Source of the DNA: Curtobacterium sp. ZW137
Lineage (GTDB): Bacteria; Actinomycetota; Actinomycetes; Actinomycetales; Microbacteriaceae
NCBI RefSeq assembly: GCF_003762905.1
Contig: NZ_RJKS01000001.1
Coordinates: 496,001 to 560,000, forward strand
Reading direction: 5' to 3'
Length of the DNA stretch: 64,000 bases
Of the stretch, positions 1 to 64,000 are shown piece by piece. The number at the start of each line of letters is the position of its first letter. The stretch's first letter is position 1. The notes below the pieces were generated by a model. It was not told the origin of the DNA and ran no database searches. It saw nothing but the letters and a program-made list of their open reading frames with translations. The position numbers and the translations under genes are program-made.

Positions 1-372
1 ATCTCGCTGTTGACGGACCACGGCGAACGCGCGCTCCACGAGGGGTGGGAGGCGCTCTGCGCGCGGACGACCGCGCTCGTCCGGTCGATGTTCGGGCAGC
101 GGCTCGGCGATGCCCGCCTCACCGCCCTCGTGGCGGAGCTCTCCGCGCGCAACACGCACTTCCGGGATGCGTGGCAGCGCAACGACGTGTCGACGTCGTC
201 CAGCGGTGAGCACGTGCTGCGCCATCCGCAGACCGGGCGTCTCGTCCTGCACTACGCACGGCTCCCGCTCCCCGGGACGGACGGTCAGAGCATCTGGCTG
301 TACCAGGCAGAACCCGGGACGCCCAGCGCTCTGGCGCTCGAGACCCTGGCGCTCGCGGCACCGGTCGTGTGA
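1..372 (+). CDS. XRE-family regulator, MmyB-like C-terminal domain (partial, 5' end outside window)
   Basis: The reading frame is open from base 1, so the gene starts before the window and only about 123 C-terminal residues are visible. They match the ligand-binding half of MmyB-type helix-turn-helix regulators: a helical stretch ending in an FRDAWQRNDV-like segment, then a GEHVLRHPQTGRL beta-hairpin and a C-terminal IWLYQAEPGTPS segment. Known members pair this domain with an N-terminal XRE DNA-binding domain and often control neighbouring dehydrogenases. The SDR gene 66 bases downstream on the same strand is a plausible target, but that is inference. The DNA-binding part cannot be checked here. 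Confidence 0.8.
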   Translation: MSLLTDHGERALHEGWEALCARTTALVRSMFGQRLGDARLTALVAELSARNTHFRDAWQRNDVSTSSSGEHVLRHPQTGRLVLHYARLPLPGTDGQSIWLYQAEPGTPSALALETLALAAPVV

Positions 373-438
373 TCCCGTGCGCTTCACTGGTAGGAGCGGG
401 GACAGGCAGCGCCGCCCGGATCGCCCTACGGTCACGTC

Positions 439-1233
439 ATGGACCTCCACCTCACCGGCAAGGTCGCCGTCGTCACCGGGGCGAGCAAGGGCATCGGTCT
501 CGCGATCACCGAGGCGCTCGTCGCCGAGGGAGCACGGGTCGTCGCGGGTGCCCGCAGCATCACCGACGAGCTCGTCGCACTCTCCGACTCCGGGCAGGTG
601 CTCGCGGTCCCGGTCGACCTCTCCACCCCGGACGGCCCCGCTGAACTGGTCGCTCGCGCAGCGCACTTCGGCGGTCTCGACGTCCTCGTCAACAACGTCG
701 GAGCCGTCACGCCCCGGACGGACGGGTTCCTCGCGGTCAGCGACGAGGACTGGTCGCGCACCCTCAACCTGAGCCTGCTCGCACCCGTGCGCACCACCCG
801 AGCCGCCATCCCCCTGCTGCTCGAGCGCGGCGGCGGCAACGTCGTCACGATCGCCTCGGTGAACGCGTTCCTGCCGGACCCCGGTGTCATCGACTACTCG
901 GCGACGAAGGCCGCCGTCTGGAACCTCTCGAAGTCCCTCTCCAAGGAGTACGGACCGCAGGGCATCCGGTTCAACACGATCAGCCCCGGACCGGTGTCGA
1001 CGCCGCTGTGGCTCGGCGACGGCGGCGTCGCGGCAACCGTGGCCGCGGCGATGGGCGTGACGCCCGAGGAGGCGCGGGAACGGATCATCGCGGAGGGCGG
1101 CGGGTTCTCGACCGGTCGCTTCACCGAGCCGGCCGAGGTCGCCGACCTCGTCCTCCTCCTCGCCAGCGATCGTGCCGGCAACGCGACCGGCGCCGACTTC
1201 CTCATCGACGGCGGACTGACCAAGGACCTGTGA
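439..1233 (+). CDS. SDR-family oxidoreductase
   Basis: This 264-residue protein is a classical short-chain dehydrogenase/reductase. The nucleotide-binding TGASKGIG motif lies at residues 13-20, NNVG at 85-88, and the catalytic Ser140, Tyr153 and Lys157 are all present (DYSATK). It ends with the usual C-terminal FLIDGG segment. Such enzymes oxidise or reduce alcohols and ketones with NAD(P)H; the substrate cannot be read from the sequence. A TACGGT hexamer at 427-432 ends 6 bases before the ATG, suggesting a leaderless transcript. An alpha/beta hydrolase follows 46 bases later, so the two may be co-transcribed. Confidence 0.92.
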   Translation: MDLHLTGKVAVVTGASKGIGLAITEALVAEGARVVAGARSITDELVALSDSGQVLAVPVDLSTPDGPAELVARAAHFGGLDVLVNNVGAVTPRTDGFLAVSDEDWSRTLNLSLLAPVRTTRAAIPLLLERGGGNVVTIASVNAFLPDPGVIDYSATKAAVWNLSKSLSKEYGPQGIRFNTISPGPVSTPLWLGDGGVAATVAAAMGVTPEEARERIIAEGGGFSTGRFTEPAEVADLVLLLASDRAGNATGADFLIDGGLTKDL

Positions 1234-1279
1234 CCGCCCCGCGGACGTCGCCGGGCGCACCACTCTCGAAGGAGCAACC

Positions 1280-2107
1280 ATGTCGAAGACCCCGGTCGTG
1301 TTCATCCACGGCCTCTGGATCCACGCATCTGCCTGGCAACCGTGGATCGACCTGTTCGCCGAACACGGGTACGACGCGGTCGCGCCGGGGTGGCCCGGCG
1401 ACTCGGACACCGTCGACGCGACGCGCGAGGATCCCGACCGTCTCGACGACGTCGGGATCGAACAGATCTGCCGGCACTACGCCGAGATCATCGACACCCT
1501 GGACACGAAGCCCATCGTGATCGGCCACTCCTTCGGCGGTCTCATCGCCCAGGAGCTCCTCGCGAACGGGTTCGCCGTCGCCGGGGTGGCCATCGATCCG
1601 GCACCGATCAAGGGCGTCAAGATCCTGCCCTTCTCGCAGCTCCGGTCGGGCTTCCCCGCGCTCGGGAACCCGAAGAACAAGCACCGCACCGTCGCGCTGA
1701 CCGCGAAGCAGTTCCGCTACGCCTTCGGGAACGCCATCAGCGAGGAGGAGTCCGACGCGCTGCACGCCGCGTGGGCGATCCCCGGACCGGGTCGGCCGCT
1801 GTTCGAGGACGCGGCCGCGAACTTCTCACGCAACTCCCCGGCGACGGTCGACACCCACACTGCAGGGCGTGGGCCGCTGCTGCTGACGTCCGGAACCGAG
1901 GACCACACCGTCCCCGAGTCGGTCACGCGCGCCGTCGTCCGCCTCTACGGTGACAACCCCGACGTGGTCACCGAGTACCGGGAGTTCGAAGGCCGGGGGC
2001 ATTCGCTGACGATCGACAGCGGCTGGCGCACGGTCGCCGACGCGACGCTCGACTGGCTGGCGGCGCAACGGCTCGAGGGTGCCGACGACCAGGTGACCGC
2101 GCAGTAG
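1280..2107 (+). CDS. Alpha/beta hydrolase
   Basis: A 275-residue cytosolic alpha/beta hydrolase. It shows the oxyanion HG motif at residues 10-11, the nucleophile elbow GHSFGG with Ser84, an acid residue in the TEDHTVPE segment near residue 208, and His241 in GRGHSL. It has no signal peptide. The ATG is preceded by AAGGAG at a normal distance, unlike the leaderless SDR gene upstream. The substrate is unknown. The family includes esterases and haloperoxidase-like or epoxide hydrolases. Confidence 0.9.
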   Translation: MSKTPVVFIHGLWIHASAWQPWIDLFAEHGYDAVAPGWPGDSDTVDATREDPDRLDDVGIEQICRHYAEIIDTLDTKPIVIGHSFGGLIAQELLANGFAVAGVAIDPAPIKGVKILPFSQLRSGFPALGNPKNKHRTVALTAKQFRYAFGNAISEEESDALHAAWAIPGPGRPLFEDAAANFSRNSPATVDTHTAGRGPLLLTSGTEDHTVPESVTRAVVRLYGDNPDVVTEYREFEGRGHSLTIDSGWRTVADATLDWLAAQRLEGADDQVTAQ

Positions 2108-2118
2108 TCGCGCGGACG

Positions 2119-3580
2119 GTGCCGCGTGCCCAGCTAGCGGACGATCCTCGCCGTCGCGATCCTCGCCTCCTTCGTCGCCTTCCTCGACGGCTCGATCGTC
2201 AACGTCGCACTGCCCGCCATCGCCGACGAGCTCGGCGGCCGGGTCGGCACCCAGCAGTGGGTCCTGGACGCGTACCTCCTCGCGCTCGGTGCCCTGATCC
2301 TCCTCACCGGGTCGCTCGCGGATGCGTTCGGCAAACTGCGCGTCCTGCGGACCGGGCTCGTCGTCTTCGGCCTCGCGTCCGTCGCCTGCGCGCTCGTCCC
2401 GACCGCTGGGCTGCTCATCGCCGCCCGAGCCGCGCAGGGGATCGGGGCGGCGTTGCTCGTCCCGAGCTCGTTGGCGCTGATCACGGCGGCCTTCCCTGGC
2501 GACTCGCGGGGACGGGCGATCGGGACCTGGACGGCGTGGACGAGCACCGCGTTCGTCGTCGGACCGCTCCTCGGCGGCGCGCTCGTCGACCTCGTGGGGT
2601 GGCGATCCGTCTTCGCCATCAACGTGATCCCGATCGTGGTGACGCTGGCGCTCCTCGGCCGGTCGAGCGATCCGGAGCGCACCGACCGACGCCCGAGGAT
2701 CGACGTGCTCGGAGCCGCCCTGGTCGCAGTGGGTCTCGCCGCTCTGGCGTTCGGTCTCATCGAGCAGCAGGGCGCCGGCTGGGGGAGCCCGGTCGTGGTG
2801 GTGTCCCTGGCGATCGGGGTCGTCGCACTCGCGGCCTTCCTCGGGTGGGAGCGTCGCGCCCCGGAGCCGTTGCTGCCGATGGCGCTGTTCCGGATCCGGG
2901 ACTTCCGGTTCGGCAACCTCGCGACCACCGGCATCTACGCGGGGGTGTCGCTGGGACTCCTCGTCGTCGTGCTCTTCCTGCGGGAGGTGGCGGGCTGGCC
3001 CGCCACCCTCGCGGGGCTGGCCACGTTGCCGATCGCGGTCGCGTCGCTGCTCCTCGCGCGGTTCGCCGGTGTGCTCGCCGGGCGCTTCGGGTCACGGGTG
3101 TTCGTGACCGCCGGGTGCGGGATCAGCGCGTGCGGGTTCCTGCTGATGCTGAGCGCCCGCCCGCCGGTCGACTTCCTCTGGCAGCTCCTGCCGGGGCTGC
3201 TCGTCTACGGCGTGGGCCTGGCGGTGACGGTCGCGCCGCTCACGACGGCGGTGCTCGCCGCGGTGCCGGCCGAGCGGGCCGGTGTCGCTTCCGCGGTCAA
3301 CAACGCGGTCGCCCGTGTCGCCGGTCTGGTCGCCATCGCGTTCCTCAGCACGATCACGGGGCCGGCGATCGACACGGCCGGGTTCCACCGGACGCTCGTC
3401 GTGACCGCGTGTCTGTTCGCGGCGGCGGCCGTCGTCGCCGCGCTCGGGCTCAGCCGGCACGCGTCGGCGGCTCCCTGGGCGGGAGCGCCGGCGGCGGTCC
3501 CGGCGGACGCGACGGCGAACTGCAACGACCGCGCCGTCCCCGCCGGGCTGCACGTGCCGAGCACCCGAGCGCGCCCGTGA
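2119..3580 (+). pseudogene. DHA2-type MFS drug transporter with apparent 1-base frameshift near the start
   Basis: The frame from 2138 to 3580 encodes a complete multi-pass major facilitator of the EmrB/QacA (DHA2) type, with LDGSIVNVALPAI in helix 1 and a Q-W-V-L-D-A-Y helix-2 start. No ATG, GTG or TTG lies in that frame between the TAG at 2135-2137 and a TTG at 2453, which would delete several helices. Removing A2136 joins a GTG at 2119 to the frame and gives MPRAQLRTILAVAILASF, a normal N-terminus for this family (about 486 residues). So the gene is either broken by a 1-base insertion or carries a sequencing error. A rare non-standard start is a weaker alternative. The C-terminal 40 residues are polar and not conserved. 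Confidence 0.6.
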
Positions 3581-3643
3581 CGGTACGGTCGGCGGTGTCG
3601 GCGGCCCCGACCCGTTCGGTGCCCGTGAGTGAGGTGGTGCACG

Positions 3644-4099
3644 ATGCCAGACGACCGTGACGACCCGGAGCGTGTGACACCGCTGCCCGAGGCGATGACC
3701 GGACGCGCGAGCCCCGCGAAGGCCGCGGAGGGGGACGAGCCCGTCTTCGCCTACCTCGCCTCGCTCCCGCAGCCGCAGCGCGGGATCGCCGAGGCAGTGG
3801 ACGCGCTGGCGGCCGCCACACTGCCCGAGCTGCACCGCGCGGTGAAGTGGGGCATGGCGTACTACGGCGTCGGCGAGGGCTGGTGCTTCAGCTGCGGTGG
3901 CTTCGCCGGGGACGTCAAGGTGATGTTCATCAACGGAGCGAGCCTGCTCGATCCGGTGCCGCCGGTCACCCCGATCGGGATGGGCAAGGCGACGCGGGGC
4001 GTGGAACTGCGGACCGCCGACGAGCTCGACCACGAGCAGGTCGCCGCGTGGATGCGTCAGATCACCGCCGTCCCGGGCATCGGCGGCAAGCGACGCTAG
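3644..4099 (+). CDS. DUF1801 domain-containing protein
   Basis: A 151-residue soluble protein with the DUF1801 (YdhG-like) fold. It has the FAYLASLPQPQR start, the LHRAVKWGMAYYG segment, and the VKVMFINGASL strand, followed by the usual amphipathic C-terminus. The family has no firm biochemical function. The ATG at 3644 is chosen because GAGGTGG precedes it; an earlier in-frame GTG at 3629 lies inside that ribosome-binding sequence. The stop is followed at once by a 9-base tandem repeat. Confidence 0.82.
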   Translation: MPDDRDDPERVTPLPEAMTGRASPAKAAEGDEPVFAYLASLPQPQRGIAEAVDALAAATLPELHRAVKWGMAYYGVGEGWCFSCGGFAGDVKVMFINGASLLDPVPPVTPIGMGKATRGVELRTADELDHEQVAAWMRQITAVPGIGGKRR

Positions 4100-4101
4100 C
4101 G

Positions 4102-4137
4102 GCCCAGCCCGCCCAGCCCGCCCAGCCCGCCCAGCCC
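4102..4137. repeat. 9-bp tandem repeat, four copies
   Basis: Four exact copies of GCCCAGCCC fill the gap between the convergent stops of the DUF1801 and NTF2-like genes. It is a simple-sequence tract that could vary in length by slippage. It lies outside both coding frames. Confidence 0.85.
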
Positions 4138-4139
4138 GC

Positions 4140-4556
4140 TCAGTCGGGCAACCGCTCGGCGAGCCCCGCACGCTCCGGCGCCGCCGGGAACGGATCCGCG
4201 AAGTACTGCGTCTCGTGCACGACCAGGTCGCCGACGAACTCCATGATCGACACGGTCCGCGTCGGCACCCCGTCGTACGTGATGACGCACTCGCTGACCC
4301 AGAGCGGGCCGCTGCCCACGATCCGGCGGACCGCGAAGTGCCGTTCGGCCGGGTGTCCACCGCGCTGTGCCGCGATCCGCTCGCGTCCGCGGAACCGCTC
4401 GCCGGACTGCGGGTAGTCGAGGACCGCGTCGTCGGCGTACATCGCGTGCTCCGCGGTGACGTCACCGCGCTCCGACGCACGCCAGTGCTCCTCGACGATC
4501 GCCCGGCGGTCCGGCGCACCGTGGAGGTCCGTGCCGCCGACGTCGTCGAGGTCCAT
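4140..4556 (-). CDS. SnoaL/NTF2-like nuclear transport factor 2 family protein
   Basis: A 138-residue single-domain protein of the NTF2/SnoaL cone fold. It has an N-terminal helix with EEHWRASERGD, a YADDAVLDYPQSGERFRGRE segment, and later strands ending in ETQYFADPF. Members are small-molecule isomerases, hydratases or binding proteins, and no substrate can be named. The ATG at 4556 is preferred over the GTG two codons earlier because a TAGGTT -10-like hexamer (4568-4563) ends exactly 6 bases before it, fitting a leaderless mRNA. Confidence 0.85.
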   Translation of the reverse strand: MDLDDVGGTDLHGAPDRRAIVEEHWRASERGDVTAEHAMYADDAVLDYPQSGERFRGRERIAAQRGGHPAERHFAVRRIVGSGPLWVSECVITYDGVPTRTVSIMEFVGDLVVHETQYFADPFPAAPERAGLAERLPD

Positions 4557-4562
4557 GTGCAC

Positions 4563-4568
4563 AACCTA
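4563..4568 (-). promoter_or_regulatory. -10 element of leaderless NTF2-like gene
   Basis: TAGGTT read on the minus strand, 6 bases before the ATG at 4556. It follows the TAnnnT pattern seen before many genes here and decides the start codon. Confidence 0.5.
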
Positions 4569-4678
4569 GGACGGGGCGGGCTCGATCACTAGAGCGGGGC
4601 GGCAGCGGCGCGAAGACGGCTCCAGGTCACCCCTTCCGGGTGGGGCAGACGGCCGCGGAACGCAGTGGGATGCTCGTC

Positions 4679-6049
4679 ATGAGCGACGCAGTGACGACCA
4701 GCGGCATCGATCGATCCCTCCTGACCAAGGCGTACCTGTACGGCTTCCCCCTGGTGTTCAACCTGGAACAGGTGCGGCGCTACGTCCGGACCGGGATCGG
4801 CGCGGTCCCGGCGGCACCGTGGAACACGTTCGGGCATGCCCGCACGCTCGCCGGTCCCGCCGACACCTTCGTCACGATCAACAACGACACCCTGTACTCG
4901 ATGGCCCAGATCGACGTCAGCGTCGGGCCGGTCCGTCTGCGTGTGCCGGACACCGCCGGTCGCTACTACGTGCTGCAGTTCGTGTCGGCGTGGACGGACA
5001 ACTTCGCCTACGTCGGACACCGGGCGACGGGGACCGCCGCGGGGGAGTTCCTGCTCGTCCCACCGGGCTGGAGCGGTGACGCTGCAGATGCGTCCACGGC
5101 CGAGGCCGACCTCGCCGCGACGACCGTGATCCACTTCCCGACCACCGTCGCGTCCATCGTCGGGCGCTGGGCGGTCGCCGACGGTGACGACCTCAGCACC
5201 GTGCACGCGCTGCAGGACGCCACGACGCTGACACCGGTGGCCCCGGCTGCGGTCCCGGTCGGACTCGCCGAACCGGACGCCGGCGTCCCCGATGCGGTGG
5301 CGTTCCTCGAGGAGCTGCGCGTCTGGTCGCAGCAGTTCCCTCCCGCAGCGCGCGACCTCGAGTTGCAGCGCTCGTTCGGTCCTGCCGGCATCACCGCGCC
5401 CTCGAGTTCCTACCTCGACCTGCCGGAGGCGACGACCGAGTCGCTCGCCGACGGGATCGCTGCCGGACACGCGGCGCTGGAACACGCACTGTCGTCGGGA
5501 GCGAGCCCGCAGGTCAACGGGTGGAAGCTCACCCTGCACGCCTTCGACTACAACCTGGACTTCTTCGAGGTCGGTGCCCTCGACGACGAACGGTTCGAGA
5601 TCGCCGACCCGGAGCTCCGGATCGTCGAGCGAGCCGCGGCCGCGCTCGGTGGCCTGTGGGGGAACCACGCCTACGAGGCGGCGTACATCATGACGTACGT
5701 GGACGACCACGACGAACAGCTCACCGGCAGTCGGACCTACGCACTCCGCCTCGACCCCACGCCGCCGGTCGGTGCGTTCTGGTCGCTGACGATGTACTCG
5801 GTCCCCGACTACTTCCTCGTCGCCAACCCGATCGACCGGTACTCGGTCGGCGACCGCACACCGGGGCTGGTGCGGGACGAGGACGGCGCGCTGACGATCA
5901 CGATCAGCCACGAGCCACCCGCCGACCCGAACGCGAACTGGCTGCCGAGCCCGGCGGGGGACTTCCGTCCGATCCTCCGGATGTACGAACCGGACGACGC
6001 GGTCCTCGACGGGGAGTGGACTGCGCCGCCGATCGTCCGGCGGACCTGA
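4679..6049 (+). CDS. DUF1254/DUF1214 domain-containing protein
   Basis: About 456 residues with the two-domain layout DUF1254 (N-terminal half, including TFVTINNDTLYSMAQIDV and the YYVLQFVSAWTDNFAYVG segment) and DUF1214 (C-terminal, including FWSLTMYSVPDYFLVANPI and a DPNANWLPSP ending). Homologues are often secreted or cytosolic proteins of unknown chemistry. No signal peptide is visible here. The ATG at 4679 is preferred to the ATG at 4670 and the GTG at 4640 because conserved sequence begins right after it; a TGGGAT hexamer just upstream could be a -10 box. It stands alone between a divergent NTF2-like gene and a convergent transporter. Confidence 0.85.
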   Translation: MSDAVTTSGIDRSLLTKAYLYGFPLVFNLEQVRRYVRTGIGAVPAAPWNTFGHARTLAGPADTFVTINNDTLYSMAQIDVSVGPVRLRVPDTAGRYYVLQFVSAWTDNFAYVGHRATGTAAGEFLLVPPGWSGDAADASTAEADLAATTVIHFPTTVASIVGRWAVADGDDLSTVHALQDATTLTPVAPAAVPVGLAEPDAGVPDAVAFLEELRVWSQQFPPAARDLELQRSFGPAGITAPSSSYLDLPEATTESLADGIAAGHAALEHALSSGASPQVNGWKLTLHAFDYNLDFFEVGALDDERFEIADPELRIVERAAAALGGLWGNHAYEAAYIMTYVDDHDEQLTGSRTYALRLDPTPPVGAFWSLTMYSVPDYFLVANPIDRYSVGDRTPGLVRDEDGALTITISHEPPADPNANWLPSPAGDFRPILRMYEPDDAVLDGEWTAPPIVRRT

Positions 6050-6095
6050 CCCCGGCGGACCTGAACCCGCCGGCCCGGCCCGGCCCGGCCCGGCG

Positions 6096-7550
6096 TCAGG
6101 CGGTCGCCGAAGCCCGACGCGTGCGGGCGCACACCATGCCGACCCCCACGAGCGCCGCAGCGATCACCGTCAGCACCACGCCGGCGACGGTGATCCCGCC
6201 CTCGAACGTCGCGAGCCGCTCCGGCGTCCACGACGTCGTCGCGATGCTCCCGGACACCAGTGCCGCGAGGATCGTGCCGATCGCCGCGATGCCGAACCCG
6301 TTCGCGATCTCGCTCGCGGTGTCGACCAGTGCGGCCCCGACGGACGTCCGGTTCGCCGGCAGCCCCTGGATCACGTTGTTCCCGGCCACCACGCCGACCA
6401 CCCGCATCCCGGCGGCGACGAGCACGATCGCAACGACGATCCACCCGTACCCGGCGCGGCCGCCGACGGCGAAGACCGCGAGTCCGGCGACCACGGCGCC
6501 GGCGCTCATCCACGCGGCCCGCCCCAGCCCGACCCGCTGGACGAACGGCCCGACGAACCGCCCGCTCGCGAGCAGCACGACGACCTGCGGCAGCATCGCG
6601 AGCGCGGCCAGGGACGGCGCCCAGCCCCACGCGAACTGCAGCTGCAGCGTGACCATGTAGGACAGTCCGGACACGGCCAGCCCGGCGGCGGCCTTGTAGG
6701 CGAGTCCGCTCGCGACGAGCGGGCGGGTGAGCAGCGTCAGGTCCAGGAGCGGCTGGGCCGCGGTCCGCTCGCGGAGCACGAAGGCGACCGCGGCGAGCAG
6801 GGTCACGGCCACACCGGTCCAACCCGGCCAGGAGGCTGGGCTCGCCTCCACGAAGAGGGTCGGGGTCACGAGTGCCCCGACCAGGGCCGTGGTCCCGATC
6901 ACCGCGCCGGCCACGTCGATCCGGTCGGGATGGAGGTCCTCGGCCCGGTCGGCGGGCACGCCGAGCCGGATCCCGACGAACGCGAAGAGGGCGATCGGCA
7001 CGTTCACGAGGAGGAGCGCCTGCCACGGGGCGACCGCAAGCGCGAACCCGCCGGCGGTCGGGCCGATCGCGAGGCCGACGAGCCCCGCGGTGGAGATCAC
7101 GGTGAGCGCGCGGATGCGGAGCGACTCGACGTCGAAGAGCCGGAACGCCAGGGCCATCGACCCGGGCGTCGTCATCGCCGCGGCGATGCCCATCACGACC
7201 CGGACGGCGATGAGCTCACCGGTGGTCGTGACGAGGGCGGTCGCGAGGCTCGCGAGCCCGAGCAGGACGAGCCCGACGAGCATCACGCGCCGACGGCCGA
7301 ACCGGTCGGCGACCGCGCCGAAGAGGAGCATCAGGGCACCGAACACGACCGAGTACGAGCCGGTGACCCACTGCAGTGCGGTGGTCGACGCGTGCAGGTC
7401 ACGGCCGATCGTCGGCAGCGCGACGTTGAGCACCGAGTTGTCGAGCATCTCGAACAGGAAGACGGCGGACAGCCCGGTGAGGGCGACCCATGCGTCCTGG
7501 AGCCGAGGGGCGGTGGGGGTACCGGTGGAGACCGGGGAACGGGTGGACAC
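6096..7550 (-). CDS. MFS transporter, DHA2 (EmrB/QacA-like) family
   Basis: About 484 residues and predicted 14 membrane helices. Helix 1 carries LFEMLDNSVLNVALPTIGRD, the drug-proton antiporter signature, followed by the GAVADRFGRRRV loop 2-3 motif. It probably exports amphipathic compounds by proton exchange. The GTG at 7550 is chosen over the GTG two codons upstream because AAGGAG is directly adjacent to the latter and 5 bases from the former. An SDR gene on the same strand lies 118 bases upstream (ending at 7668), so co-transcription is possible but not shown. Confidence 0.9.
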   Translation of the reverse strand: MSTRSPVSTGTPTAPRLQDAWVALTGLSAVFLFEMLDNSVLNVALPTIGRDLHASTTALQWVTGSYSVVFGALMLLFGAVADRFGRRRVMLVGLVLLGLASLATALVTTTGELIAVRVVMGIAAAMTTPGSMALAFRLFDVESLRIRALTVISTAGLVGLAIGPTAGGFALAVAPWQALLLVNVPIALFAFVGIRLGVPADRAEDLHPDRIDVAGAVIGTTALVGALVTPTLFVEASPASWPGWTGVAVTLLAAVAFVLRERTAAQPLLDLTLLTRPLVASGLAYKAAAGLAVSGLSYMVTLQLQFAWGWAPSLAALAMLPQVVVLLASGRFVGPFVQRVGLGRAAWMSAGAVVAGLAVFAVGGRAGYGWIVVAIVLVAAGMRVVGVVAGNNVIQGLPANRTSVGAALVDTASEIANGFGIAAIGTILAALVSGSIATTSWTPERLATFEGGITVAGVVLTVIAAALVGVGMVCARTRRASATA

Positions 7551-7667
7551 GTGCACTCCTTCGATGAAGAAGTGGCGACTCGTCCGAGACCGCGTGTACT
7601 TGCCCTGCCGGCGAACCGGCGAGGCCTTTTGCCCTCTGCCAGAGAGGCTAGGCCCAGATCGCCCGGT

Positions 7668-8534
7668 TCACAACCCGAAGCCACCGTCCGACGTGAGGAC
7701 CTGCCCCACCATCCAGCTGCCGGAGGCCGTTGCCAGCCACCCGATGAGCTCCGCCGGGTCCGCCGGCGTCCCGACACGACCGAACGGGGTGCTCGCGATG
7801 TACGCGTCGAGGTCCTCGAGCGAGCGGTCGGTCGTCTCCGGGTCCATGTATCCGGTGTTCACCGGGCCCGGGTTGATCGTGTTGAGGATGATCCCGAGTT
7901 CCAGGAGCTCCGCCGCGACCGTCGCGGTGACCCCGGCGAGCGCCGCCTTGCTGGCGGCGTAGGCGACCTCGCCGCGCATCGCGCCGGAGATCTGTCCGGA
8001 GGTCATCCAGAACACGTGTCCCTGCGCCTCGGTGTACGGGCCGTTGCCGACGATCCGGTCCCCGGGTCGCCGCGGTTCCTCGGGCTCGGGCGCTCGGAGT
8101 CGCGCGAACTCGGCGGTGAGCAGCAGCGTCGAGCGGGTGTTGACGTCCCAGAAGGCGCTGAGCCGTTCGGGCGTCATGTCCAGGATGCTGCCGTCGTCGC
8201 CGCTCTTCGCGTGGTTGCAGACGAGCACGTCGAGCGTGCCGGTCAGCGCGGTCGCCGCGCCCACGACCTCGGGGATGCTCGCGGGGTCGGACAGGTCGGC
8301 CGCGACGTCGGCGAAGCGCGCGCCCTCGGTGAGGTGTTCCCGGACGCCGGTGCGGACGGCGTCGAGGTCGTCACCGCCCCAGGGGAGATCGAGGTCGTGC
8401 GGGCGGTGGTGGTGGATGACGACGCTCGCGCCGAGGGACGCGAGCTTGGTGGCGACGGCGAACCCGATGCCCCGGCGCCGTGAGACACCGGTGACGAGGG
8501 CGGTCTTGCCGTGCAGGGGAAGGTGTGCGGACAT
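7668..8534 (-). CDS. SDR-family oxidoreductase, FabG-like
   Basis: A 288-residue short-chain dehydrogenase. The nucleotide-binding motif is an expanded TGVSRRRGIG (residues 15-24) rather than the usual TGxxxGIG, a form seen in 3-ketoacyl-reductase-like SDRs. NHAK replaces NNAG. The active-site Tyr and Lys are in VAYAASKAAL, preceded by the Ser in WMTSGQISG. The protein ends LTSDGGFGL. The ATG has AGAGG upstream. The substrate is unknown. Confidence 0.88.
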   Translation of the reverse strand: MSAHLPLHGKTALVTGVSRRRGIGFAVATKLASLGASVVIHHHRPHDLDLPWGGDDLDAVRTGVREHLTEGARFADVAADLSDPASIPEVVGAATALTGTLDVLVCNHAKSGDDGSILDMTPERLSAFWDVNTRSTLLLTAEFARLRAPEPEEPRRPGDRIVGNGPYTEAQGHVFWMTSGQISGAMRGEVAYAASKAALAGVTATVAAELLELGIILNTINPGPVNTGYMDPETTDRSLEDLDAYIASTPFGRVGTPADPAELIGWLATASGSWMVGQVLTSDGGFGL

Positions 8535-8638
8535 GGTGAACCTCTCGATCGCGCCCGGGACGGCGCAGGGATGGGAATCGGGGACGGTTCAGCGGCACTG
8601 CATGAGGAATACCCTAGCGGCGGACCGGTGAGGTGACC

Positions 8639-9217
8639 ATGTCGAAGACGGTGCTCTACATGTCCATGTCGCTCGACGGCTTCATGGCCGGACCGAACGT
8701 GCGCGACGACAACGGGCTCGGCGACGGCGGTCCGCGACTGCACGAGTGGGTGTTCCCGCCGGAAGGCGAGGTGAACACCCGCGTCGTGGCGGAGTTCATG
8801 GCGACCGGCGCGGTCGTCGCCGGTCGCGGCACCTTCGAACCCGCCGGGGGCTGGGACGGCGACCACCACGACGGCGTCCCGATCTGGGTCCTCAGCCGGA
8901 ACCCGGATCCCGCGTGGGCGGAACGCTGGCCGCGGGTGCACTCCACCGACGACGTCGGGGAGGCGTTCCGCGCGGCGCGGGACGCAGCCGGGGACCGGGA
9001 CGTCCTGGTGCACGGTGCGACCGTGGCGCAGCTCGCGATCCGGGCCGGACTGCTCGACGAGATGGAGATCCACCTCGTCCCGGTGCTCTTCGGCGGGGGA
9101 CGGCGACTGTTCGAGCACCTCGGCGTCGGGCAGCGCGAGCTCGAGCGCGTGCGGGTCCTGGCCGGCGAGGGCGGCGTCACGCACCTCCGTTACCGGCTGG
9201 CATCCGATCCCTCGTAG
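8639..9217 (+). CDS. Dihydrofolate reductase family protein (RibD C-terminal-like)
   Basis: A 192-residue protein of the RibD_C/DHFR-like fold, with an N-terminal SMSLDGFMAGPN strand-loop and VVAGRGTFE followed by the VLVHGATVAQLAI helix and the MEIHLVPVLFGGGRRLFE strand. Members reduce pterin- or flavin-precursor-like substrates with NADPH, but most stand-alone copies have no assigned reaction. The ATG at 8639 is chosen because AGG and GTG just before it act as ribosome-binding site. Transcription ends toward the perfect palindrome at 9261. Confidence 0.87.
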   Translation: MSKTVLYMSMSLDGFMAGPNVRDDNGLGDGGPRLHEWVFPPEGEVNTRVVAEFMATGAVVAGRGTFEPAGGWDGDHHDGVPIWVLSRNPDPAWAERWPRVHSTDDVGEAFRAARDAAGDRDVLVHGATVAQLAIRAGLLDEMEIHLVPVLFGGGRRLFEHLGVGQRELERVRVLAGEGGVTHLRYRLASDPS

Positions 9218-9260
9218 CCGGCGGTGGTGAGCGGACCGGATGCCATGGTCGCGACCAGGA

Positions 9261-9308
9261 GACGGACGGGAGGCCCGGTGCCAGCTGGCACCGGGCCTCC
9301 CGTCCGTC
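9261..9308. terminator. Perfect 48-bp palindrome, bidirectional terminator (repeat family copy A)
   Basis: A perfect 24+24 bp inverted repeat with core GGAGGCCCGGTGCC, centred on AGCT. It lies between the convergent DHFR-like and GH16-like genes. No T-tract follows, so termination would rest on stem strength. The same sequence family recurs near 19596, 24926 and 33316, always beyond a gene's 3' end. Confidence 0.75.
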
Positions 9309-9336
9309 GTGCAGCGCGTTCAGCGCGTTCCGGACG

Positions 9337-10275
9337 TCACTCGGTCGTCGCGACCCAGTCGATCAGCAGGTGGCCGGAGGCACCCCAGTTCCCGACCTGG
9401 AACATGTACCGGTGCGGGGTGGTCGGGACGTCCTTCGTGAGCGTCTCGAGGACCGTGCCGTCGACGCTGTAGGTGACCGACTTCCCGGGGACCCAGTCCA
9501 CGGTGTACGTGTGCCAGTCGCGCCACGAGACGCCGGTGCCGACCTGGGCGCGGTCGGCCTCCTGCCCGGGGACCATCGAGTGCTGGAAGGCGGAGGGGAC
9601 GTCCTCGAAGTTGCCCTCGGGGAAGTCGATCTCGCCGTCCGACCAGGTGCCGGACGTCGGCCACAGCATGAACGCCGCGCCGTTGCCGTCGCCGCCGGTC
9701 GCCTTCGCGCGGACCGAGAACGAGCCGCCGACGTGGCCCCACGCCCCGGCGACGGAGCCGAACGTGCCGGCGGTGCCGGAGCCGTTGCCGAGCGTGACGT
9801 CCATCACGCCGTCGTGCACCGAGACGGTCTTGCTCGGGGCGTAGATGCCGGACGTGCCGTCCGGGTACGGCTGCCAGGACTGCGGGTACGCGGCCGCGAC
9901 CTGGCCGGTGGCGGCGTCGGTGTCGAAGGTCTCGACGAACGAGGCGTCCGGGGCGTCGGCGGCGCCGGTGTCGGTGCTCGCGTCGGTCTCGGGGGTGGCC
10001 GTCGCGCTGGGCTGCGGCGTCGTCGTGACCGTCGGGGCGATCGGCTGGCCGGTCGCCGTGGCGGATGCGGACGGGGTCGGGTCTTCCGAGGGCGTCGCCG
10101 TGTCGCTCGGTGTCGGCGTGGTCGTCGGTGTGCTCGGCGCCGAGGGGGAGGCCTTCGGTGGGGCGTGGTGGTGTCCGCGGCCGCCCCACCAGGTGTGGGC
10201 GGAGGCGGCGGTCGGGACACCGATCACGAGGGCAGCGGTGGTGGCTGCGGCGACGAACACGCGGCGGCGGGTCAC
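9337..10275 (-). CDS. Secreted glycoside hydrolase family 16-like protein
   Basis: A 312-residue exported protein. A signal peptide (basic start, hydrophobic core, ASA cleavage near residue 26) is followed by a long Pro/Ser/Thr-rich linker (about residues 36-105). A concanavalin-like GH16 domain follows, with the catalytic pattern E215-I-D217-F-P-E220 in DGEIDFPEGNF. GH16 enzymes cleave beta-1,3 or beta-1,3/1,4 glucans and related polysaccharides; the exact substrate is not evident. The start is a GTG. The linker suggests the enzyme works at some distance from the membrane, but no anchor or binding module is seen. Confidence 0.85.
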   Translation of the reverse strand: MTRRRVFVAAATTAALVIGVPTAASAHTWWGGRGHHHAPPKASPSAPSTPTTTPTPSDTATPSEDPTPSASATATGQPIAPTVTTTPQPSATATPETDASTDTGAADAPDASFVETFDTDAATGQVAAAYPQSWQPYPDGTSGIYAPSKTVSVHDGVMDVTLGNGSGTAGTFGSVAGAWGHVGGSFSVRAKATGGDGNGAAFMLWPTSGTWSDGEIDFPEGNFEDVPSAFQHSMVPGQEADRAQVGTGVSWRDWHTYTVDWVPGKSVTYSVDGTVLETLTKDVPTTPHRYMFQVGNWGASGHLLIDWVATTE

Positions 10276-10493
10276 CGGGCGGTCCGTTCGGGCGTGGTGG
10301 TGGGGGTCGTGTCACGCATGGGCGTGCACGTGCTTCGAGTCGAGATGTCGGGCTCCTCGTGGGCTCGGGCGCGGGAAGCGGGCAGGTTCGGACACGTCGT
10401 AGTGGGTGACGCGTCCCCGAACATCTTGCCTCATCTGTGCCCCGTTCGGGGGCCGTCACGCGATCCGCGGCACCCCGGTCCGGCGCGACGGGG

Positions 10494-10853
10494 TCACTCG
10501 CGCGGCGCCCGGATCACGCCGCCGCTGTGCACCGGACGCACCTCGACGCCACTGCCCGGGGTCCGTGCGACCGGGTTCGTCGCCGCGATGCGGACCGCCT
10601 CGTCGAGGTCGGTCGCCTCGATGACGTAGAAGCCGGCGACGATCTGCCCGGTGTCGACGAACGGCCCGGGCGTGGATCCCTCGACGCGGACCGACACGGC
10701 GTACTCCCGCGGGGTCAGTGCGTAGGCGACGAGCATCGAGTCGGCGGCCAGGAGCTCGCCGGCGTGGTCGTCGCACTCCTTGATGTCCTCGGGCGTCGCG
10801 TCGGGCGCGTGGGCGGAGTCGGGTGCGTAGATCAGGGCTGCGAAGAGCGGCAC
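10494..10853 (-). CDS. YciI-related (YCII domain) protein
   Basis: A 119-residue protein with a ferredoxin-like YCII domain. It starts PLFAALIYAP and includes ECDDHAGELLAADSM and the IVAGFYVIEATDLDEAVRIA segment typical of DGPF/YCII proteins. In some genomes these are encoded beside ECF sigma factors. Here it stands alone and has no assigned activity. The GTG at 10853 is preferred to an upstream ATG at 10898 because GAAGGA lies 8 bases before it and homology begins there. Confidence 0.85.
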   Translation of the reverse strand: MPLFAALIYAPDSAHAPDATPEDIKECDDHAGELLAADSMLVAYALTPREYAVSVRVEGSTPGPFVDTGQIVAGFYVIEATDLDEAVRIAATNPVARTPGSGVEVRPVHSGGVIRAPRE

Positions 10854-10881
10854 GTCATCGTCCTTCCGTGATGGGTGATTC

Positions 10882-11442
10882 CTACACCCCTCCGGCATCG
10901 CCGGTTGCGCGCGCCCGCTCCTTGATCGCGAGGATCACCGCGGTCTTCGCGTCCGCGTAGTCGTTCATGTCGTCCCAGTGCCTGCGCAGCAGGGCGCGCT
11001 TGGTGTCGGCGTACAGCGCGCGGTCGGCCGCGTCCCGGCGCAGGTGGTCACGGAGGAGCAGGTACTCCTGCACCGCGGCGTCACCCCGCTCGTAGACGTG
11101 CACGTGGACGTCACGTGCCGGGGTGCGGACGAGCCGGTGCCCGGGCTCCCGGACCCGGAGTTCGTAGCCGGCGGCGAGGAGCGGGTCGAGGTATCCCTGC
11201 TCAGCGGTGATGTCGTCGACGGCGACCACGATGTCGATGATCGGCTTCGCGGCCAGCCCGGGGACGGACGTCGACCCGATGTGCTCGATGTCGACGTCCG
11301 TGCCCGCCAGTGCTCGGCTGATCCGCTGCCGGTGCTCGGCGTACACGTCCGGCCACCGCTCGTCGTACTCGTGGAGCTCGACCGCGACGGGCTCGGGGCC
11401 GCCGACGACATCGACCGTGGTGACGTCCTCGTGCGCGCTCAT
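10882..11442 (-). CDS. GrpB family (UPF0157) protein
   Basis: A 186-residue protein of the GrpB/UPF0157 group, a nucleotidyltransferase-like fold. Diagnostic features are the HEYDERWPDVYAEHRQRI start, the IEHIGSTSVPGLAAKPIIDI strand with its GSTSVPG loop, and the late YLLLRDHLRRDAADRALYA helix. The biochemical role is unknown. The ATG at 11442 fits the family N-terminus; upstream in-frame sequence belongs to the adjacent acetyltransferase region. Confidence 0.88.
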   Translation of the reverse strand: MSAHEDVTTVDVVGGPEPVAVELHEYDERWPDVYAEHRQRISRALAGTDVDIEHIGSTSVPGLAAKPIIDIVVAVDDITAEQGYLDPLLAAGYELRVREPGHRLVRTPARDVHVHVYERGDAAVQEYLLLRDHLRRDAADRALYADTKRALLRRHWDDMNDYADAKTAVILAIKERARATGDAGGV

Positions 11443-11449
11443 CGCTGCA

Positions 11450-12094
11450 TCATCCCAGCAGGGACGCGCGTGCTGTGTCGACCCCGTGTCGCTCGAGCTG
11501 CCAGTCCGGGCGGACGAAGTCGTCCCGGGCCAGGCGGACACGGACCTCGTCGACCGTCTCACCGGGTCGGGTCTGCGACCGCGTGACCCCGTTCCGCTCG
11601 TAGCCGAGCTTCTCCGAGACGCGGAGCGAGCCATCGTTCCACGCGGCGGCGCTCGACTCGGCCCAGTCGGCGTCGAGGTCGTCGAACGCGAAGGTCAGCA
11701 GCGCCGCCCGCATCTCCGTCCCGAGTCCGACGCCCTGGTGCGCTGACGCGAGCCAGGAGCCGCTCTCGACCGTCCTCCGCGCACCGAACCGGCGCGCGTG
11801 CAGCTCCTGGACGCCGATGGGGGCGCCGTCACGGAGCACCGTGAAGGACACACCCCACGAATCCGGAGTCACTCCGGCGCGGAGCTTCCAGTGGTACTGC
11901 GCCAACGACCGTGCCAGGGCATCGGGTTCGGCGTCCGTCCACGGGACGCCGAACGGCATCCGCGCCGGATCGTGCACCCCGGACAGCGCTGCCTCGACCA
12001 GGCCGGGCAGGTCCTCGTCCCGCACCGGTCGGAGCTCCAGTCGCGGCGAGACGAGCCGGAGCCCGAACAACGGCCACACGTGTGCAAGGTCCAT
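11450..12094 (-). CDS. GNAT family N-acetyltransferase
   Basis: A 214-residue single GNAT domain. It begins RLELRPVRDEDLPGL, has the acyl-CoA-binding segment SAHQGVGLGTEMRAAL and the C-terminal NDGSLRVSEKLGYERNGV helix typical of RimJ/RimL-like enzymes. The acceptor is unknown. The ATG at 12094 is preceded by TATCGT (12106-12101 on the minus strand) ending 6 bases away, suggesting a leaderless transcript divergent from the TPR gene. It sits 7 bases upstream of the GrpB start. Confidence 0.88.
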   Translation of the reverse strand: MDLAHVWPLFGLRLVSPRLELRPVRDEDLPGLVEAALSGVHDPARMPFGVPWTDAEPDALARSLAQYHWKLRAGVTPDSWGVSFTVLRDGAPIGVQELHARRFGARRTVESGSWLASAHQGVGLGTEMRAALLTFAFDDLDADWAESSAAAWNDGSLRVSEKLGYERNGVTRSQTRPGETVDEVRVRLARDDFVRPDWQLERHGVDTARASLLG

Positions 12095-12160
12095 CGACCA
12101 ACGATACGAGGCCCGCGCGTCCCGTGACGGCGCGCCCGCGTGGGCACCTAGCCTGATGGG

Positions 12161-12670
12161 ATGACCGACGCCCCAGCCGCATCCGTTCCCGCCGACGATT
12201 GGGAAGCGCAGGTCGCGGCGCTGTGGTCGGATGACTCGCTCGGCGACGAGGAACGGCTCGGCGCGATGCGCGATCTCGCTGCTCGCGCGCCGCACCCGGC
12301 ACTCGGCGCGTTCGAACTCGGCGGAGCGTTCGACTCCGCGGGGCACGAGGCCGAGGCCGACGAGCAGTACGCGCGCGCCACGGCCGACGGCCTCGGCACG
12401 ATCGACCCCGAGCGCGCCGCCCAGCTCGTGGTGCAGCACGCGTCGACGCTGCGGAACCTCGACCGCGTCGACGAGGCGATCGCGATGCTGCGCGACGCAC
12501 CCGCCCATCCCGCGACCGGTGCTGCGCCGCGCGTGTTCCTCGCCCTCGCGCTGCACAGCGCCGGTCGGACGGACGAGGCGCTCCGTGTCGCGATCGAGGC
12601 CGTCGAACCGACGCTGCCGAGGTACCACCGCTCGGTCCGCGCGTACGCGGCGGCCCTGACGGACGGGTAG
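12161..12670 (+). CDS. Tetratricopeptide-repeat protein
   Basis: A 169-residue helical protein built of TPR-like pairs: an ALGAFELGGAFDSAGHEAEADEQYARA unit read in parts, a VVQHASTLRNLDRVDEAIAM unit and a VFLALALHSAGRTDEALRVA unit. Such proteins act as protein-binding scaffolds and no partner is evident. TAGCCT at 12149-12154 ends 6 bases before the ATG, so it is probably leaderless. Its stop overlaps the GTG of the lysozyme gene (TAGTG), implying translational coupling. Confidence 0.82.
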   Translation: MTDAPAASVPADDWEAQVAALWSDDSLGDEERLGAMRDLAARAPHPALGAFELGGAFDSAGHEAEADEQYARATADGLGTIDPERAAQLVVQHASTLRNLDRVDEAIAMLRDAPAHPATGAAPRVFLALALHSAGRTDEALRVAIEAVEPTLPRYHRSVRAYAAALTDG

Positions 12671-13416
12671 TGCGCCGGATGGGGGCTCGACGTGTTGCGC
12701 TGGTCACTGGCGGGTCGGTGATCGTGGCCGCCGCCGCGGTGGCCGCGCTGCTCGTGTCGGGGATCGTGTGGCCGACGCGGGTCGCGGCGCTCCGGTACCC
12801 GGTGCAGGGCGTGGACGTCTCGGCGTACCAGGGCGCGATCGACTGGCCGGTGCTCGCGCGGCAGCACATCGACTTCGCGTACCTCAAGGCCACCGAGGGC
12901 GCTGGCACGCAGGACTCCCGGTTCGCGGCGAACTGGTCAGCTGCCCACGAGACGGACCTGCTCGTCGGGGCGTACCACTTCCTGAGCATCGACAGCTCGG
13001 GCGCTGCGCAGGCCGCGAACGTCTTCGCGACCGTCGATCGCCGGAGCGGTGACCTCCCGCTCGTCGTCGACGTCGAGTGCTACGCGGCCTACTGCGACGC
13101 GCCGCCGTCGCGAGCCGAGGTCCGTGCGGTGCTCGACCCGCTGCTGGCGGCGGTGGAGCGGCACTACGGACGCCCCGCCGTGCTGTACGCGACGCGGGAC
13201 TGGTACGAGCGCTACCTCGCGGACGCCTACCCCGACAACCCGATCTGGTTCCGGTCGGTCCTGACCACACCGCACGTCGACGACGGCCGCGACTGGACGT
13301 TCTGGCAGTGGTCCGCCCGCGAGCGGCTCGACGGGTACGACGGCGACGAGGCGTTCATCGACCGGAACGCGTTCCGCGGCAGCCGGGCCGACCTCGACGC
13401 GATGCGGCTGCCGTGA
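12670..13416 (+). CDS. Membrane-anchored or secreted glycoside hydrolase family 25 lysozyme
   Basis: A 248-residue GH25 muramidase. After a hydrophobic segment (about residues 9-33) that may be a signal anchor, the catalytic domain starts with GVDVSAYQGAIDW (Asp49). It carries FAYLKATEG and the acidic LVVDVE motif with Asp134 and Glu136, and ends with a WQWS strand. GH25 enzymes cleave the beta-1,4 link between MurNAc and GlcNAc in peptidoglycan, so a role in wall remodelling is likely. It overlaps both neighbours by one base (TAGTG upstream, TGATG downstream). Confidence 0.9.
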   Translation: MRRMGARRVALVTGGSVIVAAAAVAALLVSGIVWPTRVAALRYPVQGVDVSAYQGAIDWPVLARQHIDFAYLKATEGAGTQDSRFAANWSAAHETDLLVGAYHFLSIDSSGAAQAANVFATVDRRSGDLPLVVDVECYAAYCDAPPSRAEVRAVLDPLLAAVERHYGRPAVLYATRDWYERYLADAYPDNPIWFRSVLTTPHVDDGRDWTFWQWSARERLDGYDGDEAFIDRNAFRGSRADLDAMRLP

Positions 13417-13769
13417 TGGACGCGTGGCAGGACCCGGGCGACGACGTCGACCTCTTCCCCGAACGCACGGATCGGGCCGCCGGTCCGGACGGCACCGCGT
13501 CACGGTTGCCGCTGATCATCGGGTGGACGGCCGTGCTCGTCTCATCAGTGGTCAACGTCGTGCTGCTGGCCGACACGCGGTCGCCGAGTGCCACGGCGAT
13601 GTTGCTGGGCGGTGCCGTCCTGGCACTGGTCGCGATCATGGTCGTAACCGTGTGCGGCACGTACTCGAGTCGTAACCGGTGGTGGCTCGTGCTGGCGGGA
13701 GTGGTGCTCGCCTTGTCACCCGTGGTCGGTGTGGCGTTGGCTTCGATGGACGCCGCTAGCGTGCACTGA
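13416..13769 (+). CDS. Small three-helix membrane protein
   Basis: A 117-residue protein with an acidic 30-residue N-terminus and three hydrophobic helices (about residues 32-52, 60-80 and 88-110). No family is recognised. The ATG overlaps the lysozyme stop (TGATG), so it is probably the third gene of the TPR-lysozyme operon and may act with the lysozyme at the membrane. Its 3' end overlaps the convergent HAD gene by 14 bases. Confidence 0.75.
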   Translation: MDAWQDPGDDVDLFPERTDRAAGPDGTASRLPLIIGWTAVLVSSVVNVVLLADTRSPSATAMLLGGAVLALVAIMVVTVCGTYSSRNRWWLVLAGVVLALSPVVGVALASMDAASVH

Positions 13770-14442
13770 GCTCAGCGAGGACCACGCGTGTGATGCCGGC
13801 CCTGTCCTGACCCCCGCGGTCGATGAGGAGCGAGCGCATTCCGGCGGCTCGGGCGCCGTCGATGTCGGTCTCCGGGTCGTCGCCGACGAACACGCAGTCG
13901 GCCGGCGCCACGAACAGCGCGGTGGCCAGCGCGGCGAAGGCACGCGGATCGGGCTTCTGCACGCCGATCGACTCGGACACGCAGATCGCGTCGAACTCGT
14001 CGGAGAGCCCGATCAGATCGAGCTTGTCGCGTTGCTGCGATTCGATCCCGTTCGTCAACAGGCCCACTCGGTATCCGGTCGACCGGAGTTGGCGCAGGAG
14101 CGACCGGCTGTCCGGGAACGCCCGCCAGGCGCCCCGGTAGGCGCGCAGGTACTCCTCGAACAGCGCATCCAGGTCGTGGTCGCCCGTCGGCAGCTCGACG
14201 CCGAGCGGCGGGAGGACGGCACGGAGCCGCGCCCGGCGTTGCTCCTGGAAGCTGATCTGCCCGCTCCGCCAGCGTTCGAACTCCCGCTGTTCCGCCGTGA
14301 ACCAGGAGGTCACCGCCACTTCGGTCGGCTCCACGCCGAGCGACCGGAAGAAGGACTCGACCCCGTCTCGCGCCGACCCGAGGTGGTCGAAGAGCGTGCC
14401 GTCGAGGTCGAACCCGACGGCGCTCACGCCGACCAGAGCCAT
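13756..14442 (-). CDS. HAD-family hydrolase
   Basis: A 228-residue HAD phosphatase-like protein. Motif I is FDLDGTLFD with nucleophile Asp12 and Asp14. A helical cap follows, then motif II in VGLLTNG, Lys in QKPDPRAF (motif III), and motif IV in CVFVGDDPETDIDGA. It resembles the 2-haloacid dehalogenase/YjjG pyrimidine-nucleotidase group; the substrate cannot be set. Its start lies inside the 3' end of the upstream esterase gene (19-base overlap), so the two form an operon. Confidence 0.9.
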   Translation of the reverse strand: MALVGVSAVGFDLDGTLFDHLGSARDGVESFFRSLGVEPTEVAVTSWFTAEQREFERWRSGQISFQEQRRARLRAVLPPLGVELPTGDHDLDALFEEYLRAYRGAWRAFPDSRSLLRQLRSTGYRVGLLTNGIESQQRDKLDLIGLSDEFDAICVSESIGVQKPDPRAFAALATALFVAPADCVFVGDDPETDIDGARAAGMRSLLIDRGGQDRAGITRVVLAELSAR

Positions 14443-15266
14443 CGCAGCGCGTCCGGGAGGAGCACCCCACCGTGGTTCGGACTGTGACCACCGTCCCCGA
14501 CGACGAGACGGACGTCGTACCCGGCTCGCGCGAGTGCCGACGCAGTGTCGAGGTTGTCAGCGAACCAGTTGTCCTCGCGCTGGTCCCAGTCCAGGTCGCG
14601 GTGTGCGGCCTGGAGGAAGATCTTGATCGCCCGCGCGTCCCCGTTGGCGAGCAGCGACGGGTACGGATTCCCCCCGGGCATCTGCGCGAAGCTCGCGTTG
14701 AACGTGATGACACGCCCGAAGCCGTCCGTCCGCCACCAGGCTGCGGTGAGTGCCGCGTTCCCGCCACTGCTCCCACCGCAGATGCCGCGCATCCTCGGGT
14801 CCGACGAGATCCGGAAGCGCGCTTCGACGAGCGGCAACACCTCGTCGAGCAGGAAGTCCGCGTACTCGGAGTCGAACGCGTCGTACTCGGCGTTCCGGTG
14901 CTTGGTCGCGACGCCGTCCGCGTTGCGCATGCCTGGGTCGACGAACACACTGGTCATCGCGGTGATGTCGTCCGCTGCGGCGAGGTTGTCGAGAACAGTC
15001 CCGCCGCGGACGTCGCCATCGGGGTCGAGGTACCACCAGCCGTCGTTGAAGACCATCACCGCGGTTTCGTCCTCAGCTGACAGCCCAGCCGGCCGGTGCA
15101 CCCAGATCCGGCGGGACGTGCCCGGGAAGCGACGGCTCGGCGGCATGTGCAGCTCGACGACCGTCCCCGGCGCGACTCCTGCGCGCGGCTCCGAGTCCGG
15201 GCCGTACTCGTAGGTGACGTCGACCTGGGAGGTCGGGATGGGGGAGTACCGCACCGTCGTGGCCAC
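14424..15266 (-). CDS. Enterochelin-esterase-like alpha/beta hydrolase
   Basis: A 280-residue esterase-D/Fes-type hydrolase. The nucleophile Ser sits in ICGGSSGGNAAL, preceded by a YSEYADFLLDEVLP-like helix and a late WYLDPD strand. The His is likely in the GDGGHSPNHGG loop near the C-terminus. It lacks a signal peptide. The substrate could be a siderophore ester or another carbohydrate or acyl ester; no siderophore gene lies nearby. The GTG at 15266 follows a TACAGT hexamer by 6 bases, a leaderless arrangement. Confidence 0.83.
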   Translation of the reverse strand: MATTVRYSPIPTSQVDVTYEYGPDSEPRAGVAPGTVVELHMPPSRRFPGTSRRIWVHRPAGLSAEDETAVMVFNDGWWYLDPDGDVRGGTVLDNLAAADDITAMTSVFVDPGMRNADGVATKHRNAEYDAFDSEYADFLLDEVLPLVEARFRISSDPRMRGICGGSSGGNAALTAAWWRTDGFGRVITFNASFAQMPGGNPYPSLLANGDARAIKIFLQAAHRDLDWDQREDNWFADNLDTASALARAGYDVRLVVGDGGHSPNHGGVLLPDALRWLWSA

Positions 15267-15304
15267 GCGTCGACTGTACCGAGCGGTCGTGCGAGGATCG
15301 AGCC

Positions 15305-15880
15305 GTGGGGGAGAAGATCGTGCTGCCGGCCGGGGCTCCGGAGCGGGTGGAACTGGAAGCAGGCGGCTGGACCGTCGTCGCCCGGTCCTTCGGGGCGAAG
15401 CTGGATGCGGACCGGATCGACCACGCGAGGCTCAGTGCGCTCGTGTCGCGAGCAGCCGGCCCCGTGCGTGAGCTCGACGCCGGCGACGTCGACGCGGTCC
15501 TGCGACTCGACGCCGTCACGGCGGACGACTACCCCGGGAGCATCGCCACCCAGCACGAGCCGCTCGACCGCTCGACGGCGATGCCGTCGGACTCGCGACG
15601 GGCCTTCGGCGCCTTCGCGACCGACGGGCCGCTCGTCGCGATGACCTACGTCGACGTGGACGGAGCCGCTGCTGAGACCGGCTTCACGGTGGTACACCCC
15701 GGGGCTCGACGTCAGGGACTCGGTGTCGCGGTGAAGGCCGCCTCGGTGCTGCAGCTGGTCGCGGACGGGGTCGCACGATTCCGGACGGGTGGCTCACTCG
15801 AGAACACCGGCATCCTGCGCGCGAACGACGCGCTCGGCTACGTCCGCGACGAGGAGTGGGTCACCCTCGAGCGCCGGTGA
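15305..15880 (+). CDS. GNAT family N-acetyltransferase
   Basis: A 191-residue protein. The C-terminal half is a GNAT domain with the acetyl-CoA loop VVHPGARRQGLGVAVKAASV and the terminal NTGILRANDALGYVRDEEW segment. The N-terminal 60 residues are a less conserved extension. The acceptor is unknown. It starts with GTG, divergent from the esterase gene. Confidence 0.85.
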   Translation: MGEKIVLPAGAPERVELEAGGWTVVARSFGAKLDADRIDHARLSALVSRAAGPVRELDAGDVDAVLRLDAVTADDYPGSIATQHEPLDRSTAMPSDSRRAFGAFATDGPLVAMTYVDVDGAAAETGFTVVHPGARRQGLGVAVKAASVLQLVADGVARFRTGGSLENTGILRANDALGYVRDEEWVTLERR

Positions 15881-15900
15881 GCCAGAAGAGCGAGGACGTT

Positions 15901-15921
15901 TTCGTCAGCGACGGTGACGAA
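15901..15921. terminator. Possible weak hairpin after GNAT gene
   Basis: TTCGTCA and TGACGAA arms separated by GCGACGG, 20 bases past the acetyltransferase stop. It is short and lacks a clear T-tract on the plus strand. The rest of 15922-16089 holds no gene that I can support. Confidence 0.3.
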
Positions 15922-16089
15922 TCCGGTTCTGCGAGCACGGGAATCCTCGACCGGATCCGTCAAACAGGATTCGGAACCTGCTGCTCCGCCGGCGACGTCA
16001 CGGCCTTCGAGCGCGTGGCCGATCAGGTTCACGATGTCCGGCCCGCGCGAACCGGATCGGTCATCCTGCGATCGGAACGTGCGTGCCCG

Positions 16090-17037
16090 TCACGCACGGG
16101 TGCGCTGCAGGAGTCGATCGCACGCGAGCACCGCGGCGCCGAGCAGGGCACCCGCGACGGCCCAGATCGCCACGGTGACCGCGATCCCCGCCGGCGGCAG
16201 CGCGGTGACGGAACTGGCGAACCCACCGGACGTCGGGAACTCGGTGATCGGCGCCGTGAGTTCGATGACGGGGAACATCACCCCGGTCACCGCCGACACG
16301 AACGCCGCACCACCCGCGGCGACCGCGGCGAGGGGGACGAGGAGCACCGGGCGCCGGATCCACGTCGCGACCGTCGCCACCATCAGCCCGAGCAGCGCGC
16401 CGGTGGTGACGCCCCACACCCAGTCCTGGTCGAGGGGGACCCGACCGAATCCCGCGCCCACGAACGTCCCTGAGCTCGGCAGGCCGGAGAACCACGGGTC
16501 GTTGCCACGCCGGAGCCACCACCCGAGCAGCCCGGCCGCGCCACCGAGCACGGTCGTGAGCGCGATGCGTCGGACCGTCGCACCCGTTGGCCGGTGCACG
16601 GGACGCAGCACCGCGGTGAGCGACGTAACGGTCCCGCCGAGTGCTCCGACGGCGGTGAGGACCAGCGTCGCCGTGTTGAACACCGTGCTGTCCAGCGGCA
16701 GGAACATCAGGTACCGGGAGGGAAGGACGTCCGCGACGTAGCCCCAGCAGCAGAACGCGACCAACGCGAACGCGACGAGGAGCAGCTTCCGCGGGCCTCC
16801 GGTGCGCGAGAGCACCGGGGCGAACGGGGCGACCAGTGCTGCGAGCACCGTGCCGACCGCGGTCGCGACCAGGACCAGCGCCGGACCGAGGGCAAGCGCC
16901 CCGACGACGAGGAACCCCGTGTCGTTCCGCCCCGCGGCGGCGACGAACACGGCGACCGCCAGCCAGAGCGCCGCCGCGCCGACGATGCCGGCTCGGTACC
17001 CGATGAGGGCACCACGGCCGATGATCCTGCTGCGCAT
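16090..17037 (-). CDS. Multi-pass membrane protein of unknown function
   Basis: A 315-residue protein with about seven or eight hydrophobic helices spread along its length (for example near residues 12-33, 40-65, 85-105 and 115-135, and a C-terminal pair). I recognise no family motif, signal peptidase site or enzyme signature. The ATG at 17037 is chosen because the hydrophobic N-terminus starts just after it, and CAGGAT lies 6 bases upstream. It follows an NADP-dependent oxidoreductase on the same strand after 35 bases and could be its operon partner. Confidence 0.72.
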   Translation of the reverse strand: MRSRIIGRGALIGYRAGIVGAAALWLAVAVFVAAAGRNDTGFLVVGALALGPALVLVATAVGTVLAALVAPFAPVLSRTGGPRKLLLVAFALVAFCCWGYVADVLPSRYLMFLPLDSTVFNTATLVLTAVGALGGTVTSLTAVLRPVHRPTGATVRRIALTTVLGGAAGLLGWWLRRGNDPWFSGLPSSGTFVGAGFGRVPLDQDWVWGVTTGALLGLMVATVATWIRRPVLLVPLAAVAAGGAAFVSAVTGVMFPVIELTAPITEFPTSGGFASSVTALPPAGIAVTVAIWAVAGALLGAAVLACDRLLQRTRA

Positions 17038-17072
17038 CCGACCATCCTGGCCGATGACCAGCCCCGCCACGG

Positions 17073-18005
17073 TCAGGCCGGCAGGACGATGACCTTTCCG
17101 GACACCCGCCCCTCGCTGGCTTCGGCGTGCAGTTCCGGCAGGGCGGTGAGGGGGATGCGCCGCGTGACCTCGACCGTGAGCGCGCCCTGGTCGACGAGCG
17201 TCGCGAGTTCTGCGAGGCGGTCGCGGTTGCTCAGCACGAACACCGTCACCGACCGCACCCCGCGGGACGCGTCGTCCGGAGCGGCCATCCACGCCGTGGT
17301 GCTGACGACGACGCCGCCGTCCCGGACGAGACCGACGAGCGCCACGAACTGGTCGGGCTCGATCGGGGCGAGGTTGAGGAGCACGTCGACCTGATCCTCG
17401 ACGGCGGCGAGGAGGTCCGTCGCCGTGTGGTCGACGACCTCGTCCGCCCCGGCTGCGCGCACCGCGTCGATGCTCCGCGGGCTCGCGGTCGCGACGACGT
17501 GCACGCCGGCACGCTTCGCGAGCTGGACGGCGTACTTGCCGACGACACCACCGGCGCCGACGATCAGCACGCGCTGCCCGGCCCGGAGTCCTCCGTCGTC
17601 GAACAGTGCCTGCCACGCGGTGAGCGCCACGGACGGCAGGGCGGCCGCGTCGGGGAGCGGGATGCTGGTGGGCGCCGCCGTCAGGACCGATGCCGGAGCC
17701 ACGACGAACTCGGCCGCTCCGCCGTCCAGCTCCATCGGGAGGAAGCCGAACACCGCGTCACCGACGGCGAGCCCGGTGACGTCCGGACCCACCGCGTCGA
17801 CGGTGCCGGACACGTCGTAGCCGGGGACGTGGGGGAGGACGACCGGGATCGGGAGGAACCCGGCCCGCATGCCGTTGTCCGCCGCGTTGAACGCGGACGC
17901 GGCGACGCGGACGCGCACCTGACCCGCACCCGGCACCGGCTGGGGGACGTCCTCGATCCGCAGGACCTCGGGACCGCCCACCTCGTGGAACCGTGCTGCC
18001 TTCAT
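17073..18005 (-). CDS. NADP-dependent oxidoreductase, quinone-oxidoreductase-like MDR family
   Basis: A 310-residue medium-chain reductase without the zinc ligands of alcohol dehydrogenase. The N-terminal GroES-like domain contains VRVRVAASAFNAADNGMRAG and VPGYDVSGTVDAVG. The nucleotide-binding motif is VLIVGAGGVVGKYAVQLAK. Family members reduce quinones or enones with NADPH and are often induced by electrophiles. It is divergent from a MarR gene, with two matching palindromes in the 92-base gap, so repression by that MarR protein is likely. Confidence 0.9.
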   Translation of the reverse strand: MKAARFHEVGGPEVLRIEDVPQPVPGAGQVRVRVAASAFNAADNGMRAGFLPIPVVLPHVPGYDVSGTVDAVGPDVTGLAVGDAVFGFLPMELDGGAAEFVVAPASVLTAAPTSIPLPDAAALPSVALTAWQALFDDGGLRAGQRVLIVGAGGVVGKYAVQLAKRAGVHVVATASPRSIDAVRAAGADEVVDHTATDLLAAVEDQVDVLLNLAPIEPDQFVALVGLVRDGGVVVSTTAWMAAPDDASRGVRSVTVFVLSNRDRLAELATLVDQGALTVEVTRRIPLTALPELHAEASEGRVSGKVIVLPA

Positions 18006-18024
18006 GATCTGCTCCGTTCACTTG

Positions 18025-18042
18025 TGCTTCGAGTTTGAAGCA
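18025..18042. promoter_or_regulatory. MarR operator candidate, site 1
   Basis: TGCTTCGAGTTTGAAGCA, an 18-bp imperfect palindrome between the divergent oxidoreductase and MarR genes. It lies 19 bases before the oxidoreductase start. Confidence 0.7.
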
Positions 18043-18062
18043 ACTGACGCCGACGCTAGCAC

Positions 18063-18080
18063 TGCTTCGAACTCGAAGCA
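18063..18080. promoter_or_regulatory. MarR operator candidate, site 2
   Basis: TGCTTCGAACTCGAAGCA, the second copy, centred 38 bases from site 1 and just before the TAGGAT box (18086-18091) of the MarR gene. Two near-identical sites imply control of both divergent promoters. Confidence 0.72.
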
Positions 18081-18097
18081 ATGGGTAGGATGAGGTC

Positions 18098-18577
18098 ATG
18101 GAACTGACGCCCACGCAGCTCTCGGCCTACTTCGCCTTCACGGAGGTCAGCAGCCTGCTCCGCCACGCGGTCGAGCGACAGCTGCGCGACGTCGGGGACC
18201 TCAGCTACGTGCAGTTCCAGCTCCTCGCACGCCTCGGCGACACCCCGGGCGGGCGGCAGCGGATGACCGACCTGGCGGACGGCGTGGTGATCAGCCGCAG
18301 CGGGCTCACATACCAGGCGCAACTGCTCGACCAGCGGGGACTCGTCACGCGGGCGCCCTCGCCTGAGGACGAACGGAGCACCGTCGTCGCGATCACCGAC
18401 GCCGGTCGGGACGTCCTCGCGGCGGTGTTCCCCGGCCACGTCGAGACCGTGCACAGCCTGCTGTTCGCCACGCTGTCGGACGCGGACGCCGACGACCTCG
18501 CGCGGATCCTCGGCCGGGCGAGCGAGCACCTCCGCGCCATCCCGCCGCGCTCAGCCGCACCCCGCAGGCGGAAGTGA
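18098..18577 (+). CDS. MarR-family transcriptional regulator
   Basis: A 159-residue winged-helix regulator. Residues 30-60 give the dimer helix and FQLLARLGDTPGG, followed by the recognition region MTDLADGVVISRSGLTYQAQ and the wing RAPSPEDERSTVVAITDAG. It most likely represses the divergent oxidoreductase and itself, with a small ligand releasing DNA. TAGGAT at 18086-18091 ends 6 bases before the ATG, fitting a leaderless mRNA. Confidence 0.92.
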   Translation: MELTPTQLSAYFAFTEVSSLLRHAVERQLRDVGDLSYVQFQLLARLGDTPGGRQRMTDLADGVVISRSGLTYQAQLLDQRGLVTRAPSPEDERSTVVAITDAGRDVLAAVFPGHVETVHSLLFATLSDADADDLARILGRASEHLRAIPPRSAAPRRRK

Positions 18578-18593
18578 CGTCCTCGGCGAGCCG

Positions 18594-19580
18594 TCAGTCG
18601 TGCTGCGCGGAGTCCCACCAGTCGAGCACCCGCGTGCCGATCAGCGTGAGCCACGGCGACGCCTCGCCCGGCGGGACGTCCTCCGCGAACCAGACCCGGC
18701 CCGCGTGCACGCCGTCCTGCACCCAGCGTCCGTCAGCGCCCCGGGCGTCGCGGACCAGCTGGACCGCGTCCGCGAGTCGCGGGTCCGGAACGGTGCCGTC
18801 GACGAGCGCGGCGGCGCGGAAGTGGTCCAGCGCACGCAGCGCGCTGTAGACCCACCGGAACGGGTACGTGAAGTGCGCCGTCCACGGTCCGACCGGTTCG
18901 CCCGTCGACAGGCGGCGGAGCAGGTGTCGTTCGAGCAGGTACTCCTCACCACGGTGCCGTGAGTGCCGGAGCGCATCGCTGCCGCCGGTCAGCTCCTCGT
19001 GCGCCAGCAGCCCCTCGATCACGTTGAGCGTCGAGTGGAACGAGGACCGTGTGGAGCCCTCGACCCACTCGCAGTTCCAGCCCCCGTCCTCGAGCTGGTG
19101 CGCCGGCAGCCACTCCGCGAGCCCGTCCACATCGGCCCCGAGCCACGCCCCGTTCGCGAGCGTGAACCCGTTGATGCAGCAGTCGTCCTCGCCGTTCCAG
19201 TACGGCGCGTCGTTGTACTCCCAGCGGCTGTTCCGGGCGAGGAGCTCGGCGGTCCCGGCGAGTGCCGCCGCGTCGACACCCCACCGGCGCAGCGCGTTCA
19301 GGGACCAGGTGGTCGCCGTCCACGGCTGGCCCTCGGCGTCGTCCACGTCGCCCTCGACGTCGTGCCCGGCGTCCTGCGCCGGGAAGTACGCCCCGCCGGC
19401 CCACTGGCCGTCCTCGTCCTGCAGCGCGAGGAGCCGCGCCCCGAACCCGGTGGTGGGCACCGTGGCGCGGGTCGCGCGCCATCGCTCCTCCGGCGCACGC
19501 AGCACGTCTCGCTCGACCTGCCAGCGCACCGCCGGGTCGGTCTCCAGCAACCAGTCGACGAGGGCGGGTTCCGCAGCCAT
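18594..19580 (-). CDS. Prenyltransferase/squalene-cyclase-like (alpha/alpha toroid) protein
   Basis: A 328-residue helical protein resembling the squalene-hopene cyclase/prenyltransferase toroid. It has repeats with QDEDGQWAGGAYFPAQD, the WTATTWSLNALRRWG helix and a HQLEDGGWNCEW motif. The DXDD catalytic motif of true cyclases is not evident, and the length is about half that of a cyclase, so it may be a degenerate or carbohydrate-binding toroid. TAGCCT ends 6 bases before the ATG at 19580 (leaderless pattern). The call is at superfamily level only. Confidence 0.72.
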   Translation of the reverse strand: MAAEPALVDWLLETDPAVRWQVERDVLRAPEERWRATRATVPTTGFGARLLALQDEDGQWAGGAYFPAQDAGHDVEGDVDDAEGQPWTATTWSLNALRRWGVDAAALAGTAELLARNSRWEYNDAPYWNGEDDCCINGFTLANGAWLGADVDGLAEWLPAHQLEDGGWNCEWVEGSTRSSFHSTLNVIEGLLAHEELTGGSDALRHSRHRGEEYLLERHLLRRLSTGEPVGPWTAHFTYPFRWVYSALRALDHFRAAALVDGTVPDPRLADAVQLVRDARGADGRWVQDGVHAGRVWFAEDVPPGEASPWLTLIGTRVLDWWDSAQHD

Positions 19581-19595
19581 GGACGGAGGCTACGC

Positions 19596-19639
19596 CGGAC
19601 GGGAGGCTCGGTGCCAGGCCGATCCGAGCCTCCCGTCCG
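19596..19639. terminator. Palindromic terminator, repeat family copy B
   Basis: Two 16-bp arms, CGGACGGGAGGCTCGG and its complement, separated by 12 bases. It lies 3' of the minus-strand gene ending at 19675 and just upstream of the toroid-protein gene. It shares the GGAGGCyCGG core with the other family copies. Confidence 0.65.
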
Positions 19640-19674
19640 CCTGTCGGTCGCGTCTCGTCACCATGCCGGCCGGA

Positions 19675-20331
19675 CTAGCGCTCGGTCGCCGCCCGCAGGA
19701 TCCACGTGCGGAACTCGACGGCGAAGTGCTCCAGGTGCTGCTCGACGACCCTTGGTGCACAGGACGCCGGCAGCGTGACGGAGAGCCGGGCGGTGAAGCC
19801 GTCGGGCTCGTCGACGAACGTGTTCGCGATGGAGCCGATGACCGTCCCGTCGGCCAGCAGCATGTGCGACCGTCGACCAGCGGGTGGCTCCGCGACGGGG
19901 AGCTCCTGCTCGACGACCAGGCTGTCGTCCCACGGGTGCATGAAGAACGAGCACACGTACTCGTCCAGGGTCTCGACGATGTTCACGTCCTGCCCGGGCT
20001 CCGCGTGGATCGCGTAGTGCTCGGGGTGGCCCGCGAGCATGACGTCCTCGCGGGCGAACGCGGCGCCGAGCCACGCCCCGAACTCCGCGGCCGTGATGCC
20101 GCGCGCACGGAGCGTGGTCGTGCCCGTCGTATCCTCGCCGCCGGAGCGTTCGAGGTGGCCGCGGAGGAACGCGTCTCCCGCGGCGATCTCGTCGGCCAGG
20201 AGCTCGAGGAGCCGCGCGCGTCCCGCCTTCCGCTTCAGGAGCGCGAGTGCCCGGCGGGCGGAGAACAGCTCGAAGCCGTCGATCGTGGCGTCGGTGTCCT
20301 CGCCCGCCAGGCGGACCGTGGCGGCGGTCAC
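19675..20331 (-). CDS. Protein of unknown function coupled to the S15 hydrolase
   Basis: A 218-residue soluble protein with no family that I recognise. Its N-terminal third is helical (ELFSARRALALLKRKAGRAR), followed by mixed strands and a VSVTLPASCAPRVVEQHLEH helix near the end. It has no signal peptide or membrane helix. The GTG at 20331 overlaps the hydrolase stop as GTGA, so translation is probably coupled and the two proteins likely act in one pathway. Confidence 0.72.
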   Translation of the reverse strand: MTAATVRLAGEDTDATIDGFELFSARRALALLKRKAGRARLLELLADEIAAGDAFLRGHLERSGGEDTTGTTTLRARGITAAEFGAWLGAAFAREDVMLAGHPEHYAIHAEPGQDVNIVETLDEYVCSFFMHPWDDSLVVEQELPVAEPPAGRRSHMLLADGTVIGSIANTFVDEPDGFTARLSVTLPASCAPRVVEQHLEHFAVEFRTWILRAATER

Positions 20332-22082
20332 CGCGCTGCCCGGACGGGGAGCTGCAGGTACGAGGCGTGGTCGCCGCCGGTGTGCACGACGTGCGCCCCG
20401 GAGTTCGCACCGACGTACTCGCGGATGGCCGGCATCAGCGTGCCGAGGAGGTTCCGCGAGCTCACGATGAACCGCAGCTGTTCCCCCGCGTGGAAGCGCA
20501 GCCCGACCGGGAGCAGGTCGATCTCGATCTCGGCGATCTCGCCCGGGGCCAGCTTCTCGACGCGGTCGAAGGTGTGCGCGGGGACGTCGTCGGTCGTCAG
20601 CGTCTCGTCGAGGTGCCGGGCGGACACGCGGAGCCTGCCGTCGGAACCCTTGTAGCGGAGGATCGTCGCGCCGTGGTCGGTGAGGTCGTGTGCGATCGCA
20701 GACTGGTTCGGGACGGTGAACGCCTGCAGCGGCGTGCCCCACCGGTCGGTCTTCTGGACGAGCACGAACAGGTCCATGTCATCGGCGCCGCGAGCCTCGA
20801 CGAACAGGTGTGCCTTCGGGTGGCCGACGAGGACGGTCTCCTCGTCGAAGCGGGTGATGAACGAGACGGCGTCCGGGTTCGCGTCGACGGCGTACGACGC
20901 CTCCGCTGCGTCGGACGGCGCGCTGGTGGACAGGGTCCGGGTCCGTGCGTCGAGGAAGTACTTCGTGGAGGTGGCGTCGGCCGGCGGGAACGAGTCGGCG
21001 GGGACCGCGACCTCGTCGCCGCCCTCGAGGTCGAGGACCGAGTACCGGACGGTGGGGGTCCGCTCCCACCCGTTGTCGACGCCCTTGAGGAAGTGGTCGA
21101 AGAACCGGCGGAGGTCCTCGACGTTCGCCTGGTCGTAGTAGTCCGGCCACTCCTGGCCGTTGTGGATCCGGAGCCACTTCTCGGTGCTCGCCATCCGGTG
21201 CCAGGCGCGGAATGTGCCAGCGGTGTGCAGGGTGTTCGAGTAGCTCGCGACGACGTACGCCGGGACGGCGATCTTCGCGAAGTCGGGGATCTTCTGCTCC
21301 CAGAGGTCCGTCATCAGCGGGTACGCCTCGACCTCGGCGAGGATGTCCTCCTTCTGGCCCTTCCCGAAGAAGCTGCCGTCCTGGAGTTGCTGCGCGAACC
21401 CGGTGTCGGGCATCCCGCCGCGCATCACGAGGTCGCGGTAGACGTCGCTGACGCCTTCCCACGGGTTGATCGCGACGAGGTGCGGCGGCTGCTCGGCGGC
21501 GGCGAACCACTGCGAGACGGCGAGGTAGCTCGTGCCGCTCATGCCGACCTTGCCGTCGCACCACTCCTGCTCGGCGAGCCACTCGATGACGTCGTACGCG
21601 TCGCGGCCGTCCTGGCGGTCCCAGAGCACGCTGTCCCCTTCGGACTGGTCGATCCCGCGGTGGTCGACGTTGCAGATCGCGTAGCCGTGCTCGACCCAGT
21701 ACGCCGGGTCTGCTCCTTCGAACTTCTCGAGCCCGGACACGGTGCTGTTCGGCAGGCCGACGAGTCCGAACACGCCCATCACGCTGGGGGAGGTGCCCTG
21801 TGCCTTGCCGTAGGGGCTCCACGCGAGGATCACCGGGACGGGGGTCGGCGCCGTCCCGGTCGTGGTCGCGGGTCGGAAGACGTCGACGTGGATGGTGGTG
21901 CCGTCGCGGAGCTGCATCGCGACGTCCTTGTCGAACACCGTTTCCACCGGCAGCGGCGCGAACTGCGGCGCGATCCTGAACCCGGCCTGGAGCGTGCGGG
22001 TGCCGGGCTCGAACGGGGTGAGCACGCCGGTCCGGGCTGCGGGCAGCGGCGTCGACGGGGTCGTGATCCTCTGGTCGGTCAT
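20328..22082 (-). CDS. CocE/NonD (S15) family hydrolase
   Basis: A 584-residue protein of the cocaine-esterase/X-Pro dipeptidyl-peptidase group. The nucleophile is Ser185 in SGTSYLAVSQW. An N-terminal alpha/beta core starts at about residue 45 (VAMQLRDGTTIHVDVFRPA), a helical cap fills residues 200-330, and a C-terminal jelly-roll domain spans about residues 400-584. These enzymes hydrolyse acylated small molecules, amides or dipeptides. There is no signal peptide. It is divergent from a TetR gene whose promoter region carries an inverted repeat, so TetR control is likely. Confidence 0.9.
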   Translation of the reverse strand: MTDQRITTPSTPLPAARTGVLTPFEPGTRTLQAGFRIAPQFAPLPVETVFDKDVAMQLRDGTTIHVDVFRPATTTGTAPTPVPVILAWSPYGKAQGTSPSVMGVFGLVGLPNSTVSGLEKFEGADPAYWVEHGYAICNVDHRGIDQSEGDSVLWDRQDGRDAYDVIEWLAEQEWCDGKVGMSGTSYLAVSQWFAAAEQPPHLVAINPWEGVSDVYRDLVMRGGMPDTGFAQQLQDGSFFGKGQKEDILAEVEAYPLMTDLWEQKIPDFAKIAVPAYVVASYSNTLHTAGTFRAWHRMASTEKWLRIHNGQEWPDYYDQANVEDLRRFFDHFLKGVDNGWERTPTVRYSVLDLEGGDEVAVPADSFPPADATSTKYFLDARTRTLSTSAPSDAAEASYAVDANPDAVSFITRFDEETVLVGHPKAHLFVEARGADDMDLFVLVQKTDRWGTPLQAFTVPNQSAIAHDLTDHGATILRYKGSDGRLRVSARHLDETLTTDDVPAHTFDRVEKLAPGEIAEIEIDLLPVGLRFHAGEQLRFIVSSRNLLGTLMPAIREYVGANSGAHVVHTGGDHASYLQLPVRAAR

Positions 22083-22154
22083 CGTGATCTCCTTCGTGCG
22101 GGAGTCCTCCGTGGGCTCGTCGTCGTGGCGAGCGTACGTCCGATCTCGCCGAAA

Positions 22155-22170
22155 CTCAACACGCGTTGAG
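22155..22170. promoter_or_regulatory. TetR operator candidate
   Basis: CTCAACACGCGTTGAG, 6-bp arms around ACGC, between the divergent S15 hydrolase and TetR genes. It overlaps the TTGAGA -35 box of the TetR promoter. Confidence 0.6.
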
Positions 22171-22195
22171 AACGGATTCCGGCGTCGGGTAGATT
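22166..22195 (+). promoter_or_regulatory. Leaderless promoter of the TetR gene
   Basis: TTGAGA at 22166-22171, an 18-base spacer and TAGATT at 22190-22195. The predicted start point falls on the ATG at 22202, and there is no ribosome-binding site. Confidence 0.6.
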
Positions 22196-22201
22196 CGGCG
22201 C

Positions 22202-22828
22202 ATGACCTCGGAGAACCAGCCAGCGCAGGCCGGCCGCGTCGGGCGTCGTCCCGGTTCGTCGAGCACGCGGACGACGGTGCTCGCCGCCGCCAGCGCGCGG
22301 TTCGCCAGCGACGGCTTCGCCGCGACGACGATCCGGCGGGTCGCGGCGGACGCCGGGGTCGACCCGTCCCAGGTGATGCAGTTCTTCGGGTCGAAGGACG
22401 ACCTCTTCGCTGCGGTGATGGCCGTGCCCGCGACCGCGCTCCGGCGCTTCGACACGGCGTTCGAGGGGCCGGACGAGCGCCTCGGCGAGCGCGTCGTGCG
22501 GGCGTTCCTCGAGGCGTGGGAGGGGCCGGTCGAGGAGTCCGAGCCGCTGATGGCGATGCTCCGCGGGGCGGTGGTGAACGACGAGGCCAACAAGCAGCTC
22601 CGGGACTTCATCCAGGCGCGGCTCGTCGCCGGGGCGGGGCGCGGCGGGACCGAGGTGGCCGAGGACCGGGCGCTCCGCGCCGGGCTGGCTGCCGCGATGC
22701 TCGTCGGGATCGTGACCGGCCGTCGGGTCATCGGCGTCCCGACGCTCGTCGAGGCCGACCACGACGCCGTCGTCGCCGTGGTCGGGCCGGCGATCCAGCA
22801 CGTCCTGGTGGGCCCGGCCGACTCCTGA
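22202..22828 (+). CDS. TetR/AcrR-family transcriptional regulator
   Basis: A 208-residue regulator. The N-terminal helix-turn-helix is at about residues 20-65 (TTVLAAASARFASDGFAATT then the IRRVAADAGVDPSQVMQFF recognition region). The C-terminal ligand domain contains RVVRAFLEAWEGP and ends with the TetR_C-like helices. It probably represses the divergent S15 hydrolase and its partner gene through the CTCAAC palindrome. The ligand is unknown. Confidence 0.92.
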   Translation: MTSENQPAQAGRVGRRPGSSSTRTTVLAAASARFASDGFAATTIRRVAADAGVDPSQVMQFFGSKDDLFAAVMAVPATALRRFDTAFEGPDERLGERVVRAFLEAWEGPVEESEPLMAMLRGAVVNDEANKQLRDFIQARLVAGAGRGGTEVAEDRALRAGLAAAMLVGIVTGRRVIGVPTLVEADHDAVVAVVGPAIQHVLVGPADS

Positions 22829-22853
22829 GGCGCGGCCGCGGGGCGATCCCGGG

Positions 22854-23222
22854 TCAGGCGCGGTCGTGCAGGGTGACCTGGTAGCCGTCGGGGTCGGCGA
22901 AGGTGAACGTCCGGCCGAACGGGCCGTCGATCGGCGCCGAGACGATCGTGTGCCCGTCGGCGACGAGGGCGTCGTGGATGTCCTGCACGTCGGTGGCGTG
23001 CAGCCAGATCGCCGCGCCGATGCCCGGCTGTGGCACGGACGCGAGGTCGGTCCCGGGCACGATGTCCCGCAGCGCGAAGGCGATCGGAGTCGTCTCGAAC
23101 ACGACGGCGTGCGGCGGGCCCGCCTGGGAGCGGACGAGCCCGAGGTACTGCTCGTAGAACGCCTGCGACGCGTCGAGGTCGCGGGTCTGCAGGGAGATGA
23201 AGTCGGGACCGGTGACCGGCAT
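22854..23222 (-). CDS. VOC-family (glyoxalase/bleomycin-resistance-like) protein
   Basis: A 122-residue protein with paired beta-alpha-beta-beta-beta units of the vicinal-oxygen-chelate fold: TGPDFISLQTRDLDASQAFY and the C-terminal GRTFTFADPDGYQVTLHDR strands. Members are metal-dependent lyases or dioxygenases, or antibiotic-binding proteins. It is divergent from a MarR gene with two TGTCAG palindromes between them and has AAGGAG before the ATG, so it is the likely target of that MarR. Confidence 0.9.
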   Translation of the reverse strand: MPVTGPDFISLQTRDLDASQAFYEQYLGLVRSQAGPPHAVVFETTPIAFALRDIVPGTDLASVPQPGIGAAIWLHATDVQDIHDALVADGHTIVSAPIDGPFGRTFTFADPDGYQVTLHDRA

Positions 23223-23240
23223 GGTGTGCTCCTTCGTGTG

Positions 23241-23258
23241 GTGTCAGTCTTCTGACAC
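23241..23258. promoter_or_regulatory. MarR operator candidate (VOC/MarR gap), site 1
   Basis: GTGTCAGTCTTCTGACAC, an 18-bp palindrome with 7-bp perfect arms, 18 bases upstream of the VOC gene start. Confidence 0.72.
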
Positions 23259-23268
23259 GAGGCAACCT

Positions 23269-23286
23269 ATGTCAGACTACTGACAT
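23269..23286. promoter_or_regulatory. MarR operator candidate, site 2, overlapping the start codon
   Basis: ATGTCAGACTACTGACAT, a second copy whose last two bases are the first two of the MarR ATG (23285). Binding here would cover the transcription start of the MarR gene. Confidence 0.72.
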
Positions 23287-23725
23287 GAGTCAAGACGGAG
23301 CGGCGATCGACCTCGAGACCTCGCTCGGCTACCTGCTGAAGGAGGCGTCGAGTGCACTGCGGGTCGCGATGGAGACGGTGCTGCGGCCGCTCGGGCTGAC
23401 CGTGACGCAGTACTCGTGCCTCGAGCTGCTCGCCCAGCGCCCCGGGTTGTCGAACTCCGACCTGGCGCGAGGCGCGTTCGTCACCCGGCAGTCGATGAGC
23501 GTGTTGCTGCAGGCGTTCGAGCGGGACGGCCTCGTGGTCCGGGCGGCCGAACCCCCGGTCGGCAAGGCACTCCCGACGCGTCTCACCGACGCGGGGCGAC
23601 GGACCCTCGGGCAGGCGAGCGCCGCGGTGCGCTCCGTCGAGGACAAGATGCTCACCGGCATGACGGGGGACGAGCGGACGGCGGCGTTCCGGAGCCTCCA
23701 GAGCATGATCCGCTCCCTGCGTTGA
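23285..23725 (+). CDS. MarR-family transcriptional regulator
   Basis: A 146-residue winged-helix protein: VTQYSCLELLAQRPGLSNS, then the DLARGAFVTRQSMSVLLQAF recognition region and the RAAEPPVGKALPTRLTDAG wing. It probably binds the two TGTCAG palindromes in the 62-base gap shared with the divergent VOC gene and represses both. There is no ribosome-binding site and the start lies within an operator, which suggests a leaderless or very short leader. Confidence 0.92.
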   Translation: MSQDGAAIDLETSLGYLLKEASSALRVAMETVLRPLGLTVTQYSCLELLAQRPGLSNSDLARGAFVTRQSMSVLLQAFERDGLVVRAAEPPVGKALPTRLTDAGRRTLGQASAAVRSVEDKMLTGMTGDERTAAFRSLQSMIRSLR

Positions 23726-23838
23726 GGGCGACAGCGAGACCGGATCGCAACACTCGCTCGTCAGGAACGGCAGGAGACTGACACTGCATGGGTAGGGGCG
23801 TCCTCAGACGCTCCGTCCGGGAATCCGAGGGGGATGCC

Positions 23839-24912
23839 ATGAACCAGTCCACGAAGCCGGGGTACCGCCGCACCGCGGTCGTCGGCGCCACGATCGCACT
23901 CGTCGCCACTGCGGGGGTGCTCGGGTTCGGCGCGACGGCCGCCACCGCCGCGACCGAGTCGCCGTCGCCGACGCCGACCGGGACCGGCACGCCGGCCGTC
24001 AGCACGCCCGGCAGCACGCCGGCCGTCAGCACGCCCGGCAGCGCGCCGGCCGCGACCAGCACGCCGGCCGCCAGCACGCCCGTCACCTGGTCGGAGCCGT
24101 CCACGCCGCAGCACCCGATCGTCCTCACGGTCACCGCCGGCGAGCCGTTCTCCCACACCTTCGTCGCGAACGGCGGCGACGGTCCGCTCGAGTACCTGTT
24201 CAACCCCCTCGCCGGCGCCGACGGCTTCACCTGGGACGAGCAGACCGGTGTCCTCAGCGGCACGCTCACGAGCGCGACCTCGTACCCGTTCGACGTCACC
24301 GCGACCGACCTGCACCAGAGCGCGGTGCAGCACGTCGTGGTCGAGGTCCAGCCGGCCGCTCCCGTGCAGGTGGTCGCCGACGTGGTCTCCGGACCGAACG
24401 GCGAGGCGCCCGGGTGGCTGCTCAAGGACGGCACGATCACCGCGTACCAGGGCGACGCGACCGTGTCGACGATCCCGGCGGAGCAGGGGCAGTCGGTCTG
24501 GATCGACTCCACGCCGGTCGACCGCTTCGACAACCCGTTGTACGGTCCGGAGCAGGGCGGGAAGCCCGCGATCACGAGCAGCGTCGCCAGCGACGAGTTC
24601 GCCTGGGACGCCACGCGGGCCCTCTGGCGGGTCACCTTCACCCACGCCTCGCCGCACGTCGTGACGCTGACGTACGGGGACGTGACCGGCGTGCTCCGGT
24701 TCGCGGTCGCCGCCGCGACGACCCCGGTCGCCACGCCCACGCCTGCGCCCACACCGACCGCGGTCGCGGCCGCCACCGGCACGGCGAACGGCAGCGGGAC
24801 GGGCACCCTCGCGTACACCGGCGCGGACGACACCGGCCTGCTCGCGTGGGCACTCGGCCTGCTGGCCGCCGGCGGTGGGCTGCTGGTCTGGCGTCTGCGC
24901 CGACGCGCCTGA
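23839..24912 (+). CDS. Secreted Ig-like protein with LAYTG sorting signal
   Basis: A 357-residue surface protein. An N-terminal signal peptide (basic start, hydrophobic core, TAATA-type cleavage near residue 36) leads into a low-complexity Thr/Pro/Ser linker. A putative-Ig-like domain follows (EYLFNPLAGADGFTWD, TGVLSGTLTSATSYPF) and then a second domain. The C-terminus has LAYTG at residues 324-328, a hydrophobic helix and an RLRRR tail, a sortase sorting signal. LAxTG is typical of class E sortase substrates. The ATG at 23839 has GAGGGGG upstream, and an earlier in-frame ATG at 23788 is less likely. Confidence 0.83.
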   Translation: MNQSTKPGYRRTAVVGATIALVATAGVLGFGATAATAATESPSPTPTGTGTPAVSTPGSTPAVSTPGSAPAATSTPAASTPVTWSEPSTPQHPIVLTVTAGEPFSHTFVANGGDGPLEYLFNPLAGADGFTWDEQTGVLSGTLTSATSYPFDVTATDLHQSAVQHVVVEVQPAAPVQVVADVVSGPNGEAPGWLLKDGTITAYQGDATVSTIPAEQGQSVWIDSTPVDRFDNPLYGPEQGGKPAITSSVASDEFAWDATRALWRVTFTHASPHVVTLTYGDVTGVLRFAVAAATTPVATPTPAPTPTAVAAATGTANGSGTGTLAYTGADDTGLLAWALGLLAAGGGLLVWRLRRRA

Positions 24913-24925
24913 GACGCGACCGATC

Positions 24926-24973
24926 GACGGCCTGGAGGCCCGGTGCCGGACCGCACCGGGCCTCCAGGCCGTC
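24926..24973. terminator. Palindromic terminator, repeat family copy C
   Basis: Perfect 21-bp arms around a 6-base loop, with core GGAGGCCCGGTGC. It lies between the convergent LAYTG-protein and ApbE genes and should stop transcription from both sides. Confidence 0.75.
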
Positions 24974-25017
24974 ATCCGGTTGCGACCACCGACCGCGCGC
25001 CGACCGGCCGGACCGCG

Positions 25018-25707
25018 TCAGATGGTGACGACGTCGACGGCCCACGCCTCGACGGCGAGGCGCAGCGTCGCCGGCCCACCCGCGAGGATCGCGGTGGACA
25101 GGACGTCGGCCGTCACCACGTCGTCGGCGATCACCGTGACCTGCCGGTAGACGCGGTCCTGGTCGGTGCGCCAGACGTGCTCGCCGCGTTCGGAGGTCCC
25201 CGAGGTCGCGACGGCGCGCCGCGGGGCGGCCAGCCGGACCACGCGGAGGACCTCGCCGGCGCGGTCCGGGTCGGTGATGCCGGCGTTCCAGTCCCGGCCC
25301 GTGACCGTCCCGGAGACGAGCACGTCGCCGCCGACGTTGACGCACCAGTCCGCGTGCCCGGCACTCCGGAGCAGTGCACCGGCCCCCTCGATCGCCGCGG
25401 CCTTGACGATGCCGGTCAGGTCGACGCTGCGGTCCGCGCGGTGGGGCTCGAACGCCCCGCCTGTCGCGTTCCGCCACGCGATCGCCCGGGCGTACATGTC
25501 CCGGTGCTCGCTGCTCGCCCGGGTCAGCGCGAGCCGCCCGTCGGCGACCTGCGAGGCGGGGGAGTCGGGCCGGTACCGGCTGTACTCGGCGTCCATCCCG
25601 GCGAACAGGCGCTCGACGTCGTCGAGCACGGCGGGGGTCGACTCCGTGCTGGCCCCGTCGACGTGCACGGAGGCGACGGTCCCCATGGTGTCGAAGACCC
25701 GGCGCAC
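25018..25707 (-). CDS. apbE: FAD:protein FMN transferase (ApbE-like)
   Basis: A 229-residue ApbE protein, shorter than many. Visible features are VFDTMGTVASV at the N-terminus, a central VDLTGIVKAAAIEGAGALLR helix, the DWCVNVGGDVLVSG strand and AVATSGTSERG. ApbE transfers FMN from FAD onto a Thr of an FMN-binding target, on the outer face of the membrane or before export. The gene directly upstream encodes such a target. There is no signal peptide or lipobox, so a cytoplasmic or atypical location is possible. The GTG immediately follows the target gene's TAG, fitting an operon. Confidence 0.88.
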   Translation of the reverse strand: MRRVFDTMGTVASVHVDGASTESTPAVLDDVERLFAGMDAEYSRYRPDSPASQVADGRLALTRASSEHRDMYARAIAWRNATGGAFEPHRADRSVDLTGIVKAAAIEGAGALLRSAGHADWCVNVGGDVLVSGTVTGRDWNAGITDPDRAGEVLRVVRLAAPRRAVATSGTSERGEHVWRTDQDRVYRQVTVIADDVVTADVLSTAILAGGPATLRLAVEAWAVDVVTI

Positions 25708-26157
25708 CTACATGCCCGCCTGGTCGAGTGCCGACTGCAGCGACTGGATGTACCCGTCGGAGGTGTACGTGGCTCCGCTGACCGTGTCGATCTGGGCGGA
25801 CTGCGCGGTGAGGGCCTCCTGCCGCAGCACGGGCGCCGCCTGCGCACTGATCATCGACGAGCGCGGATCGTCGTCGGTGAGCTGCAGTGCCGTCACCTCG
25901 GTCAGCTTCCCGCCGGCGACGGTCACCTCGACCTGGACGTCGCCGTACCGGGTGCTGACCGCGGTGCCCGTGTAGGTGCCGTCAGCGGCGGACGAGCCGG
26001 AGCCGGAGCTCGCGTTCTCCGTCCCCGAGGTGCCCGTGCCGGTGGTCCCACCGGCCTGGGTCGTCGTCTGCGTGGCCTGCAGGCTCCCGGCCTCGACGCC
26101 GGCGGCGATGATCCCGAGGGACACCAGCGCGCCCCCGATCACGATGCGTTTCCTCAC
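25708..26157 (-). CDS. FMN-binding domain protein, ApbE flavinylation target
   Basis: A 149-residue exported protein. A basic start and hydrophobic stretch (residues 5-25) form a signal peptide or anchor, then a Gly/Ser/Thr linker leads to a single FMN-binding domain. The domain ends with DTVSGATYTSDGY, the flavinylation motif, with FMN expected on Thr130. It would carry electrons outside the membrane between the reductase and an acceptor. Its GTG overlaps the reductase stop (GTGA), and it abuts the ApbE start. Confidence 0.88.
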   Translation of the reverse strand: MRKRIVIGGALVSLGIIAAGVEAGSLQATQTTTQAGGTTGTGTSGTENASSGSGSSAADGTYTGTAVSTRYGDVQVEVTVAGGKLTEVTALQLTDDDPRSSMISAQAAPVLRQEALTAQSAQIDTVSGATYTSDGYIQSLQSALDQAGM

Positions 26158-27581
26158 CAGTCGAACCGCTCTCGGTGCAGGTGGTCGACGGGGAGACCCG
26201 CGGCGAACGCATCGCGTTCGACGAGGTCGCTCCACCGTCCCGGACCACAGATGTACAGGTCGGAGTCGGCGAGGTCGGGGAACACCGAGCCCGCCCACAC
26301 GCCGCGGGCCGTGTCGGACGCCGCCAACCAGCCGGCGGGTCCGGCACCGCGCGGGCCGATGCTCGCGAACACGCGGTGCCCGTGGAGGGCAGCCCAGTCG
26401 CGGATCTCGTCCCACAGGAAGGACTCCTGCTCGGAACGGCCGCGGAGCAGGATCGTGACGGCACCCGGAGGTGCGTCGAGCCGCTCCAGGAAGGCGCGCA
26501 CCGGGGTGACCCCGATGCCGCTCGCCGCGACCGCGATCCGGGTGCTCGTCCGGGTCGCCTCGGTGAAGATGCCGTACGGGCCCGCGAAGCTCACCGGGGT
26601 CCCGTGCCGGAGCGCGGCGAGGTCCGCGCTGCCCCGGCCGAGTGCACGGACGGTGATCCGCATCGTCGTGTCCGTCGGCGCAGCGGACAGCGACAGCGGG
26701 TGCGCGTGCCACCAGGTCCCGCCCGTCCAGAACCGCCACATGAAGAACTGGCCGCCCGCCGCGCGCAGCCGGTCGAGGTCCCGCCCGCGGAGGTGCACGG
26801 ACACCACGTCGGCGCCGACACGTTCGATGCGGTCCACCGTGACGCCGTGCCGGAGGCTCCGGAGCGCAGGCAGCCCGAACCGGAACACCGCGACGGACCC
26901 GAGCGCAACCACGTAGAGGACCACCCAGTACACGCGCTCCCAGCTCCCCGCGGCGAGGATCCCGCCCGCGGAGAGCTGGTGCGGGATCGCGACCCCCACC
27001 GCGACGTAGGAGAGCAGGTGGACGGCGTGCCACGCCTCGTACGGCAGCACACGGCGGACCGCGACGATCGACGTCCACACCACGGCGACGAACAGTGCGA
27101 GCCCGACGATCGCGAGCACCATGTCCGGGGTGTTCCAGAGCGCCACGGTCTCCGCCACGACGTTCGTGCCGTCCTCGAGCGAGTAGCCCACGATCAGGAG
27201 CACCGCATGTGCGAGGAGCAGGTACAGCGCCGGCTTGCCGAGCTTGCCGTGCTGCTGCATCGCGGCGTCGTGGCCGACGAGCCGGTCGACGAACGGCAGC
27301 CGCGCGGCGAGCACGAGCATCACGAGCACCAGGTCCGTGCCGACCAGCCCGGCGACGATCCCCGCGGCCGTGACCACGGGGCCGACGCCGGCCAGGTCGA
27401 CGGTGCCGGAAGCCAGCCAGAGGGTGACGGCCATGGCGGCGGAGGCCCAGGCGGTGATGCCGAGCAGGTCCGCGACACCGCGACGGCGTGCGACGCGGCG
27501 CCGGTACGGCCGGTCGTGCGGCAGCGGGGGCCGGCTGCGCGCCGGCGGGCGCGTGGTCGGGCGGGGGGCTGCGGCGGTCAT
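26154..27581 (-). CDS. Ferric-reductase-like membrane flavocytochrome / NAD(P)H oxidoreductase
   Basis: A 475-residue protein. The N-terminal half has about six hydrophobic helices with His residues (QQHGKLG, LLAHAVLL, WHAVHLLSY, IPHQL) that could bind heme in a ferric-reductase-like core. The C-terminal half is an FAD/NAD(P) reductase: HPLSLSA for FAD, then VAASGIGVTPVRAF for nucleotide and a final YICGPGRW. It would pass electrons from NAD(P)H to FAD, across the membrane by heme, to the flavoprotein encoded next. It heads the three-gene operon with the FMN-binding protein and ApbE. Confidence 0.87.
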   Translation of the reverse strand: MTAAAPRPTTRPPARSRPPLPHDRPYRRRVARRRGVADLLGITAWASAAMAVTLWLASGTVDLAGVGPVVTAAGIVAGLVGTDLVLVMLVLAARLPFVDRLVGHDAAMQQHGKLGKPALYLLLAHAVLLIVGYSLEDGTNVVAETVALWNTPDMVLAIVGLALFVAVVWTSIVAVRRVLPYEAWHAVHLLSYVAVGVAIPHQLSAGGILAAGSWERVYWVVLYVVALGSVAVFRFGLPALRSLRHGVTVDRIERVGADVVSVHLRGRDLDRLRAAGGQFFMWRFWTGGTWWHAHPLSLSAAPTDTTMRITVRALGRGSADLAALRHGTPVSFAGPYGIFTEATRTSTRIAVAASGIGVTPVRAFLERLDAPPGAVTILLRGRSEQESFLWDEIRDWAALHGHRVFASIGPRGAGPAGWLAASDTARGVWAGSVFPDLADSDLYICGPGRWSDLVERDAFAAGLPVDHLHRERFDW

Positions 27582-27738
27582 GGGGTCGATTCAGCCGCGC
27601 GGCGCTATGGGGAGGCTGTGGTGCTGCCGTGGGATTGCCGCGCGGTTCGTGCCGTCTTCCGATGTACCGGACGGCGCCGTCCGTAACGGTTGCGTAACGG
27701 CGCTTTGCGTCAAGACGTTTGACGTTCGTACGGTCACA

Positions 27739-27750
27739 TCAATCGATTGA
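27739..27750. promoter_or_regulatory. LacI-type operator candidate, site 1
   Basis: TCAATCGATTGA, a perfect 12-bp palindrome with the central CG typical of LacI-family sites, 36 bases before the LacI start. TTGACG at 27719 may be a -35 box. Confidence 0.65.
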
Positions 27751-27757
27751 CGAAGCC

Positions 27758-27773
27758 CGTCGATCGATCGACG
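27758..27773. promoter_or_regulatory. LacI-type operator candidate, site 2
   Basis: CGTCGATCGATCGACG, a perfect 16-bp palindrome, 13 bases before the LacI start codon. It shares the ATCGAT centre with site 1 and suggests autoregulation. Confidence 0.65.
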
Positions 27774-27785
27774 TGAAGGAGCGCC

Positions 27786-28829
27786 ATGCTGACGATGAAG
27801 GACATCGCCGCCCAGGTGGGTGTATCGGTGTCGTCCGTCTCGCTGGTGCTCAACGACCGTGACGCCGGGCGGGTCAACCGCGAGGTCGCGCAACGGATCC
27901 GTGAGCTGGCGGACGCGTTCGGGTACGTCCCGAACCAGCTGGCGCGGTCGCTGAAGTCGAAGCAGACGCAGACGATCGGGCTGGTGTCCGACCGGGTGGC
28001 GACCGTCCCGTTCTCGAGTGCCATGCTCGCCGGCGCGCAAGAGGCTGCCTGGCGTCGCGGGTACGTCCTGATGCTCGTCGACACCGGTGGGAACGAGGAA
28101 CTGCAGACCCCGGCGGTGCAGTCGCTCCTGCAGCGCAACGTCGACGGGCTCATCGTCGCGGCGACGTTCCACCGCGAGGTCACGATGCCGGATGTCCCGA
28201 CGTCGACGCCGGTCGTCCTGCTCGACGGACGTCCGGAGACGGAAGAAGCCAGCGCCGACTTCGTCGTGCCGGACGAGGAGCGCGGTGCGTACGACGCGGT
28301 CACGCACCTCGTCGAGGCGGGACACCGGCGCATCGGGTTCTGCAGCGTCAGTGCCTACCCGATCGCGGACGCCCTGCGCTCCCGCGGGTACCGGCGAGCC
28401 CTCGCCGACGCCGGACTCCCGGTCGATCCGGCGCTCGTCGTGACCGCCGAGGACGCCGCGACCCGATGTGCGATCGCTCCTGCGCAGCGCCTCCTCGACC
28501 GGCCCACAGCAGCGCGACCGACCGCGGTCTTCTGCTTCGGCGACCAGATCGCCATGGGCTTCTACCAGGTCGCCAGGTCCCTGGGCCTCGCGATCCCTAC
28601 CGACCTCTCCATCGTCGGCTTCGACAACCAGGAGTTCGTCGCCGAAGCGCTGGAGCCCGGACTGACCACCATGCAACTGCCGCACCGCGCCATGGGGGAC
28701 TGGGCGGTCGAGCGGATCCTCGCCCGGATCGACGGCTCCGTACCGCGGTCGGTCGCTCCCGCCGGCATGCGCATGCACTGCCCCCTGGTGATCCGCGGGT
28801 CGGTCGCACCGCCGCGCGATCCCCCCTGA
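27786..28829 (+). CDS. LacI-family transcriptional regulator
   Basis: A 347-residue regulator. The N-terminal helix-turn-helix is MKDIAAQVGVSVSSVSLVLN with the hinge YVPNQLARSLKSKQT. The periplasmic-binding-like effector domain begins IGLVSDRVATVPFSS and includes AVFCFGDQIAMGFYQ and the DLSIVGFDNQEF region. It probably represses the sugar-uptake genes downstream and itself, with a sugar or sugar phosphate as effector. AAGGAG precedes the ATG at 27786; an ATG three codons later is possible. Confidence 0.93.
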   Translation: MLTMKDIAAQVGVSVSSVSLVLNDRDAGRVNREVAQRIRELADAFGYVPNQLARSLKSKQTQTIGLVSDRVATVPFSSAMLAGAQEAAWRRGYVLMLVDTGGNEELQTPAVQSLLQRNVDGLIVAATFHREVTMPDVPTSTPVVLLDGRPETEEASADFVVPDEERGAYDAVTHLVEAGHRRIGFCSVSAYPIADALRSRGYRRALADAGLPVDPALVVTAEDAATRCAIAPAQRLLDRPTAARPTAVFCFGDQIAMGFYQVARSLGLAIPTDLSIVGFDNQEFVAEALEPGLTTMQLPHRAMGDWAVERILARIDGSVPRSVAPAGMRMHCPLVIRGSVAPPRDPP

Positions 28830-28938
28830 TCCCACCCCTCCGTCTCGACCCACTCGTCCACGCCGTGCGCCCTGCACGTCGTGCTGGTCGAGCGCGCCTC
28901 GGCGCATCCCGAAACGCCATCAGCAAAGGAGCTGCACC

Positions 28939-30261
28939 ATGCACCGAACACCACACCGCCGATCACTGCGCATCACTGCCATCGCCACCCTCGCCCTCGC
29001 CGTTGCAGCGCTGACCGGGTGCAGCAGCGCCGGATCGGCCTCGGACGGCAAGACGTTCACGATCCTGCAGTACGAGGACAAGACGACCGCGCAGGGGCAG
29101 GGCTGGCAGCTCGCGCTCCAGATCTTCAAGAAGAAGCACCCCGACGTCGACGTCAAGTTCCAGACGACGAGCTTCGACGGGTTCCGGAAGAACGCGAAGC
29201 TCGTGCTCGGCGGCAACAAGGTCCCCGACGTGGTCGAGTTCAACAAGGGCAACGCCGACGGCGGTCAGTTGACCAGCCAGGGACTGCTGCAGGACCTCGA
29301 CGACCAGGTCACGAAGTACGGGTGGGACGACAAGATCACCGGGTCGATGCAGTCGTTCGCGAAGTACGACGAGCAGGGCAAGGCCGGCAGCGGGAAGTGG
29401 TACGGCATCCCGAACGTCGGCGAGTACGTCACCTTCTACTACAACAAGGACAAGTTCAAGCAGGCCGGGATCACCGCCGAGCCGACGACCATGGCCGAGT
29501 TCGTCACCGACATGCAGAAGCTCAAGGGCGCCGGCACGACGCCGATCTCGTCCTCCGCGGCGGTGAACCAGGGCTTCAACCAGATGTGGATCTGGTACTC
29601 GCTCGTGTCGGCGGCCGCGGACCGGAAGCACATCGACGACTTCATGTTCCTCAAGGGCAAGGTCGACTTCTCGAAGGACCCGTGGAAGACCGGGACCGAG
29701 GAGTTCCAGGACTGGATCGACAAGGGGTACGTCGGGAAGGACCTGGGCGGCCTCAACTACGAGCAGGCGACGGTCAACTTCCTCAGCGGCAAGACGGGGA
29801 TGCTCATCTGGAACAACGGCGTGTTCAGCCGGATCAAGGACCAGTCGACGTTCGGCTGGGGGTCCTTCACGCTCCCCGGTGCGTCCATGTCGATGGGCTC
29901 GTCCGGCCACCTCTGGGGTGTTCCCGCGAAGGCGGGCAACAAGGAACTCGCCTACGACTGGATCAACACCACGCTGAGCAAGCGCGTGCAGGACAAGATC
30001 GGCGAACTCGGTGGTCTGCCGCTCGCCGGTGACACGGACGCGATCTCCGACCCGGTGACGAAGGCGTACACGCAGCGCTTCGACGAGGTCGTCGCCGACG
30101 ACACGCTCTCGTTCTACCCGGACTACCCGGTTCCCGGATTCCTGGACTTCATCCAGAACAACATGTCGGCGATGTCGAACGGCAACGAGACGGCGGACGA
30201 GTACCTCACCAAGCTGCAGCAGTTCTACGACGACGGCAAGAAGACCGTCAACCAGGGCTGA
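28939..30261 (+). CDS. ABC-transporter sugar-binding lipoprotein
   Basis: A 440-residue extracellular solute-binding protein of family 1. The N-terminus is a lipoprotein signal with lipobox LTGC and acylated Cys28. The mature domain shows VPDVVEFNKGNADGG and YGIPNVGEYVTFYYNKD, common in oligosaccharide-binding proteins. It captures a sugar outside the membrane for the two permeases encoded next. AAAGGAG lies 7 bases before the ATG. The ATPase gene is not in the locus, so a shared MsiK-like ATPase is expected. Confidence 0.92.
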   Translation: MHRTPHRRSLRITAIATLALAVAALTGCSSAGSASDGKTFTILQYEDKTTAQGQGWQLALQIFKKKHPDVDVKFQTTSFDGFRKNAKLVLGGNKVPDVVEFNKGNADGGQLTSQGLLQDLDDQVTKYGWDDKITGSMQSFAKYDEQGKAGSGKWYGIPNVGEYVTFYYNKDKFKQAGITAEPTTMAEFVTDMQKLKGAGTTPISSSAAVNQGFNQMWIWYSLVSAAADRKHIDDFMFLKGKVDFSKDPWKTGTEEFQDWIDKGYVGKDLGGLNYEQATVNFLSGKTGMLIWNNGVFSRIKDQSTFGWGSFTLPGASMSMGSSGHLWGVPAKAGNKELAYDWINTTLSKRVQDKIGELGGLPLAGDTDAISDPVTKAYTQRFDEVVADDTLSFYPDYPVPGFLDFIQNNMSAMSNGNETADEYLTKLQQFYDDGKKTVNQG

Positions 30262-30320
30262 ACCCGACCCCGTGGGGTGGGTGCCGTCGTGGCGCCCGCC
30301 CCACCTCCGAGGAGACCGCG

Positions 30321-31265
30321 ATGACCGCACTCACGCAACGAACCACCGGATCTCCCGGCGTCCGACGCCGGGACCGCCAGCACTCGTACTGGTGGTACCT
30401 GGTGCCGATGATCCTCGGCACCCTCGCCATCGTCCTGCTGCCCTTCGCGATGAACGTCTGGTACAGCCTCTTCCAGTGGAAGGGCGGGCTCGCCCCGATG
30501 CGCTGGTACGGACTCGGCAACTACGTCGACCTGCTCGCCGACTCCCAGTTCTGGTTGGCGTTCAAGAACTCGGTGTTCATGATCGTCGGCATCGTCGTGG
30601 TGCCGACCCTGATCGGGCTCGTGCTCGCGGCGATGCTGTTCGACTACCTCGGCCGCGAGTTCGGACCGAAGGTCGCAGCGACGCTGCGCGCCATGTACTA
30701 CCTGCCGCAGATCCTGCCGATCGCGGTCGCCGGGTTCGTCTGGAGCTGGGTGCTCGCGACCCAGAACGGGCTGCTCAACAGCGTCCTCGCCGTGTTCGGG
30801 GACAGCAATCCGCCCGACTGGCTCGGCAACCCGGACATCGCGATCTACGCCGTGATGCTCGTGCTCGTCTGGCTGCAGATCGGCTACCCGGTCGTGGTCT
30901 TCATGGCCGCGCTGCAGCGGGTCGACCCCGAACTGTACGAGGCGGCGTCGCTCGACGGCGCCGGGTGGTGGCGCCGGTTCACCGCGATCACGCTCCCGCA
31001 GATCCGGCCGGAGGTGTTCGTCGTGGTGATCACCGCCACCGTGGGCGCCCTCAAGGTGTTCGCTCCGATCCTCATCCTGACCGGTGGCGGACCGGAAGGC
31101 TCCACCGTCGTGCCGTCCTACTACTCGTACCGGAACTTCTTCGAGCTCTCGAAGGTCGGGTACGGCTCCGCCATCGCGACGGTCATGTCGATCGTCATCT
31201 TCGTCATCGCCGGCATCCTCATGTGGCTGCAGCGTCGCGATGCCGAGGGGAAGGAATCCGCATGA
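30321..31265 (+). CDS. Carbohydrate ABC-transporter permease (MalF-like)
   Basis: A 314-residue inner-membrane permease with about six helices and the cytoplasmic EAA loop (LYEAASLDGAGWWRRFTAIT) that docks on the ATPase. It forms the channel with the second permease, whose ATG overlaps its stop (ATGA). It has GGAG upstream and follows the binding-protein gene by 59 bases. Confidence 0.93.
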   Translation: MTALTQRTTGSPGVRRRDRQHSYWWYLVPMILGTLAIVLLPFAMNVWYSLFQWKGGLAPMRWYGLGNYVDLLADSQFWLAFKNSVFMIVGIVVVPTLIGLVLAAMLFDYLGREFGPKVAATLRAMYYLPQILPIAVAGFVWSWVLATQNGLLNSVLAVFGDSNPPDWLGNPDIAIYAVMLVLVWLQIGYPVVVFMAALQRVDPELYEAASLDGAGWWRRFTAITLPQIRPEVFVVVITATVGALKVFAPILILTGGGPEGSTVVPSYYSYRNFFELSKVGYGSAIATVMSIVIFVIAGILMWLQRRDAEGKESA

Positions 31266-32161
31266 GCGCCCTCCTGTCCGAACCCACCGTGAGCACACCC
31301 GAGCAGCGCACGCCGGCTCCGCCGCGGCGGAGACGTGTGCGCAGGGGCCCTGCGCGATGGATCGTCCTGGCAGTGGCCGCGTTGTTCGCACTGCTCATGC
31401 TGGCGCCCCTGCTGCTCCTGGTCCTCAACGCCTTCAAGACCGGTGCCGACTACTCCGCGCACGGCCCGCTGGCCCTGCCCCGGCACCTCAGCATCGAGGC
31501 GTTCCAGCAGTACCTCGAGATCGTCGACTACCCGCGGGCGCTCGTGAACTCGGTCGTGATCTCCAGTCTGGTCGCGATCCTCGGGACGGCACTCGCACTG
31601 ATCACCGCCTACGGGATCGGGATCGGTCGGATCCGCGGTCGCGGGTGGCTGCTCGCCGTGTTCCTCCTGGCGACGATGCTCCCGCAGGAGTCGCTGATCT
31701 ACCCGCTCTTCTACGGTGCACAGGCGACCGGCCTCTTCAACACCGTGTGGAGCGTGGTGATCGTCTTCACCGTCCTGCAGGCGGCGTTCGGCACCTACCT
31801 GCTCTCGAGCGTCATGAGCACGATCCCGGAGTCACTGCTCGAAGCGGCGGCCCTCGATGGTGCCGGTCGCTTCCGGATCCTCTGGTCCGTCGTCTTCCCG
31901 GTACTCCGACCCACGCTGTCCGTACTCGTCGTCTTCTTCTTCGTCTGGACCTGGAACGAGTTCTACATCCCGCTCGTGCTCCTCACGGACCAGTCCGCGC
32001 AGACCGTGCCGATCGCCCTCGCGACCCTGCAGGGCCAGAACAGCATCAACCTGACCGCCCTGAACGCCGGGTCCCTGCTCTCACTGCTGCCGACCCTGGT
32101 CTTCTTCCTGATCTTCCAGCGCACCCTGAGCCGCGGCGTCACCGCCGGCGCGGTGAAGTGA
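31262..32161 (+). CDS. Carbohydrate ABC-transporter permease (MalG-like)
   Basis: A 299-residue permease with six hydrophobic helices and an EAA loop (LLEAAALDGAGRFRILWSVV). An Arg/Pro-rich N-terminus precedes helix 1. The WTWNEFYIPLVLL helix is typical of MalG-type subunits. It overlaps the upstream permease (ATGA) and ends at the GH172-like gene with almost no gap, so all belong to one operon. Confidence 0.93.
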   Translation: MSALLSEPTVSTPEQRTPAPPRRRRVRRGPARWIVLAVAALFALLMLAPLLLLVLNAFKTGADYSAHGPLALPRHLSIEAFQQYLEIVDYPRALVNSVVISSLVAILGTALALITAYGIGIGRIRGRGWLLAVFLLATMLPQESLIYPLFYGAQATGLFNTVWSVVIVFTVLQAAFGTYLLSSVMSTIPESLLEAAALDGAGRFRILWSVVFPVLRPTLSVLVVFFFVWTWNEFYIPLVLLTDQSAQTVPIALATLQGQNSINLTALNAGSLLSLLPTLVFFLIFQRTLSRGVTAGAVK

Positions 32162-32208
32162 CCGCCCCGGAACCGACCACCAAACCGCTCTCGAACACCG
32201 GAGGCTCC

Positions 32209-33306
32209 ATGCTCCCCACCATCACCGAACTCGCACCGCCCGCCGGCGTGCGGTCGCGGTCGATCAACGCCGAGAACCCCGCCGGGGCGTTCGGGGCCGC
32301 GGCGGCGGCGTCCTCCGCGCTCGGCCCGGGCCGGAAGGGCAGCGCGTGGTCGAGTCTGCCCGCCGGCGGCACGATCGACCTGGTCGACATCGACGGGCCC
32401 GGAGTGATCCGCCACATCTGGATCACCGTGGCGGACGCGACCGACGCCGGACCGTTCGTCCTCCGCGACCTGGTGCTCCGTGCCCACTGGGACGACGAGG
32501 AGACCCCGTCGATCGAGGTGCCCCTCGGCGACTTCTTCTGCAACGGCTTCGCGACCAGGGCCCTCGTCACGTCGGAGCCCGTCACGGTCGCGCCCACCGG
32601 CGGCATGAACAGCTACTTCCCGATGCCGTTCCGGAAGCACGCCCGGATCTCGCTGAGCAGCGAGCACGGCGCGGACCTCGAGCACGTGTTCTTCCAGGTC
32701 GACCTCACCACGGGTGACGAGATCGCCGAGGACACCCCCTACTTCCACGCGCAGTGGCGTCGGTCGAACGCGTCGACCGCACTCGGCGAGGACCACGTGA
32801 TCCTCGACGGCGTGCAGGGGAGCGGGCGGTACGTCGGCACCTACGTGGCCCTCGCATCGCTGAGCAGGTTCTGGTGGGGCGAGGGCGAGGTGAAGTTCTT
32901 CATCGACGGGGACGACGACCTGCCGTCGCTCTGCAGCACCGGACTCGAGGACTACGCCGGGGGCGCGTGGGCGTTCCAGGACGAGCTCCGCTCCGATCCG
33001 GAACCGGTCCCGCTCACCTTCAGCGCGCCGTACTTCGGGTACCCCTTCTGCAGCAGCCGGGACACCACCGGAGCTGCGACCTTCCTGCAGGCCACCGCGC
33101 CGATGCACGCGCTGTACCGCTGGCACCTGCCGGACCCGATCTGGTTCGCGCGCGACCTCCGCGTGACGGTGCAGCAGATCGGGACGTGGGACCACGGGCT
33201 GTTCGAGCGTTCGGACGACATCAGCACCGTCGCCTACTGGTACCAGACGGAGCCGCACCGCCCGTTCCCGGACCTGCCCGCGGCAGCGGGTCGCGTCCCG
33301 AGGTGA
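32209..33306 (+). CDS. DUF2961 / glycoside hydrolase family 172 protein
   Basis: A 365-residue jelly-roll protein of the DUF2961 family, now GH172. It has INAENPAGAFGA, IDGPGVIRHIWIT, the acidic strand GEGEVKFFIDGD, and STGLEDYAGGAWAF carrying the second conserved acid. Characterised relatives hydrolyse alpha-D-fructofuranosides and difructose dianhydride I, or D-arabinofuranosides. No signal peptide is seen, so it should act in the cytosol on the imported sugar. The ATG at 32209 follows GGAGG; an upstream GTG at 32158 overlaps the permease end and is less likely. Confidence 0.85.
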   Translation: MLPTITELAPPAGVRSRSINAENPAGAFGAAAAASSALGPGRKGSAWSSLPAGGTIDLVDIDGPGVIRHIWITVADATDAGPFVLRDLVLRAHWDDEETPSIEVPLGDFFCNGFATRALVTSEPVTVAPTGGMNSYFPMPFRKHARISLSSEHGADLEHVFFQVDLTTGDEIAEDTPYFHAQWRRSNASTALGEDHVILDGVQGSGRYVGTYVALASLSRFWWGEGEVKFFIDGDDDLPSLCSTGLEDYAGGAWAFQDELRSDPEPVPLTFSAPYFGYPFCSSRDTTGAATFLQATAPMHALYRWHLPDPIWFARDLRVTVQQIGTWDHGLFERSDDISTVAYWYQTEPHRPFPDLPAAAGRVPR

Positions 33307-33315
33307 GCACGTGAT

Positions 33316-33357
33316 GGACGGGAGGCCCGGTGCCGGCCCGCACCGGGCCTCCCGTCC
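33316..33357. terminator. Palindromic terminator, repeat family copy D
   Basis: Perfect 18-bp arms with core GGAGGCCCGGTGC around a 6-base loop, 10 bases past the GH172 stop. It separates the ABC operon from the kinase gene, so the kinase may need its own promoter or read-through. Confidence 0.72.
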
Positions 33358-33399
33358 GCCCTGGTCACCACCGTCAGCCGTTCCTGGGAAGGTGGGCAC

Positions 33400-34269
33400 A
33401 TGAACCCCGTCGTCGTCATCGGTGAAGCACTCGTCGACGTGGTCGACCGGCCCGACGGCCGTGTCGAGCACCCGGGCGGCAGCCCGATGAACGCGGCGGT
33501 CGGGCTCGCGCGCCTCGGTGTGGCAGCCCGACTCGTGTGCGCGCTCGGCCACGACGAGCGGGGTGCGGTGATCCGCGCGCACGTCGGCGCGAGTGGCGTC
33601 GAGCTGGACGCGACCACGATCGACCGCACGTCCACCGCGGTCGCCACGATCGACGGGGACGGCGCTGCGACGTACGTGTTCGACCTGGACTGGCGACTGG
33701 ATCCCGTGTCCGTCCCCGCGGGGACACCGATGGTCCACGTCGGGTCGATCGGTGCGGTGCTCGAACCGGGCGCCGCATCCGTGCTCGACGCGGTGCGGCG
33801 TCGCGCACCCGGGACGCTCGTGTCCATCGACCCCAACGTGCGCCCGTCGATCACGCCCGACGCAGCGGCGGTGCGTTCCGCGCTCGCACCGCTGCTCGCC
33901 GAGGCGGACGTCGTGAAGCTCAGTGACGAGGACGCCGCCTGGCTCTGGCCGGACCGGGACGTCGATGCGGTGCTCGACGGACTGCTGGACTCCGGCGCGA
34001 CGGTGGCCGCCGTCACACTCGGGGGGAACGGGTGTGCGCTCGCGAACGCCTCGCGCCGCATCGTCGTCCCGGCACCCCGGGTCGAGGTGGTCGACGCGAT
34101 CGGCGCGGGGGACTCGTTCACGGCCGGACTGCTCGACGGGGTCCTGGCTGCTGGGTCGACCTTCTCCGACGATCTCGAAGCGCTCGCTGCGCACGCGCTC
34201 GCCTGCGCTCGGGTGACGGTGTCCCGTCCCGGAGCCGATCCGCCGCGGCGGGACGAGCTGCCGGCCTGA
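33400..34269 (+). CDS. PfkB-family carbohydrate kinase (fructokinase-like)
   Basis: A 289-residue ribokinase-fold sugar kinase. The N-terminal signature is VVVIGEALVDVVDRP with GGSPMNAAVGLARLG, and the C-terminal motif is DAIGAGDSFTAGLL with catalytic Asp238. ATP-dependent phosphorylation of fructose is the most likely reaction given the family and the GH172 gene upstream, but ribose or another ketose cannot be excluded. AAGG precedes the ATG. Confidence 0.88.
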   Translation: MNPVVVIGEALVDVVDRPDGRVEHPGGSPMNAAVGLARLGVAARLVCALGHDERGAVIRAHVGASGVELDATTIDRTSTAVATIDGDGAATYVFDLDWRLDPVSVPAGTPMVHVGSIGAVLEPGAASVLDAVRRRAPGTLVSIDPNVRPSITPDAAAVRSALAPLLAEADVVKLSDEDAAWLWPDRDVDAVLDGLLDSGATVAAVTLGGNGCALANASRRIVVPAPRVEVVDAIGAGDSFTAGLLDGVLAAGSTFSDDLEALAAHALACARVTVSRPGADPPRRDELPA

Positions 34270-34302
34270 CCCGCGCTGCGCGGGTGGGCCTAGGGTGGCG
34301 GC

Positions 34303-34950
34303 ATGTCGAAGGTCAGGGTGCACAACTTCGCGGTCTCGCTCGACGGGTACGGCACGGGGGCCGAGCAGTCGCTCGAGCGGCCGTTCGGCCACGCCGACGG
34401 TCGCCTCATGTCCTGGTTCGCGGCGACCGCGACGTTCCGCGCGATGCAGGGGGCACCGGGCGGGGAGACCGGCCTCGACGACGAGTACGCGCGGGCCTGG
34501 GGTCCCGGCATCGGCGTGGAGATCATGGGCCGGAACAAGTTCGGGCCCGAGCGGGGGCCGTGGACCGATGACGACTGGAAGGGCTGGTGGGGCGAGGACC
34601 CGCCGTTCCACACGCCCGTCGTGGTCCTCACCCACCACCCGCGCGAGACCCTGACCATGGCCGGCGGGACGACGTTCCAGTTCGTGGACGCAACGCCGGC
34701 GGAAGCGCTGGCCGTTGCCCGCGCGGCCGCTCCGGGAACCGACGTCCGCATCGGCGGCGGGGTCGAGACGGTGCGGTCGTTCCTGGCCGCCGACCTGATC
34801 GACCACCTCCACGTGGTGGTGGTGCCGATCGTGCTCGGGCGTGGGGAGCGGCTGTGGGACGGGCTCGAGGGACTGGAGGACCGGTTCGACATCAGGACCG
34901 AGGCGTCACCGTCGGGCGTCGTGCACCTGACGTTCGACCGGCGTGGCTGA
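34303..34950 (+). CDS. Dihydrofolate reductase family protein (RibD C-terminal-like)
   Basis: A 215-residue protein of the RibD_C fold, with VHNFAVSLDGYGTG, IGVEIMGRNKFGPE, the VRIGGGVETVRSFLA helix and a VVVVPIVLGRGERLWDG strand. It belongs to a subgroup distinct from the copy at 8639. It is an NADPH-dependent reductase of unknown substrate. TAGGGT at 34291-34296 ends 6 bases before the ATG, a leaderless start. Confidence 0.88.
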   Translation: MSKVRVHNFAVSLDGYGTGAEQSLERPFGHADGRLMSWFAATATFRAMQGAPGGETGLDDEYARAWGPGIGVEIMGRNKFGPERGPWTDDDWKGWWGEDPPFHTPVVVLTHHPRETLTMAGGTTFQFVDATPAEALAVARAAAPGTDVRIGGGVETVRSFLAADLIDHLHVVVVPIVLGRGERLWDGLEGLEDRFDIRTEASPSGVVHLTFDRRG

Positions 34951-35020
34951 GCGCACCGCCGGTCTCCGGGCTCGCCAGCCGTCGGGTCGCCTGCCTTCCG
35001 GCTCGCCGGTCGTCGGGTTC

Positions 35021-35905
35021 TCAGTCCTCGGGGATGACCCGTTCGAAGCGTGACGTGTCGGCGCCGTCCGGGTCGGGCCCGTTGCGGCGACCGGTGTCGA
35101 GGGCGTCGAGTGCGGCGAGTTCCTCGTCGGCGAGCGTGAAGTCGAACACCGCGAAGTTCTCCGCGATGCGACCCGGGTTCGTCGACTTCGGGATCGCGTT
35201 CCGACCCTGCTGGACGTGCCAGCGGAGCATCACCTGCGCCGGCGTCCTGCCGTGCGCTTCGGCGATCGCGCCGATCGTCGGGTCGTCCAGGACGCTCACC
35301 CGCTCGTCGCCGAAGCCCGGGTAGAACGTGATCCCGCCGATCGGGGACCACGCCTGGTCGAGGATGCCGTGCTCGGCGTCGGCGCGCTGGACGTCGGGCT
35401 GCGTGAAGTACGGGTGCAGCTCGACCTGGTTGAGCGCCGGGATGACGTCGGTCTGCTCGAGGAGGGAGCGGAGGTGGTGCGGCATGAAGTTGCTCACGCC
35501 GATCGCGCGGACCCGGCCGTCGGCGTACAGGCGCTCGAGTGCCCGGTACGCCTGCACCGTCCGGTCGAAGCGGTCGGGTGCGGGCTGGTGCAGGATCAGC
35601 ACGTCGACCGTGTCGAAGCCGAGCTTGCGGGTCGCCTTCTCGAACGCGTGCAGGGTCTTGTCGTACCCGTAGTCGGAGACCCAGATCTTGGTCTCGATGA
35701 CGATGTCGTCCCGGTCGACACCGGAGGCGCGGATGCCCTCGCCGACCTGGCGCTCGTTGCCGTACGCGGCGGCGGTGTCGATGTGGCGGTAGCCGACCTC
35801 CAGTGCGGTGCGCACCGCGTCGACCGTGTCCTCGGGGGAACTCTGGAAGACGCCGAAGCCGATCGGGGGGAGCTGGACGCCGTTGTTGAGCGTGATGTTG
35901 TCCAT
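35021..35905 (-). CDS. Aldo/keto reductase
   Basis: A 294-residue TIM-barrel reductase of the 2,5-diketo-gluconate-reductase-like group. The catalytic tetrad is complete: Asp43, Tyr48 (HIDTAAAYGNE), Lys73 (IETKIWVS) and His106 (LILHQPAP). The cofactor loop includes IGVSNF and a late IPKSTNPGRI that binds NADPH phosphate. It reduces aldehydes or ketones with NADPH. TAGCGT ends 7 bases before the ATG, suggesting a leaderless transcript. Confidence 0.93.
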   Translation of the reverse strand: MDNITLNNGVQLPPIGFGVFQSSPEDTVDAVRTALEVGYRHIDTAAAYGNERQVGEGIRASGVDRDDIVIETKIWVSDYGYDKTLHAFEKATRKLGFDTVDVLILHQPAPDRFDRTVQAYRALERLYADGRVRAIGVSNFMPHHLRSLLEQTDVIPALNQVELHPYFTQPDVQRADAEHGILDQAWSPIGGITFYPGFGDERVSVLDDPTIGAIAEAHGRTPAQVMLRWHVQQGRNAIPKSTNPGRIAENFAVFDFTLADEELAALDALDTGRRNGPDPDGADTSRFERVIPED

Positions 35906-35973
35906 GTGTCCGACGCTAGGACCGCGACCGGCAGTGTGGAGGGCTCTGTCGGTACCTGTCTCCCCGGGGCGCC

Positions 35974-37173
35974 CTACTGCGCGTCGGCGCGCTGCCGGCC
36001 GGCGGCGGACGCGATCACGATCGTGATCGCCAGCAGCGCCGCGGGCACGAGCATCGCGACGCGCAACCCGAGGTGCTCACCGAGGAAGCCGAGTGCGGGC
36101 GGCCCGACGAGGAAGGCGATGTACCCGGCGGTGGCGACGACGGACACGCGCCGGTCGCCGTCGGTCGGGTGGTCGCCGGCCGCGGACACCGCCAGGGGGA
36201 AGCCGAGGGCGATGCCGAGCCCCCACACCACGGCGGCGCCGGCGGTCACGAACGGTGACGGGGAGACCACGACGACCAGCACCCCGACGACGCCGACCAC
36301 GGCGCACGCGCGCACCACGGCGCCGCGGCCGAACCGGGTGACCAGCGGCGTCCCGGCGGAGCGGCCGATGAGCATGGCGAGCGCGAAGCCGGTGAAGACG
36401 AGGGAGCCGAGGACCTCCGGGGCGTCGTGGTCGCTCGTCATGAGGAGCGGGAGCCAGTCGCTCGCGGCACCCTCGGCGAACGCCATCGCCAGCGTGATCA
36501 CCGCGATGAACACGAGCTGCATGGTGACGACCGACCTGCGGATGGTGGTCGTCGACCGCGGCGCATCGACGTCGACGGCGGGTTCCGCTCGGGGCAGCGG
36601 CCGGAGGTTCGTCGCCGCGAACGCCGCGAGGCCCGCCATCACGAGCGCGGCGATCGGGAGGTGCACGATGACCGGGACATGGGCGGCGGTCATCGCGATG
36701 CCGACGATGCCGCCCGCGACCGTCCCCAGGCTGAAGCACGCGTGCAGCACCGGGACGACCGGGCGGTCGGTGAGCCGCTCGACCGCGGCGGCCTCGACGT
36801 TCAGGCCGATCTCCGCGACCCCGGCGCCGAAGCCGACCAGGAACAGGCCGGCCCAGACACCCACGGTGACCTGCGCCGGCGCGGACAGCCCGACCAGCAA
36901 GATCCCGACCACCGGCAGGGCTGCGCCGACGAGGACGAGTGGGCGGGTCCCGAGCCGGCGGATGAGCGCGCCTGCGCTGAGGATCCCGAGCATCGAGCCG
37001 ATCGAGAGCCCGAAGAGGACGAAGCCCATCGCCTCGATCGACGCGCCGAGGTCCTCACGGACGGCCGGCGTCCGGGTGACCCAGGACGCGATGCCGAACC
37101 CGGTCATGGTCGACGTCGCGAAGAGCGCCAGACGGTGTCGTCGGGTCGAGGGCGGCGCCGCCGTGGTGTCCAC
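35974..37173 (-). CDS. MFS transporter
   Basis: About 399 residues with 12 predicted helices. It resembles the FucP/YbjJ-like sugar-exporter group, with GFGIASWVTRTPAVREDLGA in helix 1, the GALIRRLGTRPLVL loop and FGAGVAEIGLNVEAAAVE. It could move a sugar or a small acid. The GTG at 37173 follows GGGAGAG and is chosen over an ATG at 37215 that lies in the upstream CMD-like gene. It runs in the same direction as the CMD-like gene. Confidence 0.85.
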   Translation of the reverse strand: MDTTAAPPSTRRHRLALFATSTMTGFGIASWVTRTPAVREDLGASIEAMGFVLFGLSIGSMLGILSAGALIRRLGTRPLVLVGAALPVVGILLVGLSAPAQVTVGVWAGLFLVGFGAGVAEIGLNVEAAAVERLTDRPVVPVLHACFSLGTVAGGIVGIAMTAAHVPVIVHLPIAALVMAGLAAFAATNLRPLPRAEPAVDVDAPRSTTTIRRSVVTMQLVFIAVITLAMAFAEGAASDWLPLLMTSDHDAPEVLGSLVFTGFALAMLIGRSAGTPLVTRFGRGAVVRACAVVGVVGVLVVVVSPSPFVTAGAAVVWGLGIALGFPLAVSAAGDHPTDGDRRVSVVATAGYIAFLVGPPALGFLGEHLGLRVAMLVPAALLAITIVIASAAGRQRADAQ

Positions 37174-37195
37174 GGCACCACTCTCCCACAGCGGG

Positions 37196-37954
37196 TCACG
37201 CTGCCGGGGGAGCAACCTCGTCGACGGCGGCCAGGCCGTTCAGTGTGCGGGGGTACCCGATGAAGGGCACCAGCACGGTGAGGACGTCGAGCAGATCGGC
37301 CCGGGTGTTCCCGACGTGCAGGTTCGCCGCGACGTGGCCCTTGACCTGGTTGTCGGCGCCGCCGAGCCCGACGAGCATCGCGAACGTCAGGAGTTCACGC
37401 GTCCGCACGTCGAGTCCGGTGCGTGTGTAGTGGTCCCCGAAGCAGTTCGCCGACAGGAACCGCTGGAAGTGCACGGCGTCCGCCGGGGCGTTCGCGTACA
37501 TCGCGTCCACGCGGTCGCCCACGATCGCGGTCTGCTCGGCCCTGCCGACGTCGAACCGGGTCTCGGGCGTGGTGGTCGACTGGCCGGGCAGCGGCAGCTC
37601 GACGCCACGGGCGGTGAGGACCTCGTTCGTGATGTGCAGGAAGTCCACGACCCGGGCGATGCCGACGTACGCGACCGCCTGGTACACGACCTCCTTCACC
37701 TCGACCGGGGTCACCTCGTTGTCCAGTGCGGCCCCGAGCAGCACCCGGAACTCGTGCTGCGCGCCGACGGCGATCACGGCACCGAGCTGGACGACGAGCC
37801 GGTGGTGGCGGCTGATCGATGCCGCACGGAGCGTCTCGTCGAACGCGAAGTCGTCGAAGGAGGCCACGAACTCGGGGTCGGTCTCGGCGAGCGTGGAGCG
37901 GTGGGCGGGGAACAGGGTGTCGTGCTCGCGTCGTGCGGCGTCGTTCGCTGGCAT
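37196..37954 (-). CDS. Carboxymuconolactone-decarboxylase-like protein
   Basis: About 252 residues with two AhpD/CMD-like helical modules: SRHHRLVVQLGAVIAVGAQ and LLTFAMLVGLGGADNQVKGH, each followed by DLLDV or VKEVVYQAVAYVG helices. The CxxC redox pair of AhpD is absent, so a peroxidase role is unlikely; a decarboxylase or quinone-binding role is possible. The ATG at 37954 is preferred to the GTG at 37963 because TAGCGT (37967-37962) ends 7 bases before it. Confidence 0.83.
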   Translation of the reverse strand: MPANDAARREHDTLFPAHRSTLAETDPEFVASFDDFAFDETLRAASISRHHRLVVQLGAVIAVGAQHEFRVLLGAALDNEVTPVEVKEVVYQAVAYVGIARVVDFLHITNEVLTARGVELPLPGQSTTTPETRFDVGRAEQTAIVGDRVDAMYANAPADAVHFQRFLSANCFGDHYTRTGLDVRTRELLTFAMLVGLGGADNQVKGHVAANLHVGNTRADLLDVLTVLVPFIGYPRTLNGLAAVDEVAPPAA

Positions 37955-37961
37955 GTCCGCC

Positions 37962-37967
37962 ACGCTA
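37962..37967 (-). promoter_or_regulatory. -10 element of leaderless CMD-like gene
   Basis: TAGCGT on the minus strand, 7 bases before the ATG at 37954. It overlaps the alternative GTG start, which argues against that start. Confidence 0.5.
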
Positions 37968-38079
37968 CGAGCGCCCGGCCCCGCGAGGGGTGCTCTGCCG
38001 GTACACGGAACGGCCGGGCACAGCTCGATCGACGCGCCGCCGCCCGCGCACAGGCACCGCCTGCCAGGCTCTGAGGTCC

Positions 38080-39669
38080 ATGGAACTCATCGCACCCGAA
38101 CTCGTCGTCGTGCTCGCCACGGCGATCGCGGTCGCAACGGCCGTCTCCGGGCGGCTGCGCATCGCTCCGCCCGTCCTGCTCCTGGCCTTCGGCGCCGGCA
38201 TCGCCTTCATCCCCGTGTTCACGAAGGTCGAACTCCCCGCCGACGCGGTGCTGCTCCTGTTCCTGCCCGCGCTGCTCTACTGGGAGAGCCTGACCATCTC
38301 GCTCCGGGAGATCCGCGCGAACTTCCGCGGGATCCTGCTCATGGGCACCCTGCTCGTCGTGCTGACGGCCGGCGGGGTCGCGACGCTCCTGCACCTGCTC
38401 GGGATGCCGTGGGGTCCTGCGTGGGTGCTCGGTGCGGCCGTCGCGCCGACCGACGCTACGGCGGTCGGTGCGCTGACCCGGTCCCTGCCGCGGCGGAACA
38501 CGACGGTGCTCCGCGCCGAGAGCCTCGTGAACGACGGTACGACCCTCGTCATCTACGGCATCGCGGTGGCGGTGACCGCGGGGGAGCAGACGCTCACCGT
38601 GTGGAACGTCTCCGGCATGCTGCTGCTGTCCTACGTCGGCGGCATCGCGGCGGGGCTGTTGGTGTCGTGGCTCGGGATGCTCGTGCTCCGACGCGTGGAC
38701 GCGGTGCTGCTGGAGAACCTGCTGACGCTCCTGGTGCCGTTCGTGGCGTTCCTCGCTGCCGAGGCGATCGGGGCCTCCGGCGTGCTGGCCGTCGTCGTGG
38801 CGGGGCTCGTCGTGAGTCAGGTCGCCCCGAAGCTCGACCGCGCCGAGACCCGGCAGCAGGTCCGGTCGTTCTGGTCCTTCGCGACGTTCCTGCTCAACGG
38901 TGCGCTGTTCGTGCTCGTCGGGATCGAAGCGACGATCTCGGTGCGGGCACTCGAAGGGCACGAACTGCTCGTCGGCCTCGGCATGATCGGACTCGTCTCA
39001 CTGGCCGTCGTGGTGCTCCGCTTCGCCTTCCTCAACCTGTCGTGGGGTGCGGTCCGGCTCGTCACCCTGCGGACCGGGGGTTCACCGCGCGAAGGACACC
39101 GCGACCGCGTGGTGAGCGGCTTCACCGGGTTCCGCGGCGCGGTGTCGCTCGCGGCGGCGGTCGCGGTGCCGCGGATGGTGGAGAGCGGCGCTGCGTTCCC
39201 GGACCGGGACCTCATCGTCTTCGTCGTCGCTGGCGTGGTCGTCGTGACGATCGTTGGACAGTCGCTCGTCCTCCCCGCGGTGGTGCGGTGGGCGGACTTC
39301 GGCGGCAGTCACGAGGTGGTCGAGGAGCGTCGGCTCGCGGAACGTCGGGCCATCGAGGAAGCGCTCGAGGCGCTCCCGAAGCTCGCCAAGCGCTCCGGTG
39401 TCGACGACGAGGTCGTGCAGCGCATCCGCGCCGACTACGAGGGGCACCTGGCGCTCGTGCGGGCCGAGCAGAGCGACGACGACGAGCACCCGCTCCTGCA
39501 GCAGCGCGGCGCCGCGGTCGAACTGGAGCTCGCGCTCGTGCGGCTCAAGGCGTCGACGGTGCTCCGGATGCGGGACGACGGCGACATCGACGACCTCGTG
39601 CTCCGCCAGGTCCGTGCCGAGTACGACGCCGAGGAGACCCGCCTGCTGCGCCAGGGCGAGCGCGACTGA
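38080..39669 (+). CDS. Na+/H+ antiporter, CPA1 (NhaP/YjcE-like) family
   Basis: A 529-residue protein with about 12 membrane helices in the first 390 residues and a charged cytoplasmic C-terminal tail of about 130 residues. The ion-binding region is AAVAPTDATAVGAL followed by AESLVNDGTTLVIYG, with the conserved Asp pair of CPA1 exchangers. A TGFRGAVSLAAAVAVPRM segment forms the later pore helix. It exchanges Na+ or K+ for H+ and supports pH and salt balance. GAGGTCC precedes the ATG. Confidence 0.92.
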   Translation: MELIAPELVVVLATAIAVATAVSGRLRIAPPVLLLAFGAGIAFIPVFTKVELPADAVLLLFLPALLYWESLTISLREIRANFRGILLMGTLLVVLTAGGVATLLHLLGMPWGPAWVLGAAVAPTDATAVGALTRSLPRRNTTVLRAESLVNDGTTLVIYGIAVAVTAGEQTLTVWNVSGMLLLSYVGGIAAGLLVSWLGMLVLRRVDAVLLENLLTLLVPFVAFLAAEAIGASGVLAVVVAGLVVSQVAPKLDRAETRQQVRSFWSFATFLLNGALFVLVGIEATISVRALEGHELLVGLGMIGLVSLAVVVLRFAFLNLSWGAVRLVTLRTGGSPREGHRDRVVSGFTGFRGAVSLAAAVAVPRMVESGAAFPDRDLIVFVVAGVVVVTIVGQSLVLPAVVRWADFGGSHEVVEERRLAERRAIEEALEALPKLAKRSGVDDEVVQRIRADYEGHLALVRAEQSDDDEHPLLQQRGAAVELELALVRLKASTVLRMRDDGDIDDLVLRQVRAEYDAEETRLLRQGERD

Positions 39670-39733
39670 CGCAGCACCGGCACCGGCACTGGCAGCGGCA
39701 CCGGCACTGGCGGCAACGCCGCCGCGCCGCGGC
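39670..39733. repeat. GC-rich hexamer-like repeat tract
   Basis: Irregular GGCACC, GGCACT and GGCAGC units fill the 64-base gap between the convergent antiporter and anti-sigma genes. It is non-coding simple sequence. Confidence 0.5.
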
Positions 39734-40519
39734 TCAGCGGCCGGCGCGCAGCGTCCCGCGGACGACGGAGTCGCCCGAGTGCGCGGGGTCCCCGTCGTCG
39801 GGCTCGGCGGACACGTCGACCACCGGGTAACGCGACGGGTCGACGCCCGTCGGTACCGTGAACCGACCCCGGTCGCCGTCGAGGAACCCGACACTGACCA
39901 GGCCCGACAGGTCGCCGCGCATCATCCAGACCTCGCGGAGCGGTGCGTCCCCCTCCGCCGCGCGCGGGTCGACGTCGATCACGAGCGTGAGCCGCCCGTC
40001 GCTCCCGCGCTCCAACGCAGCGCTGCCCTTCGCGCCGGTCCACCCGGGGAGCGGCGCGAGCGCGGTGCGGGAGACCACGGCGGCGTCGGTGGTGGGCTGG
40101 TCGGGGCGGCTGCCGAAGGCGAACGCCCCGATGCCGAGTCCGAGCACGAGCCCGACGACCCCCGTCGCCGCGGTGACGAGCAGGACGGTGCGGCGACGGA
40201 GCCGCGCGACACGGCGGCGCGGCGCGACGTCGGGCACGGCCGCACCAGGAGCGGCATGCGCGGCAGCAGCGGCAGGCGCAGCAGCAGCGGCGGGCTGCTC
40301 CTCGAAACCGAGCTCGGTCGCGATGCGATCCCACACCCGGGGCGATGGCGGCTCGAGGTCGACCCCGTGCGAGGACTTCGCGAGCGTCACCACCCGCCGG
40401 AGGTCGGTCAGCTCGCCACGGCACTCGGCACACCCGGACAGGTGCTCCGCTTCCGCCCCGGAGGGCCCGACGTCGCCGATGGCGAGCAGCGCGAGGGTCT
40501 CCTCGTCGATGTGGGTCAT
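39734..40519 (-). CDS. Anti-sigma factor (RskA-like, zinc-binding)
   Basis: A 261-residue single-pass membrane anti-sigma factor. The N-terminal zinc motif is EHLSGCAECRGEL (His plus two Cys). An Ala-rich linker and Arg cluster (about residues 76-110) precede the membrane helix near residues 112-133. The extracytoplasmic RskA-like domain contains REVWMMRGDLSGLVSVGFL. It holds the ECF sigma factor encoded next to it until a signal releases it. Its ATG overlaps the sigma stop (ATGA). Confidence 0.9.
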   Translation of the reverse strand: MTHIDEETLALLAIGDVGPSGAEAEHLSGCAECRGELTDLRRVVTLAKSSHGVDLEPPSPRVWDRIATELGFEEQPAAAAAPAAAAAHAAPGAAVPDVAPRRRVARLRRRTVLLVTAATGVVGLVLGLGIGAFAFGSRPDQPTTDAAVVSRTALAPLPGWTGAKGSAALERGSDGRLTLVIDVDPRAAEGDAPLREVWMMRGDLSGLVSVGFLDGDRGRFTVPTGVDPSRYPVVDVSAEPDDGDPAHSGDSVVRGTLRAGR

Positions 40520-41094
40520 TCGATCACCTCCAACCTCGTTCGGAGCCGAGCCAGTCCGCGACGGATGTGACTCTTGACGGTGCCGAGCGGCAGCCCGAGC
40601 CGTTCGGCGATCTCACGGTGGCTGAGTTCCTCGTAGAACGCCAGTCGCAGCACCGTCCGGGGGACCTCGTCGAGCCGGTCGAGCTCCCCGGCGACGAGCA
40701 TCCGTTCGGCCAGTCCGTCGGTGTCGTCGGTCGTTTCGGGGGTCGTCGCCTCCGAGTCGGCGACGGCGTGGGCGAGCCGTGCACTGCGGGCACGGTCGGC
40801 GTGGGCGTCGGCGATGCAGTTCCGGGTGATCCCGACGAGCCACGCGCCGAGCGGTGCGCGTTCCGGATGGTAGGTGTCGCGATGCCGCCAGGCCCGGACG
40901 AAGACCTGCTGGGTGACGTCCTCGGCCGCTGCGACGTCCCCGAGGGACCGCAGGGCCAGGGTGTGCACGAGGGCCGACCACCGTTCGTAGACCGCCCGGA
41001 GGACGCGCTCGTCACCGCTGCCGAACGCGTCGGCGAGGTCGCTGTCGTCGGGTGTGGTGGTGGTCACGTCGTCGTGATGCCTTCCGGGGGCCAC
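40516..41094 (-). CDS. ECF RNA polymerase sigma factor (SigK-like)
   Basis: A 192-residue ECF sigma factor. Region 2 spans ALRSLGDVAAAEDVTQQVFV and RAWRHRDTYHPERAPLGAWL, and region 4 spans VLRLAFYEELSHREIAERLG followed by LPLGTVKSHIRRGLARLR. The GTG at 41094 or a second GTG at 41067 could be the start; both have AGG-rich sequence upstream. The pairing with an RskA-like anti-sigma and a sortase unit points to cell-envelope genes as targets. Confidence 0.92.
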   Translation of the reverse strand: MAPGRHHDDVTTTTPDDSDLADAFGSGDERVLRAVYERWSALVHTLALRSLGDVAAAEDVTQQVFVRAWRHRDTYHPERAPLGAWLVGITRNCIADAHADRARSARLAHAVADSEATTPETTDDTDGLAERMLVAGELDRLDEVPRTVLRLAFYEELSHREIAERLGLPLGTVKSHIRRGLARLRTRLEVIE

Positions 41095-41112
41095 GGGGCT
41101 CCTGTCGCGATG

Positions 41113-41808
41113 CTAGTTCGTCGGCGTCGCGGTGACCACGAGGTTGCTCAGGTAGTGGTGCGTCGTCGTGTCGAAGTCGCCGCCGCAGGTGACGAGCACG
41201 AGCCGTCGTGGCCCGTCCCGGTCGAAGATGCTCGGCCATGGCACCCCGGTCTTCCGGAGCAGGGAGACCGTCGTGACGGCGTACTGCGTGGTCGTGCCGG
41301 CGGCGTCGGTGAGGGTGATCGGCGTCCCGGCGGGGACGTCGACGAGGTGCGCGAACGGGCCGATCCCGTACCCGACCGCGTCGACGTGTGCGGCGATGAC
41401 GGTGGACCCGGTGCCCGAGGCGGGGCCGGCGCCGTACCGGTACCACCCGGCGACGGCGGGGTCCGACGGCAGGGCCATCTCGCCGGTCGCGTCGACACCC
41501 TCCGGTCGGACCGGTTGGTCGATGCCGACCCGGTCGACGGTGATCCGCACCGGGGCGGCGACGGTGGGGACGTCGTCGGGGAGCGCGGCGTCGTGGCGGG
41601 GGACCGCTGATGAGAAGGCGGACGGCGCCGCCGACGAGGAGGCGGACGGCGCCGCCGACGAGGAGGCGGACGGTGCCGCCGACGGGACGACGGTCGGGAG
41701 CGGGTGCTCGCCGGGGACCCGATCCGCCGACGAGCACCCGGTGAGGCAGGCCAGGACGACGGTGGCGGCAAGGGGGATCGCCACCGCCGTCCCGACCCTC
41801 GTGCGCAC
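41113..41808 (-). CDS. Class F sortase (lipoprotein-type signal)
   Basis: A 231-residue sortase. The N-terminus is a signal sequence with lipobox-like LTGC (Cys25), followed by a low-complexity Ser/Ala/Pro linker (about residues 42-68). The sortase barrel starts PVRITVDRVGIDQPV, with catalytic His141 (IAAHVD) and Cys208 (LVTCGGDF). Class F sortases attach proteins to the wall, and the gene 2 bases upstream encodes a surface protein, its likely partner. The linker is written in DNA as a 24-bp tandem repeat. Confidence 0.88.
   Translation of the reverse strand: MRTRVGTAVAIPLAATVVLACLTGCSSADRVPGEHPLPTVVPSAAPSASSSAAPSASSSAAPSAFSSAVPRHDAALPDDVPTVAAPVRITVDRVGIDQPVRPEGVDATGEMALPSDPAVAGWYRYGAGPASGTGSTVIAAHVDAVGYGIGPFAHLVDVPAGTPITLTDAAGTTTQYAVTTVSLLRKTGVPWPSIFDRDGPRRLVLVTCGGDFDTTTHHYLSNLVVTATPTN
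41617..41688. repeat. 24-bp tandem repeat in sortase linker, three copies
   Basis: Three copies of a 24-base unit containing GACGGCGCCGCCGACGAG, the third slightly diverged. They encode the Ser/Ala/Pro linker in frame, so copy-number change would alter linker length without a frameshift. Confidence 0.85.
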
Positions 41809-41810
41809 GG

Positions 41811-42656
41811 TCAGGGCCGTGCGTTCCGTGCGGCGACGGTCGCGCGTCGTCGCAGGACCACGAGCACCAGCCCGGCGAGGAGGACGGCTGCGCCGCCGAT
41901 CGCGAGCGGGGTGGTGTCGGAGCGGTTCGTCGCGACGAGTCCGGCGTTCCCGGCCGGCACGCCGTTCGGGTCACCGCCGAGTCCGGTCACGGTCTGGGTG
42001 GCGAGCGCCAGGTTCTTGTCGTCGAGGCTGCCCCAGGCGTACACGATGGTGTCGGCGCCGGCCTGCACGGCGACGTCCGCCGGGCCGATCACCGGAGCGG
42101 TCGTGCCGGTCGCGGCCACCGTGGCCGAGACGGTCCCGGCCGCGAGCACCAGTGCCTTCTCGTCCGGGTTGGACAGGTTCGACACGACGGCCTTCCCGCC
42201 GGCCAGCACGTCGACCGCGGGTGCTGCGGCGACGTGCCGGACGACGAGCCGACCCTGTCCCGCGGGGACCGCGGAGGTGTCGTTGGTGAAGACGGTGGCG
42301 GTCGGGTCACCGTCGGCCTTCAGGTGGGCGACGGCGGTGTAGTTCCCGCCGGCGGTGAAGGAGACGTCGGCCGGGCCGATGATCGGCTTGGAGTCGTCGG
42401 TGGCGTCACTCGCGGTGATCGCCAGGGTGTGGGCACCCGAGGGGACCATCATCGGGCCGGCCATGGTGCCCGGCGTGAAGTCGTCGAGTGCGCGGGCGCC
42501 GTCGAGGTACACGTCGACGGTTGTGCCGGGGACGGCGTGCAGGACGGAGAGCGTGGCGTCGCCGGCGGCCGCAGTTGCGGCGGTCGCGGGGACCACGAGC
42601 GCGAGCGCCGTGAGCAGTGCACCGGCGCCGATGCCGGTGACGAGGTTCTTCCGCAT
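41811..42656 (-). CDS. DUF4397 surface protein with C-terminal membrane anchor
   Basis: A 281-residue exported protein. The signal peptide ends near residue 30 (ATAATAAAG), followed by two DUF4397 units (LSVLHAVPGTTVDVYLDG and LVVRHVAAAPAVDVLAGG). The C-terminus has a hydrophobic helix and an LRRRATVAARNARP tail, like a sortase substrate. A clear LPXTG motif is absent; LVATN precedes the helix. DUF4397 proteins are surface proteins of unclear function. GGAGG lies before the ATG, and the sortase gene starts 2 bases after the stop. Confidence 0.87.
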   Translation of the reverse strand: MRKNLVTGIGAGALLTALALVVPATAATAAAGDATLSVLHAVPGTTVDVYLDGARALDDFTPGTMAGPMMVPSGAHTLAITASDATDDSKPIIGPADVSFTAGGNYTAVAHLKADGDPTATVFTNDTSAVPAGQGRLVVRHVAAAPAVDVLAGGKAVVSNLSNPDEKALVLAAGTVSATVAATGTTAPVIGPADVAVQAGADTIVYAWGSLDDKNLALATQTVTGLGGDPNGVPAGNAGLVATNRSDTTPLAIGGAAVLLAGLVLVVLRRRATVAARNARP

Positions 42657-42753
42657 GGTGTTCCTCCTGGATCGGGTGGAGACGTCGTCATCGACGCTCA
42701 CCTCCACTACCGGCCGGGGACCCCGCCTGGATGCACCCGTGCACACGAACGCG

Positions 42754-42811
42754 CTTACGGCCACCGGGCTCCGGCCGATAGAGCGCACTGACCACCCACG
42801 GACGGGTGGTC
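42754..42811 (+). promoter_or_regulatory. Candidate sigma-28-like promoter and inverted repeat before the flagellar operon
   Basis: CTTACG at 42754 and GCCGATAG at 42774-42781 resemble the sigma-28 -10 consensus GCCGATAA, with a roughly 16-base gap. A GACCACCC / GGGTGGTC inverted repeat at 42790-42811 lies between this and flbD. The match is suggestive only. Confidence 0.35.
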
Positions 42812-42864
42812 GGACACCCTGCCCCACGGACGGCGGCGGGGACGAAGAACACCAAGGACGGGCC

Positions 42865-43146
42865 ATGATCGTCGTCACACGACTCAACGGCAGCGGATTC
42901 GCTGTCAACCCCGATCTCGTGGAGCGCATCCAGGAGACGCCGGACACGACGCTCATCATGGTCGACGGCGCGAAGTACATCGTCCGCGAGTCGATGGCCG
43001 AGGTCATCGAGCGGATCGCCGCGTACCGCGCCCGCATCGTCACGATGGCCTACGGCGCCGAGCCCCGCACCGTGACCGGCACGACCGGCCCCCAGCCGAC
43101 GCTCGCCCCGGTCGCCCCGATCCGTGCGCAGGACGGGGGTCGCTGA
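42865..43146 (+). CDS. flbD: Flagellar FlbD family protein
   Basis: A 93-residue protein. The first 60 residues match FlbD, a short beta-sheet protein with VVTRLNGSGFAVNPDLVERI and a KYIVRESMAEVIERI helix; the Pro/Thr-rich tail is extra. FlbD is found in flagellar operons of many Gram-positive bacteria, usually between flgE and motA, and its exact role is unclear. It is not the Caulobacter regulator FlbD. AAGGA precedes the ATG. It heads the long motility operon here. Confidence 0.88.
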   Translation: MIVVTRLNGSGFAVNPDLVERIQETPDTTLIMVDGAKYIVRESMAEVIERIAAYRARIVTMAYGAEPRTVTGTTGPQPTLAPVAPIRAQDGGR

Positions 43147-43147
43147 G

Positions 43148-43981
43148 ATGGACATCGCGACGATCGTCGGCATCCTCCTGGCCTTCGGTGCCCTCTTCGG
43201 CATGGTCGAGATGGAGCACGTGGAGATCTCCGGGCTGTTCCTCCCGGCGCCGATGTTGCTCGTGTTCGGCGCCACCATCGGCTGCGGCATCGCGAGCACC
43301 ACGCTGAAGGACGCCATCGCGAGCTTCAAGGCCGTGCCGAAGGCGTTCACCGGCAAGGTCACCCCGCCGGCGTCGGTCATCGACGACGTCGTGGGCCTGG
43401 CCGAGACCGCCCGCGCGAACGGGCTCCTCGCGCTCGAGCAGGAGGCCGACAAGCACGACGACCCGTTCATGAAGAAGGCGCTGCAGAACATCGCGGACGG
43501 CACCGACGGCGACGAGCTCCGGATCCTGCTCGAGGACGAGATCGAGTCCAACGCCGCCCCGGTCCGGAGCGCGAGCGCGTTCTTCATGGGCCTCGGCGGG
43601 TTCGCACCGACCGTCGGCATCATCGGCACCGTCGTGTCGCTGACCCACGTGCTCGCGAACCTCGGCAAGCCGGACGAGCTCGGTCCCCTCATCGCGAGCG
43701 CCTTCGTCGCGACGCTCTGGGGTCTCCTCACCGCGAACTTCCTCTGGCTGCCGATCGGCGGCAAGCTCCGCAAGCTCGCGCAGCTGGAGTCCGACCGCCA
43801 GACGCTCCTGATGGAGGGGCTCCTCGCAGTCCAGGCCGGCAGCCAGCCCCGCCTCCTCGGTGAGCGGCTCAAGGCGATGGTCCCGCCCGCGGCGCGCAAC
43901 GACCCGGCGGCGGCCAAGGGCAAGGGCGGCAAGGGCGGGAAGAACGCCGACGACGCCGACGACCAGCAGCTGGCGGCCTGA
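43148..43981 (+). CDS. motA: Flagellar motor stator protein MotA
   Basis: A 277-residue membrane protein with four helices: near residues 3-20, 32-50, 148-168 and 182-202. The loop between helices 2 and 3 is cytoplasmic and contains the acidic and basic residues that touch FliG. FFMGLGGFAPTVGIIGTVVS carries the conserved Pro near the ion channel. The tail is a Lys/Gly-rich repeat. With MotB it forms the ion-driven stator. The ATG follows the FlbD stop by 1 base. Confidence 0.94.
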   Translation: MDIATIVGILLAFGALFGMVEMEHVEISGLFLPAPMLLVFGATIGCGIASTTLKDAIASFKAVPKAFTGKVTPPASVIDDVVGLAETARANGLLALEQEADKHDDPFMKKALQNIADGTDGDELRILLEDEIESNAAPVRSASAFFMGLGGFAPTVGIIGTVVSLTHVLANLGKPDELGPLIASAFVATLWGLLTANFLWLPIGGKLRKLAQLESDRQTLLMEGLLAVQAGSQPRLLGERLKAMVPPAARNDPAAAKGKGGKGGKNADDADDQQLAA

Positions 43982-43983
43982 GC

Positions 43984-44922
43984 ATGAGCGCGAACCCCCG
44001 CGGGCACGGACGCGGTCGCGGCGGCCGGAAGAAGGGCGGCCACGACGAGGCCGAGCACCCCGACGAGCGCTGGATGGCGTCCTACATGGACATGATCACG
44101 GTGCTGATGTGCATGTTCCTCGTGCTCTTCGCGATGTCCACCGTCGACCAGCAGAAGTACATCGCGCTGAAGACGTCCCTCGCCACCGGGTTCGGTGAGG
44201 TCGAGACGAAGAAGGTCGACACCGCCAGCGGCACCGTCGTGAAGAAGAACGAGGTCACGGACGGCAAGGGCTACTCCGTCGACGACGCGAAGGCGGACCA
44301 CTCCACGGCCGCGTCCGGAGCGGAGGACACCAACGCCGATCCCGCGTCGACGGTGGTGCCGGCGACGGCGACCAAGCAGGACGTCGCCGCAGCGGAGAAG
44401 GAGCTCGACGACCTGAAGGCGATCCAGGAGGCGATCACCGGGAACCTGGACGAGATCGGGCAGACCTCGAACGTGCAGTTCACGGTCGACGCCCGCGGGC
44501 TCATCGTCCGGCTCGTCGGCAGCGAGACGTACTTCGGCACGAACAGCGCGGACCTCTCCGACCAGGCGAAGCGGATCATGGACGCGATCGCCCCGGTGCT
44601 GAAGACCGCGCACCACGACGTCAGCGTCGAGGGGCACGCGGACCAGCGGAACTCGACCGCGCCGTACGCCACGAACTGGGAGCTCAGCGCGGCCCGCGCG
44701 ACCGGGGTGCTCCGCGACCTGGTCGAGCGGGGCGGGATGCCGGGGGAGCACATCCAGAGCGTCGGCTTCGGGTCGAGCCGGCCGCTCGCGAAGGGCGGCA
44801 CCGACGCGGACCTCGCACTGAACCGCCGGGTCGACATCGTGGTGCTCTCGAACCAGGACCAGGACGTCAGCAAGCTGATGCCGGCACTGGCCGCCGCGCA
44901 GGACGGAGCAGCGACGGGCTAG
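43984..44922 (+). CDS. motB: Flagellar motor stator protein MotB
   Basis: A 312-residue protein. A Gly/Arg/Lys-rich cytoplasmic N-terminus leads to one helix with the ion-binding Asp36 (ASYMDMITVLMCMFLVLF). A linker rich in Asp/Ala follows, then an OmpA-like peptidoglycan-binding domain (VSVEGHADQRNSTAPYATNW and NRRVDIVVLS). It anchors the stator to the wall. It starts 3 bases past motA. Confidence 0.94.
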   Translation: MSANPRGHGRGRGGRKKGGHDEAEHPDERWMASYMDMITVLMCMFLVLFAMSTVDQQKYIALKTSLATGFGEVETKKVDTASGTVVKKNEVTDGKGYSVDDAKADHSTAASGAEDTNADPASTVVPATATKQDVAAAEKELDDLKAIQEAITGNLDEIGQTSNVQFTVDARGLIVRLVGSETYFGTNSADLSDQAKRIMDAIAPVLKTAHHDVSVEGHADQRNSTAPYATNWELSAARATGVLRDLVERGGMPGEHIQSVGFGSSRPLAKGGTDADLALNRRVDIVVLSNQDQDVSKLMPALAAAQDGAATG

Positions 44923-44961
44923 GGAACACGACCGCCCCAGAACGGGGTACAGCACTGACGG

Positions 44962-45870
44962 GTGGTACTCAGCGAACCGATAGACCCACCCGTGACCGAG
45001 ACCCTGCCAGCGCCCGAGGTGTACGACTTCGCGCGCCCGTCGACGCTCGCCCGCGAGCACGCCCGGGTGCTCGAGCTCGCCTTCGAGACGTTCGCCAGGC
45101 AGTGGGGCACGCAGCTGACCGCGAAGGTCCGCGTCGTCAGCCAGGTCACCTGCGAGCAGGTGCAGATGATGACGTACGACGAGTACGCCGCGTCGCTGCC
45201 CGCGCTCACCGGCATGGCACTCCTGCCGATCGCCGACACGACCCCGAAGGGCGTGCTGCAGGTCCCGCTCGACGCCGCCCTGACCTGGGTGTCGCACGCG
45301 CTCGGCGCCTCGAAGCCGCTGCCGACCCCGGAGCGCACCTTCACGCCCATCGAGCAGGCCCTGGTCCGGAAGATCGTCGAGGACGCCCTCGACGACCTCC
45401 GCTACTCGTTCGGCGGGCTCCTCGCCCACGACGTCACGGTCGGCGGGTTCCAGTACAACAGCCAGTTCGCCCAGGCCGCCCAGAAGGGCGACCTGATGAT
45501 CGTCGCGTCGTTCAGCATCCGCGTCGGGGACCGGATCGCCCCCGGCACGCTCGCGCTCCCGGCGGAAGCGATCCTCCCGCAGCTCGGAGAGGCCGCCGCG
45601 TCGGTGTCCGCCGCCGACGCCCGCGCGCTCCTCGACGCGCAGCTCGCCGGCGTCCCGGTGGGCGTCTCGCTGCGCCTCGCCCCCGCGACGGTGCTGCCGT
45701 CGCAGGTCCTGCGACTCGCCGTCGGCGACGTGCTGCCGCTGCCGCACCCGCAGCACCGCCCCCTCACCATCACGGTCGACGGCGAGCCCGTCGGCACCGC
45801 CGCCGTCGGCGCGAACGGGTCGCGCCTCGCCGGGATCGTCGTCACCACCACATCGGAGCCCCTCGCATGA
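44962..45870 (+). CDS. fliM: Flagellar motor switch protein FliM
   Basis: About 302 residues with a central CheC-like domain (YDFARPSTLAREHARVLELA start, EYAASLPALTGMALLPI) and a C-terminal SpoA domain. In place of the canonical LSQxEIDALL peptide that binds CheY-P, the N-terminus reads only MVLSEPIDPP. GTG codons at 44962 and 44992 are both possible starts. A CCGATAGA motif just upstream of the second would favour it if it is a promoter, while the LSEPID remnant favours the first. FliM forms most of the C-ring and its stop overlaps the fliN start (ATGA). Confidence 0.88.
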   Translation: MVLSEPIDPPVTETLPAPEVYDFARPSTLAREHARVLELAFETFARQWGTQLTAKVRVVSQVTCEQVQMMTYDEYAASLPALTGMALLPIADTTPKGVLQVPLDAALTWVSHALGASKPLPTPERTFTPIEQALVRKIVEDALDDLRYSFGGLLAHDVTVGGFQYNSQFAQAAQKGDLMIVASFSIRVGDRIAPGTLALPAEAILPQLGEAAASVSAADARALLDAQLAGVPVGVSLRLAPATVLPSQVLRLAVGDVLPLPHPQHRPLTITVDGEPVGTAAVGANGSRLAGIVVTTTSEPLA

Positions 45871-46577
45871 CCGCCACCACCACCCTCCACTCCGGTGCCG
45901 CCGAGGCACTCGTCGCGCAGCTCCCGACGGCGGCTCCCCTCCGCGCGCTGACCATGCCGGGAGGCTCGACCCCCGCCGTCCTGGAGGCTGCGGTCGACGG
46001 TGTGGTCGCGTCCTTCGTCGGTGGCCTCTCCGCGGACGTCGCGGTGGTCCTGACGGACCTCGACGCGATCGCCGCGGCCGGTGGCACCGACCACGGTCTG
46101 GTCGCCGTCACCGACGTGCTCCGCCCGTCGCTCGAGGCCGCCGCGTCGGTCCTCGGCGTCGGGGTCCTCGGCGAGGCCCGCCGCGAGTCCGCCGCGTCGC
46201 TGTTCGCCGACCCGGAGACGGTCGTCTTCGAGCTCACCGCCGGTGGCCTGCCCGGTGGCTGGTTCGCCATCCGGATCCGGGAGAACGGCACCATCGGCAC
46301 GCCCGCGGCGCCGGCGGCGTCGATCCCGACCGGGAACCTCGGTCGGATCAACAACGTCGAGATGACCCTGACGGTGGAGATCGGCCGCACCCGGATGTCC
46401 GTCCGCGACGTCCTCGGCATGGAGCCGGGCGCCGTCGTCGAACTCGACCGCTCGGCCGGCGCGCCCGCCGACGTCCTGCTCAACGGCCGGCTCATCGCGC
46501 ACGGCGAGGTCGTCGTCGTGGACCAGGACTACGCCGTCCGCATCACCAAGATCCTCGACGTCGCCGAGACGGTCTGA
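45867..46577 (+). CDS. fliN: Flagellar motor switch protein FliN (FliY-like, long form)
   Basis: A 236-residue protein, about twice the size of enterobacterial FliN. The C-terminal 80 residues are a SpoA domain (RINNVEMTLTVEIGRTRMSV and GRLIAHGEVVVVDQDYAVRI). The N-terminal 140 residues look like a degenerate CheC-like domain, as in FliY, but lack clear phosphatase motifs. With FliM it forms the base of the switch ring. Its ATG overlaps fliM (ATGA). Confidence 0.88.
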   Translation: MTATTTLHSGAAEALVAQLPTAAPLRALTMPGGSTPAVLEAAVDGVVASFVGGLSADVAVVLTDLDAIAAAGGTDHGLVAVTDVLRPSLEAAASVLGVGVLGEARRESAASLFADPETVVFELTAGGLPGGWFAIRIRENGTIGTPAAPAASIPTGNLGRINNVEMTLTVEIGRTRMSVRDVLGMEPGAVVELDRSAGAPADVLLNGRLIAHGEVVVVDQDYAVRITKILDVAETV

Positions 46578-46583
46578 TCCGTC

Positions 46584-47135
46584 GTGGACACGCTCGTCAT
46601 CACCCTCCGCGTCGCGCTCTCGCTCGGCGTCGTGCTCGCCCTGATGTGGGTGCTGCACCGCCGCGTGTCCAAGGGGCAGCTCGGCTGGACCAAGGCGAAG
46701 GGCCGTCGGTCCGCCGCCGTGGAGGTCGTCGCCCGGCAGGGGATCGGTGGCAAGGCGAGCGTCGTCGTGGTGGACGTCGAGGGTGAGCGCCTGGTGCTCG
46801 GCGTGACCGAGCACGGCGTGAGCCTGCTCACGAGCGGTGCCGCGCCCGCGCCGGAACTGACCATCGTCACGGGTCCCGTCGTGCTGCCGAGCGTGCCGCG
46901 ACCCGTCGCGCCGGAGCCGACCGCCCCGGCCGCGTCCGCCGACGCGTTCCGTGCCGAGCTGGACAAGCAGGACCAGGCCGCACCCAGCCTCCCGTCCGAG
47001 CTCCCGATGCGTCCCCGCAACCGCAGCCGACGCGCCGTCGCCGTCCCCACTTCCGCGCAGCTGCAGGGCTCGATCCTCTCCGTGGACACCTGGCGCCAGG
47101 CGGCTGCCGCCGTGCGCAACCGGCGGGCCGGGTGA
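46584..47135 (+). CDS. fliO: Flagellar biosynthesis protein FliO
   Basis: A 183-residue protein with a short N-terminal membrane helix (residues 3-23, VITLRVALSLGVVLALMWVL) and a FliO domain (VEVVARQGIGGKASVVVVDV, LVLGVTEHGVSLL). A Pro-rich linker and a basic tail follow. FliO helps assemble FliP in the export gate. GTG start; its stop overlaps the fliP start. Confidence 0.88.
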   Translation: MDTLVITLRVALSLGVVLALMWVLHRRVSKGQLGWTKAKGRRSAAVEVVARQGIGGKASVVVVDVEGERLVLGVTEHGVSLLTSGAAPAPELTIVTGPVVLPSVPRPVAPEPTAPAASADAFRAELDKQDQAAPSLPSELPMRPRNRSRRAVAVPTSAQLQGSILSVDTWRQAAAAVRNRRAG

Positions 47136-47953
47136 CCGCCGCGCGGACCGGGCGTCTGCTGCTGCTCGCCGTCCTCGGCGTGGCGATGGTCGCCGGGTTC
47201 CTGATGCTGACGGCGACCGGTGCGCATGCGGCCGGCGTCGTCGAGCCGACCGCGCCGGCCACCCCGACCGCCCCTGCCACGGGCGGCTTCTCGGTCAGCG
47301 TGAACGGTCCGGACGGCGCGCCGTCCTCCGCCGTCGTGACGCTCATCGGCATCACGCTGCTCAGCGTCGCACCGGCGCTGCTGCTCATGATGACGTCGTT
47401 CACGAAGATCTTCGTCGTCCTCGCGATGACCAGGAACGCGCTCGGTCTGCAGTCGATCCCGCCGAACCAGGTGATCGCCGGGCTCGCGCTCTTCCTGTCG
47501 CTGTTCGTGATGGCACCCGTGATCGGGCACATCAACGACGACGCGCTGCAGCCCTACCTCGCCGGGCACCTCGACTTCCAGCAGGCCGTCGACATCGGCA
47601 CGAAGCCGCTCCGGACGTTCATGCTGCACCAGACGCGGGACGAGGACCTGGCGCTGATCACCCGTGCCGCGGGACTCGCGAACCCGAAGGACCTCGACGC
47701 GGTCCCGATGACGACGGTGATCCCGGCGTTCATCATCTCCGAGCTCCGGAGCGCGTTCATCATCGGGTTCGTCATCTTCATCCCGTTCCTCGTCATCGAC
47801 CTCGTGGTCTCCGCGGCGCTGATGTCGATGGGCATGATGATGCTCCCGCCGGTGATGATCTCGCTGCCGTTCAAGATCCTGCTGTTCGTGCTCGTCGACG
47901 GGTGGGGGCTCATCATCAAGTCGCTCATCGAGAGCTACCAGGTGGTGCACTGA
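47132..47953 (+). CDS. fliP: Flagellar export gate protein FliP
   Basis: A 273-residue protein. An N-terminal signal-like helix ending in GAHA is followed by the FliP domain: TSFTKIFVVLAMTRNALGLQ and IPPNQVIAGLALFLSLFVMA. The C-terminal pair of helices includes VSAALMSMGMMMLPPVMISL. FliP with FliQ and FliR forms the export pore. GTG start overlaps fliO (GTGA); its stop overlaps fliQ (TGATG). Confidence 0.95.
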   Translation: MTAARTGRLLLLAVLGVAMVAGFLMLTATGAHAAGVVEPTAPATPTAPATGGFSVSVNGPDGAPSSAVVTLIGITLLSVAPALLLMMTSFTKIFVVLAMTRNALGLQSIPPNQVIAGLALFLSLFVMAPVIGHINDDALQPYLAGHLDFQQAVDIGTKPLRTFMLHQTRDEDLALITRAAGLANPKDLDAVPMTTVIPAFIISELRSAFIIGFVIFIPFLVIDLVVSAALMSMGMMMLPPVMISLPFKILLFVLVDGWGLIIKSLIESYQVVH

Positions 47954-48228
47954 TGGACCAGCAAGCCGTCATCGACCTCGTCCTGCAGGCGCTCCTCGTC
48001 GCGGGGAAGCTCGCTGCCCCCGTCCTCGTGACGTCCCTCGTGGTGGGCTTCGCCATCTCGCTCTTCCAGTCCGTGACGCAGATCCAGGAGGTCACGCTCT
48101 CCTTCGTGCCGAAGGCCCTCGCGGTCGCGATCGCGCTCGTGGTCTGCGGCAACTGGATGATCTCGGAGATGATCGGGTTCACGCACTTCGCGTTCGACCA
48201 GATCCCGAAGCTCCTCGGGGTCGGCTGA
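47953..48228 (+). CDS. fliQ: Flagellar export gate protein FliQ
   Basis: A 91-residue protein with two membrane helices and the FliQ signature (LFQSVTQIQEVTLSFVPK). It packs around FliP and FliR in the export gate. Its ATG and stop overlap the neighbouring genes by one base each (TGATG on both sides), showing tight coupling. Confidence 0.95.
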   Translation: MDQQAVIDLVLQALLVAGKLAAPVLVTSLVVGFAISLFQSVTQIQEVTLSFVPKALAVAIALVVCGNWMISEMIGFTHFAFDQIPKLLGVG

Positions 48229-49004
48229 TGGAACTGGCCATCGACTTCGACTCCCTCGAGGGCACGATGCTGGCCGGGGTCCGGATGATCGCGTTCTTCC
48301 TCATCGCGCCGCCGTTCTCGTACAAGGCGTTCCCGAACACCGTGAAGCTCATCCTCGCGCTGGGGCTCGCCATCGGCGTCGCACCGCGGGTGACCGCCGG
48401 GTACGTCTCGCTCGACACGGGCCCGTTCCTCGTGGCCCTCGTCACACAGCTCGTCGTCGGTCTGGTGCTCGGGTTCCTCGTGTACCTGGTGTTCGCGGCC
48501 GTGCAGTCCGCCGGTGCGCTCATCGACCTGTTCGGCGGGTTCACGCTCGCGCAGGCATACGACCCGCAGTCCCAGGTGAACGGTGCGCAGTTCACCCGGC
48601 TGTTCCAGATGGCGGCGCTCGCGCTGCTGTTCGCCTCGGGTGGGTACCAGCTGATCGTCGGCGGCCTCGTCCGGTCGTTCGACGCGGTGCCGCTCGTCAC
48701 CTCCGACGGGCACGTCGGGTCGTTCGCGCTCGGTGGGGTCGCCGGCCTCCTCGTCGCCGCGCTGTCCCAGATGTTCCTCGCGACGCTGCAGATCGCCGGC
48801 CCGCTCGTCGTCGTGCTCTTCCTCGCCGACGTCGGCCTGGGGCTCCTCACCCGGGTCGCGCCGGCGCTCAACGCCTTCCAGATGGGCTTCCCGATCAAGA
48901 TCGGCCTGACCGTCATCTTCGCCGGGGCGCTCTTCATGGCGCTGCCGTCCGTCGTGTCCAGCCTGACCGGTGACGCCGTGCAGGCGATCACGGGGAGGGG
49001 GTGA
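48228..49004 (+). CDS. fliR: Flagellar export gate protein FliR
   Basis: A 258-residue protein with six hydrophobic helices and FliR features (RMIAFFLIAPPFSYKAFPNT, QSAGALIDLFGGFTLAQAYD). It forms the core of the export gate with FliP and FliQ. It overlaps fliQ (TGATG) and flhB (GTGA). Confidence 0.95.
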   Translation: MELAIDFDSLEGTMLAGVRMIAFFLIAPPFSYKAFPNTVKLILALGLAIGVAPRVTAGYVSLDTGPFLVALVTQLVVGLVLGFLVYLVFAAVQSAGALIDLFGGFTLAQAYDPQSQVNGAQFTRLFQMAALALLFASGGYQLIVGGLVRSFDAVPLVTSDGHVGSFALGGVAGLLVAALSQMFLATLQIAGPLVVVLFLADVGLGLLTRVAPALNAFQMGFPIKIGLTVIFAGALFMALPSVVSSLTGDAVQAITGRG

Positions 49005-50197
49005 GCATGTCCGACAGTGGTGAGAAGTCCGAGAAGGCCACATCCAAACGGATGAAGGACGTCTACAAGAAGGGCCAGCTCGGCCGTTCCCAGGACCTCG
49101 GCGCGTGGATCGGCATCGCCCTCGCGGCGCTCATGGTCCCCGCGACCATCGGCCGGGCCGCGGCGGCCGGGCAGTCCCAGCTCGACGGCGTGCGGCTGGT
49201 CATCGCGGACCCGACGATCGGCACGATGCGCGGAGTGTTCGACGACGCGATGGGCTCGATCGGCGCAACGATCGGCCCGATGCTCCTCGTGGTGCTCGTC
49301 GGCGTCACCGCGGCCGCCGTCGCGCAGGGCGGCGTGCACTTCCGCTCCCTCGCCCCGACCCCGGAGCACTTCGACCCGATCCAGGGCATCAAGCGGGTGT
49401 TCGGCACGCAGGCGCTGTGGAACGGGCTGAAGGCCCTCGTGAAGACGGCCGTCGTCGGCCTCGTGCTCTGGTTCGCCGTGCAGGGACTCGTCCCGGTCCT
49501 GATGACCAGCGGCTCGCTGCCCCTGTCCGCCGTGCTCTCCGCCGCCGGCGCCGGTGCCGGCACCCTGCTCCGCGCGGCGATCGCCGCCGGGCTGGTGCTC
49601 GCCGCGCTGGACGTGTTCGTCGTGATCCGCCGGAACCGGAAGCGCACGATGATGACCAAGCGTGAGGTCAAGGACGAGAACAAGTCCGCCGAGGGCGACC
49701 CGCTCGTCAAGGGGCAGCGCCGCTCCCGGCAGCTCGCGATGAGCCGGAACCGGATGATCCAGGCGATCCCGGGCGCCGACGTCGTGATGACGAACCCGAC
49801 GCACTACGCGGTCGCGCTCAAGTACGAGCCGGGCAAGTCCGCGCCCCGCGTGGTCGCGAAGGGCGCCGGTCCGGTGGCGTCCCTGATCCGCGAACGCGCC
49901 GAGGACGCGCGCGTGCCGATCGTCCGCGACGTGCCGCTCACCCGGGCCCTGCACGCCGCGTGCGAGCTCGGGCAGGAGGTCCCCGTCGACCTCTACACGC
50001 CCGTCGCCCGGGTGCTCTCCTTCGTGATGGCGCTCAAGGCGAAGGGGGCAGCCGCCGGTACCCACGCTCCGCCACGGCCGACCACGCCGGACGAGGTCGC
50101 CACGGTCATCGACCCGGCCACCCTGACCGGGGACCTCCGGCCCCGCAAGCTCCGTCCGTCCCGCACGACCCCGTCTCCCGAAGAGGTGCCAGCATGA
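49001..50197 (+). CDS. flhB: Flagellar export gate switch protein FlhB
   Basis: A 398-residue protein. The basic N-terminus (EKSEKATSKRMKDVYKKGQL) is followed by four helices and a cytoplasmic domain with the autocleavage site Asn265-Pro266-Thr267-His268 (MTNPTHYAVALKY). Self-cleavage there switches export from hook to filament proteins. The start is GTG at 49001 (overlap with fliR) or ATG at 49007. A Pro-rich tail of about 40 residues is not conserved. Confidence 0.95.
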   Translation: MSMSDSGEKSEKATSKRMKDVYKKGQLGRSQDLGAWIGIALAALMVPATIGRAAAAGQSQLDGVRLVIADPTIGTMRGVFDDAMGSIGATIGPMLLVVLVGVTAAAVAQGGVHFRSLAPTPEHFDPIQGIKRVFGTQALWNGLKALVKTAVVGLVLWFAVQGLVPVLMTSGSLPLSAVLSAAGAGAGTLLRAAIAAGLVLAALDVFVVIRRNRKRTMMTKREVKDENKSAEGDPLVKGQRRSRQLAMSRNRMIQAIPGADVVMTNPTHYAVALKYEPGKSAPRVVAKGAGPVASLIRERAEDARVPIVRDVPLTRALHAACELGQEVPVDLYTPVARVLSFVMALKAKGAAAGTHAPPRPTTPDEVATVIDPATLTGDLRPRKLRPSRTTPSPEEVPA

Positions 50198-52248
50198 ACC
50201 GCAAGGACCTGCCGAAGCTCGCCGTCCCGGTCTTCATCGTCGGCATCATCCTGCTGCTGATCCTGCCGGTGCCGTCGTTCCTGCTCGACTTCCTGATCAT
50301 CTGCAACATCCTGCTGGCGCTGGTGATCCTGCTCACGACGCTGTTCGTGAAGAAACCGCTCGACTTCTCGGTGTTCCCCTCGCTGCTCCTCGTCGCGACG
50401 CTGTTCCGGCTCGGCCTCAACGTCGCGTCGACGCGGCTCGTCCTCGGCGAGGGCTTCGCCGGCGACGTCATCCAGGCCTTCGGACACGTCGCCGTCTCCG
50501 GCTCGATCATCATCGGCGCGGTGATCTTCCTCATCCTCATCGTCATCCAGTTCGTCGTCGTGACGAAGGGTGCCGAGCGCGTCGCCGAGGTCGGCGCCCG
50601 CTTCACCCTCGACGCGATGCCGGGCAAGCAGATGGCGATCGACGCGGACCTCAACGCCGGGCTGATCACCGACGCCCAGGCCAAGGAGCGCCGCGCGTCG
50701 GTGTCCGCCGAGGCCGACTTCTACGGCGCGATGGACGGCGCGTCGAAGTTCGTCAAGGGCGACGCGATCGCCGGCATCCTGATCATCGTCATCAACCTCG
50801 TCGGCGGCATCGCGATCGGCATGCTGCAGAACGGCCTCTCGGTCACCGACGCGCTCTCGAAGTACGGCATCCTGACCATCGGCGACGGGCTCGTCACGCA
50901 GATCCCGGCGCTCCTGATGGCCGTGTCCACGGGCATGATCGTGACCCGCTCCGGCGCCGAGTCGGAGATGGGCTCGTCCGCGGCCGCGCAGCTCGGGCAG
51001 TCCCGGAACGCGCTGATGATCGCCGGTGTGGCGGCGATCGCGATGGGCTTCATCCCCGGGATGCCGATCGTGCCGTTCCTGCTCGTCGGCGCGACGCTGC
51101 TCTTCACCGGGTGGCGCATCGGGCAGAACGCCGCCCGAGCGGAGCAGACGGCCGCGCAGCAGGAGGCCCTCGCCGCTGCGGCACCATCCGGCGACACCCC
51201 CGAGGACCTCATCGAGCAGATGCGCGTCCATGCCCTCGAGATCCTCCTCGCACCCGACCTGGTCGACATGGTGTCCGGCGCGTCCGACGACCTGCTCGGC
51301 CGTGTCCGGGCGCTCCGCCGGAAGATCGCGCTCGACATGGGCATCGTCGTCCCGCCCGTCCGCACCCGCGACAGCATCGACCTGCCGCCATCGACGTACG
51401 CGATCCGGATCGCCGGCGTCGAGGCCGGCCGGGGCACCGCGCCCGCGCGGAGCGTCCTCGCCCTCGGCGACCACCTCGACGGGCTCCCGGGCGACGCGAC
51501 CGTCGAGCCGGTGTTCGGCCTCGCCGGCAAGTGGGTGCCCGCCGAGCTCCGGCACGCAGCGGAGATGACCGGCGCCACCGTGATCGACCGCGTCTCCGTG
51601 CTCGTCACCCACCTGCAGGCCGTGATCGGCGACAACGCGGCACGGCTCCTCACCCGCGAGGACGTCAAGGTCCTCGCCGAGGGCGTCAAGCAGGTCAACC
51701 CCGCCGCCGTCGAGGAACTCGTGCCGGGCATGCTCTCGATGGCCGAGCTCCAGCGCGTCCTGCAGGGGCTCCTCGTCGAGCGCGTCCCGATCAACGACCT
51801 CGGCCGGATCTGCGAGGCGCTGACGCTCCGCGCGAAGGTCTCCACCGACCCCGAGGGACTCGTCGAGGCCGCCCGCGCCGCACTCGGTCCCGCGCTGCCC
51901 GCCCGACACCTCGACAACGGGGTCCTCCGCGTGATCATGATCGACCCGCTGCTCGAACAGTCCATGCTCGAGGGACTCCGACCCTCCGAGCAGGGCACCC
52001 AGATCGTGCTCGACGCGCACCGCATCGAGCAGGTCCTCGGGTCCGTGCGGGACGCCGTCCGGAGCGTCGAGGAGCAGGGGCTCTCCGCCGTGCTCGTCTG
52101 CGCACCGCAGCTCCGCCCCGCCGTGCACCGCATGGTGTCCGCGCAGTCCAACGGCCTGCCCGTGCTCTCCTACCAGGAGGCCACGGCAGCGGGCTCCACC
52201 ATCGAGACCGTGGGAGTGGTCCGTGCCGCCGACCCGATTGCAGCGTAG
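50194..52248 (+). CDS. flhA: Flagellar export gate protein FlhA
   Basis: A 684-residue protein. Eight helices fill the first 310 residues, including the conserved LFRLGLNVASTRLVLGEG signature of the FHIPEP family and the AEADFYGAMDGASKFVKGDA loop. The large cytoplasmic domain docks chaperone-substrate complexes. Its ATG overlaps the flhB stop (ATGA). Confidence 0.95.
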   Translation: MNRKDLPKLAVPVFIVGIILLLILPVPSFLLDFLIICNILLALVILLTTLFVKKPLDFSVFPSLLLVATLFRLGLNVASTRLVLGEGFAGDVIQAFGHVAVSGSIIIGAVIFLILIVIQFVVVTKGAERVAEVGARFTLDAMPGKQMAIDADLNAGLITDAQAKERRASVSAEADFYGAMDGASKFVKGDAIAGILIIVINLVGGIAIGMLQNGLSVTDALSKYGILTIGDGLVTQIPALLMAVSTGMIVTRSGAESEMGSSAAAQLGQSRNALMIAGVAAIAMGFIPGMPIVPFLLVGATLLFTGWRIGQNAARAEQTAAQQEALAAAAPSGDTPEDLIEQMRVHALEILLAPDLVDMVSGASDDLLGRVRALRRKIALDMGIVVPPVRTRDSIDLPPSTYAIRIAGVEAGRGTAPARSVLALGDHLDGLPGDATVEPVFGLAGKWVPAELRHAAEMTGATVIDRVSVLVTHLQAVIGDNAARLLTREDVKVLAEGVKQVNPAAVEELVPGMLSMAELQRVLQGLLVERVPINDLGRICEALTLRAKVSTDPEGLVEAARAALGPALPARHLDNGVLRVIMIDPLLEQSMLEGLRPSEQGTQIVLDAHRIEQVLGSVRDAVRSVEEQGLSAVLVCAPQLRPAVHRMVSAQSNGLPVLSYQEATAAGSTIETVGVVRAADPIAA

Positions 52249-53170
52249 CGCCGCGACGCTCGAGGACGTCCGCGAGGCCGTCCGCGCCGAGTTCGGCCCC
52301 GGCGCCCGCATCGTCGCCGCCGAGCGCGTCACGAGCGGTGGCATCGGCGGGCTCTTCCGGAAGGCCCACGTCGAGGCCACCGTCGAGGTCCACGACGCCA
52401 CCGACGTCCCCACCGCCCGGGTCGCGATCGCGGACGGGCCCGCGAAGCGCGTCGGCATCGCCGCGCTCCTCGCCGACGCCGAGGAGACCGAGGCACGGAT
52501 CGCCGCGTCCTCCGGGACGTCGGCGACGCGGGCCGACGCCTTCGCGTCGGTGCTCGACGGGTTCGTCGCGGACGGGATCGCGCCCGCGGTTCCTGCCGCT
52601 GCTGCTGCCGCTGCTGCCACCGCACCCGGCCCCGGTGCGGGGCCGGATCGTTCCGTGGAGGGCGATCCGGGCCTCCTGTCCGATGCGCCGTTCCGGTCTG
52701 GAGGCACGGCCGGCGTCGACGACGTCACGTCACCTCGTGCGTTCGGTGCGTCGGCCGCGGCGCGGACGCCGGTGCCGGCGGTCCTGTCGGCCGACGGCGA
52801 CCTCGTCGTGCTCGTCGGCCGCGCCGGTGACGTCGACGCTGCTGCTGGGGTGTTCGCCGCGCGACACGGACTCCGCGAGACCGATGCCGCCGACCGTCGC
52901 GGGGGGATCCTGGCGCGGGCGGACGGGGTCCGGCTCGGCCACGCGCTCCTCGGGGTCGCGACGTGGGACGACGCTCGCACGCTCGACGGGCTCGCGCCGG
53001 ACCAGGTGTGGGTCGTGGTCGACGCGGGGCGGAAGCACGAGGACAGCCTGGCGATGGTGGACGCGGTGGCATCCGTGGTCGCCGTGGCGGGGGTGCTGTC
53101 GATCGGGGGCTCCGAGACGGCGTCGCCGGAGTCCGTCCACGGCCTCGGCCTGCCGGTCCGCACGCTCTGA
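52223..53170 (+). CDS. FlhF-like protein lacking GTPase motifs
   Basis: A 315-residue protein in the flhF position after flhA. Residues 8-55 resemble the FlhF N-domain (LEDVREAVRAEFGPGARIVA then GGIGGLFRKAHVEATVEV). An Ala/Pro-rich middle follows. The C-terminal part, LVVLVGRAGDVDAAAGVFAA, looks like the strand of an SRP-type GTPase where the P-loop GxxxxGKT should be, but the loop is missing. It cannot hydrolyse GTP in the usual way. The GTG at 52223 overlaps flhA by 26 bases, with GGGAG upstream. An unrelated protein is possible but the position supports FlhF descent. Confidence 0.65.
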   Translation: MPPTRLQRSAATLEDVREAVRAEFGPGARIVAAERVTSGGIGGLFRKAHVEATVEVHDATDVPTARVAIADGPAKRVGIAALLADAEETEARIAASSGTSATRADAFASVLDGFVADGIAPAVPAAAAAAAATAPGPGAGPDRSVEGDPGLLSDAPFRSGGTAGVDDVTSPRAFGASAAARTPVPAVLSADGDLVVLVGRAGDVDAAAGVFAARHGLRETDAADRRGGILARADGVRLGHALLGVATWDDARTLDGLAPDQVWVVVDAGRKHEDSLAMVDAVASVVAVAGVLSIGGSETASPESVHGLGLPVRTL

Positions 53171-53207
53171 CGCCGTGTGGGACGCGCTCGCCGCGCCGCA
53201 CTGTGGC

Positions 53208-53213
53208 TAGGCT
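53208..53213 (+). promoter_or_regulatory. -10 element of leaderless csrA
   Basis: TAGGCT, 6 bases before the csrA GTG. It suggests csrA also has its own promoter within the flagellar operon. Confidence 0.45.
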
Positions 53214-53219
53214 GAGCGG

Positions 53220-53495
53220 GTGCTGGTACTCACGCGGAAGGTCGGCGAGCGGATCCTCATCGGTGACGACATCGTCATCACGGTCCTGGACTCCCGAGGG
53301 GACGGCGTGCGCATCGGCATCGATGCGCCCCGTGGCGTGAAGATCCAGCGCGAAGAGGTCGTCCGTGCCGTCGCCGAGGCCAACGTCGAGGCCGCGCAGG
53401 CTGCCGGTGACGACGCCGAGGCCCGCCTTCGTGCCGCGCTCGGCGGTGCGGCGGGGCCTGCGGCACCGTCCTCGCCGTCGTCGTCGACCGACTGA
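53220..53495 (+). CDS. csrA: Carbon storage regulator CsrA
   Basis: A 91-residue CsrA. The first 60 residues are canonical (LVLTRKVGERILIGDDIVIT then GVRIGIDAPRGVKIQREEV), with the RNA-contact Arg at both edges. A 30-residue Ala/Asp/Ser tail is unusual, as most CsrA proteins are 60-75 residues. CsrA represses flagellin translation and is held off by FliW, whose gene is not in this window. It is the last gene of the operon, 49 bases past the FlhF-like gene. Confidence 0.93.
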   Translation: MLVLTRKVGERILIGDDIVITVLDSRGDGVRIGIDAPRGVKIQREEVVRAVAEANVEAAQAAGDDAEARLRAALGGAAGPAAPSSPSSSTD

Positions 53496-53537
53496 CGTCG
53501 TCGTCGTCGATCGACTGACATCCGTTCGCGCCCCCTG

Positions 53538-53577
53538 ACGAACACCGCGCCCCGGTGTGCCGGGGCGCGGTGTTCGT
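53538..53577. terminator. Strong bidirectional hairpin after csrA
   Basis: Perfect 18-bp arms (ACGAACACCGCGCCCCGG and complement) around TGTG. It sits between the convergent csrA and acyl-CoA oxidase genes and is unrelated to the GGAGGC palindrome family. Confidence 0.8.
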
Positions 53578-53600
53578 GACGGGGCGCGAGGCGGCCGTGC

Positions 53601-55703
53601 TCAGGGGCGGGGCTTCTTCTCCTGCTCGGGGAGCCGTCCGGCGGCGCGCTCGGCAGCGAACCAGGCGTGTGCCTCGTCCTGGCGGGCCTGCTCCTCGCCG
53701 AGGGCGATCGGTGCGCGGACGTGCCCTGGTTCGTAGCCGAACGTGTCGAGCAGCTGCGGCACGAGCGGCCGGATGCGCGCGATGAGCCGGTCGATGTACG
53801 CCGAGACGGCCCGAGCGCGCTGCGACGACAGCCGGCCGTGCACCAGGTACCACTCGAGGTGCTCCTCGAGCAGCCCGAGCGCGAAGAGGTCGCGGAGCCA
53901 GACGAGCACCCGGCGGGTGTCACCGTGGGGGACCTCGTCGATCGCGGCGGTGAACGCGTCCCACTGCATGAGTTCCGCGTGCGCCTTCGACGCCTCGATG
54001 AGCTCGTGCTGGGACCGGTTCAGCAGGAGTGCCTGCCGTGCACGGTCCTTGCCGGCGGTGTTCAACCGCATCCCGATCTCGGCGACCATGGTGTCGACAC
54101 GGCCTGCGAGGAGGTCGCGCTGGGTGCCGGGGTCGCGGAGGTCGGCGACGCTCGCGGCGAGCGAACCGCGGTCCTTCGCCGCCTGACCGAGCCGGCGGAC
54201 GCCGCTGGCGTCGGCGAGCTTCGACCCCACCTGGGCGGCGACGAACTTCGCGGTCGAGGCGGCGTCGCGCGGTGCGCGCTTCCGGAAGTCGGTGAGCAGA
54301 CGCTTGCCGACGAGCTGGAGCAGCACGGTGTTGTCGCCCTCGAACGTCACGTAGACGTCGAGGTCGGCGCGGAGGCTGGTGAGCCGGTTCTCGGCGAGGA
54401 AGCCGGCGCCGCCGCAGGCCTCGCGGCACTCCTGCAGGGTGTCCAGGGCGTACCAGGTGGACATCGACTTGAACGCCGCTGCCTGGGTCTCGAGGTCCTC
54501 GCGGCGCTCCGGGGTGTCCATGCGGCCGCTGAACACGTCGTCGAACGTCCGGAGCAGCTGCTCGTGCGCGAAGGACTGCGCGAAGACGCTCGCCAGCCGG
54601 GGGATGAGGCGGCGCTGGTGCTGGCCGTAGTCGAGCAGGACGCCCTCGGTGCCGCCGCCGGTCGGGAACTGGCGACGCTGCATCGCGTAGGTGAGCGCGA
54701 TCTGCAGCCCGATCTTCTGCGCGACGACCGCGGCGCCGTCGAGCGACACGCGGCCCTGCACGAGGGTGCCGAGCATCGTGAAGAAGCGGCGTCCGGGGGA
54801 GTCGATCGGTGAGGAGTAGGTGCCGTCCTCGGCGACGTCGCCGTACCGGTTCAGCAGGTTCGTGCGGGGGACCCGGACGTGGTCGAAGTGCAGCCGGCCG
54901 TTGTCGATGCCGTTGAGGCCGCCCTTGACGCCGTCGTCCTCGCCGCCGATGCCCGGCAGGAACTCGCCGTCGTCGTCGCGCAGCGGGACGTAGAACGCGT
55001 GCACGCCGTGGTCGACGCCCTGCGTGACGAGCTTCGCGAACACGACCGCGGCCTTGCCGTGCAGGGCGGCGTTGCCGATGTAGTCCTTCCACGCGCCGCG
55101 GAACGGCGTGTGCACGACGAACTCCTGCGTCTCCCGGTCGTACGTGGCGCTCGTCGCGATGCTCTGCACGTCGGAGCCGTGGCCGGTCTCGGTCATCGCG
55201 AAGCAGCCGGGCACGTCGAAGTCGATGATGCCGGGCAGGAACTCTCGGTGGTTGCGCTCGGTGCCGAGGTGGTGGACGGCGGAGCCGAAGAGTCCCCACT
55301 GCACGCCGGCCTTGATCTGCAGCGACGGGTCCGCGGTGGTGAACTCCTCGAACGCCGCGATGTTGCCGCCGTGGTTCGACTCGCCGCCGAACTCCTCCGG
55401 GTACGGGCGCTGGATGGCGCCGGCCTGCTGCAGGATCCGCAGTTGGTCGAACGCGCGGGCGCGGTGCTCGGCGATGGTGAGGCCCTCGACCTTGTGCAGC
55501 GCCGGGTCGAGCACGAGGCGCCGCGATGCCCGGCGGTCCTCGGCCCAGCGACCGAGGAGGTGCTCGGCGAGCAGGTCGACGTCGATGCGCACGTCCGTGT
55601 CGGTGCCGGCCGTCGGGGTCCCGGCTGCCGGATCGCCCGCGGCGTCGGCCTTCGGGGTCCCGGTGCGGGTGTCGGCGGTGGTCTCGGGTGCGGTGTCGAC
55701 CAT
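53601..55703 (-). CDS. Acyl-CoA oxidase / acyl-CoA dehydrogenase family protein
   Basis: A 700-residue acyl-CoA oxidase-type flavoprotein. Residues 60-330 form the dehydrogenase-like half (PEEFGGESNHGGN, CFAMTETGHGSDVQSIATSA for FAD, AWKDYIGNAALHGK). The ACOX C-terminal half includes the catalytic Glu in YVTFEGDNTVLLQ and a helical tail. It would oxidise acyl-CoA to trans-2-enoyl-CoA in fatty-acid breakdown, producing H2O2 if a true oxidase. The first 35 residues are low complexity. It stands alone. Confidence 0.88.
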   Translation of the reverse strand: MVDTAPETTADTRTGTPKADAAGDPAAGTPTAGTDTDVRIDVDLLAEHLLGRWAEDRRASRRLVLDPALHKVEGLTIAEHRARAFDQLRILQQAGAIQRPYPEEFGGESNHGGNIAAFEEFTTADPSLQIKAGVQWGLFGSAVHHLGTERNHREFLPGIIDFDVPGCFAMTETGHGSDVQSIATSATYDRETQEFVVHTPFRGAWKDYIGNAALHGKAAVVFAKLVTQGVDHGVHAFYVPLRDDDGEFLPGIGGEDDGVKGGLNGIDNGRLHFDHVRVPRTNLLNRYGDVAEDGTYSSPIDSPGRRFFTMLGTLVQGRVSLDGAAVVAQKIGLQIALTYAMQRRQFPTGGGTEGVLLDYGQHQRRLIPRLASVFAQSFAHEQLLRTFDDVFSGRMDTPERREDLETQAAAFKSMSTWYALDTLQECREACGGAGFLAENRLTSLRADLDVYVTFEGDNTVLLQLVGKRLLTDFRKRAPRDAASTAKFVAAQVGSKLADASGVRRLGQAAKDRGSLAASVADLRDPGTQRDLLAGRVDTMVAEIGMRLNTAGKDRARQALLLNRSQHELIEASKAHAELMQWDAFTAAIDEVPHGDTRRVLVWLRDLFALGLLEEHLEWYLVHGRLSSQRARAVSAYIDRLIARIRPLVPQLLDTFGYEPGHVRAPIALGEEQARQDEAHAWFAAERAAGRLPEQEKKPRP

Positions 55704-55903
55704 GTGTTCGGTCCCTCCTGAACGGCGATGTTGCTCCGGTCCACGCTATGCACCGCGCCCGAGAGCCGCACGAGAGGGGTGCGCGGGCCACAACCGCTCA
55801 CCGTTCCGGTCCGGAACAGATCGTGGGAACCCTCCAAAGGCGGATGTGCGAGCGGTCCTCGACGATTGGGCGCGCCCCTCGGATGCGGGGCAGACTGGCT
55901 GGC

Positions 55904-57370
55904 ATGTCAGGCACCACCGCCCCAGGGCACGATGTGAAACCACGACGGACCTTCTTCGGCCAGCCGTTCGAGCTGTCCACGCCGTTCGCCGTCGAGCTCT
56001 GGGAGCGTTTCTCCTTCTACGGGATGCAGGGCATCGTCCTCATCTACATGTACTACTCGGTCGCCCGCGGCGGCCTCGGCGTCGACGAGCACGTCGCCAC
56101 CGGGATCATGGGTGCGTACGGCGGCGCCGTGTACCTGTTCACGATCATCGGCGCGTGGGTCGCCGACCGGCTGATCGGTGCGGACCGCACGCTGTTCACC
56201 AGCGCCATCGTCGTGATGTGCGGCCACATCGCCCTGGCCCTGCTCCCCGGGGTGACCGGCGTCGGGGTCGGCCTCGTGCTCATCGCCCTCGGGTCCGGCG
56301 GGCTCAAGGCCACGGCGACGACGATCGTCGGCGGGCTCTACTCGAAGGAGGACCCGCGCCGCGACGCCGGGTTCTCGCTGTACTACCTCGGCGTCAACAT
56401 CGGCGCGTTCTTCGGGCCGATCCTCACCGGGCTCCTGCAGTCCTCGCTCGGCTTCCACTTCGGCTTCGGTCTGGCCGCGGTCGGCATGGCCGCCGGCCTC
56501 ATCCAGTACGGCATCCGCCGGCGGAAGCTGCCCGAGGTCGTCCGCCACGTCACGAACCCGCTGCCGAAGCGCCGGTACCCGATGGTCGGCGTGCTGGTCG
56601 CCGTCGGCCTCGCCATCGTCGTCGTCGCGGTGCTCACCGGGCTCCTCAACGTCGACAACCTGCCGACCGTCGTGGTCGCGATCGTCATCGTCGCCGCGAT
56701 CACGTACTTCATCGTGATCCTCACGAGCGGCATCACGAAGGACGAGCGCTCCCGGGTGCTCGCCTTCATCCCGCTGTTCATCGGCAGCGCGGTGTTCTGG
56801 TCGCTGTACCAGCAGCAGTTCACGGTCGTGACGATCTACTCCGACCAGCGCCTCGACCGGACCATCGGCGGGTGGGAGATGCCGGTGTCGTGGGTGCAGT
56901 CGATCAACCCGATCATGATCATCGTGCTGTCCGGGGTGTTCGCGGCGATGTGGACCAAGCTCGGCAAGCGCCAGCCGTCCACGCCGACGAAGTTCGCCCT
57001 CGGCACCGGGATCATGGGCATCGCGTTCCTGCTGTTCCTGCCCTTCGTCGGCACCGGTCGGAACGGCACGCCCGTCCTCGTGCTCGTCGGCATCCTGCTC
57101 GTCTTCACGATCGCCGAACTGCTGCTGTCGCCGATCGGGCAGTCCGTCGCCACGAAGCTCGCACCGCCGAAGTTCCAGACGCAGATGGTCGCGCTGTTCT
57201 TCCTGTCCGTGTCGCTCGGCACCGCGGTGACCGGCGTCCTGTCGAAGTACTACGACCCGCAGAACGAAGCGCCGTACTTCTCGATCCTCGGCCTCGTCGC
57301 GGTCGTCGTCGGGGTGCTCTTGCTCATCGCCGCCCGCCCGGTGCTCCGCCTGATGCGCGGGATCCGATAA
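55904..57370 (+). CDS. POT-family proton-dependent oligopeptide transporter
   Basis: A 488-residue transporter with about 14 helices. The POT signature ELWERFSFYGMQGIVLIY (ExxERFxYY-like motif) lies in helix 1, and SLYYLGVNIGAFFGPILTGL is the PTR2 motif in helix 5. It imports di- and tripeptides with protons. The ATG at 55904 is preceded by CAGACT 7 bases upstream and no ribosome-binding site. A 35-residue protein gene follows 42 bases later. Confidence 0.92.
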   Translation: MSGTTAPGHDVKPRRTFFGQPFELSTPFAVELWERFSFYGMQGIVLIYMYYSVARGGLGVDEHVATGIMGAYGGAVYLFTIIGAWVADRLIGADRTLFTSAIVVMCGHIALALLPGVTGVGVGLVLIALGSGGLKATATTIVGGLYSKEDPRRDAGFSLYYLGVNIGAFFGPILTGLLQSSLGFHFGFGLAAVGMAAGLIQYGIRRRKLPEVVRHVTNPLPKRRYPMVGVLVAVGLAIVVVAVLTGLLNVDNLPTVVVAIVIVAAITYFIVILTSGITKDERSRVLAFIPLFIGSAVFWSLYQQQFTVVTIYSDQRLDRTIGGWEMPVSWVQSINPIMIIVLSGVFAAMWTKLGKRQPSTPTKFALGTGIMGIAFLLFLPFVGTGRNGTPVLVLVGILLVFTIAELLLSPIGQSVATKLAPPKFQTQMVALFFLSVSLGTAVTGVLSKYYDPQNEAPYFSILGLVAVVVGVLLLIAARPVLRLMRGIR

Positions 57371-57412
57371 CCTGAGAACGGCCACACCGGCCTCGAACCT
57401 GGGAGACACATC

Positions 57413-57520
57413 ATGCTGGAGCTCGTCGGAGCAGTCGTCATCGGCATCGGCGTCATCGGTGGCGTGTTCACGTGCATGGCCATCGCCGCCATGCTCAAGA
57501 GCGGGTCCGAGGAGTACTAG
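57413..57520 (+). CDS. 35-residue single-helix membrane protein
   Basis: A short gene with a strong ribosome-binding site (GGGAG, 8 bases before ATG). The product has one hydrophobic helix (VGAVVIGIGVIGGVFTCMAI) and a charged tail ending KSGSEEY. Codon use matches its neighbours. It probably shares the mRNA of the POT transporter, 42 bases upstream, and may be an accessory subunit. No family is recognised. Confidence 0.68.
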   Translation: MLELVGAVVIGIGVIGGVFTCMAIAAMLKSGSEEY

Positions 57521-57523
57521 GCC

Positions 57524-57838
57524 CTAGCTCACGTCCGGTTCCACCGGGACCAGTTGACGACTCAGGACGGTCGCGCGCTCGAAGGGGCCGCGGCCGTCCT
57601 TCGTGTACACGGGCTCGTCGAAGGCGACGGTCCACGACAGCGGCTCGCCGACGCCCGGGTAGCCGACGATCTGGTTCCCGCCGGGTCCCACGACGACACC
57701 GACCAGGTCACCTGAGCCGTCGGCGTCCACCCACTGCTCGCCGCCGGTCGTGGCGTCGACGACGCGGACGAGCGCCCCGATCCCGAGCGCCCCGGGGGAC
57801 TCGTCGCCAGCGGGGGTTCGGCGCTTCCGGTTCCACAT
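57524..57838 (-). CDS. Small hypothetical protein
   Basis: A 104-residue soluble protein, with a short basic start (WNRKRRTPAG) and beta-rich sequence (GALVRVVDATTGGEQWVDAD, YPGVGEPLSWTVAFDE). No family is recognised; it is not JetD. The ATG at 57838 has GAGGCG upstream. Its 3' end abuts the 35-residue gene. The 18-bp tandem repeat before its start duplicates its TACGGT and GAGGCG region. Confidence 0.65.
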   Translation of the reverse strand: MWNRKRRTPAGDESPGALGIGALVRVVDATTGGEQWVDADGSGDLVGVVVGPGGNQIVGYPGVGEPLSWTVAFDEPVYTKDGRGPFERATVLSRQLVPVEPDVS

Positions 57839-57874
57839 CACGCCTCGACCGTACGGCACGCCTCGACCGTACGG
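57839..57874. repeat. 18-bp tandem direct repeat, two copies
   Basis: CACGCCTCGACCGTACGG twice in tandem, with a partial third copy. Read on the minus strand each unit holds TACGGT and GAGGCG, which could act as -10 and ribosome-binding sequences of the small gene at 57838. Confidence 0.8.
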
Positions 57875-57882
57875 CACGCCTC

Positions 57883-57943
57883 GGTGAGATCGCACTTCGT
57901 GTCGGTGTCGCCCAGCGAAGGCGACAAGAAGTGCGATCTCACC
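57883..57943. terminator. Long nested inverted repeat after jetC
   Basis: 16-bp perfect arms GGTGAGATCGCACTTC / GAAGTGCGATCTCACC with an inner TGTCGCC / GGCGACA pair. The left arm has an extra GTGTCG. It lies 28 bases past the minus-strand JetC stop, so it may end that operon, though no T-tract is seen. It could also be a dispersed intergenic repeat. Confidence 0.6.
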
Positions 57944-57970
57944 AGTGGCTGGCTGGTGCCCACCCGCCCG

Positions 57971-60900
57971 TCAGGCGGACGCGCGGACGATCTCCGTCAC
58001 GGACGAGTAGCCCGTGTCGGGGTGCTTCCGCATCGACAGCAGGCGCTCCATCGACGGTTCGAGCGCGGTGACCTTGTCGAGCGGTGCACTCACCACGAGC
58101 TGGAACCCGAGCCGGAGCCACGCCGTCACGGCACGCCCGGCGAACTCCGAGTCCGCCTTGATGAACGCCTCGTCGAGGAACACCGGCGCGAACCGGGGCC
58201 GCGGCCGGGTCTCGTCGCCGAGCTGGTAGCGGAGCGCCGCCCCCACGATGAACGCGACGAGCTCCTGCGTCTCACCGCCGGACTTGTCGCCGAGGGACGA
58301 GTACACGCCGAGGTCGTTGCCCGCGGTGTCGTAGCGGACCGCGGTGATCTCCATGTGCCGCCGGACGTCGAGCACGGCGTCGCGCTGCGAGGCCCGCGCG
58401 CCACGGGGTGCGGACGGGTCCTGCCGGATGACCGCCATGAACCTCCGGAGCCGGCGGAACCGGGTCTCGAGCACGTCGTCGGTCAGCTCGGTGTCGACCG
58501 AGGCCGACAGGGCGCGGAGCTCCCGACGGAACTGCGTGACGTCCTCGCGGGTGACCCGGCGGATCACGATCTTCAGGCGGTCCCGGTTCGCCCCGAACGG
58601 CAGGTCCCGGAGGATCTCGTTGACCGGCTCGAGGCGCTCCTCGATCTCGACGACGGCGCGGTCGAAGGCGCCGGCGAGCGGGACGAGGTCCTCGCCGCTC
58701 CACTGCGACAGGCGTCGACGCCACTCGCTGCGGCGCGCGTGCAGCCCGGTCGCGACGATCTGGTCGAGGATCGCGCGGTAGTCCGGGTACGAGGCGACGC
58801 CGGTGCCGAGGTTCGGGTCGGGCCAGGCGTCCTGGTACCGCTGGAACGTCATCGTCAGCGCGTTGGCGGCCGACGCGGCGCCGTCGAGCGCCTGCGACAG
58901 GCGTTCTTCGAGCCGCCGCCGGAGCCGGCGGGTGGCGTCGTCGAAGCCGTCGACGCCGTCGGGAGCGCCGACCTCGTCGAAGGTCTCGGCCAGGAGCTGT
59001 GCCTGCTGGTCGTCGGGGAGCGACGCGGGGGAGTCGTCGAAGCGCGCCAGGATCTCCGCGGCGGCGTCCTGCCCGTCGACGAGTACCGCGTGCCGTTCCT
59101 CGAGCCGCTGCACGGTGAGCCGTGCGGCCGACCGACGATCGGCGGCCTCGTCGAGGGAGGTGCGGAGCCGCGCGACCGAGGCCCGGAGCGTCCGGAGCCC
59201 GTCGTCGGCGGCGAGCAGGGCCTCCCGCTCGGTCGAGAGCCGGTCGAGCGATGCCTCGATGCCCGCGACGTCGATGCCGTCCCACGTGGTGTCGACCAGG
59301 TGCTGGTGCGCCGCGCGGAGCTCGTCGAGCGCGGCGATGTCCTGCGCGACGTCGGTGCGCCGGGCCTCGAGCGTCGCGAGGTCCTGCGCGATCGCGGCGA
59401 GTTCGGTCTCGACGGCGACGACGCGGGCCTCGTTCGTGAAGCCGATGACGTTGGCCTGCCGACGGTCCCCGTGGGCACCGCGTCGGCCGTCGCGGAGCTG
59501 CCCGGACTCGGTGACCCGTCGGCCCCCGCCGCCGAGCTCCGACGCGGAGGACACGCAGCGGGCGTCGATCCGGTCCGACTCGATGCGGGAGCGGACCCAC
59601 GTGCTGAACGGGGAGTCCTTGATCGCGAGCTTGCCGGACACCATCGCCCGGTCGCCGTCGACGTCGAGGTGCGGGCCCGACGGCACGCCCTCGAACTGCA
59701 CGCGGACCGGGATGCGCAGGGCGTCGATGGCCGCGCTGAAGGAGTCGAGCTGGTCCTGGTCGACCAGGAGCGTGCGGGCGACGGGCGCGAGCACGGACTC
59801 GATCGCCGTGCGCCAGCGCTCCTCGCCGGGCAGCACGTCGAGGAGCTCCGCGACGAACGGCAGGTCGGCGGGGTCGAGTCCGGCGGCCTGGGCCATCGCG
59901 ACGCGGGCCTCGTGCATCGGCAGCGGCATCGCGCCCTGCCGGTGTTCGAGCGACTGCCGCTCCTGGCGGAGGGACCGCTCGCGGTCGAGCAGCGGGTACT
60001 CCTCGCGGGTCAGTGCGTCCCGTCGAGCGTCCAGCGAGGAGCGAGCCGCATCGAACGTCCCGAGGAACTCGTGCGAGGCGCGCTGCGCCGCGACGAACGA
60101 GGACTCCGAGGAGACCGTCACGTCGAGCGGAGCGGTCCGCGTGTCGAACGTGGCACGCGCCCGGGCGACCACGTCACGCTCCCGCGTCCGCCGGTCGATC
60201 CGGTCCTCGAGCTGCGCGAGGGCGTTGCCGCCGGAGTCCCGGAGCCGGGCCTCGGCCTCACGCAGCTCGATCTCGACGGCGGCGTGCCGGGCGGAGGCGG
60301 CCTCGACCTCGGCGCGTCCCGCGGTCCGGGAGCGGCTGTTCCGGGCGACCTCGTCGTCCAGGAGCTCGCGCTTCCGGGTCGCGGTCCAGTGCGCGAAGGG
60401 CGACACCTCGGACCCGGTGGCGATCCCGTCGAGCGCCGCGGCGGCCGAGCGGGACCGCTCGATCTCCAGGTGCAGCTCGGTGATGGGGGCGAGGATCCGG
60501 ACCTTCCGCTCCTCGGTGTCCATCGCCTCGTACGCCTCGTCGAGGGCGGAGAAGTGCGCGAGCGCACGGTCGGCGGCTTCGTAGGTGCCGGGCGTCTCGA
60601 GCACGAGCGACTTGTACAGCGAGTCGACCGTCGGCATGTGCTGCCCGGCCTGGATCCGCGCGAGCAGGCGCATCGCCCGGTTCCCGCCACCGGAGTCGCC
60701 GATCCCGAGCCGCGTCTGCAGCGTGTACGCGAGCTCCTGGTACGTGTCGCGGATCACGAGCCCGGGGACGCGTCCGGTCAGCTCGAGGTGGCTGAACCGG
60801 GAGGGTACGAAGTCCTCGAGCCGCCGCAGGTCGAAGTCGTCGTCGACCGTCGCCATGGTCATCTGGATGTCGCCGACGCCGCGCGCCCGCTTCGGCACGA

Positions 60901-61345
60901 TGTACGCGCGGAGCACCGTGAAGCGTCGCTCGTCGTCGTTGAGGAACGTCACCGCCACGGCGCCCCACGTCGCGGTGTCGTCGCCGCGCAGGTTCACGTC
61001 ACGCAGGGCACCGGACTCCGGGTCGCGCCGCGTGTCGATCTTGCCCCGCAGGTACGTCAGCAGGTTGCGCTGGTCGGCGCTCCGCGCACGCCCGGTGGTG
61101 GCGTCGTTCGACGCGCCGTTGAACGGCACGTCGGACGGCATCATCACCGCGAGGTACGCGTCCATCAGCGTGGACTTGCCCGTGCCGGACGCGCCGGAGA
61201 TCAGCGTCGCCGCGCCGGACAGCTCGATCTGGCGGTGTCCGTGGAAGCCGCCCCAGTTCACGACCTGCATGGACTGGGCGCGCCACTGCGCGACGGTGTC
61301 GAAGAGCGCCGGCATGCCGGCGGTGTCGATCCGGAAGTCGGTCAC
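57971..61345 (-). CDS. jetC: JetC / MksF-like SMC ATPase (MukB-like)
   Basis: An 1124-residue SMC-like ATPase. Walker A GASGTGKST is at residues 51-59. Long coiled-coil arms (about 270-480 and 640-820) flank a hinge (LPFVAELLDVLPGEERWRTA region). The signature SGGETQELVAF is at 1022-1032 and Walker B VFLDEAF at 1055-1061. This is the layout of MukB/MksF/JetC. It would extrude DNA loops with JetA and JetB; in Wadjet, JetD then cuts small circular DNA. GTG start overlaps the JetB stop (GTGA). Confidence 0.9.
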   Translation of the reverse strand: MTDFRIDTAGMPALFDTVAQWRAQSMQVVNWGGFHGHRQIELSGAATLISGASGTGKSTLMDAYLAVMMPSDVPFNGASNDATTGRARSADQRNLLTYLRGKIDTRRDPESGALRDVNLRGDDTATWGAVAVTFLNDDERRFTVLRAYIVPKRARGVGDIQMTMATVDDDFDLRRLEDFVPSRFSHLELTGRVPGLVIRDTYQELAYTLQTRLGIGDSGGGNRAMRLLARIQAGQHMPTVDSLYKSLVLETPGTYEAADRALAHFSALDEAYEAMDTEERKVRILAPITELHLEIERSRSAAAALDGIATGSEVSPFAHWTATRKRELLDDEVARNSRSRTAGRAEVEAASARHAAVEIELREAEARLRDSGGNALAQLEDRIDRRTRERDVVARARATFDTRTAPLDVTVSSESSFVAAQRASHEFLGTFDAARSSLDARRDALTREEYPLLDRERSLRQERQSLEHRQGAMPLPMHEARVAMAQAAGLDPADLPFVAELLDVLPGEERWRTAIESVLAPVARTLLVDQDQLDSFSAAIDALRIPVRVQFEGVPSGPHLDVDGDRAMVSGKLAIKDSPFSTWVRSRIESDRIDARCVSSASELGGGGRRVTESGQLRDGRRGAHGDRRQANVIGFTNEARVVAVETELAAIAQDLATLEARRTDVAQDIAALDELRAAHQHLVDTTWDGIDVAGIEASLDRLSTEREALLAADDGLRTLRASVARLRTSLDEAADRRSAARLTVQRLEERHAVLVDGQDAAAEILARFDDSPASLPDDQQAQLLAETFDEVGAPDGVDGFDDATRRLRRRLEERLSQALDGAASAANALTMTFQRYQDAWPDPNLGTGVASYPDYRAILDQIVATGLHARRSEWRRRLSQWSGEDLVPLAGAFDRAVVEIEERLEPVNEILRDLPFGANRDRLKIVIRRVTREDVTQFRRELRALSASVDTELTDDVLETRFRRLRRFMAVIRQDPSAPRGARASQRDAVLDVRRHMEITAVRYDTAGNDLGVYSSLGDKSGGETQELVAFIVGAALRYQLGDETRPRPRFAPVFLDEAFIKADSEFAGRAVTAWLRLGFQLVVSAPLDKVTALEPSMERLLSMRKHPDTGYSSVTEIVRASA

Positions 61346-62124
61346 GCGGACTCCTCCTCGTCGTCGTCATCGGCCTGGAGGCTCGGCTCGGCTCCGTCAG
61401 GCGCGTCCACCGGTGCGGTGGTCGCGTTCGACGACGCAGTGCTCGCCAACCACGTGTCCAGTTCCAGCAGCCGCTCCAGCGGGAGCAGGACCTCGACGAC
61501 GCTCGCCACCCGGAAGCGGTCCGGGTCGCTCGTCTTCAGCAGGACCCGCGCGGTGATCAGGCGCTCGATGGCCTTCGCGACCCGGCCCTCGTCGCGGGTG
61601 CGGTCGGTCGCGGTGGCCGGTCGGAAGCCAGCCACGTGCCCGAGGATCTCCGACCGGTCGACGACGACCTGGTCGGGGCCCGGCCGGGTGTCGGCACGGA
61701 GCCGCATCCGGAGGTAGACCAGGACGATCGTCTCCTCGCGCGTGTACGGCACGTCGCGGAGCAGCGTCGGGAAGCCGCGGCGCTGGCTCTCGGAGCGCGC
61801 CTGGCGCTTCCACGCCACCTCGCGGTCGCGGTCGACGTGCAGTTCCAGGAACAGGTCGTTCAGCCGGGACCGCAGTTGCCCTTCCGCATCGAGCACCGCG
61901 CGCCACTCGTCGGCGTGCGTCCGCGCGCTGACGTAGGAGTGCCGGAGCAGCGCGACGAGCGCGCGGCGCTGCGGTTCGTCGAGGCGACCCTCGTCGCCCT
62001 CGAAGAGGGCGAAGCTCGACTCGTCGCGCTCGTCCTCCTGCGGGACGGAGGCGGACTCGTCGAAGGGATCGATGCCGTCGAACGCGTCCGTGTCGTCGAC
62101 GTGGGATGCCGTCGTGTCGGTCAC
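61342..62124 (-). CDS. jetB: JetB / MksE-like protein (DUF4194)
   Basis: A 260-residue winged-helix KITE-type subunit of the DUF4194 family. An acidic N-terminus (about 45 residues) is followed by RRALVALLRHSYVSARTHAD, LRDVPYTREETIVLVYLRMR and AKAIERLITARVLLKTSD. KITE subunits dimerise and bind the kleisin and the SMC heads. The tail is Asp/Glu-rich. Its GTG overlaps the JetA stop and its stop overlaps the JetC GTG, fixing the operon order. Confidence 0.9.
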   Translation of the reverse strand: MTDTTASHVDDTDAFDGIDPFDESASVPQEDERDESSFALFEGDEGRLDEPQRRALVALLRHSYVSARTHADEWRAVLDAEGQLRSRLNDLFLELHVDRDREVAWKRQARSESQRRGFPTLLRDVPYTREETIVLVYLRMRLRADTRPGPDQVVVDRSEILGHVAGFRPATATDRTRDEGRVAKAIERLITARVLLKTSDPDRFRVASVVEVLLPLERLLELDTWLASTASSNATTAPVDAPDGAEPSLQADDDDEEESA

Positions 62125-63692
62125 CGGGCCTCCAGGGTGGTGCTGTCGTCGTCTGCCGGACGGTCCTCGGTGAGATCCGCCGTGGGCATGGTGAAGGTGA
62201 CCGCCGTGCCGTCCGGGCGCACCGTGTGGTGCGGGACGGCGGCGGCGGCGGTCTCGAAGTCGGTGTGGCCGGTGAGCAGGTGCGCGAGGCCGAACAGCTC
62301 GACCGGGCGACGCTGCTCCGGCGGCAGCGCGTGGAAGGCGCCGACGCTCGTGCCGGCACCGGCGGAGCGGAGCGCCTCGCGGAGCTCGACGAGCAGGGGG
62401 CCACCGTGGCGCCGGAGCGACTCGACGTCGATCTCGTCGAAGACGTCGTCGTCGGGTTCCTCGATGGGCGGCGGGACCGCCTCGGTGTCGGGGTCGTAGA
62501 AGCGTTCGCGGAGCGTGCCGACCTCGGCGACCGGGGGGAGGAGGCCGAGCGGGATGCGCTCCCGCGCACCACCGGACTCCATGAGCGCGGCCATCCGGCG
62601 GTTCACGCTACGGAGCACGGCGTCGAGCTCCCGGTCCCGGACGACGTCGTGCGCGACGATCTGGTCGCGGAGCGTGCCGGTGAGCAGGCGGCGCTGCGCG
62701 AGGACGTCCTCGATGCCCTGCCGGAGGATCACGACCGTGTTGCGGAACGTGCGGCGCTCGGCGGTGCTGAGCGACTCCGCGAAGGGATGGTCGAGGATCG
62801 TCGCGATGTCGTCCCGCAGGCGGAGGAGCAGGGCGTCGTCGCGGAGCAGCTCGAAGGCGCCCTCGAACGCGCGGCCCTCCGGCGTGGCCTCCATCAGGGT
62901 GTCCGTCCGCGCCAGGTAGTCGTCGAGGATCTCGCCGATCGGACGGACCTCGTTCCGGAAGTCCTCGACGATCTCGCGGTGCATCTTCGCCACCGCTTCC
63001 TCGACCCGCTTGAAGTCGCTCGGGAGCTGGCGGATCAGGTCGGTGATGTTCGTGTAGCCGTCGCGCATCCGGTCGTCGTCCACCGCGGTGGGCTCGTCCC
63101 CGCTGGCGAGACGATCACGTTCGGACTGCAGCTCGGCGATCTGTGCGTCGAGCCGGCGGATCTGCACGTCGGGGTCCGGCTCGGCGCGGGCGGCCCAGCG
63201 GTGCACGGCGTCGACGATCATCGCCAGGCGGCTCTCGCTGATGAGCGCCCGGTCCGAGGAGAGGGCGTCCACGAGGCTCAGCGCTTCGAGGGCGTGGCTC
63301 GTGAGGGAGTACTGCTCGTCGCCGTCGGGGGAGTTCGAGCGGACGAGCCACTGCGCTGCGACCCATTCGCGGCAGAGCGTGCGGCCGGTCGGCCTGGTGT
63401 CGGGCTCGTCCTGTTGTTCTTGCTGCTGCTGCTGCTGCGTGTGCTGGTGGTGCGTGTGGTGCTGTTGCTGTTGCTGTTGCTGGTGCTGTTGGTGCGTGTG
63501 TGCCTGCAGCCGGGCGACGTGCTCTTCGACCTGCAGGTGCATCCGGTCGGCGGGGACGTACTGCACGTCGCGGTCGAACACCGTGCGGAACACGGCGAGC
63601 ACCACCGCGCTCGTGGGGCGGGACATGAGGCGGAGCGTCGGGCGGTCGAGCACCGCGCGGACGCGGGAGTACTCGAGGTCGACGTCGGTCAT
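62121..63692 (-). CDS. jetA: JetA / MksB-like kleisin (DUF3375) with Gln/His-rich insert
   Basis: A 523-residue DUF3375 protein, the kleisin-like subunit of MksBEF/Wadjet. It starts MTDVDLEYSRVRAVLDRPTL, contains ITDLIRQLPSDFKRVEEAVA and EIVEDFRNEVRPIGEILDD, and ends with a winged-helix-like region. Residues 65-94 are an unusual Gln/His/Thr tract absent from typical homologues. It lies between two conserved parts, so it is probably a flexible loop. The ATG at 63692 fits the family start. Confidence 0.9.
   Translation of the reverse strand: MTDVDLEYSRVRAVLDRPTLRLMSRPTSAVVLAVFRTVFDRDVQYVPADRMHLQVEEHVARLQAHTHQQHQQQQQQQHHTHHQHTQQQQQQEQQDEPDTRPTGRTLCREWVAAQWLVRSNSPDGDEQYSLTSHALEALSLVDALSSDRALISESRLAMIVDAVHRWAARAEPDPDVQIRRLDAQIAELQSERDRLASGDEPTAVDDDRMRDGYTNITDLIRQLPSDFKRVEEAVAKMHREIVEDFRNEVRPIGEILDDYLARTDTLMEATPEGRAFEGAFELLRDDALLLRLRDDIATILDHPFAESLSTAERRTFRNTVVILRQGIEDVLAQRRLLTGTLRDQIVAHDVVRDRELDAVLRSVNRRMAALMESGGARERIPLGLLPPVAEVGTLRERFYDPDTEAVPPPIEEPDDDVFDEIDVESLRRHGGPLLVELREALRSAGAGTSVGAFHALPPEQRRPVELFGLAHLLTGHTDFETAAAAVPHHTVRPDGTAVTFTMPTADLTEDRPADDDSTTLEAR
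63411..63500. repeat. CAG/CAC-rich microsatellite inside jetA
   Basis: Ninety bases of CAG, CAA and CAC-type codons (CTG/TTG/GTG on the plus strand) encode the Gln/His tract of JetA. All units are 3 bases, so slippage would add or remove residues without a frameshift. The codon mix is unlike the rest of the gene. Confidence 0.85.
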
Positions 63693-63725
63693 GCTGCCCT
63701 TGCTGATCGGGTGGGTCGGGGGATG

Positions 63726-63759
63726 CAAAGAGCCCGACGCGATTGCGCCGGGCTCTTTG
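63726..63759 (-). terminator. Terminator of the tRNA-Val gene
   Basis: CAAAGAGCCCG and its complement form an 11-bp stem with a 12-base loop. On the minus strand the stem ends in CTCTTTG, a short T-run, 54 bases past the tRNA. It separates the tRNA from jetA. Confidence 0.72.
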
Positions 63760-63812
63760 TGCACTGCAGGTGTTCTTGCAGTGGGTGGTTCTTCAGGCCC
63801 TGAATGGGCACG

Positions 63813-63885
63813 TGGGCGATACCAGACTCGAACTGATGACCTCTTCGGTGTGAACGAAGCGCGCTACCAACTGCGCCAATCGCCC
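63813..63885 (-). tRNA. tRNA-Val (anticodon CAC)
   Basis: A 73-base tRNA on the minus strand. The 7-bp acceptor GGGCGAT/ATCGCCC, D-arm with AGTTGGTA, anticodon stem CTTCG/CGAAG and loop TTCACAC (anticodon CAC, reading GUG), and T-arm with TTCGAGT are all present. The discriminator is A, and CCA is not encoded. No integrase or attachment duplication is seen beside it. Confidence 0.95.
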
Positions 63886-63906
63886 CCTGCACTTGCGTGC
63901 GGATCG

Positions 63907-63936
63907 ATAGTAGCGGATGTCGGCGGTGGTGCCGAA
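63907..63936 (-). promoter_or_regulatory. Candidate promoter of tRNA-Val
   Basis: TACTAT (63912-63907) as -10 and TTCGGC (63936-63931) as -35 with an 18-base spacer, about 20 bases before the tRNA 5' end. Confidence 0.4.
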
Positions 63937-64000
63937 CCGCGTGTCGCTCCCGCGCGCGTCGTGCTGGCCGGCGTGCTGCTGCGCCTGAGGTTCCGCAGTG
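63937..64000. other. Window end, no supported gene
   Basis: The last 64 bases hold only short open frames and no start with a ribosome-binding site. A partial gene extending beyond the window cannot be excluded. Confidence 0.4.

Follow-up and report, generated by a model that had tools for sequence, protein, structure and literature searches.

What does a Wadjet operon do in a genome that lacks its nuclease? The question is raised by three genes of Curtobacterium sp. ZW137, which lie in a window of 64,000 nucleotides (the whole stretch of DNA analysed; contig NZ_RJKS01000001.1). They share their protein families and gene order with the JetA, JetB and JetC of type I Wadjet (also JetABCD, MksBEFG or EptABCD). 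Unlike those systems, however, the window has no JetD in the operon or in the genome, and a strong hairpin follows its jetC (Table 1). Wadjet-group operons without JetD have already been published, and Curtobacterium adds another.

Table 1. The operon and its flanks, in window positions.
Feature	Position	Strand	Basis
jetA / mksF, kleisin subunit, 523 aa (DUF3375)	62121..63692	-	Pfam, PADLOC, PDB matches
jetB / mksE, KITE subunit, 260 aa (DUF4194)	61342..62124	-	Pfam, PADLOC
jetC / mksB, SMC-like ATPase, 1124 aa	57971..61345	-	Pfam, PADLOC, motifs, PDB
4-base overlap, jetA stop / jetB start	62121..62124	-	coordinates
4-base overlap, jetB stop / jetC start	61342..61345	-	coordinates
Hairpin 3' of jetC, likely terminator of the three-gene operon	57883..57943	-	inverted repeat, folding
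104-aa protein of the Curtobacterium lineage, past the hairpin; a small all-beta barrel by prediction	57524..57838	-	ORF, relatives, structure model
Hairpin between tRNA-Val and jetA, likely tRNA terminator	63726..63759	-	inverted repeat
tRNA-Val(cac), directly upstream of jetA	63812..63885	-	tRNA call

The core itself is intact. The initial annotation had read the genes as JetA, JetB and MukB-like JetC in Wadjet order with short overlaps; the coordinates bear this out exactly, and Pfam and PADLOC agree. In particular, DUF3375 scores 315 bits on JetA and DUF4194 112 bits on JetB, JetC carries the SbcC Walker B and AAA_29 domains, and the best PADLOC models are those of type I (JetA1, 598 bits; JetB1, 370 bits; JetC1, 1379 bits). 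JetA runs from an ATG at 63692 to its stop at 62121, in a frame that stays open upstream as far as 63764. The PDB JetA chains 8dk1, 8q72 and 8as8 are matched by JetA, and JetC 8dk2 by JetC (E=3e-51). JetB searched singly against the PDB gave no match, and a profile from 12 JetB sequences matches the JetB of 8as8 and 8dk1. With the ATPase motifs of JetC in place (Walker A GASGTGKS, signature KSGGE, Walker B FLDEAF), the window holds an SMC, kleisin and KITE operon, the intact type I Wadjet core jetA-jetB-jetC in a single operon.

The nuclease is missing. No JetD stands right after jetC, as had been noted from the start, and none was found in the rest of the genome (nine contigs, 100% complete), where searches for JetD_C (PF09983, E<=0.001) and DUF3322 (PF11795, E<=10) both came back empty. 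The DUF3322 and DUF2220/JetD_C nuclease that accompanies the core in type I Wadjet is thus absent, and the gene content is that of a nuclease-free MksBEF. Both families matched the control Corynebacterium glutamicum, and three further controls match at the loose cut-off. The suggestion that JetD is encoded elsewhere was rejected on the search of the genome itself; among 66 genomes of the genus, JetD_C occurs in one, 5.2 kb from a second JetA and beside a second, separate Wadjet. Where the family has JetD (22 loci), its start falls anywhere from -42 to +11 relative to the jetC stop, at -3 in 12 cases. Past that stop, the window offers no same-strand ORF of at least 50 aa until 76 bases on. Across 53 JetD-less loci (the window included), an ORF overlaps the jetC end in three, and these are short (71-136 aa).

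JetD_C scores spread widely among relatives, from 23.5 to 189 bits, as would be expected if the gap were an annotation or assembly artefact, with a JetD that is divergent, split or absent from the assembly. We regard this as extremely improbable. A JetD profile specific to the family (built from 23 JetD) draws no hit at E<10 from any of the JetD-less loci, on which ground a divergent JetD beside jetC was rejected. Moreover, JetD is absent from 65 of the 66 genus genomes, single-contig ones among them, and the flanks past jetC are contiguous and syntenic; the idea of a JetD lost only by assembly error falls with these observations. Searches by tblastn with JetD ORFs did give short matches at the jetC end, with many JetD-less loci among the matches listed. 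These we read as artefacts rather than as divergent JetD, because the query ORFs of L038/L135 and L025 begin upstream in a different frame of jetC. A further weak match (L116, 32% identity, E=2e-4) is located a long way upstream of the jetC end.

The inverted repeat and small gene reported past jetC are both present, the repeat being confirmed by folding. Its arms (57883-57911 and 57915-57943) are 86% complementary, and it folds at -43.4 kcal/mol (z -7.8), a value that 0 of 200 shuffles equal. When the stretch was refolded in 11 Curtobacterium relatives (preselected by energy), six beat all 200 shuffles; in the other five, 1, 6, 44, 63 and 70 of 200 shuffles fold equally well. A transcription terminator is likelier than a repeated element, which was rejected, because the exact core of the hairpin occurs once in the window and in 3 of 180 loci. 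The 104-aa gene beyond it has no Pfam, PADLOC or NCBIfam match (the search used a longer ORF containing it). Its product has 53 database relatives, and those named by organism are from Curtobacterium, save one Microbacteriaceae metagenome protein. The structure prediction (best model pLDDT 71, pTM 0.61; five models, 46-71) suggests, with moderate confidence, a small beta barrel that is not JetD-like.

These flanks bear on whether JetABC may still be a cutting defence, one that recruits another nuclease or topoisomerase in trans as an unlinked and unrelated effector. Docking has precedents in MukB with topoisomerase IV and in MksF with MksG (PMC10123090, in the text available from it), and the 104-aa neighbour is kept in Curtobacterium. 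We nevertheless find this improbable: the genome has no JetD_C or DUF3322 match, the neighbour lies past the hairpin, is without family match and is predicted as a barrel, and ORFs overlapping the jetC end are as rare and short as given above. A replacement effector at the window locus was likewise rejected, as no ORF overlaps jetC there and the gene past the hairpin belongs to the Curtobacterium lineage.

Upstream of jetA, past tRNA-Val(cac), come tRNA-Gly, tRNA-Cys and tRNA-Val(gac), the common upstream flank of the site. The four tRNAs flank all 22 JetD-less genus loci that were read (out of 63 genomes with JetA), and an acyl-CoA oxidase gene lies downstream in 21, the contig ending first in the remaining one. 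The synteny comparison proposed at the outset therefore gives one chromosomal site common to all 22 loci. GC skew over the window, sought as a mark of the terminus, is flat and noisy.

JetA occurs in 63/66 genus genomes and in 60/62 of those of high quality. The other two high-quality genomes lack the whole block at the site, so the block is dispensable. JetA is fragmented in G010 (65% complete) and G064, and G065 (73% complete) has none. Within the genus, dN/dS is 0.22 for JetA, 0.25 for JetB and 0.15 for JetC (231 pairs per gene), and two metabolic genes of the flanks give 0.21 and 0.18; selection on jetABC is purifying, like that on its neighbours. The loss of JetD and the two genomes without the block would suit a relic, a Wadjet without effector that is decaying or neutral. 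This reading, already disfavoured, is very unlikely given these dN/dS values, the absence of internal stops from the aligned genes of the genus, the presence of Walker A, signature and Walker B in 52/52 JetD-less JetC and the near-general retention of JetA. ScpA is found in 65/66 genus genomes (62/62 of high quality). JetABC would therefore be a second condensin, and a replacement of SMC-ScpAB was rejected.

In the wider family, 32 of 54 intact loci are without JetD and 22 have it. Three partial loci with no JetD seen (L009, L043, L060) and a partial JetD-bearing one (L059) are not among the 54, and the named loci comprise the 80 of 429 that are most similar to the window. On a JetC tree of 47 sequences, the JetD state changes at least nine times, with seven changes forced by starred branches (the trees come from rapid searches, have long branches and are rooted arbitrarily). 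JetD-less loci appear repeatedly among JetD-bearing relatives, which lie on several sides of the tree. For example, Cryobacterium lacks JetD whereas the related Glaciihabitans has it, and two Kineosporia genomes with near-identical JetC differ in the same way. Distances for JetC agree with those for JetD (r=0.92 for 17 loci, a value reached in 0 of 5000 permutations; r=0.74 for the inner 10 loci, reached in 3 of 5000), which argues that JetD is seldom swapped. Taken together, the repeated JetD-less loci and this agreement make nuclease loss the simplest history, and loss rather than gain the likely direction of change. The initial view of a Wadjet that lost its effector survives in so far as it fits the trees; as a recent defect or assembly error it does not, the loss being old and genus-wide.

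Retention of the core is not peculiar to JetD-less loci. In genus g91, which has JetD in 17/18 loci, dN/dS is 0.19 for JetA, 0.23 for JetB and 0.24 for JetC (saturated pairs dropped, leaving 115 of 153 for JetA, 110 for JetB, 117 for JetC and 47 of 136 for JetD), and it shows no clear difference between JetD-bearing and JetD-less genera. Sites conserved solely in the JetD-less versus solely in the JetD-bearing set number 24 versus 1 in JetA, 12 versus 4 in JetB and 45 versus 27 in JetC (15 JetD-less and nine JetD-bearing sequences, the JetD-bearing ones being eight for JetC; the JetD-bearing set is the more diverse). The second, smaller figure of each pair counts sites that are invariant with JetD and altered without it. 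This comparison gives no clear sign that a JetD-docking surface has decayed. The IFDR motif described for JetB in the literature could not be located.

In one related genus that has jetA and jetC without JetD, the two genes are separated by 5-77 kb, with JetC in 18/18 of the JetA-bearing genomes examined. Co-location at the order level was scored by distance alone, a measure that misreads such dispersed genes.

Three known systems help to place the function. MksBEF of Pseudomonas aeruginosa PAO1 is also a MukB-like condensin that lacks a nuclease and co-occurs with SMC; the accessible text of PMC7485682 describes it as acting in chromosome segregation. The likeness is one of description, whereas the genes from Curtobacterium fall within a clade of actinobacterial type I Wadjet in which relatives carry JetD. 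Escherichia coli MukBEF is likewise a kleisin-KITE-SMC complex without MksG/JetD (PMC7617805, as excerpted). It apparently took over from SMC-ScpAB (according to the available part of PMC10586767), whereas ScpA is kept here and the MukB match on the JetC N-terminus is weak (30 bits). C. glutamicum MksBEFG is actinobacterial and co-occurs with SMC-ScpAB, but it has MksG, absent from the window, and acts on plasmids rather than in chromosome folding (PMC7083940 and PMC10123090, in the sections available).

From this precedent, the intact motors and the purifying selection, a chromosome-organising MksBEF is the best functional reading. We consider it probable that JetABC is a second, nuclease-free MksBEF-like condensin, likely chromosomal, that arose when a JetABCD defence system lost its nuclease. 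On this view JetA, JetB and JetC, kept after the loss of JetD, would assemble into a complex whose predicted activity is DNA entrapment and loop extrusion, probably on the chromosome, rather than the destruction of plasmids. Genus-wide retention of the core without JetD suggests such folding or moving of DNA, and JetC is kept in every JetA-bearing genome examined of the genus with dispersed genes. Against this stand the C. glutamicum homologue, which has JetD and does not fold the chromosome (PMC7083940, as above), the dispensability of the block beside ScpA, so that it is not the only condensin, and the similar retention with JetD in g91.

A less likely alternative, which we hold doubtful, is plasmid control without a nuclease, in which JetABC would recognise small circular DNA and compact, silence or sequester it without cutting. 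The JetABC core is the Wadjet shape sensor (PMC10586767, in the same part) and is intact here, its relatives with JetD belong to the defence family, and some viral genomes are silenced by Smc5/6 (PMC7617805, likewise). Yet plasmid control required the nuclease subunit where tested, in Bacillus subtilis and C. glutamicum (PMC10586767, PMC10123090, both as available), and neither the common chromosomal site nor the scattering of the genes in a second genus without JetD resembles a mobile defence unit.

If the condensin reading holds, its implications may reach beyond one genus. We put at about even chances that Wadjet motors were repeatedly domesticated into housekeeping condensins in actinobacteria, including Curtobacterium, Cryobacterium, Plantibacter and others, with the nuclease lost, the motor kept genus-wide and, in at least one genus, the operon dispersed (as much as 77 kb between its jetA and jetC, both kept). 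Counting jetA-C as 'Wadjet defence' would overcount, as the 32 nuclease-free loci of the 54 indicate. Related lineages that differ in the nuclease, such as Cryobacterium and Glaciihabitans or the Kineosporia pair, make a switch from defence to housekeeping directly testable. The case bears on whether chromosome-folding complexes of the MukBEF/MksBEF type came from plasmid-defence systems and, if true, defence would have supplied new machines for chromosome folding time and again.

The three jet genes overlap on one strand, in keeping with the operon described in the initial annotation, and their products are matched by the protein family models and by the PADLOC models for type I Wadjet. Solved structures of JetA and JetC were matched by the window proteins in a sequence search; JetB found no match among solved structures as a single sequence but did so via a profile. 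The ATPase motifs of JetC (Walker A, signature, Walker B) are all present. The inverted repeat and small gene reported after jetC are also there. The 104-aa product of this small gene, predicted to form a small beta barrel, has 53 database relatives, and where the organism is named it is Curtobacterium (bar one Microbacteriaceae metagenome protein). In JetA of this strain, a long glutamine/histidine run stands in place of the short variable linker of the genus; it is absent from the other 21 JetA sequences of the genus that were compared.

Features of the jetABC locus and its surroundings (window coordinates)
Feature	Position	Strand	Length	Remarks
jetA	within 63692-57971	minus	523 aa	DUF3375; PADLOC type I Wadjet model, 598 bits
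jetB	within 63692-57971	minus	260 aa	DUF4194; PADLOC type I Wadjet model, 370 bits
jetC	within 63692-57971	minus	1124 aa	MukB/SbcC-type ATPase domains; PADLOC, 1379 bits
glutamine/histidine run	63408-63500			JetA residues about 65-95; CAG/CAC-like repeats
hairpin	57883-57943			3' of jetC; strong
104-aa gene	57524-57838		104 aa	beyond the hairpin after jetC; without family match
tRNA-Val(cac)				upstream of jetA

In 22 JetD-bearing loci of the family Microbacteriaceae, JetD starts between -42 and +11 from the jetC stop (at -3 in 12 of them). In the window no same-strand ORF of at least 50 aa begins before +76, which agrees with the earlier remark that no JetD follows JetC. The alternative that JetD is encoded elsewhere did not hold up when the whole genome was searched. 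Its 9 contigs (3.90 Mb in total, completeness 100) gave no match to JetD_C at E≤0.001 and none to DUF3322 at E≤10, and the control C. glutamicum was matched by both in the same search. A profile built from 23 family JetD likewise returned nothing at E<10 in the JetD-less loci of the family.

This state is common to the genus. The whole-genome search for domain models, extended to 66 genomes of the genus (identified as Curtobacterium through named relatives), found DUF3375 in 63 and JetD_C in one, G002 (taken as Curtobacterium ammoniigenes), which has two JetA, the first with JetD 5.2 kb off and the second JetD-less. G002 carries a complete second JetABCD Wadjet (locus L011) besides the JetD-less operon, so both kinds can coexist. 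The synteny check in relatives, made on 22 JetD-less genus loci (including the window) from the 63 JetA-bearing genomes, places the operon at one common site: a tRNA-Val(cac), -Gly, -Cys, -Val(gac) cluster lies upstream in 22/22 and an acyl-CoA oxidase gene downstream in 21/22, the contig of the 22nd ending before it. A peptide transporter gene is present in 19 of these loci and the 104-aa gene in 20. Two high-quality genomes without the whole jetABC block (G043, G044) keep the tRNA cluster and oxidase gene about 1.4 kb apart, and neither the 104-aa gene nor the transporter gene was found in that stretch. dnaA stands at 12 of the 18 genus contig starts read, and jetA lies at 0.463-0.499 of the main contig in 11/11 dnaA-first operon carriers (genomes of one or two contigs), near the presumed terminus; because the site is inherited, these placements count as one observation, not eleven. 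The canonical condensin is also present (ScpA in 65 of 66 genus genomes).

In a sample of 249 family genomes, DUF3375 was found in 59 (58 above cut-off) and JetD_C in 26. Fifty-eight family loci were fetched, and the 54 with intact JetABC and enough sequence beyond jetC divide into 22 with JetD and 32 without. A set of 80 named loci, the best 80 of 429 and hence those most like the window, splits into 9 with JetD, 65 without it and 6 that are not judgeable. Within these 80, JetD occurs in 0/28 testable Curtobacterium, 0/27 Cryobacterium, 2/2 Glaciihabitans, 1/2 Kineosporia, 1/2 Nocardioides and 1/1 each of Lentzea, Aeromicrobium, Nonomuraea, Sinosporangium and Virgisporangium. The order sample (297 genomes) has DUF3375 in 123 and JetD_C in 66; outside the family, JetD_C lies at most 9 kb from DUF3375 in 58 of 127 loci.

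One JetC tree (75 rows) puts the window in a genus clade of 22 rows that is JetD-less throughout; over the whole tree, at least 6 switches of the JetD state are needed. A second tree (47 rows, named outgroups) has at least 9 changes, of which well supported branches force 7. When trees of JetD and of JetC were built for one set of 17 loci, the groups largely matched, and JetD and JetC distances correlate at 0.92 (0/5000 permutations as high), or at 0.74 over the inner 10 loci (3/5000). This agreement indicates that JetD, where present, travelled with JetC; its patchy absence is most simply read as repeated loss, which fits the earlier suggestion of a Wadjet that lost its effector. No JetD remnant was found in two close pairs, the best matches having E values of 0.06 (L023) and 0.03 (L175). 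In the Kineosporia pair L172 and L175, the flank picks up at 85% identity past the JetD position, where L175 has other sequence, about 1.7 kb long. In three loci whose close relatives lost JetD (L022, L038, L146), JetD branches are long (0.5-0.97; for L022 and L038, ORFs extended too far upstream may inflate this) and JetC branches measure only about 0.2, as though JetD were already under relaxed constraint in these lineages.

The remaining genes appear to be maintained. Median dN/dS over 22 genus loci is 0.22 for JetA, 0.25 for JetB and 0.15 for JetC (0.21 and 0.18 for two flanking metabolic genes in the same comparison), and the ATPase motifs are found in 52/52 JetD-less JetC. By these sequence measures, jetABC of the genus is under selection.

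An independent case of JetD-less jetABC is g96, a genus of another family, in which all 18 JetA-bearing genomes of the order sample were examined (L181-L198). JetC is present in 18/18 without internal stops, at 82-87% identity to the query (the query's own genome excepted). jetB was in the fetched stretch in 13/18, there 0.4-8.5 kb from jetA. In all 16 genomes with jetA and jetC on one contig, the two share a strand and are separated by 5.0-76.8 kb. Transporter genes separate jetA and jetB in L181, and siderophore-uptake genes separate jetB and jetC in L183. JetD_C is absent from 15/18 genomes; in two it adjoins a second JetC copy, and G554 has a weak partial match only. Retained in this dispersed form, the genes have ceased to be a defence unit that can be transferred, which favours a housekeeping role.

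As a kind, the JetD-less Wadjet-group operon is already known from two accounts (PMC10586767, PMC7617805). The latter describes several group members without MksG/JetD and a census of operons in which MksB, MksF and MksE matches follow one another; this census may include the present loci. No description of the Curtobacterium case was found in the literature searched on Wadjet and Curtobacterium and on absent JetD/MksG. As far as that literature goes, the additions are genus-wide actinobacterial cases, repeated loss and scattered genes, and genes scattered as in g96 would be missed by a census requiring consecutive matches.

Several points temper a functional reading. Another genus (g91) has JetD in 17/18 loci, so a JetD-bearing Wadjet may be genus-wide too. 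Moreover, dN/dS is alike in the JetD-bearing and JetD-less kinds, with no separation, and comparison of their sequences revealed no clear decay of a JetD-docking surface. In view of these points and the two block-free high-quality Curtobacterium genomes, our preference for a nuclease-free, MksBEF-like second condensin stays moderate. The nearest precedent with experimental data is P. aeruginosa MksBEF (PMC7485682): lack of MksB delays bulk segregation, and joint loss of MksB, SMC and ParB is lethal. Judging from the protein families, JetA (kleisin) and JetB (KITE) would complete a ring with a JetC dimer, and this ring would use cycles of ATP to entrap DNA and extrude loops, much like Wadjet and MukBEF. 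With JetD missing, extrusion would end without cutting, and JetABC would act on any DNA that it loads, mainly the chromosome, alongside SMC-ScpAB.
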